64,000 bases of DNA from an uncultured Pelagibacteraceae bacterium. GTDB taxonomy: Bacteria > Pseudomonadota > Alphaproteobacteria > Pelagibacterales > Pelagibacteraceae. The DNA is taken from contig CABYPZ010000003.1 in the NCBI GenBank assembly GCA_902521005.1, positions 1 through 64,000 on the forward strand. The letters are read 5' to 3'. The notes under the pieces are model-generated. The model worked only from the letters and a program-made list of their open reading frames with translations. It ran no database searches and was not told where the DNA came from. Shown piece by piece: positions 1 to 64,000 of this stretch. Each line of letters begins with the position of its first letter. The stretch's first letter is position 1. The translations under genes were made by a program, and so were the position numbers.

Positions 1-449
1 GATTTATAATCTATATTATCATTTGGCAATTCATTATAAATCTTTTCATCAACTATTATCTTTTCAATTATAGTGTGGATAATAATTTTTTTATCGTTAT
101 TTTTTTGTGCAAGTTGTCTTGCATCCCGTAATAAAAATTTTATATCATCAAATAAAGAACTTTTTGCATCGAGATTTTTTTTTATAGAGAAGTCAAAAGA
201 TTGAACATCTGGTGCATCAATCATCAAAGTAATATTTTTAATATGTAAATCTAATTCTTTTTCAGAGGATTGAATAATTTTATTTATCAAATTCTTTGAA
301 GTATCTAAATTTAATTTTTCTATATCAAAATTTGATATACATTCTATTTGATTATATAAATTATTTTTAGGAAGTTCATAATCAAACACACCCATTCTTA
401 TTTTGGAGGAACCAAAATCAATATACGTTTGAAAATTGTATTTATTCAT
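1..449 (-). CDS. ftsA: Cell division protein FtsA (partial, C-terminus beyond window edge)
   Basis: Own translation of minus strand from CAT at 447-449: MNKYNFQTYIDFGSSKIRMGVFDYEL...; actin-like N-terminus; position after ftsQ in the dcw cluster. Confidence 0.85.
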   Translation of the reverse strand, partial: MNKYNFQTYIDFGSSKIRMGVFDYELPKNNLYNQIECISNFDIEKLNLDTSKNLINKIIQSSEKELDLHIKNITLMIDAPDVQSFDFSIKKNLDAKSSLFDDIKFLLRDARQLAQKNNDKKIIIHTIIEKIIVDEKIYNELPNDNIDYK

Positions 450-1125
450 TTGATAATATTACCTGGTTTTTAATTCTTAAATCAATTGTATCACCTTTGA
501 AATTATTGCTATCAATTATTTTTTTTGCTTGTATTAGTGCTTCATCTATATTTTTGTATGGAAGTTTTATTGTAATATTGTTTTTATTTTCAATATCCCA
601 TCTAAAACTTGGATAAAAAAAGAAATTTCTAACATTATTATATTCAAGAGGTGAACTTTTTATTTTATTTTTTAATAGAATAAAATCTTTTGGCTTAAAA
701 TTTCCATAGATTGTTGGAAGATCATTGTGATTTGTAAAAATATCATGATCAATTAATTTTGCATTTGAGCCTATTAAATATTTTTTATTTTGCTTTAATG
801 TAGAGGCTAAAAATGTAGTTTGTTTAAGCGTAAGTACGAGATTATCAGGGTAAAGTTTGGAAACTTTAAAGTTTTCAATGTAATTATAACTGCTTATTTT
901 TTTTGATAATTCCTCTTTGTTTATAGATAAGATCTCTTTATCATTTAAATATTTCAAGTTTTCTTTAATTGATTTGTTTAAATGGTGGTCTAGTCCAATA
1001 ACTTTAATAGCTTCTACATTGCCAAAAATAAAATTTTTATTTTTTATATTTACTGTACTTAAAAACAAAAAGGCAATTATTAAAAATATGAAATTATTTT
1101 TTTTATCGGTTGATTGATGAATCAT
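442..1125 (-). CDS. ftsQ: Cell division protein FtsQ (POTRA domain)
   Basis: N-terminal TM, POTRA-like region (VEAIKVIGLDHHLNKSIKENL), position between ddl and ftsA. Confidence 0.85.
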   Translation of the reverse strand: MIHQSTDKKNNFIFLIIAFLFLSTVNIKNKNFIFGNVEAIKVIGLDHHLNKSIKENLKYLNDKEILSINKEELSKKISSYNYIENFKVSKLYPDNLVLTLKQTTFLASTLKQNKKYLIGSNAKLIDHDIFTNHNDLPTIYGNFKPKDFILLKNKIKSSPLEYNNVRNFFFYPSFRWDIENKNNITIKLPYKNIDEALIQAKKIIDSNNFKGDTIDLRIKNQVILSNE

Positions 1126-2020
1126 TTATGATCCACTTTATCAAATTTTTGAAAGAAATATTATAATATCTTGCTATTTCTGGAACTAATGAAAGGGATG
1201 TCATACCTGGCTGTGTATTTATTTCTAGTAAGTAAAATTTATTCTTATAAAATTTGAAGTCTGATCTGGTTACACCTTTGCATCCAATAGATTTATGTGC
1301 TTTTAAAGCAATAGATAGTACCTCATTTAATAAGTTTTTTTTAATTTTAACTGGAATTATATGTTTAGTTTTTGCATTCGAATTATACTTTGCCTGATAA
1401 TCATAAAACTTTCTTTTTGGCACTAACTCAATAGCTCCAAGCTTTCTTTTACCCATAATTGCCACCTGAATTTCTCTACCACCAATATACTCTTCAATCA
1501 TTATCTCCTTATAGTGGTGAAGTTTATTTAGATTTTTTTTCAAATTTTTATGATTGCATATGTATACTTCAACACTTGACCCTTCGTTAAATGGTTTAAT
1601 GACAAGTGGAAATCCAATTTTTGATTTTAATCTTGATATATATTTTTTATTTATTTTATCCTTATTAAATATAAATTTTTTAAATTTTGGAGTTAAAATG
1701 TTGTTTTTAACAAATATTTTTTTTGAAATCTCTTTATCAATAGCAATAGAAGAGGCAAGAACTCCAGAGTGAGTATACTTGATTTTCTCAGACTCTAAAA
1801 TACTTTGAATATAGCCATCCTCGCCATATCTGCCATGCAAAGCATTAAATACAAAATCTGGTTTAAACTTCCTTAAAGTTGCAACAAGATTTCCGTCTGG
1901 TTCAGATATCTTGGTTATATAAATATTTTTAATTTCTTTAAAAACAGCTTTAGCAGTTTTTAAGCTTATTTCTCTTTCGCGAGAAAATCCACCTCCTAGA
2001 ATCAATAATTTTTTTTTCAT
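1103..2020 (-). CDS. ddl: D-alanine--D-alanine ligase
   Basis: ATP-grasp motifs (HGRYGEDGYIQSILE, GFPLVIKPFNEGSSVEV, LLEINTQPGMTSLSLVPEIA). Confidence 0.95.
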   Translation of the reverse strand: MKKKLLILGGGFSREREISLKTAKAVFKEIKNIYITKISEPDGNLVATLRKFKPDFVFNALHGRYGEDGYIQSILESEKIKYTHSGVLASSIAIDKEISKKIFVKNNILTPKFKKFIFNKDKINKKYISRLKSKIGFPLVIKPFNEGSSVEVYICNHKNLKKNLNKLHHYKEIMIEEYIGGREIQVAIMGKRKLGAIELVPKRKFYDYQAKYNSNAKTKHIIPVKIKKNLLNEVLSIALKAHKSIGCKGVTRSDFKFYKNKFYLLEINTQPGMTSLSLVPEIARYYNISFKNLIKWIINDSSINR

Positions 2021-2929
2021 TTAATCTACAATTATAATTTCTAAATCAATTTTAACTCCAGTTTTGTCTTTAACGCTTTCGCTAATAAAATCGATTAATT
2101 TTTTCATATCGCTATATGTTGCATGACCTTTGTTTATTAAAAAATTTGAGTGTTTAGGTGAAATAGTTGCGTCTCCAAATGTTAAATCTGGTGGGACGGA
2201 TTGCTTAATTAATTCCCAAACTTTTAACCCTTTTTTTTGTTCAGGATTTTTAAATGTGCTTCCACCAGTTTTTACTTGAGTAGGTTGGGACATTTCTTTT
2301 TTATTTTTTAAATAAGATATTTCTTCCTCAATTTTTTTTTTTTCTTTATATTCTCCTTTAAAGGATGCACTTAAAAATATTAAATCTTTGGGTAAATCAC
2401 ATTTTCTATAACTAAATTTTATATTATTATATGGAATAGTTCTGACTTTTCCTATTTTATCAAGAACCTGAACTGAAATTAAAATATCTTTTATTTCTTT
2501 CCCAAAACAACCTGAGTTCATTCTAATAGCTCCACCAATGGTTCCAGGAATGCAAGATAAAAATTCTAAACCTCCAATATTATTATTCATAGCAAAATCA
2601 GAAATAGTTCTATCAAGAACTCCACTACCAGCTACAATGGTATTTTCATTTAAAATTGAAATATTTGAAAAATTTTTAGTTAATTTAATTACAACACCTT
2701 CATAACCTTCATCTTTAAAAAGTATATTAGAACCAGCGCCCAATATAAATATCTTTCCCCTTTTTCTATAAAAATTTAAAAACGATATTAAATCCTGTAG
2801 ATTCATAGGTTTAAAAAAAATTTTAGCAGTTCCTCCGATGTTAAACCAATTTAATTTACTAAGATTATAATCAAAATAAATTTTTCCCTTAAATTTTTCT
2901 AAGTTTTTTTTAAAGTCTTCAATGTTCAT
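2021..2929 (-). CDS. murB: UDP-N-acetylmuramate dehydrogenase
   Basis: FAD-binding motifs (FILGAGSNILFKDEGYEGVVIKL, CIPGTIGGAIRMNSGCFG, GGSTFKNP). Confidence 0.95.
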   Translation of the reverse strand: MNIEDFKKNLEKFKGKIYFDYNLSKLNWFNIGGTAKIFFKPMNLQDLISFLNFYRKRGKIFILGAGSNILFKDEGYEGVVIKLTKNFSNISILNENTIVAGSGVLDRTISDFAMNNNIGGLEFLSCIPGTIGGAIRMNSGCFGKEIKDILISVQVLDKIGKVRTIPYNNIKFSYRKCDLPKDLIFLSASFKGEYKEKKKIEEEISYLKNKKEMSQPTQVKTGGSTFKNPEQKKGLKVWELIKQSVPPDLTFGDATISPKHSNFLINKGHATYSDMKKLIDFISESVKDKTGVKIDLEIIIVD

Positions 2930-4323
2930 TTTAATTTTGATTGTAAATTTCTTATCCAGTTAGATATCGATCCTGCGCCCATTCCTATAACAATTTTATT
3001 TCCATAAATATTTTGTCTTACAAAATTAAATAAATCATTTTCGGTTTTGATCATTATTAATTTGACCTTGGAATTACTTGCTAATCTTTTGGCAAAAGTT
3101 AAATAACTAAAACCTAAATTTATATTTTCTCCTGCTTTGAAAATCGGACACAAAACTACTGTATCTGCTTTGGTAAAACATTCGGTAAATTCTTTACTTA
3201 AATTTTTTAATCTAGAGATTCTATGAGGTTGAAAAATACAAACAATTTCGCTTTCTTTGTATACATCTCTAACTCCATTCAGAACTTGACTAATTTCTGT
3301 TGGATGATGAGCATAATCGTCATAAAATGGAATATTTCTAAAATTAAATATTTTAGTGAATCTTCTTTGAACTCCTTTAAAATTTATTAAACTTTTTTTA
3401 ATAATATCATTAGGTATACCAACAGATGTTGCTACTGCTATTGCTGCTGTTGTATTTCTAATATTATGTATTCCAATTATAGGAACTTTTATTTTTCTGA
3501 TAAATCTTGTTTTTGTTCCAATTATTTTAATTTTTAAATCAAATATAGAAAATTCTTTTTGCTTAATTATATTTATAATTTGAAAATTAGAATTTTTATC
3601 TAATCCATATGTATTTAAATTAACATTTTTAACTTTTTCCAAAATTTCTTTATTATGCATATCATCTAAACAAATAAACGATTTTCCAAATGAAGGTGTT
3701 TTTTCTATAAAATTTATAAATTTTTTTTTTAGATTATTTATAGATTTATAAAAATCTAAATGTTCCTTATCTATATTTGTTACAATAGAATATGTTGGTG
3801 GAATTTTAAGAAAGCTTCCATCTGACTCATCAGACTCTAATATACACCAATTACTTTTTCCAAGTTTTGCTGAATTTCCAAAAGAATTTAATACACCACC
3901 ATTTATAATTGTTGGATCGATTTTTGCTTTAGAAAAAATATTAGAAATTAAAGATGTAGTTGTTGTTTTTCCATGTGAACCTGCAACCACTATATTTTTC
4001 ATTAAAGAAACAACATGACCCAGCATATCTCCTCTAGAGTATATGGGAATTTTTTTTCGCTTAGCATGTTCAAATTCTGAATTATTTTTTTTTATTGCGG
4101 AAGATTTTACTAAAACAGTTGTTTTATTAAGGTTTGAAATTTTATGTCCTTCAAAAACTTTAATTTTATTTTTTTTTAATCTTTCTATATTTTTATTTAT
4201 GGAAATATCACTACCCTGGACTTTAAAACCTAGTTCCTTCATTATTAAGGCTAATCCACTCATTCCAATACCACCGATGCCTATAAAGTGTATTAGCTCA
4301 GTTTTTCCTAATTTAATTTTCAT
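2926..4323 (-). CDS. murC: UDP-N-acetylmuramate--L-alanine ligase
   Basis: HFIGIGGIGMSGLALIM, VAGSHGKTTTTSLI, DDYAHHPTEI. Confidence 0.96.
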   Translation of the reverse strand: MKIKLGKTELIHFIGIGGIGMSGLALIMKELGFKVQGSDISINKNIERLKKNKIKVFEGHKISNLNKTTVLVKSSAIKKNNSEFEHAKRKKIPIYSRGDMLGHVVSLMKNIVVAGSHGKTTTTSLISNIFSKAKIDPTIINGGVLNSFGNSAKLGKSNWCILESDESDGSFLKIPPTYSIVTNIDKEHLDFYKSINNLKKKFINFIEKTPSFGKSFICLDDMHNKEILEKVKNVNLNTYGLDKNSNFQIINIIKQKEFSIFDLKIKIIGTKTRFIRKIKVPIIGIHNIRNTTAAIAVATSVGIPNDIIKKSLINFKGVQRRFTKIFNFRNIPFYDDYAHHPTEISQVLNGVRDVYKESEIVCIFQPHRISRLKNLSKEFTECFTKADTVVLCPIFKAGENINLGFSYLTFAKRLASNSKVKLIMIKTENDLFNFVRQNIYGNKIVIGMGAGSISNWIRNLQSKLK

Positions 4324-5395
4324 TTATTAAGTTAATTAATTTTTGATTAACATTATTCCACGTATTTTGGTAAGAAAATTTACTCATATTTTCTTTTTTT
4401 AATAATATCTCCTTTTTATTATTCAAAAGGCTATTTATAAATTTTTCAATTTCATCACTTTCGAATTCATTTTGATTAATTAACCAACATAAATTTTTAT
4501 CTTCAAAATGTTTGGCATTAAAATATTGATGGTTATCCTTAGATTTTGGAAAAGGTACAGCGATAAATGGGATTCTGAGAGCTACCAATTCACTTAAGGT
4601 TGAAGCTCCGGACCTTGTAATTGCAAGATCTATATTATCAAATTTGTCATAAATTTCACTGTCGAATTCAAATAAAAAATTATCAATATTATTTTGATCA
4701 TAATTATTTTTTATTTCAGCAAAATTTTTTTGATCAGCTACTTGATGTATTGCAAAAATTCTTATTTTTTTATTTATACCAATAATTAAATTACTAATTT
4801 TTTTGTCAAAAAATTTAGCTCCTTGGCTGCCTCCAATTATCAATATTTTAAATTTATCATACTCTTTTTTTTGATTATTATTAATTTTTGAATATATTTT
4901 TTTTCTAAGCAATGAATTAATTAGATATATTTTATCTTTAAAAATTTCTGGAAAATTTTTTAAGTCAGTTGAGTAACAAATTATTTTACAGGCATATTTT
5001 AAGAATAACTTATTAGAATTTCCTAAAACCATGTTTGGTTCAAATAAAATTATTTTTATATTCATAATTTTAGCTGCTAAACACAATGGGAGAGACATAT
5101 ATCCTCCTGTACTTATGAGTAAATCTATTTTGAATTTTTTAAGAAAAAACAATGATGAAAATATTGTAAAAATTAATAAAATTAAATTTATTGGTAACAT
5201 AAATTTATTCTTTAAAATTTGAGGAGTATCTATAATATTGCAGGGATATTTATCAGTATTTATAAATTTTAAACCTCTTTTGTCTGAAGTAATATAGGTT
5301 TCAAAGCTGTCTTTATAATGATTATACAAAGTTAGAGCTGGCATAACATGACCGCCTGTTCCTCCAGTACTAATTAAAATTTTTTTCATTATCAA
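4313..5395 (-). CDS. murG: UDP-GlcNAc:lipid I N-acetylglucosaminyltransferase
   Basis: STGGTGGHVMPAL, LLISTGGYMSLP, GGSQGAKFFDK, TRSGASTLSELVALRIPFIAVPFP. Confidence 0.95.
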   Translation of the reverse strand: MIMKKILISTGGTGGHVMPALTLYNHYKDSFETYITSDKRGLKFINTDKYPCNIIDTPQILKNKFMLPINLILLIFTIFSSLFFLKKFKIDLLISTGGYMSLPLCLAAKIMNIKIILFEPNMVLGNSNKLFLKYACKIICYSTDLKNFPEIFKDKIYLINSLLRKKIYSKINNNQKKEYDKFKILIIGGSQGAKFFDKKISNLIIGINKKIRIFAIHQVADQKNFAEIKNNYDQNNIDNFLFEFDSEIYDKFDNIDLAITRSGASTLSELVALRIPFIAVPFPKSKDNHQYFNAKHFEDKNLCWLINQNEFESDEIEKFINSLLNNKKEILLKKENMSKFSYQNTWNNVNQKLINLINEN

Positions 5396-6504
5396 TTTAA
5401 TTTTCTTTTAGTAAAATTTAATATTATACCTGCTAATATAGATGTACTTATAATCGATGACCCTCCGTAACTTAAAAATGGCAAAGTCATTCCAGTTGTT
5501 GGTAAAATTCTTAAGTTAACTCCAATATGAATAAATGTTTGGGCTAAAATTAATGTTACTGCTCCAACTAATATAAGTTTAGTAATATTATCTTTTTCAT
5601 AATAAACTTTTTGTATAACTTTATAAGAAAAAATTAAAAATAAAATCATAATAATAATGACTATAATGATTCCAAATTCTTCTGCGATTACAGATATAAT
5701 ATAATCGGTATGAGCTTCTGGTATTCTAGAATTTAATTTACCCTCACCAATACCCATTCCAAAAAAACCTCCATTTGAAATAGCTTCTGATGCTCTCTCT
5801 GACTGATAATTATTACCACTATTTGGATCCAAAAATGATGAAAGTCTAATTCTTATATATTCAAACTTAGGTAAAAATACTATGAGATAAGTCAAAATTG
5901 AAAAAATTACCATAAAAAAAGAAAAGAAAAATATTAAATTAATTCCTGAAACAAATACCAAGGACAGCCATGTTAAAATTATTAATAAAGTTTGACCAAT
6001 ATCTGGTTGAGAAATTAAAAATAAAATGATCGGTATAACAATGCCAAGGCTTAAAAGGTATTTTATATACAAATTATTTCTATCTTTTAAGGTCAAAATT
6101 AAAGAAACCATTATTATAAAAAAAGGCTTTACTAACTCTATTGGTTGAAATCTAGGAAAAAAAGGTAGATCCAACCATCTTGCAGATCCTTTAACCTCGA
6201 TACCAATAAAAGGAATTAAAGCTAAAGTGACAAAAGATACTAAAAAAAGTATTTTAGACACATTTAAAAGTTTCTTTTGGTCAATAAATGAAAAAGATAT
6301 TAGTAGAGATATTCCTAAAAAAATAAAAAATAAATGCTTTATAAAAAAATAATAAGTGTTGGTGTTTAGTTTGTCAGAAGCAATTATTGAAGTTGATACT
6401 AAAGAAAAAAATAATCCAAGTAAAAAAAGTAAAAAAATTATGAAAAATATGAATTTATCTATATTTTTCCACCATTCATAATAATAACTAAATATTTTTT
6501 CCAT
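5392..6504 (-). CDS. ftsW: Lipid II polymerase FtsW (SEDS family)
   Basis: Polytopic; GSARWLDLPFFPRFQPIELVKP, LPTTGMTLPFLSYGGSS. Confidence 0.94.
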   Translation of the reverse strand: MEKIFSYYYEWWKNIDKFIFFIIFLLFLLGLFFSLVSTSIIASDKLNTNTYYFFIKHLFFIFLGISLLISFSFIDQKKLLNVSKILFLVSFVTLALIPFIGIEVKGSARWLDLPFFPRFQPIELVKPFFIIMVSLILTLKDRNNLYIKYLLSLGIVIPIILFLISQPDIGQTLLIILTWLSLVFVSGINLIFFFSFFMVIFSILTYLIVFLPKFEYIRIRLSSFLDPNSGNNYQSERASEAISNGGFFGMGIGEGKLNSRIPEAHTDYIISVIAEEFGIIIVIIIMILFLIFSYKVIQKVYYEKDNITKLILVGAVTLILAQTFIHIGVNLRILPTTGMTLPFLSYGGSSIISTSILAGIILNFTKRKLN

Positions 6505-6511
6505 ATATAAT

Positions 6512-7792
6512 TTACTTCAATAATTTATTTTTTACTAAATAATTAAAAAATTTTCCTCTTTCCTCAAAATTTAAAAATTGATCAAAAGAAGCTGCTGATG
6601 GACTAAATATAATATTAACTTTTTTTAGTTTCTTGATATCTTTTTTTAGCTTCATTATTACTTGATTAAGGGTATTAAATATTTGAAATTTGATCTTTCC
6701 TTTCAAATTATTTATAAAAAATTTTTTATCTTTGCCATAAATATAACAATTAATATTTTTAAAATATGTTTTTGATAATTCAAATTTATCGTTTTTTTTA
6801 GGAAGGCCACCCATAATCCAAAAAATATTTTTATATGATTTTAATAAGTTGATACTTGATGAAAAACTTGTAGATTTAGAGTCATTAATGATAGTCAAAT
6901 TTTTACTTTTTTTAATAATTTGCTGTCTATAACTTAATCCTTTAAAAGAATTTATAGATTTATATATAAATTTATTTTTTAGTTTAAGTTGTTTACTTAA
7001 TTCAAATATAAAAGATAAATTTTGTATGTTATTAAAGTTATAAAAGTAGGGATTATAAATATTTTTTTTAATTTTTTTAAAATTCAATATTTTTACTTTT
7101 GTTAATTTAGATTTAAAATTTCTGCGAGAAACTTCTTTTTTGAGATGTTTGTTATTTATATCAATATAACTGTATGAGTTCTTATCTTGATTGGTAATTA
7201 ATTTAAATTTTGCACGTGTATAGTTTTTTATATTTCCATGTCTTTCCAGATGATCAGGAGCAATATTTAAAATAATTGCATAATCAGTCTTAAAATATTG
7301 ACTATACTCTATTTGATAAGAAGATGCTTCAATAACAAATATGGTACTTGGTGAGGCTGTATTTATTGAAAGCATTGGTTTGCCTATATTTCCAATAAGT
7401 TTGGCTTTTTTTTTATGAGCAATAAGTATCTTAAACAATAATAATGCTGTTGTAGATTTACCATTGGTGCCTGTTATAGTTATTTTAAGATTTTCAGGAT
7501 ATGCGTTATAAAATATATCTAAATCAGTGACTATTTTGTTACTATGGGTTTTAAGAAAATTTTTAAGTTTACATTTTCTTATGTTAATTCCAGGACTTAA
7601 TAAAATGAAATCAAACGATAAATTTTTAATATTTCCTAATGTGATAAAGGGAAGGTTCTTTAGTTTTTTAAAATCATCATAAATGAAAACTTCATTTTTT
7701 TTTTTTAAATAATTAAAAGAAGTTCTGCCACTTTTTCCATATCCATAAATTAAAATTTTTTTATTTTTAAATTTATTTTTTAATTCATGCAT
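6512..7792 (-). CDS. murD: UDP-N-acetylmuramoylalanine--D-glutamate ligase
   Basis: ITGTNGKSTTALL, IEASSYQIEYS, NDSKSTSF motifs; cluster position. Confidence 0.93.
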   Translation of the reverse strand: MHELKNKFKNKKILIYGYGKSGRTSFNYLKKKNEVFIYDDFKKLKNLPFITLGNIKNLSFDFILLSPGINIRKCKLKNFLKTHSNKIVTDLDIFYNAYPENLKITITGTNGKSTTALLLFKILIAHKKKAKLIGNIGKPMLSINTASPSTIFVIEASSYQIEYSQYFKTDYAIILNIAPDHLERHGNIKNYTRAKFKLITNQDKNSYSYIDINNKHLKKEVSRRNFKSKLTKVKILNFKKIKKNIYNPYFYNFNNIQNLSFIFELSKQLKLKNKFIYKSINSFKGLSYRQQIIKKSKNLTIINDSKSTSFSSSINLLKSYKNIFWIMGGLPKKNDKFELSKTYFKNINCYIYGKDKKFFINNLKGKIKFQIFNTLNQVIMKLKKDIKKLKKVNIIFSPSAASFDQFLNFEERGKFFNYLVKNKLLK

Positions 7793-8877
7793 TATCTTAA
7801 TTTAAGTGTAGCAAGACCTATCATGGCTAAAATTAATGAAATTATCCAAAACCTTACAACAACAGTCGACTCGGGCCATCCTTTTTTTTCAAAATGATGA
7901 TGTATAGGCGCCATCTTAAATATTCTTTTTCCTGTAAGTTTAAATGATACAACTTGAACAATAACTGATACTGCTTCTAAAACAAAAAGTCCCCCAGTTA
8001 TTGCTAGCACAATTTCATGTTTCGTAATTATTCCTACCGCTCCTAAAGAACCCCCGAGAGCGAGAGAGCCTGTATCACCCATAAATATTTTAGCTGGAGG
8101 AGCGTTAAACCATAGAAAGCCTATACATGCTCCAATTATTGAACCACAAAAAACTGATGCCTCACCTACGCCCTCTAAATATGGAATATGTAGATAATTT
8201 GAAAATACCACATTGCCTGTTACGTAACTTATAAACGCAAAACAACCAGCTACAAGTATAATTGGAACAGTTGCGAGTCCATCTAAACCATCAGTTAAAT
8301 TTACCGCATTGGATGATCCAACAATTATAAAAATATAAAAAGGTACAAAAAACCAGCCTAAATTAATTATTAAATTTTTAAAAAAAGGAAAATATAAATT
8401 TTTGATCTCAGGTGAGTTTACGTAATATGTTAAAATAAATATTCCGATTAAGGCGATAATAATCTGTGATATTATTTTAAATTTAAATGATATTCCTGCT
8501 GAATTTTCACTTTTAATTTTTTTATAATCATCATATGCGCCTAAAATGCCTAAGCTTCCAACAATAAAAATTAAAAACCAATTATAAGAATTATTTAAAT
8601 CTCCCCAAAGTAAAGTGCCAGAAAAAATACCAATTAAAATCATTACCCCACCCATCGTTGGAGTACCTATTTTTTTAATTATATGATCAGTTGGCCCATC
8701 TGATCTTATTGGGTTATGGATTTTTTTGCTTGAAAAAAATTTTATTATTAATGGTCCAATTAAGAAAACTACAACCATAGAAGTAAACATGGAAAGTCCA
8801 GTCCTTACTGTAAGGTATTTGAAAACATTAAATAAAGAGTATGTTTCAGTTAAATATGAAAATAAACTATATAGCAT
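7792..8877 (-). CDS. mraY: Phospho-MurNAc-pentapeptide-transferase
   Basis: GTPTMGGVMIL, NLTDGLDGLA, KIFMGDTGSLALGG, APIHHHFE; internal ATG at 8875-8877 (MLYSLFSYL) preferred over the ORF-track start at 8907. Confidence 0.95.
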   Translation of the reverse strand: MLYSLFSYLTETYSLFNVFKYLTVRTGLSMFTSMVVVFLIGPLIIKFFSSKKIHNPIRSDGPTDHIIKKIGTPTMGGVMILIGIFSGTLLWGDLNNSYNWFLIFIVGSLGILGAYDDYKKIKSENSAGISFKFKIISQIIIALIGIFILTYYVNSPEIKNLYFPFFKNLIINLGWFFVPFYIFIIVGSSNAVNLTDGLDGLATVPIILVAGCFAFISYVTGNVVFSNYLHIPYLEGVGEASVFCGSIIGACIGFLWFNAPPAKIFMGDTGSLALGGSLGAVGIITKHEIVLAITGGLFVLEAVSVIVQVVSFKLTGKRIFKMAPIHHHFEKKGWPESTVVVRFWIISLILAMIGLATLKLR

Positions 8878-11722
8878 AAATTTTTCTCTTTTTAATATTT
8901 GAAACAACTTCTTGCAACCCAGTAGAATTTGAACCTTTGAACATAAAATGGTGATTGTTATCGATATTATTTCTTACTAACTCATAAATCTCATTTTTAT
9001 TTTTTAAAACTTTACCTTGCTTAGTTTTTGTTAAATTTTTATATAGATCTCTCACATATCTTCCATAAACATAAACTTTGTTTATTTTAGTTTTATTAAT
9101 CGATTTTGCTACCTTTATATGTAGATATTTTGAAAATTTACCTAATTCTAACATGTCACTAAGAACTAATATTTTTTTCTTTTTCGTTTTAATGCTATCA
9201 AAATTTTTTACAGCAAAATTTAGAGATAAAGGATTTGAATTATAACTTTCATCGGTTAATAAAATTGATTTTTTTTTAAATTTTATTTTAACTGTATCTC
9301 CTCTAGCTTTTGGAATTTTAAAATTTAAAAAAATATTTCTATCTATTTTATTTAGATCAAAAAATTTTGATAAAACAGCTATAGTAGCTAATATATTAGT
9401 TAAATATGGCTTTAAATTTTGATTAACTATAAAATCCTTCTTTGAATTATTAACTCTAGTTATTAATTTTAATTTAGAAGATTTCTTTATTATTTTAATA
9501 AGTCCAATATTTGAAGAGTTATTTTTTTTACTAAAACTAATTACTTTTAGTTTTTTTTGTATTGCAATCTCTTTTAAATAATTAAAATAATTATCATCCA
9601 TATTTAATATGATAGTTCCATCGAGAGTTATATTGTTCATCATTTCAGCTTTTGCTTTTGCTATTTGATTTAAGTTATTAAAATTTTTAATATGTGCGTA
9701 TGAAATATTTGTTATAATTCCTAAATCAGGTTTAATAATATTTGTTAAATTATTTATTTCTCCTTTTTTATCCATGCCTACCTCGAGTATAGAAAAATCA
9801 TGTTTTTTTTTAATATTAATCAAACTGAGTGGCACACCAAATTTATTATTATAAGAAAATTTTGAGTAATGCGTTGGGGTAATTTTGTTAAAGACAAAAG
9901 CTAACATTTCTTTTAAAGAAGTTTTTCCTGAACTACCAGTAATTGATATAATTTTTGAGTTTGAAACCTTCCTTAATGTTGAAGCTGCTTTTGTTAAGGT
10001 ATTTAAAGAACTATCAACCTTAATTTTTTTAATACTTTTATTTTTGTATGAATTTACAATGCAAAAAGCTGCTCCATTTTTAATAGCTTCATCTGAAAAT
10101 TTGCTTCCGTCATTAAATTTACCTTTCAAGCCAAAAAATATATCTTCTTTATTAATTTTTTTAGAGTTAATTAAAATATTTTTAGAATTTAATTTTCTAC
10201 TTATTTTGTTTAAGTTACAATGTTCATTTAAAATATTTAACTTCCAATCATTAAATAGAGATTTATTTTTTATATTAATACCAGTAATTATGATTTCTCT
10301 ATCTGAAAAAGATTTTTTTGTAGAACCATATTGTTGATAAGTTTCATGTCCTTTTCCAGCTACTAATAAAATATCCCCACTACTTAAATTGTTAATTGCT
10401 TTTAAGATAGCATTTTTTCTAGAAGAGATTTCGATTAATTTTTTTTTAGATATCTTTGATTTAATTTGAGATCTTATTTTTTTTGGAATTTCGTTTCTTG
10501 GGTTATCATCAGTAAGATAAACTTTTTCACAATATTTATCTGCTATTTTTCCCATCAAAGGTCTTTTTGCTTTGTCCCTGTTGCCACCACATCCAAAAAC
10601 AATATTTAAATTATTTAATGGATATTGTTCTTTTAAATTTTTTAAAGAGCTTTTTAAAGCATCAGGAGTATGTGCAAAATCAAGTATTACCTTGGAGCCA
10701 TTTTTAATTGTTTTAATTTGCTCCATTCTTCCCTCTACTGGTTTTATTTTATGTATATTAGATATAATTTTCGAAAATTTTACTCCACTACACTCAGCAG
10801 CCAAACATGCCATTAATATATTTTTAACCTGGAGCTTTCCAAGTAATTTTAAATTAATTGAATATTTTTTTTTTTTATAATCAAATTCTACAACCTGCAA
10901 ATCTTTAAAGCATGAAATTCTATTTATATTAAGATCTGAATTTTTTTTCCCTATAGTTGTTATTTTAAATTTTTTTAAATTACATATTTTTTTTAATATC
11001 TTTGAAAAAGACAAATCATTATCAAATATTACAGTTGCATTTTTTTTAGTAAGATTTTTAAATAATTTTAATTTTGAGTTTAGATAATCTTTATAATTTT
11101 TATGATAGTCCAAATGATCTCTACTAAAGTTGGTAAATATTGAGCAATTAAATCTTAAATGATCTAGCCTGGATTGTTTTAGCCCATGACTGGAAGCCTC
11201 CAGTATCACATTATTAATTTTTTTATTTTTTATAATTTGTAAATTGCGATGAAGAGTTATTGGATCTAAAGTTGTTATTTCAAAATTTTTTTTATACAAT
11301 TTAGACTTGATACCTAATGTACCTATTGATGCTGACAATTTTTTATTTTGACTTAAAATCTGATAATAAAAATTTGCTACTGATGACTTTCCATTTGTAC
11401 CTGTGATTCCAACTAAACTTTTTGGTTTTTTAATATAAATTTTAGATCCTGCGTAGGATAGAGTTTTTCTAACATTACTACTATTGATATAAAGGACTCC
11501 ATTTTTTAAACCTTGATAATTTAAGTCAGAGATAATTGTTCTAGCTCCATTTTTTATTGCATTTTTAATGAATTTATTTCCATTGCTATTTGTTCCTTTT
11601 ATAGAAAAAAATATATCTTTAGGTTTGCAATTTCTACTATCAAAACTTAAATTTCTGAACTCATGGTGTTTAAATTTTTCAGGGATATTATTAAATAATT
11701 TTCCAATTAACATTTTGGTCAA
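8867..11722 (-). CDS. murE/murF: Fused MurE-MurF: UDP-MurNAc-L-Ala-D-Glu:mDAP ligase / UDP-MurNAc-tripeptide D-Ala-D-Ala ligase
   Basis: 951 aa with two Mur-ligase modules in one frame: first with VGITGTNGKSSVA and TDDNPRNE; second with SITGSSGKTSLKEM and LTDESYNSNPLS. Confidence 0.93.
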   Translation of the reverse strand: MTKMLIGKLFNNIPEKFKHHEFRNLSFDSRNCKPKDIFFSIKGTNSNGNKFIKNAIKNGARTIISDLNYQGLKNGVLYINSSNVRKTLSYAGSKIYIKKPKSLVGITGTNGKSSVANFYYQILSQNKKLSASIGTLGIKSKLYKKNFEITTLDPITLHRNLQIIKNKKINNVILEASSHGLKQSRLDHLRFNCSIFTNFSRDHLDYHKNYKDYLNSKLKLFKNLTKKNATVIFDNDLSFSKILKKICNLKKFKITTIGKKNSDLNINRISCFKDLQVVEFDYKKKKYSINLKLLGKLQVKNILMACLAAECSGVKFSKIISNIHKIKPVEGRMEQIKTIKNGSKVILDFAHTPDALKSSLKNLKEQYPLNNLNIVFGCGGNRDKAKRPLMGKIADKYCEKVYLTDDNPRNEIPKKIRSQIKSKISKKKLIEISSRKNAILKAINNLSSGDILLVAGKGHETYQQYGSTKKSFSDREIIITGINIKNKSLFNDWKLNILNEHCNLNKISRKLNSKNILINSKKINKEDIFFGLKGKFNDGSKFSDEAIKNGAAFCIVNSYKNKSIKKIKVDSSLNTLTKAASTLRKVSNSKIISITGSSGKTSLKEMLAFVFNKITPTHYSKFSYNNKFGVPLSLINIKKKHDFSILEVGMDKKGEINNLTNIIKPDLGIITNISYAHIKNFNNLNQIAKAKAEMMNNITLDGTIILNMDDNYFNYLKEIAIQKKLKVISFSKKNNSSNIGLIKIIKKSSKLKLITRVNNSKKDFIVNQNLKPYLTNILATIAVLSKFFDLNKIDRNIFLNFKIPKARGDTVKIKFKKKSILLTDESYNSNPLSLNFAVKNFDSIKTKKKKILVLSDMLELGKFSKYLHIKVAKSINKTKINKVYVYGRYVRDLYKNLTKTKQGKVLKNKNEIYELVRNNIDNNHHFMFKGSNSTGLQEVVSNIKKRKIYAI

Positions 11723-11731
11723 TTTAAACTC

Positions 11732-13408
11732 TTAATATTTTGTGGCTAAAATAGGTCCAATTTTTTCTATAATATTTCCAGCAATTAAAACAGTAGTCCA
11801 GCCTGCGGTATTTCTCCAATTACCTTTGTAAGGTGCCCTTTCATCTCTATAATGGTAAATATATTCTTTAGATGGTTTCGGTTCATCTAATAATACAAGT
11901 AAAACAAATTTAGGATTAGAAATTGGAAATACTGATACAAAAGTATTTATTTTGTCCTTAGTATAAATTCCATTTTTTACTTTATCTGCAGTTCCAGTTT
12001 TTCCTCCAACTTCATATCCATAAACATCGGCAAAATGTGCTGTACCTTCTTTAGAAGAGACAACTTTCCTCAAAATATTATTTATATTTTTACTTACATT
12101 CTCGTTTAAAATTTGGGTCCTAATTTTACTCTCACCTGATTTAATAAGCGATGGTTTGATGTCATATCCTCCATTTGAGATTATTGAGTAGGCTTTGGCC
12201 AATTGTAGAGGTGTTGTTGTTATTCCATGACCAAATGACATTGTTGCTAATTTACATTTTCCCCACCTAAAATTTAATGGCTGACCAACTTCATCAATAT
12301 CAAATTGTATTTTGTCTATAACCCCAATTTTTTCTAAAAAAGACTTATAATTATCAATTCCAACTTTTTGTGCAATTCTCACTGAACCAATATTTGATGA
12401 TCTAATTAGTATCTGCTCCGCACTTAAATCTGTAGGAAGTTTTTCATCATATTCTGAAATAGGATTTCCAGCGCAATAAATTTTTTTTTCTAATTTTTCA
12501 AACATAGTATTAGGTTCTAAAATTTTATGCTGGAAAGCTGAAGCTAAAGTTAAAGTCTTAAATACAGAACCTAATTCATAAACACCTTTTGTAACTTTGT
12601 TAGTATAATTTAAATCCTTAATAGTCTGTCTTTTATTTAAATTAAAATCAGGTAAAGATATTAATGACAACACCTCGCCAGAATTTATATTCATCAAAAT
12701 AGCTGCGCTACCAATATTTTGAAAAATCTCTTCAGATTTAATTAATTCCTCTCTAATCAAGTATTGTAAATCTGTATCAATAGTCAGCTTTAGAGGATTT
12801 ATATTTTTTTTTAATTGATCGTTGAAGGACATCTCAAGTCCAGAAATACCATTATTATTATCATCAATTTGTCCAATTATATGACTAAATAAATTTTTTT
12901 GAGGATATATTCTTGAGATTTTTTCTTCTAAGATTATTGATTTGTCACCTAATAAGAGGACTTGATTTAGTTGATCTTGAGTAATTTTTTTTTTTATATA
13001 AAAAAATTTTTTTCTATTTAATTTTTTTTCAATAATTTCAAACTCCTCAATGCTCTTATCTTGAAAAATTAATCTTAAATTTAGCAATAACCTTTTTTTA
13101 TCAATAACTAAATTAGGATTTAAACCTACATTTGTAGTAAAAACTGTTTTTGCAAGAATATTGCCATTTCTATCATGTATAGAAGATCTATAATTCAAAT
13201 TATTTGAAAAATTATTTATTACATTTTTTTTTAAGGAACCAAGATAAATTGATTTAAAAGAAAAAATTATTGAAATACCAAAAAAAATAAAAAAAATAAA
13301 AGCTACTCTATTAAATGAAATATTTAGACCTGTCTTAGAATTATTAAAAGATAATTGACTTTCATATTCTTCTAACTCAAATAATTTATTATTGTTCTTT
13401 TGTTTCAT
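11732..13408 (-). CDS. ftsI: Septal peptidoglycan transpeptidase (PBP3/FtsI)
   Basis: N-terminal TM, transpeptidase motifs GSVFK, SSN, KTGTAD. Confidence 0.94.
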   Translation of the reverse strand: MKQKNNNKLFELEEYESQLSFNNSKTGLNISFNRVAFIFFIFFGISIIFSFKSIYLGSLKKNVINNFSNNLNYRSSIHDRNGNILAKTVFTTNVGLNPNLVIDKKRLLLNLRLIFQDKSIEEFEIIEKKLNRKKFFYIKKKITQDQLNQVLLLGDKSIILEEKISRIYPQKNLFSHIIGQIDDNNNGISGLEMSFNDQLKKNINPLKLTIDTDLQYLIREELIKSEEIFQNIGSAAILMNINSGEVLSLISLPDFNLNKRQTIKDLNYTNKVTKGVYELGSVFKTLTLASAFQHKILEPNTMFEKLEKKIYCAGNPISEYDEKLPTDLSAEQILIRSSNIGSVRIAQKVGIDNYKSFLEKIGVIDKIQFDIDEVGQPLNFRWGKCKLATMSFGHGITTTPLQLAKAYSIISNGGYDIKPSLIKSGESKIRTQILNENVSKNINNILRKVVSSKEGTAHFADVYGYEVGGKTGTADKVKNGIYTKDKINTFVSVFPISNPKFVLLVLLDEPKPSKEYIYHYRDERAPYKGNWRNTAGWTTVLIAGNIIEKIGPILATKY

Positions 13409-13712
13409 GTTTTTTTTTTTGAATAAATTTATTAATAACTAATTTTTTTTTTTCAAATTTAATTGATGAAATGTTTTCAATTTCAATCATCGTTAACTCA
13501 TCATCAAAATATTTTTTTTGATATTCAAATAGCTTTTCAGGGGAGGTTAAATAATTGTGTTCTAATAAAATAAGTTCATATTTATTTTTAAAAATTCTCA
13601 ATTCTTCTTTCCCATTAAAAATTTCTTTTTCAAATTTTTTTGTTGTACCTTTGATATAGGTTGTAAATAAAATTAAGAAAATTATAGGTATAATTGCGAA
13701 AATTCTTCTCAT
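13389..13712 (-). CDS. ftsL: FtsL-like septum protein
   Basis: Short, N-terminal TM, coiled-coil-like, between rsmH and ftsI; call rests mainly on position. Confidence 0.65.
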   Translation of the reverse strand: MRRIFAIIPIIFLILFTTYIKGTTKKFEKEIFNGKEELRIFKNKYELILLEHNYLTSPEKLFEYQKKYFDDELTMIEIENISSIKFEKKKLVINKFIQKKKHETKEQ

Positions 13713-13716
13713 AAGT

Positions 13717-14715
13717 TCAACAAATTTTTTCTATATCAAGCAAATACTTGAATTTTTTTTTAATATCTGAGAAATCTTGATTTTCATTTATTTTAATTGC
13801 ATATCTAAGTTTGGCTGATCTTGAGGGTGGGTTTTTTAAAATTTCGTACTTTTCTGGAATTAAAGGTTTTTTTTGAGGTAAATTAAATAATATTTTTTTT
13901 CTTTCTTTTTCAGGTAAATACCTTGAAGAATTTTTATTTTGTGAATAATGATGAAAAAAATATTTAACAATCTTATCTTCAATAGAATGAAAAGATACCA
14001 CAACAATAACTCCTCCTTTAGGAAGTAATTTGAAACTACTGATAAGACCATCAATAAGTTCACTTATCTCTTTGTTTACAAATATTCTTAATGCTTGAAA
14101 AACTTTTGTTGAATTATGTATTTTTTTAAACTTTTTTTTATGTACACTGTCTATTATTTTTACTAAATCCTGAGTTTCAATATTTTTTGACTTCCTAAAA
14201 TTAATTATTTTTCTTGCTATATTATTAGCTTTTTTTTCGTCTCCAAAAGCATAAAATATTTTTGAAAGAGACGATTGATCAAAATTATTTACAATTTCGT
14301 TCGCAGAAAACTCATTTAATCCCATCTGCATATTCAATTTACCTTTTGATAAAAAAGAAAGACCTTTTTCTGGGTCTTTTATTTGAGCAGTAGAATATCC
14401 TAAATCAAATATTATTCCTTTTAGAGTATTTTTATTATTTTTTATCCTGTTTATTTCGCTAAATTTTATATTTTCAAATTTAAATCTATTTTTATATTTT
14501 TTTTCGAACTTTTTTGAAATTTCTAAAGACTTGATGTCCCTATCAATTGCAATAATATTGTTATATTTATTTTCTAGGATTTTTTTGGAATAACCACCCT
14601 GACCGAATGTACAATCAATAAATGTGCCACCATAAAGAGGGGAAATAATGCTGATTAACTTTTCTAGCAGTACTGGAAAATGTTTTTCATTTTCCAATTT
14701 TATGGTGGCATTCAT
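13717..14715 (-). CDS. rsmH: 16S rRNA (cytosine1402-N4)-methyltransferase
   Basis: FPVLLEKLISII..GGTFIDCTFGQGGYSKKIL, FDLGYSTAQ, VVSFHSIEDKIVK. Confidence 0.95.
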   Translation of the reverse strand: MNATIKLENEKHFPVLLEKLISIISPLYGGTFIDCTFGQGGYSKKILENKYNNIIAIDRDIKSLEISKKFEKKYKNRFKFENIKFSEINRIKNNKNTLKGIIFDLGYSTAQIKDPEKGLSFLSKGKLNMQMGLNEFSANEIVNNFDQSSLSKIFYAFGDEKKANNIARKIINFRKSKNIETQDLVKIIDSVHKKKFKKIHNSTKVFQALRIFVNKEISELIDGLISSFKLLPKGGVIVVVSFHSIEDKIVKYFFHHYSQNKNSSRYLPEKERKKILFNLPQKKPLIPEKYEILKNPPSRSAKLRYAIKINENQDFSDIKKKFKYLLDIEKIC

Positions 14716-14733
14716 TTATTTTAGAGAAGACCA

Positions 14734-16191
14734 TTAATTTTTTTGTCTTCTTAAAAATGCCGGAATTTCTAAATCATCCTCTTCTGAATTTTCAGTGTTA
14801 TCAACACTATCAACTTCATTTTGATCAGAATTGTCAGAGTTGAAAAGTTCGGGAGTATCTTCTTCTAATGCAAAGTTTTCTAACCCATTTGAAGAATTTT
14901 CTTCAACCTCAGTCTTTTGATGATCTATTTTTTCGTCTAAAGCCGAATTAGTTTCAAGCTCATTACTAATATTACTTTCAACTAATTCTTCTGTTAAAGA
15001 ATCACTTTCATTTATACTAACATTTGTTGTGCTAGAGTCTTGAATTATAGGCTCTTCAACCTCATTATCCAATTTAAGAGCATTTGCTCCATCTGTAAGA
15101 GTTGAAGTTGCTTGAGTTGAAAAGTTGAAAGATTGGTGACTCTCATTATTTGTAATATCTGAATAACCAGAATTCCTATTTTGAATCCTGTGAACCATAT
15201 TTATTACAGATTTTGACTCTGGTTGTTGCCCATCTAATGAAGTGGCTACAATTGAAACTCTCATTTTTCCGTCTAAAGTTGGATCAGTAATTGCTCCAAT
15301 AATAAGTTCTGCTTCATGATCAACCTCAGATCTTACTTTATTAACAGCTTCATCAACCTCAAAAAGTTTGAGATCTTTTCCACCAGTAATATTAACTAAT
15401 AATCCTTTTGCACCTTTTAAAGTGTAATCATCTATTAATGGATTGTTAATAGCAGCTTCTGCAGCTTTAACTGCTCTTCCTTCACCTTCTGCTTCACCAG
15501 TTCCCATCATAGCTTTACCCATTGAACTCATTACAGTTTCTACATCTGCAAAATCCAAATTGATTAAACCTGGTCTTACCATCAAATCAGTAATGCTTTG
15601 AACTCCATGCAATAATACATCGTTTGACAGATCAAAAGATTCCTCAAAAGTTGTTTGCTCACTTGCAATCTTAAATAGATTTTGATTTGGGACCACTATG
15701 ATTGTATCTACATGTTTTCTTAATTCCTCTAAACCTTGTTGAGCTCTTCTCATTCGTGATGGACCTTCATATAAAAAAGGAAGAGTTACAACTCCAACTG
15801 TAAGGATATTTAATTCTTTTGCAGCTCTTGCAATAACATGTGCTGCTCCAGTTCCTGTTCCACCACCCATTCCTGCAGTGATAAAAACCATATTTGCACC
15901 CTGAATAATATTAATAATTTCATTTAAGGATTCGTCTGCCGCAGCTTGACCAACATCTAACCTAGCTCCTGCACCTAAACCTTTAGTTAAATTTAATCCC
16001 ATTTGAATTTTAGTTTTTGCATGACTTAATTTTAAATCTTGTGCATCTGTATTTACTGCAATAAATTCTACTCCTTGAAGGCCATTTTCAACCATTCCAT
16101 TTATTGCATTTCCTCCAGCTCCACCGACTCCCATTACGAGAATTCTTGGCTTTAGCTCTTTTATGTCTGGTGCTTTAAAGTTAATTGTCAT
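14734..16191 (-). CDS. ftsZ: Cell division protein FtsZ
   Basis: [27 protein letters not shown]; long acidic linker and C-terminal peptide [10 protein letters not shown]. Confidence 0.98.
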
Positions 16192-16203
16192 TTTATCCCC
16201 CTA

Positions 16204-16659
16204 TTAGTTATTTATTTTTTGCTCCCATCTAAGGCTAGCTCGATGAATATTTGATTTTTTCTTTGCACTTACCCTAAATTTTTCAAAATTCGCTGGTTCC
16301 CATATTTGAAATGTTTTTCCTTGACCAACAAATAACATGCTATTTTTGATTTTTGCATGTTTTAATAATTTTGATGTTATTGACATTCTTCCTTCACTAT
16401 CAAATTGTAAATTTGAACTTTCTGATAAAATTGAAGTTGCAAAATAATCTTTTTTTTCTTCAAATGGATTTAAAGAATCTATTGAATTAGAAATTTTTTC
16501 TATTCTGTCTTGTGGCCAAGCTTCGATACATTGATTATTAAAAGAAGGAAAGCATACCACTCCATTATACCCAAGATTTGATAAGTGTGACCTGAAACTA
16601 GCAGGCACTGACACCCTTCCTTTTTTGTCTATTTTGTTTTCGTAAGTAGATAAAAACAT
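16204..16659 (-). CDS. mraZ: Transcriptional regulator MraZ
   Basis: ENKIDKKGRVSVPASFR AbrB-like motif, repeated as DSEGRMSITSKLLKH; first gene of dcw cluster. Confidence 0.95.
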   Translation of the reverse strand: MFLSTYENKIDKKGRVSVPASFRSHLSNLGYNGVVCFPSFNNQCIEAWPQDRIEKISNSIDSLNPFEEKKDYFATSILSESSNLQFDSEGRMSITSKLLKHAKIKNSMLFVGQGKTFQIWEPANFEKFRVSAKKKSNIHRASLRWEQKINN

Positions 16660-16680
16660 ATTTCATAATTCTCTATAAAT

Positions 16681-16732
16681 ACCCATATTTGGGAATTTAT
16701 GGGAATATATGGGTTTTTTTAAATAAGGTCAA
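16681..16732 (-). promoter_or_regulatory. mraZ/dcw promoter with three 10-bp-spaced TGGG boxes (putative MraZ operator)
   Basis: Minus strand TTGACC (16727-16732) - 17 nt - TATATT (16704-16709); plus strand TGGGAATTTATGGGAATATATGGGT with boxes at 16690, 16700, 16710; inverted ACCCA at 16681-16685. Confidence 0.75.
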
Positions 16733-16803
16733 TACTCTTAATATAGATATAATTTATGGAGAACAAAGATGAAACAGTAAAAGTTTTGTTGTTAAAAATG
16801 AAG

Positions 16804-17160
16804 TGCCAGATAAACTATAAGCCGGGTTCTGTCATTTAAACCTATCATTTCTCTAGGCCTTAAATCACTTTAAGGCTCAAGCAACTAACCCTGATGACTA
16901 GCCAAAGACAGCTTTTAGTTATTAAACAATGTCATCTCTATTCAGTCTTGCTCCCAGTGGGGTTTTCCATGCGCTGCTTGTTACCAATCAGCCGGTGTGC
17001 TCTTACCACACCTTTTCACCCTTGCCTTGATGAGGCGGTTTATTTTCTGTGGCACTATCCCTGGGGTTTCCCCCGCCAGTTGTTAACTGGCACTGTGTCT
17101 TTGTAGAGCCCGGACTTTCCTCTTTAAAATAAATTAAAGTGATAAGTCATTTATCTGGCA
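16804..17160 (-). ncRNA. rnpB: RNase P RNA (alpha-type)
   Basis: Minus strand has GAGGAAAGTCCGGGCTC near 5' end and ACAGAACCCGGCTTAT near 3' end; perfect 11-bp P1 pairing TGCCAGATAAA/TTTATCTGGCA between 17150-17160 and 16804-16814. Confidence 0.95.
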
Positions 17161-17206
17161 GATGGAAAATATAAATTTTTTAAATATTTTCAAGTAAATA
17201 AAAAAA

Positions 17207-17935
17207 TTAGCTAATTTTGCTTAATTTTTCAGCAATAATTAAGCATTCTTTGTCTAATATTCCATTAATTAGTTCCTGCCTGAATCTTCTTTGAAAATTC
17301 TTAAAAAGCTTAATTTGATTTTTTTTATTATTTTGTTTTACAAAATATCCTATTTTTTTAATAAAATTTAAACAGTGTCTTTTCTGTATTTCAGTTATTT
17401 TCTTTTTTCTTAATTTTCTTAATTTTTCTTTATGTAATTGATGCCAAATACCAATTTTCTTTTTTGATAATAATTTCCAAGGAAATTTTTCACCTGGATC
17501 AACTTTTCTGTCAAATGCAATATCTGAATGCCCAACTATATTTGAACTTTTAATTTTAAATTTTTTAATAAGTAATCTAGATAGTTTTATCAAAGAAAGA
17601 ATTTGTTTTTTCGAATAGTTTTCATAACCAAATCTATGACCTTTGTTTGATATTTCAATTCCTATTGAGGATCTGTTTAAAAAACTATCTTTTTTCCAAT
17701 TAGAAATACCCGCGTGCCACGCTTCATATTTTTCTGGAACCATCAAAATTATTTCTCCATTTTTTTTAATAAAATAATGGCAACTGACTTTTGATTTGAC
17801 ATCAGTTAGTCTACTTATTGCCTTAGTTTCGCTACTCATTCCAGTGTAATGAAATACTATGTATTTAATGTTTTTTTTATTTCTTGTAGAGGTTGTAAAA
17901 TTTGGCGAGTAATTTATGCCTATTTTGTTAGTCAT
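17207..17935 (-). CDS. N-acetylmuramoyl-L-alanine amidase (Amidase_2/AmpD-like)
   Basis: IVFHYTGMSSETKAISRL, VSCHYFIKKNGEI, AWHAGISNWK, GHSDIAFDRKVDPGEKFPW. Confidence 0.9.
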   Translation of the reverse strand: MTNKIGINYSPNFTTSTRNKKNIKYIVFHYTGMSSETKAISRLTDVKSKVSCHYFIKKNGEIILMVPEKYEAWHAGISNWKKDSFLNRSSIGIEISNKGHRFGYENYSKKQILSLIKLSRLLIKKFKIKSSNIVGHSDIAFDRKVDPGEKFPWKLLSKKKIGIWHQLHKEKLRKLRKKKITEIQKRHCLNFIKKIGYFVKQNNKKNQIKLFKNFQRRFRQELINGILDKECLIIAEKLSKIS

Positions 17936-18001
17936 TACTGCATGTTATATCATAAAATATTCATTTACATTTATTAAAGATATACATATAAAAATTAAAT
18001 T

Positions 18002-18781
18002 ATGGCTAGAATTTTAGCAATACTGTTTCTAAGTCTAAGTATTTTTACATCTTCATTTGCAGGAAGTGATGGTGAGAACGAATTATCAAAATCAAAAAAT
18101 GGTGAAGTCAAAGATTGTTTTGAAAAATTGAATAGAGGTATATTTGCTTTCAATCAGGCTATTGATGGTACAATTTTCGAACCACTTGCAAAAGGATATA
18201 AATATCTACCATCGCCAGTTAGAACTGGAACAAGTAATTTTGTTGGAAACGTTTCCACATTATTGACTATCCCAAATAATGTATTGCAAGGTGATTTGGA
18301 CATTGCTGGTAAAAATACTTTAAGATTTATTGTAAATACTACTGTGGGAATTGTTGGATTATTTGATCCCGCTTCTGCTATAGGACTTAATAGTTATGAA
18401 AAAGAAGACTTTGGCCAAACACTAGGCAGGTGGGGAGCAGGCGAAGGTTGTTATTTAGTTTTACCAGTTTTAGGACCTTCAACAGCTAGAGATGCTTTAG
18501 GTTCTTTAGGAAATTATATGGGCGGAGATGCTTGGTATAACGTTACTGTTAGAAACGACACTCATTACTTCGCTGATTTTGATTACTATGCATCTAAAGG
18601 AGCAGCGGGTGTAGATTTTAGAGCAAAGAACTTCGAAGATATTAATAATCTAGAAGAAAATTCAATAGATTTTTATGCATCAGTTAAAAGTTTATATTTA
18701 CAAGATAGACGTAAAAAAATTCTTAATGCAAAAGGTATAACACAAACCCAAAACGATAGCGATTGGGAAGAAATCGAATAA
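18002..18781 (+). CDS. mlaA: MlaA/VacJ family outer-membrane lipid-transport protein
   Basis: EKLNRGIFAFNQAIDGTIFEPLAKGYKYLPSPVRTGTSNFVGN, LRFIVNTTVGIVGLFDPAS, DFGQTLGRWG. Confidence 0.9.
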   Translation: MARILAILFLSLSIFTSSFAGSDGENELSKSKNGEVKDCFEKLNRGIFAFNQAIDGTIFEPLAKGYKYLPSPVRTGTSNFVGNVSTLLTIPNNVLQGDLDIAGKNTLRFIVNTTVGIVGLFDPASAIGLNSYEKEDFGQTLGRWGAGEGCYLVLPVLGPSTARDALGSLGNYMGGDAWYNVTVRNDTHYFADFDYYASKGAAGVDFRAKNFEDINNLEENSIDFYASVKSLYLQDRRKKILNAKGITQTQNDSDWEEIE

Positions 18782-18791
18782 ACTCAGTTAG

Positions 18792-19394
18792 ATGAGTATT
18801 AAAAAAATAAGAAAAAGTTTAATTTATATAGTCTTTAGTTTTATACTATCAAGCAATGCATTTTCAATAAGTCCTAAAGATTTTGTTCAACAAACTGTAG
18901 ATGAAGCAGCAGTCGCTTTAGGTCAAAATATAAGTAAAGAACTTAAAATTGTTAAATTAAAAACAATCGCAAATAAATCGGTAGATATTGAAGGTATAGG
19001 ACTTTATTCAATTGGAAAAAGAAGAAAAGAATTAACCGACACCCAAAAAGAAGAGTATTTAGAAATTTTTACAAAGTATTTTTTAAAATCTTTTGCGAGT
19101 AGATTGGCTCAGTATTCTGATCCTAAAATTAGAGTAGAATCTGAAAAATATTTAAATAAAAAATATACAATGGTTTCAAGCGTTCTTGTTGCGACTGATG
19201 ATAAACCTGAGGTTAAAATTGACTGGAGAGTAATAACTAAAGATCCAGAAAATCCATTAATAATAGATGTAATAATTGAGGGTGTAAGTTTGGCAAAAGT
19301 TCAAAAAGAAGAATTCAATGCTATAATTCAAAATAATGACGAAGATATAAATGCTCTTTTCAAAAATCTTTTAGATTTCGTAAATAAAGATTAG
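18792..19394 (+). CDS. mlaC: MlaC/Ttg2D-family periplasmic phospholipid-binding protein
   Basis: Signal peptide, YLEIFTKYFLKSFASRLAQYSD, adjacent to mlaA. Confidence 0.82.
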   Translation: MSIKKIRKSLIYIVFSFILSSNAFSISPKDFVQQTVDEAAVALGQNISKELKIVKLKTIANKSVDIEGIGLYSIGKRRKELTDTQKEEYLEIFTKYFLKSFASRLAQYSDPKIRVESEKYLNKKYTMVSSVLVATDDKPEVKIDWRVITKDPENPLIIDVIIEGVSLAKVQKEEFNAIIQNNDEDINALFKNLLDFVNKD

Positions 19395-19400
19395 ATTTGG

Positions 19401-19474
19401 TGGGCCCGCCAGGACTCGAACCTGGGACCAATACATTATGAGTGTACTGCTCTAACCAACTGAGCTACAGGCCC
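19401..19474 (-). tRNA. tRNA with CAT anticodon (Ile2/lysidine candidate, or elongator Met)
   Basis: Minus strand GGGCCTGTAGCTCAGTTGGTTAGAGCAGTACACTCATAATGTATTGGTCCCAGGTTCGAGTCCTGGCGGGCCCA + encoded CCA (19398-19400); canonical cloverleaf; C4-G69/C5-G68 pairs resemble tRNA-Ile2. Confidence 0.93.
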
Positions 19475-19533
19475 AAAATTAAAATATTAAATATATCATT
19501 TTTAGGAAGTTATCAATTGTTGATTAAAAATGG

Positions 19534-19605
19534 TGGGCCGTGTTGGTTACGCTCCAACTACCCCTGCAATGTCAATGCAGTACTCTACTATTGAGCTAAC
19601 GGCCC
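19534..19605 (-). tRNA. tRNA-Val(GAC) with atypical D- and T-loops
   Basis: Minus strand GGGCCGTTAGCTCAATAGTAGAGTACTGCATTGACATTGCAGGGGTAGTTGGAGCGTAACCAACACGGCCCA + encoded CCA (19531-19533); all stems form, anticodon loop TTGACAT. Confidence 0.88.
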
Positions 19606-19607
19606 TT

Positions 19608-21443
19608 TTAACTTTCTAAGAAACTTTTTAGCTGTTTTGATCTACTAGGATGTTTTAATTTTCTAAGTGCTTTAGCCTCAATTTGTCTTATTCTCTCTCT
19701 TGTGACAGAAAACTGCAATCCAACTTCTTCAAGAGTATGATCAGTATTCATTCCAACACCAAATCTCATTCTTAAAACTCTTTCTTCTCTTGGGGTTAAT
19801 GTTGATAAGATTTTAGTAGTTGCTTCACTTAAGTTAGATTTTATAGCTTGTTCAAGTGGAGCTAATGCTTTTGTATCTTCAATAAAATCTCCCAAACTAC
19901 TATCTTCTTCGTCACCAACTGGTTTTTCTAATGACACAGGTTCTTTAGAAATCTTTAATACTTTTCTAACTTTATCTAATGGCATTCTTAATTTCTTTGC
20001 TAATTCTTCTGGGGTAGCTTCTCTTCCAAATTCACTCAATATCAATCTCTGAGTTCTAACAATCTTATTTATTGTTTCAATCATATGTACTGGAATTCTA
20101 ATTGTTCTTGCTTGGTCAGCAATTGATCTGGTAATAGCCTGTCTAATCCACCAAGTGGCATAAGTTGAAAACTTGTATCCTCTTCTATATTCAAATTTAT
20201 CAACTGCTTTCATCAAACCAATATTTCCCTCTTGAATTAAATCTAAAAATTGAAGACCTCTATTTGTATATTTTTTAGCAATAGATATAACTAACCTTAA
20301 GTTTGCCTCTACCATTTCTTTTTTGGCAATTCTTGATTCTTTTTCTCCTTTTTGAATTCTACTTACTAATTTTTTAAAATCTGTAACTGATACACCAAGT
20401 TTATTACTTATTTCTACCAATCTTTCTCTGATATTTTTAAACTCATCTTTATTTTTTTGGAAGAACTTTTTCCAGATTTCGTTAGTATTTAAAAAATTTT
20501 TTAAGTTTGGATTTATTTCATTTCCAACATAAAATTTAATAAATTCATCTCTGTTGATTTTATTATCTATAGCTAATCTTAAAAGATTTCCCTCCAAAGA
20601 AACGATCTTCTTGTTTTCTATATAATGTCTTTGAACTAAATCCTCTAAAACGGATGGAGAAAGTTGTAAGGTTTTAATATTTTCCAGAATACTTTCGACA
20701 ATTTTGTCATAATTTTTTTGTTTGGAATTTGAAAAAACATTTGAGTTTAATACACATTCAAGTTTTTCTTTTTGGTACTTAATTAATTTATTGTATTCTT
20801 TTGTTAGAGTATTAACTGTTTTTAGAACTTTTGGCTTAATCTCAGTTTCCATTGCTGCTAAAGTAGGATTGAACTCATCATCACTAACTTCAGAATTTTC
20901 TTCAGAATTTTCTTCAGCGTCATCGTTTTCACCTTTTTTTTGTTTAACACTGGTTCCTGTATCTTCATCTTCAGTATAATTAGTATCTATATCTATAATT
21001 TCTCTTACTAAAATTTCATCACTCTGTAATTTAATATTCCATTCAAAAAATTGTTGGGCTGTGATTGGACTTTGAGATAAAGCATTTAACATCACATCTT
21101 TTCCTGCTTCTATTCTTTTAGCAATTGCAATTTCTCCCTCTCTTGAGAGTAATTCAACTCCTCCCATTTCTCTAAGATACATTCTGATCGGATCATCACT
21201 TTTCTCTGCTGATTTACCTTCTTCTTTAGAACTTGAATCTTTTTTTCTTAAAACTTTGAAGTCTGATTTTTTTTCTACTAAAACTATTTTGTCATCTAAT
21301 ATATGAATAAATGCTTGGGCAAGATTCTCTTGTGATAAATTTCTTTTTCCTAAAGATTTATTTAATTCTTCATAAGTTATAAAACCTCTATGGACACCTC
21401 GGCCCATTAGTCTTGCAAACGATTTTGTAATAATTCTTTCCAC
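19608..21443 (-). CDS. rpoD: RNA polymerase primary sigma factor (sigma-70)
   Basis: Regions 1.2-4.2: [74 protein letters not shown]. Confidence 0.98.
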
Positions 21444-21510
21444 AGTAAAATAAGTTAGGAAGTCTTATATAATATCAAATCTAAAAAAATCCATCGTTAA
21501 TTTATTAAAT

Positions 21511-23283
21511 TTAGTTGATTTTTTGCAATTTTTTCAGCTCTTTAATTTCGTTAAATGTACTTTCGTTAAAATCTTTAGAAAACTTAGATTCTAATTCCTC
21601 GATTCTTACCTCAAGCTCATAGTTTTTGATATCTCTGATAATTTCATGCAACAATTCTATCTTTTCTCCGTTGTTATCTTCAACTTTATTTAGAACATAT
21701 TTTATTGATGCAAATTTTGTGATTTTTTCAATTATGTTCTGGTCTAGAGAAAGTTTTTCTAGGGTTATGTCTTTTTCATTAAATAATTTTCCTAAAATAC
21801 TTTCAAAAATTAATTTATTTTCTGTACTAAATAATTTTACATTTTGAATTAAATTTAAATTTTCTTTTAAAAGATCTAAGTTATTTATAACAATATATAA
21901 AAAAGAATATTCTTTTATCTCAATATAACTAAGATTTTTTGTTTCATTAAAAAACTTTTGGGTAGATTTTAACGATCTGGCCTTTGGTTTAAACTTATAT
22001 TTTCTTTCATTTGTGTTGGGTGTTAGGTTATGTATTTTTTCCAAATAATTCTCTAATACATATTTTTTTATAAACTCATCTTTTATAGAATTGGCGATTG
22101 ATCTAACTGTTTTTTCAAATATTGCTAATGAAGATGGATTATCCTCTACTTTATTTTTATAATGCTGAAATATAAAATTGTTAATTAAAACTTTATTAGT
22201 TTTGGTAAAATCAATAAAATAATCTTTACCATGTTTATTAACAAAGCTATCAGGATCTTCTTCATCTGGTAAAAATAAGAATGAAATATTTTTTTCAGGT
22301 TTTAATTCTTTGATTAAACTCTCGGCAGCTCTTAAGGCTGCTTTGTATCCACTTTCATCTCCATCAAAGCATATTACTATATCATCGTAAAATTGATTTA
22401 AAATTGACATTTGTTTTTCAGTAAGTGATGTTCCTAAATTGGCTACTGTATTATATATTCCCTTATTACTTAAGCTAACAACATCCATGTAACCTTCGAC
22501 TAGATAAATATAATCAATTTTATTTGAAAACTTTCTTGCAAAATCTAAATTGTATAAATTTGAACCTTTTTTAAAAAATGGTGTTTCAGGAGAATTGATA
22601 TATTTTGCAAAATTATTATTTTCTTTTATCTTTCTTCCACCTAGTGCGATTGGATAGCCGGTAATGCTATTAATAGGAAATACTACCCTTTCTTTAAATC
22701 TTTCAATTAAAACTTTTCTTTTTTCATCTAAATAAAATAATCCTGTTTCAAGTAAACTTTTTTGATTAAATCTACTTTCTAATTCTCTGACAAAAGAAGT
22801 ATTGGGTTGTACATAACCAATATTAAACTTTACTACTTCTTCTTTTGTTAAATTTCTTTTTTTGAGATATTCTTTAACAAATATAAGATCATTATTTTTT
22901 AAAAGTTCGTTGTGACAAAAATCTACATAGGTTTTAAAAATTTCAGAGTATTCTTTCCATTGATTTTCTCTTTCTTCATCTTTTTTTGTGAAAGTATATG
23001 TTTGCATTCCAGCTAAATTAGCTAAATATTTAACAGCCTCTCCAAATCTTAAGTTTTGGGTTTTCATTATAAAATCAAAAATATTCCCATGTTCAGAAGT
23101 ACTGAAACAATGATAAAAACCCTTTTCATCATTTACAGTAAACGATGGAGTTTTTTCAGTCTTAAAAGGTGACAAACCCACAAATTCTTTTCCTCTTTTT
23201 TTTAAACTTACTGTTTTAGAAACTACTGTAGAAACTTTTAATCTTGTTTTTATTTCTTCGAGATATTCCTTTGGGTACTTCAT
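21511..23283 (-). CDS. dnaG: DNA primase
   Basis: EKTPSFTVNDEKGFYHCFS, VEGYMDVVSLSNKGI, CFDGDESGYKAA Toprim. Confidence 0.96.
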   Translation of the reverse strand: MKYPKEYLEEIKTRLKVSTVVSKTVSLKKRGKEFVGLSPFKTEKTPSFTVNDEKGFYHCFSTSEHGNIFDFIMKTQNLRFGEAVKYLANLAGMQTYTFTKKDEERENQWKEYSEIFKTYVDFCHNELLKNNDLIFVKEYLKKRNLTKEEVVKFNIGYVQPNTSFVRELESRFNQKSLLETGLFYLDEKRKVLIERFKERVVFPINSITGYPIALGGRKIKENNNFAKYINSPETPFFKKGSNLYNLDFARKFSNKIDYIYLVEGYMDVVSLSNKGIYNTVANLGTSLTEKQMSILNQFYDDIVICFDGDESGYKAALRAAESLIKELKPEKNISFLFLPDEEDPDSFVNKHGKDYFIDFTKTNKVLINNFIFQHYKNKVEDNPSSLAIFEKTVRSIANSIKDEFIKKYVLENYLEKIHNLTPNTNERKYKFKPKARSLKSTQKFFNETKNLSYIEIKEYSFLYIVINNLDLLKENLNLIQNVKLFSTENKLIFESILGKLFNEKDITLEKLSLDQNIIEKITKFASIKYVLNKVEDNNGEKIELLHEIIRDIKNYELEVRIEELESKFSKDFNESTFNEIKELKKLQKIN

Positions 23284-23297
23284 AATAATATATGGCT

Positions 23298-23756
23298 TTA
23301 ACTTAACAAATCTTTTAAAATTTTACCTGCTTTTGAAAAATCTAAGTTATCAGAATAATCTTTTTTTAACTCTCCCATAATTTTTCCCATGTCCTTGATC
23401 GTTTGAGCGCCAATTTTAGTTTTAATATCTAAACAAATTTTTTTAATTTCCTCATCACTTAATTGTTTTGGTAAGTAGCTTGATAAAATCTCAAGTTCAC
23501 TTTCTTCGACTTTTAATAAATCATCTCTATTATTTTTTTTATAAATCTCAATTGATTCGGCTCTTTGTTTAATCATTTTTTTTAATAATTTTTTTATATC
23601 ATCATCCCCTGTTTCTTTCTTATCGGGTCCTGACCTGTTGGATATATCCAAATCTTTGATACCTGACAAAATTAACCTGTAAGTTGAGATTTTTGACTTA
23701 TCTTTAGCCTTTAAAGCTTCATTATAATCTGAATTAATTTTATTTTTGAGTTCCAT
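23298..23756 (-). CDS. yqeY: GatB/YqeY domain protein
   Basis: ALKAKDKSKISTYRLILSGIK, IEIYKKNNRDDLLKVEESELEILSSYLPKQLS. Confidence 0.92.
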   Translation of the reverse strand: MELKNKINSDYNEALKAKDKSKISTYRLILSGIKDLDISNRSGPDKKETGDDDIKKLLKKMIKQRAESIEIYKKNNRDDLLKVEESELEILSSYLPKQLSDEEIKKICLDIKTKIGAQTIKDMGKIMGELKKDYSDNLDFSKAGKILKDLLS

Positions 23757-23827
23757 AACTTATCCACTGTATAGAAAAATTTGTTTAAAAGAACAAATTG
23801 TATTTTAAAAAAATTACATTAGATCTG

Positions 23828-23856
23828 TTGCGTAAAATTTGGATTTATTGTATTAA
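23828..23856 (+). promoter_or_regulatory. Putative sigma70 promoter of carAB
   Basis: TTGCGT (23828-23833) - 17 nt - TATTAA (23851-23856). Confidence 0.5.
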
Positions 23857-23877
23857 CCTTTAACTCATGAGTTGTAA

Positions 23878-25071
23878 TTGACGTCAAAACAAAAAAATAA
23901 AAAATCAGTAAACTCAAAATTATCCCAAGCTATTTTAGTTTTAGACAATAAATCTATTTTTAAAGGTTTGGGCCTAGGCTACAAAGGTATAGCAACTGGT
24001 GAGGTATGCTTTAATACCTCAATTACCGGATATCAAGAGATTATTTCTGATCCATCTTACGCTGGGCAAATAATTAACTTTACTTTTCCACATATAGGGA
24101 ATGTTGGAACAAATAAAGAGGACATTGAGTCTGACAAAATTTGGACAAGAGGGGTAATATTTAATTCAGAGATTACAAGTCCATCTAATTATAGATCATT
24201 AAAAAATTTAGATGAGTGGTTAAGCAAAAATAAAATTGTAGGAATTACTGGATTAGATACTAGAAACCTAACTAATTATATAAGAGACAATGGTGCTCCT
24301 AGGGGAACAATTTCAAATACTAAAACAGGAAATTTTAACATAAAAAAATTAATTAATACGTCTTTAAAATGGCCTGGTTTAAAAGGATTAGATCTTGCAA
24401 AAGAAGTAAGTACAAAAAAAATTTACAAATGGAAAGGTTTAAAAACTTGGGTAAAAGGTAAGGGGTTTCAGAAAACAAATAAAAAAAATTACAAAATTAT
24501 CGCAATTGATTATGGAATAAAAAAAAATATTCTTAGATATTTTTCAAACTATAACTGTGAGGTTACAGTTGTTCCTTGCAAGCACTCATCTGATCAAATA
24601 TTAAATCTTAAACCACAGGGAATATTTTTATCAAATGGGCCGGGTGATCCTGCTGCAACAGGAAAATATTCTGTGAAAATTATCCAAGAACTAATTAAAA
24701 AAAATTTACCAGTTTTTGGAATTTGCCTAGGACATCAATTATTGGCACTAGCGCTTAATGCTAAAACAAAAAAAATGAAATTAGGACATAGGGGAGCCAA
24801 TCATCCAGTAAAAAATTTAATTAATAATAAAGTAGAAATTACAAGTCAAAACCATGGCTTTGAAGTTATTAAAGAAAGTCTTCCAAAAAATGTTGAGATT
24901 ACACATAAATCACTTTTTGATAATTCTATTGAAGGAATAAAATTAAAAAATAAACCTGTATATTCAGTCCAGTATCACCCAGAGTCAAATCCAGGACCTC
25001 AGGATAGTCACTACTTGTTTAATGAATTTATTAAAGATGTAAAAAAATATGCCAAAAAGAAAAGATATTAA
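23878..25071 (+). CDS. carA: Carbamoyl-phosphate synthase small subunit (TTG start)
   Basis: [59 protein letters not shown]; in-frame TAA at 23875-23877 directly before TTG. Confidence 0.96.
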
Positions 25072-28000
25072 AAAAATTTTAGTTATAGGAGCAGGTCCAA
25101 TAATTATAGGTCAAGCATGTGAGTTTGATTATTCAGGGACCCAGGCTTGTAAAGCTTTAAAAGATGAGGGATATAAAGTGATATTAATTAATTCAAATCC
25201 TGCAACTATTATGACTGATCCCGAAGTTGCTGACAAAACCTACATTGAACCAATATCTATTAAGATTTTAGAAGAGGTAATAAAAAAAGAAAAGCCAGAT
25301 GCCATACTTCCAACTATGGGTGGTCAAACAGCATTAAATTTAGCAATCAATGCAGAAAAAGTTGGCTTGCTTAAAAAACATAAGATTGAACTAATTGGTG
25401 CAAATTCTAAAGCTATTCAAAATGCGGAGGATAGAAAAAAATTTAGAAAAAATATGTCTGATATTGGCATTGATCTGCCAAAGTCAGAAATTGTTAATAA
25501 ATTTAGTCAAGCTAACAAATGTCTAAAAAAAATTGGTTTACCTGCAATTATTCGCCCATCTTTTACATTGGGTGGACTGGGAGGAGGAATAGCTAAAAAT
25601 AAAAAAGAATTTTATAAAATAGTTAAAGAAGGTTTGCATGAGTCTCCACAAAATCAAGTTTTAGTGGAAGAATGTCTTGAAGGTTGGAAAGAATTTGAAA
25701 TGGAGGTAGTAAGGGATAGAAATGATAATTGCATTATTATTTGCTCGATAGAAAATATAGATCCTATGGGAATTCATACAGGAGACTCGGTTACTATTGC
25801 TCCAGCTTTAACTTTAACTGATAAAGAATATCAAGTGATGAGAAACGCTTCTATAGCTTGTCTTAGAAAAATTGGTGTAGAGACAGGAGGTTCAAATGTC
25901 CAGTTTGCAATAAATCCAAGAAACGGAAGAATGGTAATAATTGAAATGAACCCTAGAGTTTCAAGATCATCTGCATTAGCATCAAAAGCTACTGGCTTTC
26001 CAATAGCAAAAGTAGCTGCAAAATTAGCTGTTGGATATACATTAGATGAATTACAAAACGAAATTACAAAAGTAACTCCAGCATCATTTGAACCGACAAT
26101 TGATTATATTGTAACTAAGATACCAAGATTTACATTTGAAAAATTCTCAGACACAAAAGCAATTTTAGGAACTTCAATGAGGTCTGTTGGGGAAGCAATG
26201 GCAATTGGTAGAAATTTTAAAGAATCTTTTCAAAAAGCTTTGGTATCTTTAGAAACTGGACTATCTGGCCTAGATAATATATTTAATTTTTCAAAAAAAG
26301 AAATCTTACAAAAATTAAAAGTTAATATACCAAATAAATTATTGTTGATTGCAGAGGCTTTTAGAAAGAAAATTCCAATAAACAAAATATATCAGTTGTC
26401 AAAAGTCGATCCTTGGTTTTTAAACCAAATAAAAGAAATAGTCGATGAAGAGAATAAAATCATTGCATATGGCCTTCCAAAGTCTTTCGAAGGTTTTAAC
26501 AGAATAAAATCAATCGGTTTTTCAGATAAAAAATTATCTATTCTTTCTGGTTTGAAAGAAGAAGTTGTCAGATCAAAAAGGTCAGCTTTAAAAGTGTTTC
26601 CAGTGTTTAAAAAAGTAGATACCTGCGCAGCTGAGTTTAAATCTTTTACACCTTATATGTATTCAACATATCAGAGAAATTTTTCAATAAATACCGAGTG
26701 TGAAGCGAACCCAAGTGATAGAAAGAAAATTATCATTCTTGGGGGTGGTCCAAATAGAATTGGTCAGGGAATAGAATTTGATTATTGCTGTTGCCAGGCT
26801 AGTTTTTCTTTAAAAGAAGCTGGCTTTGAAACGATAATGGTTAATTGTAATCCTGAGACAGTTTCTACTGACTATGATACAAGTGATAGGCTTTATTTTG
26901 AGCCTTTAATTGAAGAGTTTGTACAAAATATAATTTTAAAAGAAAAATCAAAAGGAAATCTTTTAGGAGTTATTGCTCAGTTTGGTGGCCAAACTCCAAT
27001 TAAACTAGCCAAGTTTTTATATCAAAATAAATTACCAATTCTTGGAACCCAATATTCATCAATTGATCTTGCGGAAGATAGAGACAGATTTAGAGATTTA
27101 TTAATCAAATTAAAATTAAAACAAGCTGAAAGCGGGATAGCTTATAAATTTGATGAAGCTATAAGAATAACTGAAAATATTGGTTTGCCTGTAGTAGTTA
27201 GGCCTTCATATGTTTTGGGGGGAAGAGCTATGGAAATTGTTTATGACAAAAGCCAATTAAATCAATTTATTGATGAGGCATTTAAAGCATCAGAACAAAA
27301 TCCAATATTAATTGATAAGTTTATAGAAAATGCAATGGAAGTAGATGTTGATGCAATATCAGATGGAAAAGAAGTTTATGTTGCTGGTATTATGCAACAT
27401 ATTGAAGAGGCTGGAATTCATTCAGGTGATTCCGCTTGTTGTTTACCACCAATATCAATTAAAGATAATTTACTTAAAGAGATTAAAGTTCAAACTAGAA
27501 AATTAGCCTTAGCTTTAAAAGTAAAAGGCCTTCTTAACATTCAATATGCAATTAAAAATGACGAAATCTTCGTTATTGAGGTAAACCCAAGAGCTAGTAG
27601 AACAGTCCCTTTTGTATCAAAGGCTAATGGTATTCCGCTTGCTAAAATCGCTTCTAGAATTATGGCTGGAGAAAAACTATCCAAATATAAATTAAAATAT
27701 AAAACAAATAAAAGATTTGCAGTGAAAGAGGCTGTTTTTCCTTTTAATAAATTTCCTGACAGCGATGTACTGCTCGGCCCTGAAATGAAATCAACTGGAG
27801 AGGTTATGGGTTTTGATGATGATCTGGGAATGGCGATTGCAAAAAGTCAAATAGGTGCATCTAACTCATTGCCTACAAGTGGATTGGCATTTTTATCTGT
27901 AAAAAATTCTCATAAAAGAGAAATAGTTGATGTTGCAAAAAAATTAGCAAGATTAGGGTTTTCACTTTGTGGAACTAAAGGTACGGCAAGTATTATTAAA

Positions 28001-28273
28001 AAAAATGGAATGAAGTGCAGAGAAATAAATAAAGTAAGCAGTGGAAATCCACATATTGTAGATGTTTTAAATTCTAAAAAAATTTCATTAGTTATTAATA
28101 CTGGTGGAGGAAATAGTGAATATAGAATTAGTGATGCTAGAGCATTAAGAAGAGCTACGCTATTAAATAAAGTTCCATATTGTACCAATATGTCAACTGC
28201 ATATGCTTTCTTGGAGGGAATTAAATCTCTTAAAACAAAGAAACTTGAAGTAAAATCATTACAAGATAAATGA
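25049..28273 (+). CDS. carB: Carbamoyl-phosphate synthase large subunit
   Basis: [27 protein letters not shown]; duplicated ATP-grasp; C-terminal MGS-like domain. Confidence 0.98.
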
Positions 28274-28294
28274 TGTTTTATCTAAAAGATTGTT

Positions 28295-28960
28295 TTATAT
28301 ATTAACTTTCCAATCAGTCTTAAATGTTACGTAGTTTACTTGAAGACATCTTCTTTCTTTTTTGATTTCTTTCTTCTCCATACCATGCCATGTATTTGGA
28401 CCACTTGAAAAAAAATAGCCATAGTTATCTCTATAAGGAAGTGTTTTAATTTTTTTTAGATCTGCATTATAAAAATCTGTACCAAGCTCTTCACTTTCTT
28501 GATGTTTGTTCACAAACAGTAAACAAGATACTAGTTTTTCTTTAATATCACAGTGTGGTTTTAGCCAAAATCCCTTTCTATCACAGATAACTTCTACTCT
28601 AACATATGAGTTTGACAGATCTTTTCCTATGAAACTTGAAATTTTTTGATGGGTATTTTTATTTTGTAGTTCATTTATAAATTTGGTTAACTCAGGAAAT
28701 TGTTTTGAATTATCTTGTGTAACAAAGCATCTAAATTTTAGAGCTTTACCTCCGTCCGAGATCCCCTCTCTAAATGTTCCCTCTCCACCATCTATTGCTC
28801 TAGTACCATCGTAATTGAGATTATGTTCAATTGGGTTTGCTATGTCTGCATTAATAATTTCATTTATCTGTTCATCTGTTAAAGGTCTGTTTAATTCCCA
28901 GTGATCAAATGGATCTTCATATTTTGTAGAATTATTTGATAATGAATTTAAAAATGACAT
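28295..28960 (-). CDS. Putative 2-oxoglutarate/Fe(II)-dependent oxygenase-like protein
   Basis: LKPHCDIKEKLVSCLLFVN (HxD) and distal WHGMEKKEIKKERRCLQVNYV. Confidence 0.55.
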   Translation of the reverse strand: MSFLNSLSNNSTKYEDPFDHWELNRPLTDEQINEIINADIANPIEHNLNYDGTRAIDGGEGTFREGISDGGKALKFRCFVTQDNSKQFPELTKFINELQNKNTHQKISSFIGKDLSNSYVRVEVICDRKGFWLKPHCDIKEKLVSCLLFVNKHQESEELGTDFYNADLKKIKTLPYRDNYGYFFSSGPNTWHGMEKKEIKKERRCLQVNYVTFKTDWKVNI

Positions 28961-29899
28961 TTATTTTATTTTATCTTTAATAATAGTAGCTATTCTTGAA
29001 GTTTCATTTAGACTTTCATAATTCCAAGTGGTTAGTTCTTCGCCCAATTCTTTTATAATGTTTAAATCTTTAAATAAACTTCTAAATTTATTAAATCTTT
29101 TATCATTTTTCCTAGGGGGTATCATTGCGACATAAACAGGTTTTCCTGTTAAAGCCGCCTCAGAAATCATTGAACTTGAGTCACACGATACCACTATATA
29201 TTTTGATAAAGCTAATGATGAAAGGTACGCTCTCTTATCTACAGTATCAATAATTAATCGACTTTTATTAAAATATTCTTTTGCAAAAGTTATTGTTTGT
29301 TTTGGTGTCCTATTCGAAGGAATGAAAATTAATTGTAAATTTTTTTCAATTAAATGTTTATTTATTTTAGAAAATATTCTAATTATATTTTCGTTGCTAT
29401 AATCATAATAATTTGTTGGACCCCCTAAAATTAAAGTAATTATATCTTTATTTTTTTCTAATTTATTTTCCAAATAATTTTTTTCCTTATTGATTTCATC
29501 TAAAGTTAAGTAGTGGATTGCGCCCTTAGAATTTATAACATTAGGTCCATTTAAATTATCGTGTTCTGGGGATACTACATAATCAAAGTTATTTGTTGAT
29601 ACTTTGGGGTTTTGAATATGAATGTTTATTATTTTTTTATTTGAGTTTTTTTTTAAATAAATTGAGGGTATTACACTTTTTCTTCCACATGATATTATTA
29701 TATCAAATTCTCTTTCTATTTTGTTTTTAAAAATAAATTTACTTACAGGTGTAAAGTTTGGTGGAATAAAATTCCAAAAACTATTTAATTCAACTTTTTC
29801 GTGAAAAAAATCTAAATCTAATGCTTTGGCCAATCCTTCTACTTGGCTAATCATGCCATGTAGTCCCTCTGTTAATAATAACCCTTTTAATTTGCTCAT
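28961..29899 (-). CDS. ELM1/GtrOC1-family putative nucleoside-diphosphate-sugar glycosyltransferase
   Basis: LLLTEGLHGMISQVEGLAKAL, IIIHIQNPKVSTNNFDYVVSPEHD, LILGGPTNYYDYS, VSCDSSSMISEAALTGKPVYVAMI. Confidence 0.75.
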   Translation of the reverse strand: MSKLKGLLLTEGLHGMISQVEGLAKALDLDFFHEKVELNSFWNFIPPNFTPVSKFIFKNKIEREFDIIISCGRKSVIPSIYLKKNSNKKIINIHIQNPKVSTNNFDYVVSPEHDNLNGPNVINSKGAIHYLTLDEINKEKNYLENKLEKNKDIITLILGGPTNYYDYSNENIIRIFSKINKHLIEKNLQLIFIPSNRTPKQTITFAKEYFNKSRLIIDTVDKRAYLSSLALSKYIVVSCDSSSMISEAALTGKPVYVAMIPPRKNDKRFNKFRSLFKDLNIIKELGEELTTWNYESLNETSRIATIIKDKIK

Positions 29900-29920
29900 T
29901 AATTACTATATAGCTTTGAT

Positions 29921-30865
29921 ATGAATCAAAATCCAACTAAACACACAAAAGTGTTGATAATTGGGTCAGGTCCCGCAGGATACACTGCTGCAGTTTACGC
30001 AGCAAGAGCAATGCTTCAACCAATAATGGTTTCTGGAATGGAACCAGGCGGCCAACTTACAACTACAACTGATGTTGAAAATTATCCAGGGTTTGCTGAA
30101 GTAATTCAAGGACCATGGTTAATGGAACAAATGCGAGATCAAGCGAAGGCTGTTGGTACAGAGATGGCAGAAGATCATATTGCATCTGTTAATTTAAAAT
30201 CAAAACCTTTTGAAGCAATTGGAGATGGTGGACAAAAATATACTGCTGATAGTATAATCATATCTACTGGCGCTCAAGCAAGATGGTTAAATATTGAATC
30301 AGAACAAAAATTTAGAGGATTCGGTGTTTCAGCATGTGCAACATGTGATGGCTTTTTCTTTAAAGATAAAACTGTTGCTGTTGTTGGTGGAGGTAATGCT
30401 GCAGTCGAAGAAGCAATGTTCTTAACTAAATTTGCGTCTAAAGTTCAATTGATACATAGAAGAGATTCTCTTAGAGCTGAAAAAATGCTTCAAAAAAAAT
30501 TAATGGATAACAAAAAAATTGAGATTATCTGGGATAGTGTTGTTGAGGAAGTAATTGGAGATAATGAACCAAAAAATGTTAAAGGCTTAAAAATCAAAAA
30601 TGTAAAAACAAATAAAATAGACGAATTAAAAGTTGACGGATTGTTCATCGCTATTGGTCATGATCCAGCAACTCAATTATTTAAAGATCAATTAGATATG
30701 GACCAAGAAGGCTATTTAACAACGAAAGCAGACTCTACAGAAACCAATGTTCCTGGTGTTTTTGCAGCAGGAGATGTAAAAGATAAAGTGTTCAGACAAG
30801 CAGTAACAGCTGCTGGAATGGGCTGTATGGCTGCTCTTGAAGCTGAAAAATTTTTATCACACTAA
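29921..30865 (+). CDS. trxB: Thioredoxin reductase
   Basis: IGSGPAGYTAAVYAARA, ACATCDGFFF redox motif, GGGNAAVEEA, FAAGDVKD. Confidence 0.98.
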   Translation: MNQNPTKHTKVLIIGSGPAGYTAAVYAARAMLQPIMVSGMEPGGQLTTTTDVENYPGFAEVIQGPWLMEQMRDQAKAVGTEMAEDHIASVNLKSKPFEAIGDGGQKYTADSIIISTGAQARWLNIESEQKFRGFGVSACATCDGFFFKDKTVAVVGGGNAAVEEAMFLTKFASKVQLIHRRDSLRAEKMLQKKLMDNKKIEIIWDSVVEEVIGDNEPKNVKGLKIKNVKTNKIDELKVDGLFIAIGHDPATQLFKDQLDMDQEGYLTTKADSTETNVPGVFAAGDVKDKVFRQAVTAAGMGCMAALEAEKFLSH

Positions 30866-30871
30866 AAAATT

Positions 30872-31285
30872 ATGAAATTAAATTGGATTATTTTTGTAAC
30901 CGGATGGATGTCATTCAGAGCAGTTGGATCGGGCTTGTTTTTATTTTGGATTTTTACTGAAAACGATCGTTCTGCGCCATCTGAGTGGATAGTTCCTTTT
31001 GTGGGTGACTTTATTATCGGGATAACTGCTTTATTTTTAGTTTACCACATTATAAAAAAACCAAGTGCTATCTTATGGGGTCTGTTACTATCATGGAATG
31101 CAGTTGGTCTATTTGATTTAATTGGGGCAATAGATGTCAGCTTTGCTGCTCCTTATGGACCTATACCAGAAATAGGATTTAATGAATTAACAGTAAGATC
31201 TATTTTAATTTTAAATACTTTATTACAGATTTCTTGTATTTATCTATTATTTCAAAAAGATATAAAAGATTATTTTAAATTTTAA
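30872..31285 (+). CDS. Uncharacterised integral membrane protein (about 4 TM)
   Basis: 137 aa hydrophobic ORF 6 nt after trxB, same strand. Confidence 0.7.
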   Translation: MKLNWIIFVTGWMSFRAVGSGLFLFWIFTENDRSAPSEWIVPFVGDFIIGITALFLVYHIIKKPSAILWGLLLSWNAVGLFDLIGAIDVSFAAPYGPIPEIGFNELTVRSILILNTLLQISCIYLLFQKDIKDYFKF

Positions 31286-31293
31286 AAAATTAA

Positions 31294-32316
31294 ATGTCAG
31301 AAAAAGTATTACTTACTGGTATTAGCGGATTTATTGCAAAACATGTTGCTATTGAATTACTAAATTCAGGTTACGAAGTTTTAGGTACTGTTAGAAATTC
31401 AAATTCAATTGAACAAACAAAAAAAACATTAGAAGAAAATAATGTTGGAATTAATAATTTATCTTTTGTAGAATTAGATTTATTAAAAGATGAAGGCTGG
31501 AATGAAGCTGCAGAAGGCTGTAAATATATCATTCATGTAGCCTCTCCTTTCCCTCTAAAAGTTTCAAATGATAGAGAATCGCTTACTCCAGCTGCAAAAG
31601 ATGGAACTTTAAGAGTTTTAAATGCAGGAATAAATGCAGGAGTTGAACATTTTGTTAAAACTTCTTCCATTGTATGTATGTTCCGAAAACCAAACAGATC
31701 TAACCCGTATACATTTGGTGAAAATGATTGGACCGACTTAGAGTGGAATAAAACTACAGATTATTTTGTCTCTAAAACTAGAGCTGAAAAAGCTGCTTGG
31801 GATCTTATGGAAAGTAAAGGTCTTAAAAATAGTTTGACTTGTATCAATCCTGGATTTGTTTTAGGAGATTTTTTAAATGAAAAAACCTGTACTTCAATGG
31901 AATATGCAAAACAATTACTTCAAGGAAAATATCCAGCCGCCCCAAAATTTTCAGTAATGATATCTCACGTAAAAGATGTTGCTAAAGCACATGTTCTATC
32001 TTTAAATAATAAAAGAGCTGGAGGCAGAAGATTGATTGTTGGATCTGAAGTAAGAAGTATTCTTGAATTATCACAGATAATGGCCAAAAATATTCCAAGC
32101 CATGCAAAAAAACTTCCTAAAAGAGAATTGCCTAATTTTATGGTTAAACTTCTAAGTTATATAGACACAAGTGCAAAAACTATGGTTCCTGATCTTGGAC
32201 TAAAAATGCAAACAGACCAAACATACGCAGAAGACATTCTTCAAATGAAATTCACGGCATCTGAAATTGCAGTTATTGATGCGGCAAAATCTGTAATAAG
32301 ACTGAATTTAGCCTGA
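31294..32316 (+). CDS. NAD(P)-dependent epimerase/dihydroflavonol-reductase-like (extended SDR)
   Basis: VLLTGISGFIAKHVAIELLNSGYEVLGTVRN, IIHVASPFP, YFVSKTRAEKAAWDL. Confidence 0.88.
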   Translation: MSEKVLLTGISGFIAKHVAIELLNSGYEVLGTVRNSNSIEQTKKTLEENNVGINNLSFVELDLLKDEGWNEAAEGCKYIIHVASPFPLKVSNDRESLTPAAKDGTLRVLNAGINAGVEHFVKTSSIVCMFRKPNRSNPYTFGENDWTDLEWNKTTDYFVSKTRAEKAAWDLMESKGLKNSLTCINPGFVLGDFLNEKTCTSMEYAKQLLQGKYPAAPKFSVMISHVKDVAKAHVLSLNNKRAGGRRLIVGSEVRSILELSQIMAKNIPSHAKKLPKRELPNFMVKLLSYIDTSAKTMVPDLGLKMQTDQTYAEDILQMKFTASEIAVIDAAKSVIRLNLA

Positions 32317-32964
32317 AGTTATTTCAACTATTTCATCAGACTCAAAAATAGTTTTTCTTAAATTTTCGTTTGCAATTTTTATCATTGCTTTTGCAACTTT
32401 TTCTGAATTAATTGGTTTCATTTTTTTTAAAGGTCCCAAAAAAAATGGAGATATTAATTTAAAAATAAATATTCCAATTTTTTCTCCTATCCTTTTCTCT
32501 TTTCTATCCCCTATCAAAAAGGAAGGTCTCATTATTCCAAGTGTTAAAAAATTTAAACTTTTTAATTCCTCTTCAACATCCCCCTTGTTCTTAAGGTATG
32601 CCCCAGAGCTCTTTGGGTCAGCAAAACCAGACGAAACATAAAGAAAAGAATTAATTGAATTTGACTTTGCTATTTGAGCAATTTCAACAGGTATATTATA
32701 TTCAATTCTTCTATATTCATCTTTATCAGGAGCACTTTGCTTTGTAGCACCTATGCAAAAAAAACAGTCATCTCCTTTAATGTCATCTTTATGGTTCTGT
32801 AAGTTATTGAAATCCGTTTCAATGACTTCTATTTTTGGATCACTAATTTTTGGCTCCGAACGAACAAAAAGCTTAACTTTACTATAAGAACTGTTTTCAA
32901 TTAATTGTTTGGTAAGATGACCGCCAATTAAACCTGATGAACCAAATAACAGGGCGGTCTTCAT
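32308..32964 (-). CDS. NAD(P)H-binding Rossmann oxidoreductase (atypical SDR)
   Basis: ALLFGSSGLIGGHLTKQLIENSSYSKVKLFVR, FLYVSSGFADPKSSGAYLKNKGDVE. Confidence 0.82.
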   Translation of the reverse strand: MKTALLFGSSGLIGGHLTKQLIENSSYSKVKLFVRSEPKISDPKIEVIETDFNNLQNHKDDIKGDDCFFCIGATKQSAPDKDEYRRIEYNIPVEIAQIAKSNSINSFLYVSSGFADPKSSGAYLKNKGDVEEELKSLNFLTLGIMRPSFLIGDRKEKRIGEKIGIFIFKLISPFFLGPLKKMKPINSEKVAKAMIKIANENLRKTIFESDEIVEITSG

Positions 32965-32965
32965 G

Positions 32966-34177
<1,212 letters not shown>

Positions 34178-34201
34178 TTATTCTAATACGTTGTTTAATA
34201 T

Positions 34202-36376
34202 ATGGAAAATACTTATCAAGATTTAATTACAGATATTCAGAGTAAAAATCCAAAAATTAGTGGAAAACTTGAAGGTGGCAAAAAATTTAAAATTAAATCA
34301 GATTTTAAACCAGCGGGAGATCAGCCAGGAGCTATAAAAAAATTAGTCAAAAGTGCAAATAAAGGTGAATTTAACCAAGTCTTACTTGGTGTGACTGGAT
34401 CTGGAAAAACCTTTACTATGGCTAAAGTCATTGAAGAAACAAATAGACCGGCATTAATCTTAGCTCCAAACAAAACCCTTGCAGCTCAACTTTATGGTGA
34501 GATGAAGGGTTTTTTTCCAGATAATGCTGTGGAATATTTTGTTTCATATTATGATTATTATACTCCTGAAGCCTACGTACCAAGATCAGATACTTACATT
34601 GAAAAAGAAGCATCAATTAATGAACAAATAGATAGAATGAGACACTCAGCAACAAGATCTCTTCTTGAAAGAGATGATGTTTTAATTGTTGCAAGTGTTT
34701 CTTGTATTTATGGGCTTGGATCAGTTGAAGCATATAGCAAAATGACTTTAACACTTCAAAAAAATTACGACTATAACAGAGAACAAATAATAAAATCTTT
34801 AGTTGCACTACAATATAAAAGAAATGATCAAAATTTTTTCAGAGGGACGTTTAGAGCACGAGGAGAATATCTAGAGATTTTTCCATCTCATTTAGAAGAC
34901 AGAGCGTGGAGACTTAGTTTGTTTGGAGATAAATTGGAAAAGATAGAAGAGTTTGATCCTCTGACTGGAGACCAAATAAGAGAACTTAATTTAATTAAAA
35001 TATATGCTAACAGCCATTATATAACTCCGAAACCAACTGTGGAACAAGCGGTTATTAATATTAAAAAAGAATTAGAGATTACTCTAAAAAAACACAAAGA
35101 ATCAAATAAACTTTTAGAGGCTCAAAGATTAGAGGAAAGAACTAAATTTGATTTAGAAATGATTGAAGCAACAGGTTCGTGTGCTGGTATTGAAAATTAT
35201 TCTAGATTTTTGTCTGGTAGAAAACCTGGAGAACCACCTCCTACTTTGTTTGAATATTTTCCAGACAATACTTTAGTTTTTGTTGATGAATCTCACGTTA
35301 CAGTTCCACAGTTAAATGGGATGTTTAAAGGTGATAGATCTAGAAAAAGTACTCTTGCTGAATATGGTTTTAGACTTCCATCTTGTATGGATAATAGACC
35401 ATTAAAATTTGAGGAGTGGGACATGATGAGAACTCAAACGATTTTTGTTTCAGCTACACCTGGGCCTTGGGAATTGAATCAAACAAAAGGCAAATATATT
35501 GATCAAGTCATAAGACCTACTGGATTGATAGACCCAAATGTTGAGATAAGACCAGCAAAAAATCAGGTAGATGACTTAATGCACGAGTGCAAAAAAGTTG
35601 TAGAAAAAAATAGTAGAGTTTTAGTTACAACTTTAACAAAAAAAATGGCTGAAGATTTAACTGAATACCTTCATGAAAATGGAGTAAAAGTTAGATATCT
35701 ACACTCTGACATTGATACTTTAGAGAGAATAGAGATTATGAGAGATTTGAGACTAGGTGTATTTGATGTGCTTGTTGGAATAAATTTATTAAGAGAAGGT
35801 CTTGATATTCCAGAGTGTGCATTAGTTGGAATATTAGATGCAGATAAAGAAGGTTTTTTAAGATCAGAAACTTCGCTGATACAGACAATTGGAAGAGCAG
35901 CACGAAATATTGAAGGAAAAGTAATTTTGTATGCTGATAAAGAAACTAAAAGTATTAAAAAAGCAATTGAAGAAACTGACAGACGAAGAAAAATTCAATT
36001 AGATTATAATAAAAAAAATAAAATTGATGCAAAATCAGTTAAAAAAGAAATAAGTGACATTTTAGAAAGTGTGTACGAAAAAGATTACGTAAAAGTCAGT
36101 GAGGGTTCAAATATTGGTGGAAATCTTAAAAAACATTTAAAAGCACTTGATAAAAAAATGAAAGATGCTGCTTCTAATTTGGAATTTGAAGAGGCTGCAA
36201 AAATAAGAGATGAGATACGAAAATTAGAAAGTACAGAATTAGAAATTACTTTAAATCCAAAAATAAGACAGTACGATGTAAAAAATAAACTTTACCCGAA
36301 AGGTAGATCAACTATGGGTAGGCCTGGCACTAAAGTTACTAAAAAAAGAGATAAAAAATGGAAGCAAAAAAAATAA
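34202..36376 (+). CDS. uvrB: Excinuclease ABC subunit B
   Basis: [62 protein letters not shown]-terminal UVR motif. Confidence 0.98.
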
Positions 36377-37113
36377 TCATTACTGGTGGAGCTACGAGAA
36401 TTGGTGCGGCTATAGCTCAAAAATTATCAGGACATAATATCGAAATATTAATTCATTATAATAAGTCCAAACTAAAAGCTGAAGCTTTAAAAAAAAATTT
36501 ACAAAAAAAAGGATCAAAAATTTACCTATTCAAAGCAGATTTAAGCAAAGAGGTAGATTTAAATAAACTGGTAAAATTTGCAAAGTCCAAATTAAAATAT
36601 TTTGATTGTTTAATAAACAATGCTTCATTATTTGAAAATGATAAGTTAGAAAATTTTACATCAGACAGCTGGGGTCAGCATTTAAGAACAAATTTAAGAA
36701 CACCAGCACTTTTATCTAAAGAGTTTTCAAAAAACATTAGAGGTAAAAATAACAATATAATTAATATTATAGACCAGAGAGTATTTAAATTAACTCCTTA
36801 TTTTTTTTCTTATACTATAAGCAAAACTGGACTTTATACTTTAACCAAAACAAGTGCTATGAGCCTATCTCCCAATATAAGAGTAAATGGTATTGCACCA
36901 GGGCCGACGATTAAAAATAAAAGACAATCTGAAAAGCATTTTAAAAAACAATACTTATCAACACCTTTGAAAAGGCAAGTTGATGTAGATCAAATTTGTA
37001 ATGCTGTTGACTTTTTTATAAAAAATAGATCTATTACAGGTCAAGTTTTAGCTATAGATAGTGGACAAAGCTTAAACTGGCAAACTCCAGATATAATGGG
37101 AGGAAAAGAATGA
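36358..37113 (+). CDS. SDR, pteridine-reductase/FolM-like
   Basis: [12 protein letters not shown] (TGxxxRxG), [18 protein letters not shown]; next to folB. Confidence 0.72.
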
Positions 37114-37535
37114 AAAAAAATAATCTAAAAATTGTAAAAATTGATAAAATAAAAAAACTTTTTAATTATGAAAAAAAGGTTTTAATTAAGGAATTAGTTT
37201 TAGACCTAAAACTTGGATATTTTGACTTTGAAAAAGAAAGAGATCAAAAAGTTAAATTTAATTTAGAAGTAAACTATGAAGATAAAAAACCTTCAAATGA
37301 CAAAGATTTAAAATCAATTGTCAATTATGCTAAAATAGTAAAATTAATTAAAAAACTTGCTAAGAATAAGCACTATAACTTTCTTGAAACTTTAGCTGAA
37401 GATGTTTTTGATGAACTTTTCAAAGATAGAAGAATAGATAAAATTACACTTCAAATTGAGAAATTAGAAATAATGAGAGATTGTTCGTCAGTTGGAATTC
37501 AAATTTCTAAAAAAAGAAGCCATGATAAGCTCTAA
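37110..37535 (+). CDS. folB: Dihydroneopterin aldolase-like
   Basis: [58 protein letters not shown]. Confidence 0.8.
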
Positions 37536-39357
37536 TCTTGGAAAAGAAGTAATTAAAAAAGAATTACCATTAATACCAAAACTTCCTGGTGTTTATAGAA
37601 TGTTAAATTCTAAAAACGAAATTTTATACGTCGGCAAAGCTAAAAATTTACCAAATAGACTTAAAAGTTATGTTACTGAAAAAAATCATATTATTAGAAC
37701 TGAACGAATGCTATCTCAAACTAAAAGGATTGAAATAACAAGTACATCTAATGAAAGTGAAGCATTACTTTTAGAAGCAAACTTAATTAAAAAATATAAA
37801 CCTAAATTTAATATTTTATTGAGAGATGATAAATCTTTTCCATTTATTTTCATTGGAAATGAAGATAAGTGGCCTCAAATTAAAAGACATCGAGGCAAAA
37901 AAGATAAGAAAGGATTTTTCTTTGGTCCATTTGCATCAGCTGGATCAGCAAACTGGACAATAAAAATGATACAAAAAATTTTTCATTTAAGAGTTTGTGA
38001 TGATACTGTTTTTAAAAACAGAGAAAGACCGTGTATACTCTACCAAATTAAAAGATGTTCAGGACCTTGCGTAGGTTACATTAAAGAGAGTGATTATAAA
38101 CAGGATGTTGATGATGCAATAGAGTTTGTGTCAGGTAAATCTAGAAGAATCCAAAAAAATCTTTCCAATCAAATGGAAAAAGCAAGTGACGAACTTGACT
38201 TTGAAAAAGCAACTATTTTGAGAGACAGAATCAAAGCGCTTAATATTATTCAATCATCTCAAAGAATAAATGAAGCTAACTTAGTGGAAGCAGATGTAAT
38301 TGCTGGATATAAAGAGTCTGGCAAAACTTGTATTCAAGTGTTCTTTTATAGATCAAAACAAAATTGGGGTAACCAAGCTTTTTTTCCAAAACATGATCCT
38401 GATGAAAATTTAAGTGAAATATTAAATTCATTTATTACGCAGTTTTATGAAAACAAAGGTGTTCCTTCATCAATAATACTATCTGAAGAGATAAAAGAAA
38501 AAATTTTAATTGAAAAAACACTTTCTCAAAAGGAAAATAAACAAATAAATATTTCAGTTGCAAAAAAAGGATCTAAATTAAAGGTTATTGAACAGGCAAT
38601 AAAAAATGCAAAAGATAGTTTAAATAGAAAACTATACGAAAGCCAAAATAATAAAGAACTATTTGAAAGTGTTGCCAAGAAATTCAATTTAGAAACTAAT
38701 ATTAATTTAATTGAAGTATATGACAACAGTCATATACAAGGCACTGACAGTGTTGGTGCATTAATTGCATTTGGTGATGAGGGGTTTGTAAAAAAAAGAT
38801 ATAGGAAATTTAATATAAAAATTAAAAAAAATGAACAAGACGATTACGGGATGATGAAAGAGGTTTTAAACAGAAGATTTAAGAGAGCAATTCAAGAAAA
38901 GGAAAACTTTTTATCCTTTCCAGACTTAGTTTTAATAGATGGAGGCAAAGGTCAATATTCGACTGCTAGAGAAGTTTTAAATGAACTTGGACTTCATGAT
39001 TTGCCAATAATTGCGATAGCTAAAGGAAAGTTCAGAAATAGTGGAAACGAAACTTTTTTTCACAATGGAAAAGAATATAAATTCCAAAAAAATGATCCTA
39101 CTTTATTTTTTTTGCAAAGGATTAGAGATGAGTCGCATAGGTTTGCGATTAGTGCTCACAGAGCTAAAAGAAAAAAAGGTATTAGCAAATCGCTTTTAGA
39201 TCAAATTGAAGGTATAGGATTTATCAGAAAAAGAGCATTATTAAACCATTTTGGCTCTGCTAGAGAAGTAGAATCAGCTAGTTTAGATGAAATAAAATCT
39301 GTAGAAGGAGTTGAAGAAAAAGTTGCAAAAAAAATATATAATTTTTTTCACGAATGA
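37522..39357 (+). CDS. uvrC: Excinuclease ABC subunit C
   Basis: [30 protein letters not shown] (GIY-YIG), [18 protein letters not shown]; start [10 protein letters not shown] preferred over 37492. Confidence 0.97.
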
Positions 39358-39938
39358 ATTTTAAGATACCAAATTACCTAACCATAGGAAGAATAATAAT
39401 AGTTCCTATATTTGTGTTTACGTACTATTTGCCAGGTATATATGGAGATATTCTACCCTTTGCATTGTTTGTTATTGCTTCTTTCACTGATTTTCTAGAT
39501 GGATTATTGGCTCGAATGTATAAAGAAGAGTCTAAGCTTGGAGAATTACTTGATCCAATTGCAGATAAAATAATTGTTGCAACTGCGCTGATATTACTAG
39601 TAATGGATAATACAATTAAAAATTATGAAGTAATTGCAGCTATTATTATTCTAACAAGAGAAATATTAATATCTGGATTAAGAGAATTCTTAGCTAAAGG
39701 AAAAATTAAATTACCTGTTTCAAATTTGGCAAAGCTAAAAACTTTTCTACAAATGTTTGCTATAGCAACTTTATTAACAGGTGAAACTGGAAATAAGTTT
39801 TTAAATTTTCAAGACTATAATGCTCAGACAATTGGGATTATTCTTTTATGGCTCTCAGCCTTTTTGACTCTATATACTGGTTACGAATATATAAAAAAAG
39901 GAATTGACCATGCCATATCTGAAGATAATAAAAATTAA
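39354..39938 (+). CDS. pgsA: CDP-diacylglycerol--glycerol-3-phosphate 3-phosphatidyltransferase
   Basis: [44 protein letters not shown]. Confidence 0.95.
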
Positions 39939-40816
39939 GCTGCTTTTCTCTTTCTGACTATCTCTTGATAACTATCAGATAAACCAATTATAGTTTTACA
40001 AACCTTAAAATTAAATTTATCAATTTGAGAAACGGGAGTTACCTCTGCTGCAGTGCCAGTTAAAAAACAGCCAACAAAATTTGATAATTCATCTGGTTTA
40101 ATTTTTCTCTCAATGACTTCAATGTTTTTTGATTTTGCAATTTCGATTATTGTTCGTCTAGTAATTCCATCTAAAAAAGAATCTGGAGTAGGTGTATGTA
40201 ATTTGCCATCCATATCTTTAAAAAAAACATTGGCTCCAGTTGCCTCAGCTACATAACCCTCGTGATCAAGCATTAAAGAGTCTGTATAACCTTGTTTCTC
40301 TGCTTCATGCTTTGATAAGGTACATATCATATATAATCCCGCAGCTTTAGTATCCCAAGGAATTGTGTTTGGAGCAGGCCTTCTCCAATTAGAAATGTTT
40401 AATTTTATTCCCTCAATTTTTAACTTTGGATCAAAATAGGATCCCCACTCCCACGTTGCAACTGCAACATGAATTTTTGTTTTCTGAGCAGAAATTGCCA
40501 TCATCTCACTCCCTCTCCAAGCAACTGGTCTTACATATCCGTTAGACACATTTTGAATAGATATAATTTTTTTTGAAGCAGCATTAATTTCCTCAAGAGT
40601 ATAGGGTATTTCAAATCCCATTCTTTCTGCTGAATAAAAAAATCTTTTTGTATGCTCTTCTAGTTTGAATATTTCTCCATCATAAACTCTTTCACCTTCA
40701 AATACACAACTTGCATAGTGCAATCCATGACTTAAAACATGAACTTTTACATCGTTCCAATCAACTAGTTCGTTGTTGTACCAGATTTTTCCTTCTCTTT
40801 TATCGTAGGGTATCAT
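39935..40816 (-). CDS. ilvE: Branched-chain amino acid aminotransferase
   Basis: HGLHYASCVFEGERVYDGEIFKLEEHTKRF, DGITRRTIIEIAK, FLTGTAAEVTPVSQID. Confidence 0.93.
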   Translation of the reverse strand: MIPYDKREGKIWYNNELVDWNDVKVHVLSHGLHYASCVFEGERVYDGEIFKLEEHTKRFFYSAERMGFEIPYTLEEINAASKKIISIQNVSNGYVRPVAWRGSEMMAISAQKTKIHVAVATWEWGSYFDPKLKIEGIKLNISNWRRPAPNTIPWDTKAAGLYMICTLSKHEAEKQGYTDSLMLDHEGYVAEATGANVFFKDMDGKLHTPTPDSFLDGITRRTIIEIAKSKNIEVIERKIKPDELSNFVGCFLTGTAAEVTPVSQIDKFNFKVCKTIIGLSDSYQEIVRKRKAA

Positions 40817-40880
40817 TTTGATTTAATTTATTTTAAAAAATATCTTTGTATTTATAATATGTCAATATAACTTACCAATT

Positions 40881-41324
40881 ATGAAAGAACTTTTATATCT
40901 TAAGGACGATCAGCTCATAGAATTTATTGAAAAAATATCAATGAGTTATAGAGAAACTTTCTCAGATGCTAAGAAGGTTTTAGATCGTAATTCCATAGGA
41001 ATTGCCCATCACAAAGTCATAAATCTAATATCTTTATATGAAGGGATAACTATTTCAGAACTTTTAAAAAAACTCAAAATTACAAAACAAAGTTTAAATA
41101 GAGTTTTAAAAGATTTAATTAAGATAGAAGTTGTAGATTTTAAAAAAGATAAAAAAGATACCAGATTAAAACATGTTTATTTAAACGAAAAAGGTAATAA
41201 ATTATTTAATGAAATTTTTAGTATTCAAAGAAGAAGAATTTACAAAGCACTTTTAAATTCAAGTTCTAAAGAAGTGATTAATTTTAATAACGTTTTAAAT
41301 AGAATCATAAATGAAAAAATTTGA
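40881..41324 (+). CDS. MarR-family transcriptional regulator
   Basis: wHTH: ISELLKKLKITKQSLNRVLKDLIKIEVVDFKKDKKDTRLKHVYLNEKGNKL. Confidence 0.88.
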   Translation: MKELLYLKDDQLIEFIEKISMSYRETFSDAKKVLDRNSIGIAHHKVINLISLYEGITISELLKKLKITKQSLNRVLKDLIKIEVVDFKKDKKDTRLKHVYLNEKGNKLFNEIFSIQRRRIYKALLNSSSKEVINFNNVLNRIINEKI

Positions 41325-41988
41325 GGCACATATTTTAGTTGTCGATGATGATGATGGTATAAGAGAGTTAGTTAAACAATACTTAAATCAAAATAACTTT
41401 CTTGTTTCTACAGCTAATAGTGCGGAAGATGCACTTGAGAAAATACAAGTTATAAAATTCGATTTAATTATTTTAGATATAATGATGCCTGGAAAAAGTG
41501 GACTAGAATTTACTATTGAAAATAAAAAAAAAATTAATACTCCAATAATTCTTCTAACAGCTAAAGGTGAAGCATCTGAAAGAGTTAAAGGTCTTGAAGT
41601 AGGTGCAGATGATTATTTGCCAAAACCATTTGAACCAAAAGAGTTAATTCTCAGGATAAAAAATATTTTAAATAAAACTCAAATTGATGCAAAAAAAAGA
41701 ATGGTAAGTTTTGGAAATATAGAAATCAATTTAAATAAACATTTGATAATTAAAAACAATGAAGAGTTTAAAATAAACTCAACAGAGAAAACTATTCTAG
41801 AAGTAATGATTAATTCTCCTGGAAAAACTTTTTCAAGAGAAGAAATAGGCAATATTATTAAACTAGATAAAGAAAGATCGATAGATGTAGTAATAACTCG
41901 ATTAAGAAAAAAGATTGAAATAGACCCCAAAAATCCAAAATATTTACAAACTTTAAGAGGAGAAGGATATGTTTTATGGATTGAGTAA
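41311..41988 (+). CDS. OmpR-family response regulator
   Basis: Receiver VVDDDDGIRELV, DLIILDIMMPGKSG, LLTAKGEASERVKGLEVGADDYLPKPFEPKEL; C-terminal wHTH. Confidence 0.96.
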   Translation: MKKFEAHILVVDDDDGIRELVKQYLNQNNFLVSTANSAEDALEKIQVIKFDLIILDIMMPGKSGLEFTIENKKKINTPIILLTAKGEASERVKGLEVGADDYLPKPFEPKELILRIKNILNKTQIDAKKRMVSFGNIEINLNKHLIIKNNEEFKINSTEKTILEVMINSPGKTFSREEIGNIIKLDKERSIDVVITRLRKKIEIDPKNPKYLQTLRGEGYVLWIE

Positions 41989-43282
41989 ATTGATTAAAAG
42001 AATCCTACCAAAACAGTTATTTTATAGGGGTCTGTTAATTGTTGCTACTCCAATAATTATTTTACAGGTAACGATATCATTAGTTTTTTTTGACAGCTTA
42101 TGGATAAAAACAAATAAAGGAATGACGAAAGCTCTTGTGAGTGAAGTTAGAACTTTTATTGATGCGTATGATAACGATCAAAATAATAAAGATTATATTA
42201 TTGTAATGTTCAAAGACTACCTTCAATTTAATATAAAGTATGAAGAAAACAAAAAGATTCCAAAAATAAAAAAAGAAAGATGGTTCAGTCCAATAGATAG
42301 GTCGTTGAGAAGAGAATTAAAATCTCAAAATTTAACTTTTTTCTATGATACTTCATCATATGTAAATTTAATTGATTTAAAAATAAAATATAAAGATGGA
42401 TACTTTCAGTTCTTTATACCAAGAGAAAGATTAACTAATTCATCTGTTAGATTATTTGCTTTATGGATAACAATCCCGGCTTTATTAATGATTGGTATAG
42501 CAATTATTTTTTTAAAAAACCAGACTAGACCAATTATTAAGCTTGCGGAGGCCTCAGAAAGATTTGGTCGAGGAGAAAGTGTAGAAGAATATTCGCCATC
42601 TGGTGCGTTAGAAATTAGAAAAGCAGGATATGAATTTGAAAGAATGAGAAAACGTATTTTAAGACATTTAAATCAAAGATCAGAGATGTTGTCTGGTATT
42701 AGTCATGATTTAAGAACACCATTAACAAGAATCAAATTACAAATGGAAATAATTAAAGACGAGGAGGTTAAGAAAAAACTATCTGATGATATTGATGAAA
42801 TGGAAAAAATGTTGAATGAGTATCTACAATTTTCTAAATCAACTTTTACAGAAAAAAATGAAAAATTTGATATTTCTGAATTGATAAAAATAATAGTAAA
42901 AAAATATAATTTAGAAAATATTTTTATTGAGCAAAGTGAAAAAAACATTTTTACTGGAAGAAAAAGTTTAATTCATAGATGTTTATCTAATTTAATTGAC
43001 AATAGTTTAAAATATGGAAAAAATGTTACAATTAACCAATTTGTTTCAAAAAAAAAGCTTACTTTATTAGTGGAAGATGACGGTCCAGGTATTCCTGAGT
43101 CCGAATATGATAATGTTTTTAAACCTTTCTATAAAATTGACAAAAGTAGAAATAAAATAAAATCAAGCGTTGGCCTTGGTTTATCCATTGCATCAGATAT
43201 TGTTAGGTCTCACGGTGGCAGTATTGAATTAGACAAATCAGGAATGGGTGGACTTAAAGTTAAGATCTCTTTGCCGATTTAG
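41969..43282 (+). CDS. EnvZ-like sensor histidine kinase
   Basis: TM segments, HAMP, H-box GISHDLRTPLTRIKLQ, N-box RCLSNLIDNSLKYG, G1/G2 VEDDGPGIPESE, VGLGLSIASDIVRSHGG. Confidence 0.95.
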   Translation: MFYGLSKLIKRILPKQLFYRGLLIVATPIIILQVTISLVFFDSLWIKTNKGMTKALVSEVRTFIDAYDNDQNNKDYIIVMFKDYLQFNIKYEENKKIPKIKKERWFSPIDRSLRRELKSQNLTFFYDTSSYVNLIDLKIKYKDGYFQFFIPRERLTNSSVRLFALWITIPALLMIGIAIIFLKNQTRPIIKLAEASERFGRGESVEEYSPSGALEIRKAGYEFERMRKRILRHLNQRSEMLSGISHDLRTPLTRIKLQMEIIKDEEVKKKLSDDIDEMEKMLNEYLQFSKSTFTEKNEKFDISELIKIIVKKYNLENIFIEQSEKNIFTGRKSLIHRCLSNLIDNSLKYGKNVTINQFVSKKKLTLLVEDDGPGIPESEYDNVFKPFYKIDKSRNKIKSSVGLGLSIASDIVRSHGGSIELDKSGMGGLKVKISLPI

Positions 43283-43511
43283 ATTTAGTTTTTTTTCTTT
43301 TCTCAAGATTTTCTATTTTTTTTTCTAACTTTTCAATCCTTTTTGATAAAATATCTGTTTCTTCTTTACTGGTCAATTTCATCTTAAAAACTATTTCATC
43401 TCTTTTAGACTTTAATATACTTAAAATATCTTCACTAATATCTTTATAATTTACAATGCCCTGTTCAACTAATTTTGCTAATCTATCAATAACAAATTTT
43501 GTTTTTTTCAT
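43260..43511 (-). CDS. ubiK: UbiK/BMFP-family accessory factor
   Basis: 83 aa; coiled-coil tail KEETDILSKRIEKLEKKIENLEKRKKTKSKS typical of BMFP proteins. Confidence 0.75.
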   Translation of the reverse strand: MKKTKFVIDRLAKLVEQGIVNYKDISEDILSILKSKRDEIVFKMKLTSKEETDILSKRIEKLEKKIENLEKRKKTKSKSAKRS

Positions 43512-43567
43512 ATATTTCTTTATTAAATAAAATTATATAATCTAAATTTTTATAGTATTAATATACA

Positions 43568-44335
43568 ATGTTCATTAATAATTTTGACCCAGTAGCATTT
43601 GAATTTCTGACATTTAAAATAAGGTGGTATTCTTTATCTTATATTGTTGGAATTGTTATTGCATGGATTTATATTAAAAAATTCATTTTAAAAGAAACAG
43701 AATATTCAAAATATGTTGATGACCTTATATCTTATGTAATAATAGGATTGATAATTGGGGGAAGGTTGGGATATGTAATATTCTATAACTTTGAATATTA
43801 TACTAGCAACCCCCTAGAAATTTTAATGATTTGGACAGGTGGAATGTCTTTTCATGGTGGAGTATTAGGAGTTATTATTTCAACGTATTTATTTTGTAAA
43901 AAAAATAAACTAAGGACTTTTTATTTTTTAGATCTTATTTCATTATCTGCTCCTATTGGAATTTTTTTAGGGAGAATAGCAAATTTTATAAATTCAGAAT
44001 TATATGGAACAAAGACTGATTTTTTTTTAGCGGTAATTTTTGAAAAGGTCGACAGTGTTTCAAGACACCCTTCTCAGTTATACGAAGCTTTTTTTGAAGG
44101 TATAATTTTATTTATATTATTAAATTTTATTTATAAAAAATATATCAATCATAAGCCAGGAGTATTATCTGCCTTGTTTTTAATATTCTATTCTGTATTC
44201 CGGTTTATAATTGAATTCACTAGAGAGCCGGATGCTCATTTAGGTTTAGTATTTATGGAATTAAGTCAAGGTCAAGTAATGAGTATACTATTTTTTGTTG
44301 TGGGATTAATCATTTTAAAAATTAAAAATGCTTAA
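43568..44335 (+). CDS. lgt: Prolipoprotein diacylglyceryl transferase
   Basis: IRWYSLSYIVGI, GGRLGYVIFYNFEYY, GGMSFHGGVLGV, GRIANFINSELYG, RHPSQLYEAFFEG. Confidence 0.96.
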   Translation: MFINNFDPVAFEFLTFKIRWYSLSYIVGIVIAWIYIKKFILKETEYSKYVDDLISYVIIGLIIGGRLGYVIFYNFEYYTSNPLEILMIWTGGMSFHGGVLGVIISTYLFCKKNKLRTFYFLDLISLSAPIGIFLGRIANFINSELYGTKTDFFLAVIFEKVDSVSRHPSQLYEAFFEGIILFILLNFIYKKYINHKPGVLSALFLIFYSVFRFIIEFTREPDAHLGLVFMELSQGQVMSILFFVVGLIILKIKNA

Positions 44336-45380
44336 AAATAAAAGATCAATTCCCTTAGACCAGTTTATTAATAAAGCGTTATACGATAAATCAAGTGGAT
44401 ATTATTTTAAGAAAAATCCTTTTGGGAAAAATGGTGACTATATAACCTCTCCAAATATATCTAGACTTTTTTCAGAAATGTTATCTATTTGGACCATTGC
44501 GTTTTGGGAAAATCTTAAATTTCCAAAAAAAATCAATCTTATAGAATTGGGAGGTGGAAATGGTGAAATGGTACTTCAAATGATTAAAACTTTTGAAAAA
44601 TTTCCAAAATTTTCTAATTCTTGTAATATTTTTATATATGAAAAAAGTCCGTATTTAAAAAGTATTCAAAAAAAAAAATTACAAAATTATAAAGTTAAAT
44701 GGATCAAAAGTTTTAATGAACTCAATAATGACCCAAATATATTCGTTGCTAATGAATTTTTTGATGCATTACCAATAAAACAATTTATTAAAATTAAAAA
44801 TCGATGGGCAGAAAGATATATTGAGATTTCAAATAACAAAAGCTTTAAATTTATTAATAAGTTTACAGATATGAATTTAATTGAACAAAAGGTTGGTTTT
44901 AAAATTTTTCAAAAACAAAAAATTGTAGAATACTCACCTTTATCTCTTAAATTTCTTAAGTTGATTTCAAGAAAATTAAAGAGATCAAATGGTGGTATTT
45001 TAATAATAGATTATGGTTATATGAACAATATGATGAGAGATACTGTGCAATCAATCTATAAACATAAAGCCAATAATATTTTTTTAAATTTTAGTGATGC
45101 AGATATCACACATTTAATTAATTTTGAATTATTCAAGAAAATAATAAAAAAAAATAATTTAAAAGTTCAGGGAATTACTTCGCAGAGAGAATTCTTGATA
45201 AATATGGGAATTCTTGAAAGAGCAGAAATGATATCTAAAAAACTAAAATTTACAGATAAAGCAAATATATTTTATAGGCTTAGAAAACTTATCGATAATA
45301 AAGAAATGGGTAAATTATTTAAGTTCATGCTTATAACAAATAAAAATATAAAATTTAAAACAGGTTTTAAAGTTGATTAA
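44328..45380 (+). CDS. SAM-dependent methyltransferase, MidA/NDUFAF7 family
   Basis: GKNGDYITSPNISRLFSEMLSIWTI, LIELGGGNGEMVLQMI, ANEFFDALPIKQF. Confidence 0.9.
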   Translation: MLKNKRSIPLDQFINKALYDKSSGYYFKKNPFGKNGDYITSPNISRLFSEMLSIWTIAFWENLKFPKKINLIELGGGNGEMVLQMIKTFEKFPKFSNSCNIFIYEKSPYLKSIQKKKLQNYKVKWIKSFNELNNDPNIFVANEFFDALPIKQFIKIKNRWAERYIEISNNKSFKFINKFTDMNLIEQKVGFKIFQKQKIVEYSPLSLKFLKLISRKLKRSNGGILIIDYGYMNNMMRDTVQSIYKHKANNIFLNFSDADITHLINFELFKKIIKKNNLKVQGITSQREFLINMGILERAEMISKKLKFTDKANIFYRLRKLIDNKEMGKLFKFMLITNKNIKFKTGFKVD

Positions 45381-46125
45381 ATCAAAAATATTAAAAAAAT
45401 TTAAAAATATAGAACATGGCTTTTTTAATAGCAAAGGCGGTGTATCAAAAGGAATATACAAAAGTTTAAATTGTGGACCAGGTTCTAAAGATAAAAAATA
45501 TTTTATAAATAAAAATCTAAAAATTGTATTAAAAAAACTTAACTCTTCACAAAAAAAACTAATTTTGCTTAATCAAATACATAGTAATAAAATTTATTAT
45601 GTTAAAGAAAAAAGGAAAAAAAAACTAATAGGAGATGGAATAATTACTGAAAATAGATCTTTGGCTATAGGTATTTTGACGGCAGATTGTTGCCCTATTC
45701 TATTTTTTGATCCTGTTAAAAATATTATCGGAGCAGCGCACGCGGGTTGGAGAGGAGCATATAAAAAAATTGGCAAGAAGATGATATTAAAACTATTAAA
45801 TAAAGGAACAAAATTAAATGATATACATGTAGTAATTGGACCAACTATTTTACAAAAAAACTATGAAGTTAAAAAAGATTTCAAATTAAGATTTTTAAAA
45901 CAAGATTTATCAAATAGGATATTTTTTAAAATAAAGCAAAAAAAACTTTATTTTGATTTATCGGGCTACATCTCAACTCAAATGAAAAATATTGGTGTAA
46001 AGAATATCGAAATTATTAAAAAAGATACATTTGAACCAAAAAATAATTTTTTTAGCGCAAGAAGGTCTTTAAAAAATAATTTTGATGATTATGGTAGAAA
46101 TATATCAATAATTATGATTAAATAG
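45373..46125 (+). CDS. pgeF: YfiH/PgeF-family purine nucleoside phosphorylase (laccase-domain), TTG start
   Basis: HGFFNSKGGVSKGIYKSLNCG, LLNQIHSNKIYYV, ILTADCCPILFFDPVKNIIGAAHAGWRGAYKKI. Confidence 0.93.
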   Translation: MIKSKILKKFKNIEHGFFNSKGGVSKGIYKSLNCGPGSKDKKYFINKNLKIVLKKLNSSQKKLILLNQIHSNKIYYVKEKRKKKLIGDGIITENRSLAIGILTADCCPILFFDPVKNIIGAAHAGWRGAYKKIGKKMILKLLNKGTKLNDIHVVIGPTILQKNYEVKKDFKLRFLKQDLSNRIFFKIKQKKLYFDLSGYISTQMKNIGVKNIEIIKKDTFEPKNNFFSARRSLKNNFDDYGRNISIIMIK

Positions 46126-46137
46126 AGTATCTCAGAA

Positions 46138-47070
46138 ATGAAACTTCTTACAGGGAATAGCAATAAAAATCTTAGTGTAAAAATATCAAAATTCCTTAAG
46201 ACTAAACTCGTACATTCAAGTATTAAAAAATTTTCGGATGGTGAAATTTATATTGAAATAAAAGAAAACATAAGAGGAAATAGTATTTTTATTGTTCAAT
46301 CAGTTAGTTCGCCAGCAAATGATAATCTTATGGAACTTTTATTGTGTATAGATGCATTAAAAAGATCATCAGCAAAAAATATTACTGCTGTAATTCCATA
46401 CTTTGGATATGCAAGACAAGATCGTAAAGTAGCACCAAGAACATCAATATCAGCTAAACTTGTTTCAAATTTAATAACTAAGGCTGGAGCAGACAGAGTG
46501 GTAACAGTTGATCTGCATGCTGGACAAATTCAAGGTTTTTTTGATTTACCAGTTGATAACCTTTTTGCAACACCAATATTTGCTAGACATGTAAAAAGAA
46601 ACGTTAAAGGAAATAATTTAATTTGTGTTTCACCGGATGTTGGTGGGGTTGAAAGAACTAGAGCTCTTGCAAGAAAGCTAGACAAAGGAATAGCAATTAT
46701 TGACAAAAGACGGCCAGCGCCAGGAAAATCACAAGTTATGAATGTTATTGGAAACGTAAAAAATAAAACTTGTATAATAATTGACGATATAATTGACTCT
46801 GGCGGAACAATTGTGAATGCTGCACAAGCACTTATCAATAGAGGTGCTAAAGAAGTTCACGTTTATATAACTCATGGAGTTTTGAGTGGAGAAGCTGTAG
46901 AAAAAATAAAAAAATCGAAAATAAAAAAGTTGGTAATTACTGATACGATTGATAATTCAGATAAGGTAAAAAAAGCCAAAAATATAGAGGTATTATCAAT
47001 TGCTAATTTACTTGGAGAAGCAATTAAACGAATTTCTAACTCTACCTCTGTTTCAGATTTATTTAAATAA
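46138..47070 (+). CDS. prs: Ribose-phosphate pyrophosphokinase
   Basis: [56 protein letters not shown]. Confidence 0.97.
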
Positions 47071-47114
47071 ATTACTTGTAAATTTTACTATCATAAGTTA
47101 AAAACCTTCACTTT

Positions 47115-47837
47115 ATGAATTCTTTAGAAGCATCAATTAGAAACACAGCCTCAAAAGGTGAACTTAATTTATTAAGAAAAAATGAACAAGTTCCAGCAAT
47201 AATTTATGGGGGTAAAGAAGAAAATCAAAAAATTTCTTTATCAAAAAAACAAGTACAATTTTTAATAGATCAAGAAAATTTTTTATCAAAAATTATCACT
47301 ATCAACATTGATGGCAAACAAATAAATGTTCTTCCGAGAGACGTAAATTATGATCCAATAACAGACAATCCTATACACATTGATTTTTTAAGAATTGTAA
47401 AAGGGGCTAAAGTTATAATTGAGATACCAGTAAAATTTATAAACAATGAAAAATCTCCAGGTCTCAAAAGAGGTGGTGTTTTAAACATAGTAAGAAGAAG
47501 TGTTGAACTTAAATGCCCTTCTGAAACTATACCCGACGAACTTGTAGTTGACTTAGATGGTCTAGAAATAGGAATAAGTATAAAAATATCATCTATTAAA
47601 CTTCCTGAAAATGTAAATCCAACTATACAGGGAAGGGATTTTGTAATTGCAACTGTTGCGGCTCCAACAATATTTAAAGAACCAGAAAAACCAGCAGAGG
47701 CAGAAAGTGCAGAAGGAGCAGAAGGAGCAGAGGGAGCAGAGGCTAAACCAGCTGAAGGTGATGAAAAAGCTGCAGATGACAAAAAAGGTAAAGAAGAACC
47801 TAAAAAAGAGGAAAAAGCCTCTAGTGATAAAAAATAA
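47115..47837 (+). CDS. rplY: 50S ribosomal protein L25 (Ctc/TL5 form)
   Basis: LRKNEQVPAIIYGGKEENQKISL, HIDFLRI, acidic AEG-repeat tail. Confidence 0.93.
   Translation: MNSLEASIRNTASKGELNLLRKNEQVPAIIYGGKEENQKISLSKKQVQFLIDQENFLSKIITINIDGKQINVLPRDVNYDPITDNPIHIDFLRIVKGAKVIIEIPVKFINNEKSPGLKRGGVLNIVRRSVELKCPSETIPDELVVDLDGLEIGISIKISSIKLPENVNPTIQGRDFVIATVAAPTIFKEPEKPAEAESAEGAEGAEGAEAKPAEGDEKAADDKKGKEEPKKEEKASSDKK
47706..47743 (+). repeat. 9-bp tandem repeat in rplY encoding (AEG)n
   Basis: gtgcagaaggagcagaaggagcagagggagcagagg -> AEGAEGAEGAEA. Confidence 0.85.
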
Positions 47838-47875
47838 TAATTCAAATTGAAAAAATTCCATAACTTACAGAAATC

Positions 47876-48436
47876 ATGATTTTATTAGTCGGCCTTGGAA
47901 ATCCAACACCTGATAGTAACGACAATAGACATAATGTTGGTTTTAAAATTATTGATGCAATAAATCAAAAATTTGGATTATCGAAACAAAAACCAAAATT
48001 CAAAGGTCTTCTAACTACAGGAAACATTGCTAACAAAAAAGTATATGCAATAAAACCACTTACATTTATGAATAACTCTGGGATATGTATAAGAGAACTT
48101 ATGGAATATTTTAAAATAGATATTGATGATGTGATTGTTTTCCATGACGATTTAGATGTTGATTTTGGAAAAATAAAAGCAAAATTTGGTGGTTCAAGCG
48201 CAGGTCATAATGGTATTGAGTCAATAGATAAGTTTATAGGCAAAGAATATTCAAGAGTTAGAGTTGGGATAGGAAAACCAGATAAAAAAATTCCTGTTTC
48301 TGATTATGTTTTAAATAATTTTAATGAAGATGAAAAAATTCAGTTGGATCATATTACAACGAATATTATTGAATCAATTCCTATTCTTATAGATAAAAAA
48401 TTAGATCTTTTTTCAAGTACTGTTAATAATAAATAA
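47876..48436 (+). CDS. pth: Peptidyl-tRNA hydrolase
   Basis: LLVGLGNPTPDSNDNRHNVGF, KPLTFMNNSG, HDDLDVDFGKIKAKFGGSSAGHNGIESI. Confidence 0.97.
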   Translation: MILLVGLGNPTPDSNDNRHNVGFKIIDAINQKFGLSKQKPKFKGLLTTGNIANKKVYAIKPLTFMNNSGICIRELMEYFKIDIDDVIVFHDDLDVDFGKIKAKFGGSSAGHNGIESIDKFIGKEYSRVRVGIGKPDKKIPVSDYVLNNFNEDEKIQLDHITTNIIESIPILIDKKLDLFSSTVNNK

Positions 48437-49510
48437 ATGGGATTTAAATGTGGTATTGTTGGCTTGCCTAACGTGGGAAAATCTACATTGTTTAATGCCT
48501 TAACAAATTCAACTAAAGCTCAGGCAGAAAATTTTCCTTTTTGTACAATAGATCCTAATATTGGAATAGTTCCAGTTCCAGATGAGAGATTAGAAAATTT
48601 AGTTTTTATATCAAATTCTAAAAAAAAAATTAATACTACTATTTCTTTTGTAGATATTGCAGGTCTTGTAAAGGGTGCATCAAAAGGTGAAGGTTTAGGT
48701 AATAAATTTTTATCTCATATAAGAGAAGTAGACGCAATTATACACATGATAAGATGCTTTGACTCTGATGATATACAAAATGTAAACCCAAATGTTGATC
48801 CTGTAAGAGACCTTGAAATAATAGAAACAGAAATGAGGCTTGCTGATCTAGAATCTATTCAAAAAAGGTTGGATAAAAAAAATAAAAAAAATTCCACAGA
48901 AAATGAAATAAATATTTTAGAAACTGCTTTAAAATGTATAAATGATGATATTAAATTTGAATTACTATTTCAAAAATTCTCAAAAAAAGAAATAAATCAA
49001 GTTGGACTACTTTCAACAAAACCAGGCTTATATGTTTGCAATGTCGATGAGAAAAGCATTAAAAATGGTAATAAATATACAAAAGAATTTATAAGTAAAT
49101 TTGGTGAAATAAATACAATAATAGTATCTGCGGATATTGAAAATCAAATAAATGAATTAAACGAAGAAGAAAAAATTAATTATATGAAAATGATCGATTT
49201 AAAAGAGACGGGTTTAAATGTCTTAATAAAAAAAGGTTACAACCTTCTTGAACTTCAAACATTTTTTACTTCAGGTCCTGAAGAAACTAGAGCTTGGACT
49301 GTTCAAAAAAATAGTTTAGCCCCGATTGCCGCTGGTATAATTCATAGTGACTTTGAAAAAGGTTTCATAAGAGCAGAGACGGTATCTTATGAAGATTTTA
49401 TTAAATGTGAAGGATGGTTAAACTCAAAAAATAAGGGAAAATTAAGACTTGAGGGTAAAGATTATATTGTAAATGATGGTGATATTTTAAATTTTAGATT
49501 CAATACGTGA
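48437..49510 (+). CDS. ychF: Ribosome-associated GTPase YchF
   Basis: GFKCGIVGLPNVGKSTLFNALT, NFPFCTIDPNIG, DIAGLVKGASKGEGLGNKFLSHIREVDA. Confidence 0.97.
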   Translation: MGFKCGIVGLPNVGKSTLFNALTNSTKAQAENFPFCTIDPNIGIVPVPDERLENLVFISNSKKKINTTISFVDIAGLVKGASKGEGLGNKFLSHIREVDAIIHMIRCFDSDDIQNVNPNVDPVRDLEIIETEMRLADLESIQKRLDKKNKKNSTENEINILETALKCINDDIKFELLFQKFSKKEINQVGLLSTKPGLYVCNVDEKSIKNGNKYTKEFISKFGEINTIIVSADIENQINELNEEEKINYMKMIDLKETGLNVLIKKGYNLLELQTFFTSGPEETRAWTVQKNSLAPIAAGIIHSDFEKGFIRAETVSYEDFIKCEGWLNSKNKGKLRLEGKDYIVNDGDILNFRFNT

Positions 49511-50266
49511 CCAAAGTTTTTTCATACTAAAATAAACTAATACAGTCATTATAATCAAATATACAATAGCTCTAAATCCAATTTTATGTCTTGCTTCCAA
49601 ATGTGGTTCAGCTGCCCAGGCTAAAAAGCTAGTAACGTCTCTCGCCATTTGATCTTCTGTCGCTTCAGTTCCGTCTATATATGTAACTATTCCCTCTGAC
49701 AAAGGATTAGACATTTTTATTTTATTTCCAGCCATGTATTTATTATAATAAACGCCATCATCTAAGCTTATACCTTCAGGTGCTTCTTCATAACCTAAAA
49801 GAAGTGAATAAATATAATCGGCGCCACCTTTTCTAGCTTTTACCAAAACTGACATATCGGGTGGATATGCTCCTCCATTTGCTGCTGTTGCGGCTTGTAT
49901 GTTTTCATATGGTCCAACAAAATTATCTGATAGTCGGGCTACTCTAGTAAACATTTCTCCATCGCTATTAGGACCGTCAGTTAACTCAAATTGTGAAGCA
50001 ATTATTTTTGCCTGTTCTACTGAAAACTCAGGACCCCCTGCTTCAGAAAGATTCCGGTAACTTAAATATTTCATTGAATGACATGCGGCACAGACTTCTG
50101 TGTATACTTGATATCCTCTTTGAAGAGATGCCCTATCAAATTTTCCGAAGAAACCTTTGAAACTCCATCCTGGGCTCAATAATTCATGACTTCTCTCAGC
50201 AGCAGTTCCGTTATAAGAATATGTAGAAATTACTAATACAAGTAATAGAGACTTTAAAACTCTCAT
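49487..50266 (-). CDS. petC: Cytochrome c1 (bc1 complex)
   Basis: [24 protein letters not shown] haem site, C-terminal TM, downstream of cytochrome b. Confidence 0.96.
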
Positions 50267-51537
50267 GAGATTTCTTTCTTACTTCTTGCCATTGCTTCAT
50301 TGGGAGAACCACCTAATACTGGCTCTGTTAAGCTGAGAGGGACCTCTAAAGTTTTTTCTTTTAAACCCAATACTGGAAGAATAACTAAGAAATGTAAGAA
50401 GTAATAAGCTGTAGCTATTCTTGCTACTAGTAAATATAAACCTTCTGCCGGCATTGCTCCGACATATCCTAATATTAAAACATCAGCTACTAAAAACCAA
50501 TAAAACTGTTTGTAAAGTGGTCTAAAAATTGCTGATCTTACTTTTGAAGTATCCAGCCAAGGAAGAATTACTAAAACAAAAATTGCAGCAAACATTGCAA
50601 CGACCCCTAAAAGTTTATCAGGAACAGATCTTAATATTGCATAGAATGGTAGCAAATACCATTCTGGTACAATATGAGCTGGAGTAACCAGTGGATTTGC
50701 TTCAATATAATTATCAGCATGTCCTAAAATATTTGGTGAATAAAAAACAAAAAATGCAAAAACAATTAAAAACAATAGCAATGCAAATAAGTCTTTTACA
50801 ACAATATAAGGATGAAATGGTACTGTATCATTAGATGGTTTTTTAAGATCAATACCAATAGGATTATTGTTACCTGGAACATGAAGAGCCCAGATGTGCA
50901 AAACAACAAGTCCTAAAATTAAAAAAGGTATAAGATAGTGTAAACTAAAAAACCTTGTTAGAGTTGGATTATCAACCGAATAACCACCCCATAACCAAGT
51001 TACTATACTTTCTCCCACTAATGGAATAGCACTAAATAGATTAGTTATAACTGTAGCGCCCCAAAAACTCATTTGTCCCCAAGGAAGAACATAGCCCATG
51101 AATGCTGCAGCCATCATCAAAATATATATTATCATTCCTAATATCCATATAATTTCTCTTGGCGATTTATAAGAGCCGTAGTAAAGCGATCTAAAAATAT
51201 GAATATAAACTGCTAAAAAAAACATTGATGCTCCATTTGCATGAACATATCTTATTAGCCAGCCATAATTAACATTTCTCATAATGTGTTCTACACTTTC
51301 AAACGCTAAATCCGCATGTGCTATGTAATGCATAGCCAGGATTAGACCTGTAACTATTTGAGTAATTAAACAAAAAGTTAATATTCCGCCAAATGTCCAC
51401 CAATAATTTAAATTTTTTGGAGTTGGATAATCAGTTAAATGATTTGCCAGTGATAATAGTGGCAGCCTATCATTAAACCATTTTCCAAATTTAGACTTAG
51501 GTGTGTAATTATGATCACTCATATTATTTTTATCCAA
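50263..51537 (-). CDS. petB: Cytochrome b (bc1 complex)
   Basis: [62 protein letters not shown]. Confidence 0.97.
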
Positions 51538-52042
51538 TTTTTATTGTATTGCTATCGACAAACTCATATTTTGGAACTTCCATATTTGTAGGAGCTGGTC
51601 CCTTTCTAATTCTTCCAGATGTATCATAGTGTGAACCATGACAAGGGCAGAACCAACCTCCGTACTCTCCCTTATCACCAAGTGGAACACATCCTAAATG
51701 TGTGCATACTCCCAACATAACTAGCCACTCTGGATTCTTTGCTCTATCTTCATCAGTTTCTGGATGAGGTAAATCATCTATTTTGACATCTTTAGCTTTT
51801 GCAATTTCTTCACTAGTTCTCCGTCTAATAAATACTGGTTTCCCTCTCCATAAAACAGTAATTGATTGGCCAACTTCTACACCACTTATGTCTACTTCAG
51901 TGCTTGCTAACGCTTTAACAGATGCATCAGGATTCATTTGATCAACTAAAGGCCATACAGCTGCTCCAACTCCAACTGCTCCTAGTGCATATGATGCTGT
52001 AAATATGAAATCTCTTCTATTGGTTTTTTTTTCTTCTGACAT
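51530..52042 (-). CDS. petA: Rieske iron-sulfur protein
   Basis: Twin-arginine-type N-terminus [26 protein letters not shown]...CPCHGSHYD. Confidence 0.97.
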
Positions 52043-52105
52043 TAAAAATTATAATTATTTATGCTTAATTATATGATTAAATAATAATAAAAAAGGTATT
52101 TTTCC

Positions 52106-52579
52106 ATGGATACAATGACACACGATCATAGTAATTTAAGGCCAAAAATAGCACTATATGAGCCTGATATACCTCAAAATACAGCTTCGATAGTCAGGAC
52201 CTGTTCTTGTTTAGGGGCACAATTAGAAATTATTGAGCCGTGTGGATTCTTATTGTCAGATAAACGTTTTAAAAGAGTAGTCATGGATTATATGAATATA
52301 AACAACATAAGTTTTTACAAGGACTATAAGGAATTCTTTAAAATTAAAAAAAAGGATAGAGTAATACTGATTACAACAAAAGCTGACAAAGTGTATACTG
52401 ATTTTTCTTTTAAAAAAAATGACACAATTTTGTTTGGAAGAGAAAGTTCTGGTGTGCCAAAACATGTACATGAGATAGTTAATGAAAGGCTAAGAATACC
52501 AATGTTAGAAAATAAAAGATCTCTTAATCTTGCAACATCAGTTGGTATAGTGTTGGCTGAACAATTGAGACAGAATTAA
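52106..52579 (+). CDS. trmL: tRNA (cytidine(34)-2'-O)-methyltransferase TrmL-like (SPOUT)
   Basis: ALYEPDIPQNTASIVRTCSCLGAQLEIIEP, LFGRESSGVPKHVHE, RSLNLATSVGIVLAEQLRQ. Confidence 0.93.
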   Translation: MDTMTHDHSNLRPKIALYEPDIPQNTASIVRTCSCLGAQLEIIEPCGFLLSDKRFKRVVMDYMNINNISFYKDYKEFFKIKKKDRVILITTKADKVYTDFSFKKNDTILFGRESSGVPKHVHEIVNERLRIPMLENKRSLNLATSVGIVLAEQLRQN

Positions 52580-53404
52580 ATGGAAGAAAGTATAAAAAAA
52601 AAATTGACTAAAAATTGGTTTAAGATTCTTCAAGATATGATTTGTAGTGAAATTGAAGAATTAGAAAATAAACCTAAATTTAAATTAACAAATTGGCAAA
52701 GAAATAAGTCAAAAGATGAAGGCGGAGGAGAATATAGAATTTTAGAAAATGGAAAAATTTTTGAAAAAGTTGGAGTAAATTTCTCAGAGGTATATGGAAA
52801 ATTTTCAGAGAAATTTAAAGACAGGATACCAGGAACTAAAAACGATCCAAGTTTTTGGGCCTCTGGTATTTCAGTTGTAATGCATATGAAAAATCCTCAT
52901 ATTCCTGCTATGCATTTTAATACAAGGTATATACATACATCTTATGGATGGTTTGGAGGGGGAATGGATGTTACTCCTTGTTTTGAAGACAAAAATTTAA
53001 AAAAGTGGTTTCACAATGAACTAAAAAAAACATGTGATAGTCATAATAAAAAATTTTATAAAAAATATAAAAAGCAATGTGATGAATACTTTTATCTTCC
53101 TCATAGAAAAGAAACTAGGGGAATTGGAGGAATATTTTTTGACTATAAAAAAGAAAATTGGGAGAAAGATTTTAAGTTTGTGAGAGATGTGGGGCTAACT
53201 TTTAAACAAGTTTTTAAAGATATTATTATGAAAAAAAATAAAAAAAAATGGACAAAAAAACAAAAAGAAGTTCAATACTTAAAAAGAGGAAGATATATTG
53301 AATTTAACTTGCTATACGATAGAGGAACTAAATTTGGATTACAAACTGGAGGCAATACAGATGCAATCTTAATGTCTCTTCCCCCTATTGCGAAATGGAA
53401 ATAA
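52580..53404 (+). CDS. hemF: Oxygen-dependent coproporphyrinogen-III oxidase
   Basis: HMKNPHIPAMHFNTRYI, WFGGGMDVTPCF, RYIEFNLLYDRGTKFGLQTGGNTDAILMSLPP. Confidence 0.97.
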   Translation: MEESIKKKLTKNWFKILQDMICSEIEELENKPKFKLTNWQRNKSKDEGGGEYRILENGKIFEKVGVNFSEVYGKFSEKFKDRIPGTKNDPSFWASGISVVMHMKNPHIPAMHFNTRYIHTSYGWFGGGMDVTPCFEDKNLKKWFHNELKKTCDSHNKKFYKKYKKQCDEYFYLPHRKETRGIGGIFFDYKKENWEKDFKFVRDVGLTFKQVFKDIIMKKNKKKWTKKQKEVQYLKRGRYIEFNLLYDRGTKFGLQTGGNTDAILMSLPPIAKWK

Positions 53405-53881
53405 ATGGAAAAAGAACCTATTACAATTTCTGGATTAGAAAAATTAAAAGAGGAGTTGATATTTCTAAAAGAAAAGAAACGACCTGAAATAGTTGCAGCA
53501 ATTTCTGAAGCTAGATCACATGGTGATCTGAAGGAGAACGCAGAATATCATGCAGCAAAAGAACAACAGTCTCATAATGAAGGAAGAATCCAAGAAATAG
53601 AAGATTTGATAGCAAGAGCAAATGTTATCGATGTAACAAAAATAAATAATGAAGGAAAAGTAATATTCGGTTGTACTGTATTTTTAGGAAATTTAGATAC
53701 TGCAGAAAAAATAAATTATAAAATAGTTGGAAAAGATGAAGCAGATCTTAAAAATAAGCTGATATATTTTAAGTCTCCAATTGGCAAAGGTTTAATTGGC
53801 AAAAACAAGAAAGATCTTGTTGAAATAATAACTCCAGCTGGTACAAAAAATTTTGAAATAATTGATGTTAAATATATTTAA
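53405..53881 (+). CDS. greA: Transcription elongation factor GreA
   Basis: [44 protein letters not shown]. Confidence 0.97.
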
Positions 53882-55152
53882 CTATTTACTATCTCGCTAA
53901 TTTTTTCCTCGCTTATTTTAAATTGATTATCCATCCACTGTTTTTCAATTTTCTTTAAAGTGTGCCCAACAGAAGGACCTTCTTTAATATTAAATTTTTC
54001 CATAATATATTTCGCATTTACATTTAGTTTTGGAGCCTCTTTATCTTTAAAGAATTCTTTGAATTTCACTAACTTTTTAAGTGAGCTTTTATCTCTAACA
54101 ATATGAAAATTAATTACATCATTTAATAATTTTTTATTATTTTGATATAATATTTTCCATAGATTATGCTCTGTGAAAATATTTTTTTTAAGATTTTCTA
54201 AATAAAAGTTGTAAAGTAATTTAATTCTATTTTTTTGCTCATTTGAAATATTAAATTTATAAATGAAATAATCTGAATTATCAGTTTCATCAATTATAAT
54301 TACAGAAATCATGAAAAAGAAGTCATTAGATGTTATAATACTCTTTTGAGTTTCATTAAGATTATTTAATATATTCAAATTTTTAAGTTGAGGGAAGATA
54401 AGTTGTATTATTTCAACTAAAAATTTATCTTTATTTAGATTTAAGAACTTTTTAGATTTAAAGATCTTTTTAAGTTCATCCAAAAGTCTTTCGGATGATA
54501 TTTTTGATATACCATCAATATTCTTTCTAATTATTTTTTTTAAGTTTTCTGAATGATCATTTTTACTATAATTTAAAAAAAATCTTAAATATCTTAAAAT
54601 TCTAAGGTAATCCTCTTTAATTCTACTTTCCTGGTTTCCAATAAATTTTACCTCTCCATTTTCTAAATCCTTTTTTCCATTGAAAGGATCAAAAATATTT
54701 CCATCTAAATCTGAATAAATTGAATTTATGGTAAAGTCTCTTCTGGAAGCGTCCTCATGCCAATTTTTTGAAAAACCTACTTTTGCATGTCTACCATCTG
54801 TAATTAAATCTTTTCTTAAAGTAGTTATTTCAAATTTAGTATTTTTAATTTTTGCTGTTACTGTCCCATGCTCAATACCACTTTCATAAAATTGAATTTT
54901 ATTTTTACTTAAAATTTCACAAACTTGGCTAGGCTCTAAATTTGTAGCTAGGTCAATATCATCAATTTCTTCGCCACTTAATATTTTTCTTAAACAACCA
55001 CCAACAAATCTCACTTCTGAATCCTCTGAAAAATTATTAATTAAATCAAAAATTAATGAAACGTTAGTTGTATTGTCTAAAATTTGTAATTTTGATTTTA
55101 CAAAATTTAAATTATTTTTTTTTTTAAATAGTCTGTTTATTATACTAATCAT
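53878..55152 (-). CDS. CCA-adding enzyme / poly(A) polymerase family nucleotidyltransferase
   Basis: [49 protein letters not shown]. Confidence 0.92.
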
Positions 55153-55158
55153 ATATGG

Positions 55159-55229
55159 CTGGGGTGCTAGGATTCGAACCTAGGATGGCGGTACCAAAAA
55201 CCGCTGCCTTACCGCTTGGCTACACCCCA
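55159..55229 (-). tRNA. tRNA-Gln(TTG)
   Basis: Minus strand TGGGGTGTAGCCAAGCGGTAAGGCAGCGGTTTTTGGTACCGCCATCCTAGGTTCGAATCCTAGCACCCCAG + CCA (55156-55158). Confidence 0.96.
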
Positions 55230-55261
55230 AAATTAATTTCGTATAGCACAAAAAAAAAGCT

Positions 55262-56098
55262 TTATATAGTTTTAGATATTATACACCAATAATTTTTATA
55301 TTTTTTTTTGATAACTTTAGTCGCATTAAGCGAGGCATTCTTAGTTTTAAAGTAGGCAATTGCAGCTGACCCGGACCCTGTCATCCTTACAAATTCGTTA
55401 TGTTTCAAATTTTTCATGAAATTGATTAAATTTTCAAGTTTTGGGTATTCATTTTTAGCTACATTTTCTAGGTCGTTTTTTAAAACTTTTATTTTATTTA
55501 AATTTATATTTTTAATAGACGCATTATTTAGATTGGGCTTAGAAAAAATTCTTACTTTTTTATAAATTGATTTTGTTGAACAACCAAAATTTGGTTTAAC
55601 TATTACAACATAAAGACCGATTTTTTTTTTAAATCTTAAGATACTTTGGTTACCTAATTGAATTGTGTTATTTAATTTTAGGCCAAATTTTACATCAGAT
55701 CCAACCTTTTCAGATAATTCAAAAATTTTATTTTTTGAAATTATTTTATCTCTCTTTAATAAAAAAAATCTTATTATCGATGCTGCATTCATTGAGCCTC
55801 CTCCCAAACCAGCTTTTTGAGGTATATTTTTTTTTATTTTAATCGAATACTTTTTTCCATTAAGAAGATTTTGTTTATCCATGAATTTCATAATTTTTGA
55901 AACAGTATTACTGCTAGGTATACCTTTGGAAAATTTCCCATAAAATAATATCTTATGTTTTTTTTTATTTATATTTTTAATATAGATTTCGTCATATAGA
56001 CTAATAAAAGAAACTATAGTTTCAATTCTATGAAAATTTGAATTTATCTTTCCTAGAACAGTTAATGATAAATTAATTTTAGCGTGCGATTTAATCAT
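55262..56098 (-). CDS. ispE: 4-diphosphocytidyl-2-C-methyl-D-erythritol kinase
   Basis: HAKINLSLTVLGKINSNFHRIETIVSFI, KKNIPQKAGLGGGSMNAA, MTGSGSAAIAYF. Confidence 0.94.
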   Translation of the reverse strand: MIKSHAKINLSLTVLGKINSNFHRIETIVSFISLYDEIYIKNINKKKHKILFYGKFSKGIPSSNTVSKIMKFMDKQNLLNGKKYSIKIKKNIPQKAGLGGGSMNAASIIRFFLLKRDKIISKNKIFELSEKVGSDVKFGLKLNNTIQLGNQSILRFKKKIGLYVVIVKPNFGCSTKSIYKKVRIFSKPNLNNASIKNINLNKIKVLKNDLENVAKNEYPKLENLINFMKNLKHNEFVRMTGSGSAAIAYFKTKNASLNATKVIKKKYKNYWCIISKTI

Positions 56099-56115
56099 AT
56101 AATAATTTTAATAAT

Positions 56116-57795
56116 TTATAGACCGTTTAAAAGTTTTCCAGAAATTTTAATTTTAAGTTCATCATCCGCATTATTTGATTCAAATGCGCTCTTCCAATAA
56201 TATCGTGCTTGTATTTTTCTATTTAATTTCCACAATACATCGCCATAGTGATCATTTACTATTGGATCTCTTGGCATTAATTTTATAGCTCTTTGTAAAA
56301 ATTTTTCTGCATTAATAAAATTTTTTGTTAAATAATAACCCCATCCAACAGAATCAATTATATATGGATCATCTTGTTTTTGCTGATATGCTTTTTCAAG
56401 CATACTAATCGCCTCCTCAATTTTATAATTTCTATCAAGCCATCCGTATGCCAAATAATTCATCACATAAGGATCGTTAGGTCTTATATTTAATGATTCT
56501 ATTAAATCTTTATCGGACTTAATATGTTCTCCAATTCTCTCATAGCTCCCCCCTCTTCTATACAATATTTCAGCAAATACTTCGGATTTATAATCTAACT
56601 GATTTAATACTTGTGTATAAACCTCAATAGATTTTTTAAATTTTTTATTTCTTTTATAAATATTACCCATATCTAACAAAATATTTATTGGGGGATTTTT
56701 GTAATTATTAAATTTTTCCTCTATGTAAACTAATGCTTCTTCATCATTTTTATCTTCTGAAATAACTTGGGACAATTTTTTAAGTTTAAACCAATGAAAA
56801 ATTTGATCTTTATCATCAATTTGTTTTAACAATATTTTTGCAGTATCAAATTTATTTGTATCAAAATAATTTTCTATGATTTGTATATTATTAAAATTAA
56901 AATCAGGATTTAAATAATTTGATAAATATCCATAAAAATTTGATTTTTCATATTCTTGACTAACTGAAAAAAGATTGGATATAAGATAAAGAAATTCACT
57001 CAAAAGATTATTTTCTTTTTGGCAAGAAAATAGTCTCTTGATTTTCTTAAATTCAGAATTTTGAATCCAAAATTTAGATTGAGCTATAAGTAGATTGCTA
57101 CCTATAAGTTTAATTTTATCTGCCAATTTATGAGTATTTTCATATTGATTATTTTTAATTAAATAATTTAAATAAAAAAATAAATATCTTGAATACCCGC
57201 CTTCATCATTTTCTATAATCTTCAAAAATTTAGAACTTGTCTCAGGGTGATTTAAATAACAATAAAAAAATGCCTCATTTATCGAACTTAATTTTCCAAG
57301 ATTTTTATCAACTTCTGAAATTTTTTTTTCTAAAAATAATTGGTTATAATCTTTTAAAGTATCATATATAAGTTGATTGTAATTATTAAGGTTATTATAT
57401 TTTTTTAATTTGCTTAATAGCAAAATATTTTCTTTAAATTTTTTTTTTTTGAAATTTTCTAAAATTAATAAAAGATCAGCCTCGAAAAATAAAATTTTGT
57501 TTTGATTTTTATTTGATTTGACCTGAAATATGGCTTTTTCAACCTCTCCGTTTAATACTAATGCAAATACATAATCCTTCAAGTAACTATCGTGTTTGTT
57601 TATTAAATTTTTAGAAGCATTAAAATATTTAATAGAATTTTCATTATTTTGGTTATTATAAGAAATGATTGCAGATAAATAATTCGATAAGTATCGGGGG
57701 TTGAAATCTTTATCTATCGATATTTTGGAAGTAGCGTTAGTTTGATATAAAATGAAAAAAAGAAATATACAAAAATTAAATTTATTTAAAATCAC
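56116..57795 (-). CDS. TPR-repeat protein with signal peptide (GTG start)
   Basis: Tandem TPR-like repeats near C-terminus (YKSEVFAEILYRRGGSYERIGEHIKSDKDLIESLNIRPNDPYVMNYLAY...). Confidence 0.82.
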   Translation of the reverse strand: MILNKFNFCIFLFFILYQTNATSKISIDKDFNPRYLSNYLSAIISYNNQNNENSIKYFNASKNLINKHDSYLKDYVFALVLNGEVEKAIFQVKSNKNQNKILFFEADLLLILENFKKKKFKENILLLSKLKKYNNLNNYNQLIYDTLKDYNQLFLEKKISEVDKNLGKLSSINEAFFYCYLNHPETSSKFLKIIENDEGGYSRYLFFYLNYLIKNNQYENTHKLADKIKLIGSNLLIAQSKFWIQNSEFKKIKRLFSCQKENNLLSEFLYLISNLFSVSQEYEKSNFYGYLSNYLNPDFNFNNIQIIENYFDTNKFDTAKILLKQIDDKDQIFHWFKLKKLSQVISEDKNDEEALVYIEEKFNNYKNPPINILLDMGNIYKRNKKFKKSIEVYTQVLNQLDYKSEVFAEILYRRGGSYERIGEHIKSDKDLIESLNIRPNDPYVMNYLAYGWLDRNYKIEEAISMLEKAYQQKQDDPYIIDSVGWGYYLTKNFINAEKFLQRAIKLMPRDPIVNDHYGDVLWKLNRKIQARYYWKSAFESNNADDELKIKISGKLLNGL

Positions 57796-57806
57796 AGATA
57801 TATTTT

Positions 57807-58511
57807 ATGATTGAAAACGATAAAAATCAAAAAGACAAAATAAACGAGGAGTTAATAAATACTTATGAAATCAGTTATATTTTTGAAAATAAGCCTTTAA
57901 ACAGATTGAAAACTAAACCTACGCTAGAGAAAAAGTCAGACAGACTAGATCAATTAAAGAGGAAAATTGAAGAAATTGACGATTGTGAATTAAAGTCTAA
58001 TGCAAAAAATTTAGTACTTTATGATGGGGATTTTAACAGCCCAGTGATGATTGTGGGTGAAGGACCAGGAGAAAAAGAAGATAGTTTGGGTAAGCCATTT
58101 ATGGGTGATGCAGGCCAATTATTAAATAAAATGTTAGAAGCAATAAAAATTGATAGAAAAAAAATATATATTACAAATGTTGTAAATTATAGACCACCAA
58201 ACAATAGAAAACCTGAGCACAAAGAAATAAATAGATATTCAAATTATTTAAAAGAGCACATTTCAATAATAGATCCTAAAATTTTAATTCTTATGGGAAG
58301 TACAGCTATGGAGTCATTGTTTGGATCAAAAATTAAAATTTCTAAAGAAAGAGGTTTCTGGAAAGAAGTTATTATTAACAATAAAACTTACTTAACTATG
58401 ATAACTTTTCACCCAGCTTACTTATTACGACAAGCTGATCAAAAAAAATATTCTTGGGCTGATTTAAAAGAAATAAGAAAAAAAATTGATCAATTAAATA
58501 TAATGTTATAA
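57807..58511 (+). CDS. Type-4-like uracil-DNA glycosylase superfamily protein
   Basis: VMIVGEGPGEKEDSLGKPFMGDAGQLLNKML, ITNVVNYRPPNNRKP, FHPAYLLRQADQKKYSWADL. Confidence 0.9.
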   Translation: MIENDKNQKDKINEELINTYEISYIFENKPLNRLKTKPTLEKKSDRLDQLKRKIEEIDDCELKSNAKNLVLYDGDFNSPVMIVGEGPGEKEDSLGKPFMGDAGQLLNKMLEAIKIDRKKIYITNVVNYRPPNNRKPEHKEINRYSNYLKEHISIIDPKILILMGSTAMESLFGSKIKISKERGFWKEVIINNKTYLTMITFHPAYLLRQADQKKYSWADLKEIRKKIDQLNIML

Positions 58512-58520
58512 ATTGTTAAA

Positions 58521-58655
58521 ATGATTGAATATCATAAAGGATTAGTAGAATATTTAAAAAATAAAACTGGTCTATCCAATTATGGAGTAGCTTGGATATC
58601 TTTTTTCAAGGGATTAATACTAGGCTTACTAATTTATCATTTTTTTATAATTTAA
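58521..58655 (+). CDS. Small predicted single-TM protein (44 aa), not in supplied ORF track
   Basis: Own translation: MIEYHKGLVEYLKNKTGLSNYGVAWISFFKGLILGLLIYHFFII*; 9 nt after UDG, 3 nt before rnhB. Confidence 0.55.
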   Translation: MIEYHKGLVEYLKNKTGLSNYGVAWISFFKGLILGLLIYHFFII

Positions 58656-58658
58656 ATA

Positions 58659-59231
58659 ATGAAGAAGATAATTGCTGGTGTTGATGAAGTAGGCAGAGGT
58701 AGTTTGATTGGACCCGTATATGCTGCTGCAGTTATTTTTAAAAATAATTTAGACAAAAAAAAACTTAAAGATTCAAAAAAGTTAACTAGAAAGAATCGTG
58801 AAATTTTAGAAAAGTATATTAAAAAAAATTCATATTGGTCTATTGGATCAGCATCTTTAAAGGAAATAGAAAAATTTAATATCTTAAATGCAAGTTTACT
58901 AGCCATGAAAAGAGCAATTAAAAAATTAAGTAAAAAACCTTCTCATGTATTAATTGATGGAAACAAAACTCCAAAAATTAAGAATTATAATTTAAAATAC
59001 GTTATCAGAGGAGATGAAAAAGTACCCGAAATATCTGCTGCATCAATAATTGCTAAAGTCTCCAGAGATAGGTTGGTTAAAAAAATGTCTAAAGAATTTA
59101 CCAAATATGCATGGGATAAAAATGCAGGATATGGAACTAAATTGCATTTAAAAGCAATTAAGAAGTTTGGAGTAACGAAACATCATAGAAAAACTTTCAG
59201 TCCTATACACAACATATTGAGTCCAAACTAA
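58659..59231 (+). CDS. rnhB: Ribonuclease HII
   Basis: IAGVDEVGRGSLIGPVYAAAVIF, DGNKTP, AASIIAKVSRDRL. Confidence 0.97.
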   Translation: MKKIIAGVDEVGRGSLIGPVYAAAVIFKNNLDKKKLKDSKKLTRKNREILEKYIKKNSYWSIGSASLKEIEKFNILNASLLAMKRAIKKLSKKPSHVLIDGNKTPKIKNYNLKYVIRGDEKVPEISAASIIAKVSRDRLVKKMSKEFTKYAWDKNAGYGTKLHLKAIKKFGVTKHHRKTFSPIHNILSPN

Positions 59232-59270
59232 ATCATATAACAAAACGAGTCCATTATTTTCAATCTCTGG

Positions 59271-59299
59271 TTGACGAAGAATCTACACTAGAGTCTAAT
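59271..59299 (+). promoter_or_regulatory. Predicted sigma70 promoter of the CcrM-type gene with GANTC sites
   Basis: TTGACG (59271-59276) - 17 nt - TCTAAT (59294-59299); GANTC at 59247-59251, 59279-59283, 59291-59295. Confidence 0.65.
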
Positions 59300-59312
59300 T
59301 GTTTTTTAAGAA

Positions 59313-60386
59313 ATGATTAATAAGAACCTACATAGCAAAATAATCAAAGGTGATAGTCTAAAAGAATTAAAAAAAATTCCTGATGAGACATTTGATTTAA
59401 TTTTTGCTGACCCACCATATAATTTACAATTACAAAATAGTTTGATTAGACCAGATAGATCAAAAGTTAATGCTGTAAACGACAAATGGGACCAATTCGA
59501 AAGTTTTAAAACATACGATGAATTTACAAGTGAATGGTTAAACGAATGTAAAAGAATTTTAAAGAAAAATGGGTCTATTTGGGTAATCGGAAGTTACCAT
59601 AATATATTTAGAGTTGGTAAAATAATTCAAGATTTAGGTTTTTGGATTTTAAATGACGTAATCTGGAATAAAAATAATCCTATGCCAAATTTCAGAGGTA
59701 CTAGATTTACTAATGCCCATGAAACATTAATCTGGGCTTCTAAAAACAAAAAATCAAAATATACTTTTAATTATCAGTCAATGAAGTGTTTCAATGATGA
59801 TTTACAAATGAGATCAACTTGGAACTTACCTATATGTAATGGCAAAGAGAGATTAAAAAATAATGGAATAAAAGTTCATTCGACCCAAAAACCTGAAGCT
59901 TTACTTCACAGGATTATATTAGCATCTTCAAATAAAGACGACTTCATTCTAGATCCCTTTTTAGGATCTGGAACGACAGCTGTTGTATCGAAAAAATTAG
60001 GTAGAAATTATTATGGTATAGAAAAAGAAAAAAAATATTTTGAAGCTGCAATTAAAAGAATAAAAAATACTAATATAATTAAAAATGAATATTTAGATAC
60101 AGTTCAAAACAATAAATCTAAACCAAGAATTCCTTTTGGTTCATTGATCGAGCTAGGAGTAATTAAACCTGGAATAGAAATTTATGATCGTAAGAAAGAA
60201 GTTTATGCAAAAGTAATGGTTGATGGAAGCATTAAATATAAACAGAATGAAGGATCAATACATAAAGTTGCAGCTCAAATTTTGGGATCTGAAAGTTGTA
60301 ATGGTTGGACCTATTGGTATTATCAATCAGGAAATAGCTTGAAACCAATTGACGATCTTAGGCAACGTCTAAGACCTAGAAACTAG
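59313..60386 (+). CDS. ccrM: CcrM-type adenine-N6 DNA methyltransferase (predicted GANTC)
   Basis: DLIFADPPYNLQLQ, GSIWVIGSYHNIFRVG, NPMPNFRGTRFTNAHETLIWASK, DPFLGSGTTAVVSKKLGRNYYGIE; C-terminal extension. Confidence 0.95.
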   Translation: MINKNLHSKIIKGDSLKELKKIPDETFDLIFADPPYNLQLQNSLIRPDRSKVNAVNDKWDQFESFKTYDEFTSEWLNECKRILKKNGSIWVIGSYHNIFRVGKIIQDLGFWILNDVIWNKNNPMPNFRGTRFTNAHETLIWASKNKKSKYTFNYQSMKCFNDDLQMRSTWNLPICNGKERLKNNGIKVHSTQKPEALLHRIILASSNKDDFILDPFLGSGTTAVVSKKLGRNYYGIEKEKKYFEAAIKRIKNTNIIKNEYLDTVQNNKSKPRIPFGSLIELGVIKPGIEIYDRKKEVYAKVMVDGSIKYKQNEGSIHKVAAQILGSESCNGWTYWYYQSGNSLKPIDDLRQRLRPRN

Positions 60387-61519
60387 TTAGTATATATTTT
60401 GCCTAAATAATTTTCTAAAAATGTTTTATTTTTTGAAAGACGTCTTAAAAAAATATCTCTAAAAAAAATATTTAGTGGATTTGAAAGGTGAAATGCAAAA
60501 TGATTGAGTGTAGATCTTGAGTCTATTTGTTTAGTTTTTAAAATTCTTTTTTTATAATAATTTGAAGAATTATTCTCTAAATCATTAAAAAGATCATTTG
60601 CGGCTTCTATTGATTGTGATGCGCCTTGGGCAAAAGATGGCGGAAATGAGTAAAAAGCATCTCCAGTTAAAAAAATATTTTTTAAAGTTGGAATTTGAAA
60701 TTTTTTACTTACAAAAATAGGAAAACATTTAATTTCATCAACTTTTTCATATAAATTAAATTTAGATTTTGAAGAAATCTGATTTAATAAGTTTTCAATA
60801 AAAGTATTGTCATTAAATAAATCTCTATTGGACATTTCTTCTTCAATTAATTTTTTTCTTATAATTGAGATAAAATTAAATTCTTTATTTTGGTTGATTG
60901 GATAAATTACAAAGTGAAAATTTGGCCCTAAATACAATGAAATATCAGAATTTTCAAAGTCACGAATTTTTCCTCTTAAAGCAATTGAATTAAAATATTT
61001 TGGAAGACCTTCCTTTTTAAACAAAATTTGTTTAGTTTTAGAAAAAACTCCATCAGCCGCTACTATATAATCAAATTCTTCACTCTCTTTATCTCTGAAT
61101 TGTAACGATATTTTGGCCTGGTTTTTAATATCAATAAGATCTGAATTAAAAAATATTTTTTGTGATGGAATATTTTGTAAAAAAAATTCAATAAGTTTAG
61201 ATCTTTTTAAAGTTGTATATCTGTTACTTTGATTATTAAATTGTGATATATCGATATCACATATTTTACTTAAGTTTTTTGCATCAAAAAAATTAACTTT
61301 TTTAGGAAAACAAACATCGCTAGCTTTCATTTGTTGAAAACCAATTTTGTTCAATATTTTAATACTATTTGCTGACATTTGTATTCCATATCCATCAGTT
61401 AAATCTAAAGAATTTTTTTTTTCAAAAATTTTATAAGAATAAGATTGATCCTTTTCTAAAAGATTTGCAAAAAATAAACCTGAAATTCCTGCTCCTATGA
61501 TTGCAATTTTTTTCATCAA
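60383..61519 (-). CDS. FAD-dependent monooxygenase (UbiH/PHBH-like)
   Basis: IAIIGAGISGLFFANLL, DYIVAADGVFSKTKQIL, FLTGDAFYSFPPSFAQGASQSIEAANDL. Confidence 0.9.
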   Translation of the reverse strand: MMKKIAIIGAGISGLFFANLLEKDQSYSYKIFEKKNSLDLTDGYGIQMSANSIKILNKIGFQQMKASDVCFPKKVNFFDAKNLSKICDIDISQFNNQSNRYTTLKRSKLIEFFLQNIPSQKIFFNSDLIDIKNQAKISLQFRDKESEEFDYIVAADGVFSKTKQILFKKEGLPKYFNSIALRGKIRDFENSDISLYLGPNFHFVIYPINQNKEFNFISIIRKKLIEEEMSNRDLFNDNTFIENLLNQISSKSKFNLYEKVDEIKCFPIFVSKKFQIPTLKNIFLTGDAFYSFPPSFAQGASQSIEAANDLFNDLENNSSNYYKKRILKTKQIDSRSTLNHFAFHLSNPLNIFFRDIFLRRLSKNKTFLENYLGKIYTN

Positions 61520-62505
61520 TATCTTATAACAGAATTAAAAATTTTTTTTGTAAATGATGGCAAAATATGATTCTTAATATCTCTTTTATCAATTAATAAA
61601 CTATTACTTAAATACTTTTTTCTTTTTTTTTCATTTATCGTAATCTTCATATCCATATTAGACATTTTAATATTAATTCTTTTATTTAAGGAAGACTTAA
61701 ATTGCTTTTGATTAATTTCTTTCATTGGAAAAATTAATAAGTTCTTTAAGAAATTAAATTTATTATTTTTAATAAGCAAATATTTATTTTTATTTTTATA
61801 GATTTCTGCTTCAAAATATTTTACTTTATTTAATTTACTTTTTGATTTTAAAACAAAATCATTTTTCTTATATGCTAAGCAGCTTTTATTGATAGGGCAA
61901 TCTTCACATAAAGGATTTGCTGGTTTACAAATTAAAGCACCAATTTCCATTAATGATTGAGCATAATCACTTGGTCGAAAAGATTTTCCAAAAAATAATT
62001 TTTTTTTGTGCAAATTATTTTTGTTTATTTCGTTTTTTTTTTTTAAATAGAAAACTCTTTTAAGAATTCTTTCTACATTTCCATCAAGAGGTATAAACTG
62101 TTTATTAAAAACTATTGCCATTATTGCAGTTGATGTATATTCACCTATTCCAGGTAAAGTTTTCAACTGCTCAATATTATCAGGCAGCCTTCCATTAAAC
62201 TCCTTTATTATTTTTTTTGCAGATTTTTTTAAATTTCTTGCACGGGAGTAATATCCAAGTCCTTCCCAACATTTCATAAGTTTTTTATCATTTGTCTTGG
62301 AAAGTGTTTTTAGATTTGGAATTTTTTTTATAAAGTTTTCAAAATATGGTATTACAGTTTTTACCTGAGTTTGCTGTAGCATTATTTCACTCACAAGTGT
62401 AAAATATTCTTTTTGTTTATTTGTTAAATGTTTTCTCCAGGGTAAAATTCTCTTATTATTATCGTACCAATATAGAATTTCTTTTGATATACTTTGATTA
62501 ATCAT
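61516..62505 (-). CDS. mutY: A/G-specific adenine glycosylase
   Basis: LPWRKHLT, EIMLQQTQVKTVIPYFENF, LKTLPGIGEYTSTAIMAIVF, Fe-S motif CKPANPLCEDCPINKSC; start MINQSISKEILYW preferred. Confidence 0.95.
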   Translation of the reverse strand: MINQSISKEILYWYDNNKRILPWRKHLTNKQKEYFTLVSEIMLQQTQVKTVIPYFENFIKKIPNLKTLSKTNDKKLMKCWEGLGYYSRARNLKKSAKKIIKEFNGRLPDNIEQLKTLPGIGEYTSTAIMAIVFNKQFIPLDGNVERILKRVFYLKKKNEINKNNLHKKKLFFGKSFRPSDYAQSLMEIGALICKPANPLCEDCPINKSCLAYKKNDFVLKSKSKLNKVKYFEAEIYKNKNKYLLIKNNKFNFLKNLLIFPMKEINQKQFKSSLNKRINIKMSNMDMKITINEKKRKKYLSNSLLIDKRDIKNHILPSFTKKIFNSVIRY

Positions 62506-62988
62506 ATGGATTTTAAGAATAATACTAAGCATAGATACAAAACCATTCAAGGGCTAAGATCGTTTAAAAACACTTTGCCTAAGGAGGTAAAAAAAATAAT
62601 AAGTAAAAAGGGACATATTTACTCAGAAACTTTAGATAATTGGAGGTCTATTGTTGGTGAAGAATTATTTAAAGTTTGTTATCCAAAGTCATTTAAAAAC
62701 TCTAATCGAATAAGTCCCAGTTACTTGAGCATAATGGTTAAGAGAGGTCATGAAGTTGACATTGAATATTCGAAAAAAAAAATATTGAGCAGGTTGAATA
62801 GCTATTTAGGATATAATGCAGTTGAAAAATTAAAATTTGTTTCTTTTGAGGGTAATGACGGTGTTTTTAAAGAAAAAGTTTTAGATAATGCGACAAATAG
62901 TAAGTACAAAAATGAAATTTCTAAGATTAAAAATGAAAAAGTTAAAAAGTCTTTAGAAGAACTAAGCAAATACTTTTATAAAAAATGA
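62506..62988 (+). CDS. DUF721/DciA-like protein
   Basis: WRSIVGEELFKVCYPKSFKNSN..LSIMVKRGHEVDIEYSKKKILSRLNSYLGYNAVEKLKF; ATG at 62506 (ORF-track start at 62494 is TTG). Confidence 0.75.
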   Translation: MDFKNNTKHRYKTIQGLRSFKNTLPKEVKKIISKKGHIYSETLDNWRSIVGEELFKVCYPKSFKNSNRISPSYLSIMVKRGHEVDIEYSKKKILSRLNSYLGYNAVEKLKFVSFEGNDGVFKEKVLDNATNSKYKNEISKIKNEKVKKSLEELSKYFYKK

Positions 62989-63566
62989 AAAAAAAAATAT
63001 TTATTTTTTTAATACTGATTTTCTATTTTAATTCAGCTTTTGCGGAAAAAAAGGTTGAAACTATTTATGAGGGTAATGAAAATGCAAAAATAATAATTAT
63101 TGTATTTGAATCTCTTACCTGTGGAGCGTGTGGAAATTTTCACAAAAATGTTTATCCTGACTTAAAAAAAGACTTCATAGATACCGGATTAGTAAAAATA
63201 GAATTTAGAAATTTTCCCTTAGACCTTGCTGCTTTTAATGCATCTAAAATAGCTCATTGTAAAAATGATGGAAAATCAGATCTGTTACATAATTTATTTG
63301 AAAATCAAAATGAATGGGTAAAGGGTCAAACAATAGAAGATTTTAATTTAAATTTAAAAAAATTTGTAAGAAAAAACGAAAAAAGTTTAGATTTAGATGC
63401 ATGTTTAATAGACAAGGATATTGAAGATCATATATTGAATGATCGAATCGATGGGGTTAAAAATTATGAAGTAGAAGCTACCCCAACCCTTATAATTAAT
63501 GATAAAAAGTTCGATAATCCACAAAACTATAAAAAATTGAAAAAAACCTTAGAAAAAATGATATAA
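62985..63566 (+). CDS. DsbA-like thioredoxin-fold periplasmic protein
   Basis: Signal peptide; ESLTCGACGNFHKNVYPDLKKDFIDTGLVKIEFRNFPLD; C-terminal VEATPTLIIND cis-Pro region. Confidence 0.88.
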   Translation: MKKKIFIFLILIFYFNSAFAEKKVETIYEGNENAKIIIIVFESLTCGACGNFHKNVYPDLKKDFIDTGLVKIEFRNFPLDLAAFNASKIAHCKNDGKSDLLHNLFENQNEWVKGQTIEDFNLNLKKFVRKNEKSLDLDACLIDKDIEDHILNDRIDGVKNYEVEATPTLIINDKKFDNPQNYKKLKKTLEKMI

Positions 63567-63574
63567 TTAAGTAG

Positions 63575-64000
63575 ATGGAGTTTAAAAAAATTCAACTTAA
63601 TGGTTTTAAATCATTTGCTGATAAAACAAATTTTTTAATTGAAGAAGGACTTACTGGAATAGTGGGGCCAAATGGGTGTGGTAAATCAAATATTGTTGAA
63701 TCATTAAGATGGTGCATGGGAGAAACATCAGCAAAAAGCATGCGAGGTTCCGGCATGGAAGATGTAATTTTTTCTGGAACCTCAAATAAGCCTTCAAAAA
63801 ATATCGCAGAAGTTTCAATTGGTCTTTCAAATGATAGTAAGGAAGGACCACTGCAATACAAAGATTTAGATGAAATTCAAATAAGAAGAAAAATTGAAAA
63901 AGATAAAGGTTCTAAATTTTATATAAATGACAAAGAAGTAAGAGCAAAAGATGCTCAAATGTTTTTTGCAGATTTGTCTACAGGGGCACATTCACCATCT
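63575..64000 (+). CDS. smc: Chromosome segregation SMC ATPase (partial, N-terminus)
   Basis: Own translation: MEFKKIQLNGFKSFADKTNFLIEEGLTGIVGPNGCGKSNIVESLRWCMGETSAKSMRGSGMEDVIFSGT...; Walker A; runs off window. Confidence 0.95.
   Translation, partial: MEFKKIQLNGFKSFADKTNFLIEEGLTGIVGPNGCGKSNIVESLRWCMGETSAKSMRGSGMEDVIFSGTSNKPSKNIAEVSIGLSNDSKEGPLQYKDLDEIQIRRKIEKDKGSKFYINDKEVRAKDAQMFFADLSTGAHSPS

Follow-up and report, generated by a model that had tools for sequence, protein, structure and literature searches.

Coordinated change of the D-loop/T-loop elbow contacts in tRNA-Val(GAC) of SAR11 bacteria, and the same elbow in phage tRNAs

The G18-Psi55 and T54-A58 contacts are textbook constants of tRNA. 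The window analyzed here, a stretch of 64,000 nucleotides from an uncultured member of the Pelagibacteraceae (genome G000, a 1.0 Mb SAR11-type draft, 86% complete), contains a tRNA-Val(GAC) gene next to rpoD that has neither of them. This raises the question of whether the gene encodes a working elongator, a tRNA with some other role, or a decaying copy. The features of the locus are the following.

19398..19474, minus strand: canonical tRNA with anticodon CAT, adjoining tRNA-Val(GAC), probably of the Ile2 type (ARAGORN)
19531..19605, minus strand: tRNA-Val(GAC) gene, CCA encoded (ARAGORN; Rfam RF00005, 53.6 bits)
19542..19546, minus strand: 3' strand of the T-stem, CCAAC (sequence)
19547..19553, minus strand: T-loop AGCGTAA, i.e. 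A54 G55 C56 G57 U58 A59 A60 (sequence)
19554..19558, minus strand: 5' strand of the T-stem, GTTGG (sequence)
19571..19573, minus strand: anticodon GAC (ARAGORN)
19586..19592, minus strand: D-loop AATAGTA, with A18 at 19589 and G19 at 19588 (sequence)
19608..21443, minus strand: rpoD (list of open reading frames; same layout in relatives)

The gene parses as GGGCCGT TA GCTC AATAGTA GAGT A CTGCA TTGACAT TGCAG GGGTA GTTGG AGCGTAA CCAAC ACGGCCC A CCA. Pairing is complete in the acceptor (7/7), anticodon (5/5) and T-stems (5/5), the D-stem is paired at 4/4 positions including one G10-U25 wobble, and the anticodon loop TTGACAT is a normal 7-nt loop with a valine anticodon. In agreement with the original prediction of a tRNA-Val(GAC) with intact stems, the gene was called by ARAGORN and its Rfam RF00005 score of 53.6 bits is well above the cut-off of 29 bits. 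The elbow residues listed in that prediction (A18, G19, A54, G55, C56, G57, and U58) were all found as described: A18 and G55 stand in place of G18-U55, A54 and U58 in place of U54-A58, and the outer elbow pair G19-C56 is kept. The 15-48 pair, overlooked at that time, is also unusual (A15/A48). Among the 29 tRNAs of the draft genome, tRNA-Val(GAC) has the second lowest Rfam score and is the only one with an altered 18-55 contact. Two bases separate the rpoD stop codon from the 5' end of the downstream tRNA, and the two genes are likely co-transcribed. The CAT-anticodon tRNA of relatives is usually located 45-75 bp downstream of tRNA-Val. Elsewhere in the window, Rfam matched a bablM sRNA at 59247-59316 (54.5 bits).

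A first pattern scan, keyed on the D-stem and the anticodon arm, returned at least 120 loci; among the matches listed, all were from Pelagibacteraceae, Pelagibacterales or Pelagibacter, 118 had the T-loop AGCGTAA, and two had canonical loops together with G18. The altered form (A18 with T-loop AGCGTAA) is present in 169 of 297 genomes of the order, and all but one of these belong to g1, the genus of the window genome. Canonical tRNA-Val(GAC) is found in the sister family f2 and in the genera g2, g3, g5, g6, and g7, with the exception of one g5 genome (G070), and constitutes a minority within g1. Thus the canonical T-loop in close relatives, which the original prediction had named as an observation that would speak against a genuine change, does occur at this locus, but it is always joined with G18. 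Apparent losses of tRNA-Val(GAC) in some genomes were rejected: G058 reaches a contig end, and G009 has a canonical copy missed by the patterns.

Comparison of 223 SAR11 Val(GAC) loci, with some genomes represented more than once, yielded 37 distinct sequences. A18 is combined with G55 in 14 of them and G18 with U55 in 23, and none is mixed (Fisher 1.6e-10, a value that overstates the number of trials because related sequences are not independent events). G19-C56 is kept in all 14 altered sequences, and the acceptor, anticodon and T-stems show compensated variation (for example GGGCCGT/ACGGCCC, GGGACTG/CAGTCCC, and GGGTCGT/ACGACCC). A minimal pair is formed by G166, with the D- and T-loops AATAGTA/AGCGTAA, and G287, with AATGGTA/TTCGATC, in which the acceptor and anticodon stems are the same. 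For G256, the T-loop TTCGA was seen first and the D-loop was then found to be AATGGTA, that is, with G18. An intermediate state is observed in G192, where the loops ATTAGTA and TGCAATC combine A18/G55 with retained U54/A58. The minimal pair, the intermediate and G256 thus show that the 18-55 contact can be separated from the 54-58 contact. An alternative pairing of U20 with G55 in a D/T helix was considered and is weakened, as U20 varies (AATAGAA) and A18 never does. The suggestion that the elbow had changed in a coordinated way rather than by random decay is strongly supported by this covariation and, independently, by that in phage tRNAs.

The phage tRNAs were detected by a viral scan that used the T-arm alone and gave matches in tRNA arrays of large phage contigs from IMG/VR, a collection whose contigs may include misassigned sequence. 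The tRNAs with the altered T-arm are specific for Leu, Ile, Asn, Trp, Val and other amino acids, and include Val(GAC). Among the matches listed, the G55 class covers at least 31 anticodons on at least 71 contigs, and the combination of A18/G55 with A54/U58 occurs in at least 62 distinct phage tRNAs. The covariation set comprised the 1,242 distinct tRNAs left on contigs from the matches listed after exclusion of all tRNAs matched by the scan patterns. In this set, G55 occurs with A18 in 54 of 55 cases. The partner of U55 is G18G19 in 1,134 tRNAs and AG in 8, and 60 of the 74 tRNAs with A54 have U58, the other 14 having A58. Among phage tRNAs, covariation was likewise seen for the outer 19-56 pair (U56 with A19 in 25/26, A56 with U19 in 5/6). 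A54/U58 was also found alongside G18/U55; therefore the two pairs change independently. The G55 class is rare (1/117) on contigs picked by means of a pattern for canonical tRNAs, and is therefore concentrated in certain arrays.

BLAST searches with the SAR11 tRNA against annotated phages gave no match and thus no close phage copy. The G55 class is absent from the five annotated phages with similar tRNAs that were parsed (Pseudomonas phage 16Q, Escherichia phage ukendt, NootNoot, S-CRM01, and ZPAH1), so that the exact elbow was not traced to any isolated phage. Other elbow variants are seen in isolated phages: U56 with A19 in Pseudomonas phage 16Q, and A54 in Escherichia phage ukendt and Aeromonas phage ZPAH1, the isolated-phage T-loops being ATCGAAA and ATCGTTA.

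The original prediction had also remarked that U54 and U55 are the normal substrates of TrmA-type and TruB enzymes, and this proved prescient. The near-universal Psi55 synthase TruB (PF01509) was found in none of 235 sampled genomes of g1, g5, g6, and g7; it is present in 9/9 genomes of g2-g4 and in 42/53 genomes of the sister family f2, and the controls of the search were positive in 14/14 genomes. The complete genome of a relative, G003, has the gene order infB-rbfA-rpsO-pnp with 15 nt from the rbfA stop to the rpsO start, at the place where relatives have truB, and truB is cleanly absent from this region (around record position 113440-114081). A profile built from two SAR11 TruB sequences matched nothing in G003 beyond a short frame (13.8 bits). 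On a tree of CarB, one gene from a group in which recombination is very frequent, a branch with 96% support separates g6, g7, g1, and g5 from g2-g4, which is consistent with one loss of TruB. The TrmA-type family PF05958 is absent in the 13 SAR11 genomes tested, and TrmFO was not found either in G000, where there is only a partial MnmG/GidA match, or in G003, where GidA matches itself alone. Because TruB, TrmA and TrmFO were not found, the tRNAs of TruB-less SAR11 very probably lack Psi55 and m5U54. However, U54 and U55 are kept in other tRNAs of the TruB-less genomes, so the absence of TruB does not by itself compel the change. The altered allele is also present in two TruB-positive g4 genomes (G158 and G097), and TruB loss is therefore a setting for the altered elbow and not a requirement.

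The altered and canonical Val(GAC) alleles share the same rpoD-side locus, and at least 10 switches between elbow states are seen across well-supported branches of the CarB tree, with the reservation already made about a one-gene tree in such a recombining group. Three different Val alleles are found in one group with near-identical CarB (G046, G166, G022, and G058), the fourth genome ending before the locus. At the same time, one 71-nt tRNA sequence, counted from acceptor to acceptor without CCA, is unchanged in 140 of the 223 loci, some genomes being repeated. In many SAR11 genomes tRNA-Val(GAC) is surrounded by island genes, which from their sequences were named glycosyltransferase-like, methyltransferase-like, asparagine synthase-like and other variable genes, and stray partial copies of the 3' half of the tRNA were found in G017 and G110. 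A prophage sitting in a SAR11 tRNA-Val has been described (PMC7542561). Exchange of Val(GAC) alleles between lineages is well supported. In the TruB-positive g3 genome G009, Val(TAC) and canonical Val(GAC) are located side by side at positions 394407 and 394496, which is possibly the older arrangement.

A phage source of the altered allele is plausible but unproven, because no copy close to the SAR11 sequence turned up in annotated phage records. According to the fullest version of this explanation, tRNA-targeting defenses or missing host modification would have selected modification-free elbows in phage arrays, and one such tRNA-Val would have entered SAR11 by integration at the tRNA-Val hotspot and then spread. 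The abundance of the elbow in phage arrays, Val(GAC) included, favors it, as do the SAR11 prophage, the flanking island genes with the 3'-half copies, and the result that among 240 alphaproteobacterial genomes the exact elbow pattern occurs in just two, both of g1. Nevertheless, 75 nt are too short for a tree and convergence is possible, and we regard this scenario as tenable but somewhat doubtful.

Neutral compensatory drift, in which elbow positions freed by the loss of TruB and of the U54 methylases would have changed with no benefit and no phage source, appears unlikely. It would fit a TruB-less clade, the sharing of one locus by both alleles among close relatives, and a tRNA-Phe that has changed as well (see below). 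On the other hand, the tRNA sequence shared unchanged by 140 loci (some genomes repeated) and the several alleles on near-identical CarB backgrounds are better explained by transfer and selection than by slow drift, and the altered elbow in TruB-positive g4 also disagrees with it.

The role of the tRNA in translation can be judged best from the complete genome G003, which has 31 tRNAs including one Val(GAC) and one Val(TAC); GUU and GUC together make up 59% of its valine codons. The sole tRNA-Phe of G003 (204435-204509) has the D-loop AGGAGTA and the T-loop TGCGAAT, that is, A18/G55 with U54/A58. The Phe codons of G003 have no other reader, so translation must tolerate an A18/G55 elbow. The tRNA-Phe of the window genome (G000:C2:60453-60525) has G18/U55 with U58 (T-loop TTCGTTT), and the syntenic locus thus holds two very different tRNA-Phe genes, A18/G55 in G003 and G18/U55 in G000. 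ValRS reads mainly the flat G19-C56 face of the elbow, and this face, used by the known elbow readers, is kept in the altered tRNA-Val(GAC). It is likewise the flat, exposed G19-C56 face that RNase P, L5 and the L1 stalk mainly contact (PMC4810234). Since tRNA-Val(TAC) could in principle read every valine codon, Val(GAC) may be dispensable.

A non-translational function, cell-wall or regulatory, could be imagined from the loss of conserved elbow nucleotides and the existence of a second Val tRNA. The original prediction had cited as a precedent the staphylococcal cell-wall tRNA-Gly, which has Gly identity, altered D- and T-loop residues and multiple copies, and serves peptidoglycan synthesis. 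The likeness consists in altered D/T-loop residues in a bacterial tRNA; in contrast to the multi-copy tRNA-Gly, the SAR11 tRNA is a single-copy tRNA-Val with a compensated elbow. It has an encoded CCA, keeps G19-C56, and has a valine anticodon reading the commonest valine codons; moreover, its place at the locus can be taken by canonical alleles, and the sole tRNA-Phe of G003 shares the 18-55 change. A cell-wall-type role is not supported by these data, and any non-translational role is very improbable. Finally, a decaying pseudo-tRNA or a sequencing or assembly error, for which one could adduce the low Rfam score within the genome, is already refuted by conservation over 169 genomes with compensatory stem changes, by the identical gene in more than 100 independent single-cell and metagenome assemblies, and, as regards a pseudo-tRNA beside a normal gene, by the search for a second Val(GAC), which found none either in the 86%-complete window genome or in complete G003.

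The observed conservation, covariation, TruB absence, allele exchange and presence in phages probably reflect a working elongator tRNA-Val(GAC) with a compensated alternative elbow that needs no Psi55 or m5U54 and that is exchanged at an island hotspot, possibly after derivation from a phage. As judged from comparative sequence data, this tRNA would read GUU and GUC. A18-G55 would replace G18-U55 and A54-U58 would replace U54-A58, both new pairs in a predicted geometry, around retained G19-C56 and purine 57. Such an elbow would need neither Psi55 (TruB) nor m5U54 (TrmA/TrmFO), and may be tolerated, or perhaps favored, in a SAR11 lineage without these enzymes. At this tRNA locus, a hotspot of islands and prophages, the allele would pass from one lineage to another, and it probably has a common source with the phage tRNAs of the same elbow.

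The finding is one instance of a compensated alternative elbow and not an oddity of one gene. A broader proposal, for which we see the case as evenly balanced, is that A18-G55, with or without A54-U58, around the kept G19-C56 constitutes a second self-consistent tRNA elbow. It would work without Psi55 and m5U54, occur across most isotypes in phage arrays, and be fixed in the Val and, in at least one genome, the sole Phe tRNA of TruB-deleted SAR11. Other D/T-loop combinations can reportedly work in principle, as seen by the Steinberg group in E. coli suppressor tRNAs selected from D/T-loop libraries; those are laboratory selections, whereas the SAR11 combination is natural and phylogenetically fixed. 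The phage array tRNAs of IMG/VR have the same A18/G55 and A54/U58 elbow, also in Val(GAC), but represent many isotypes, whereas the SAR11 tRNA is chromosomal and single-copy. The closest published parallel is the eukaryotic tRNA-Ala with A54/A58 and R15/A48, stated not to have been observed in bacteria (Westhof 2020, PMC7566577). In this tRNA and in the eukaryotic initiator tRNA (A54/A58), the loss of U54 is matched by a change elsewhere, as in SAR11, and the joint occurrence of A48 and a purine at position 54, as in tRNA-Ala, is also seen in the SAR11 tRNA-Val (A15/A48, A54). However, residue 58 stays A in the eukaryotic tRNAs and no 18-55 change is described for them, whereas the SAR11 bacterium has A54-U58 together with A18-G55. 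Among the open-access papers searched, none was found to describe an A18/G55 elbow or the loss of TruB in SAR11.

Through the natural covariation of both contacts, in phages and in the main SAR11 genus, phylogeny can be used to test which features of the elbow are important (the outer 19-56 pair and purine 57) and which can be traded in matched sets. Most sampled Pelagibacterales have cleanly lost TruB and so provide a natural setting in which to ask what Psi55 is for, and the distribution in phages allows one to test whether modification-free elbows shield phage tRNAs from host control or nucleases.
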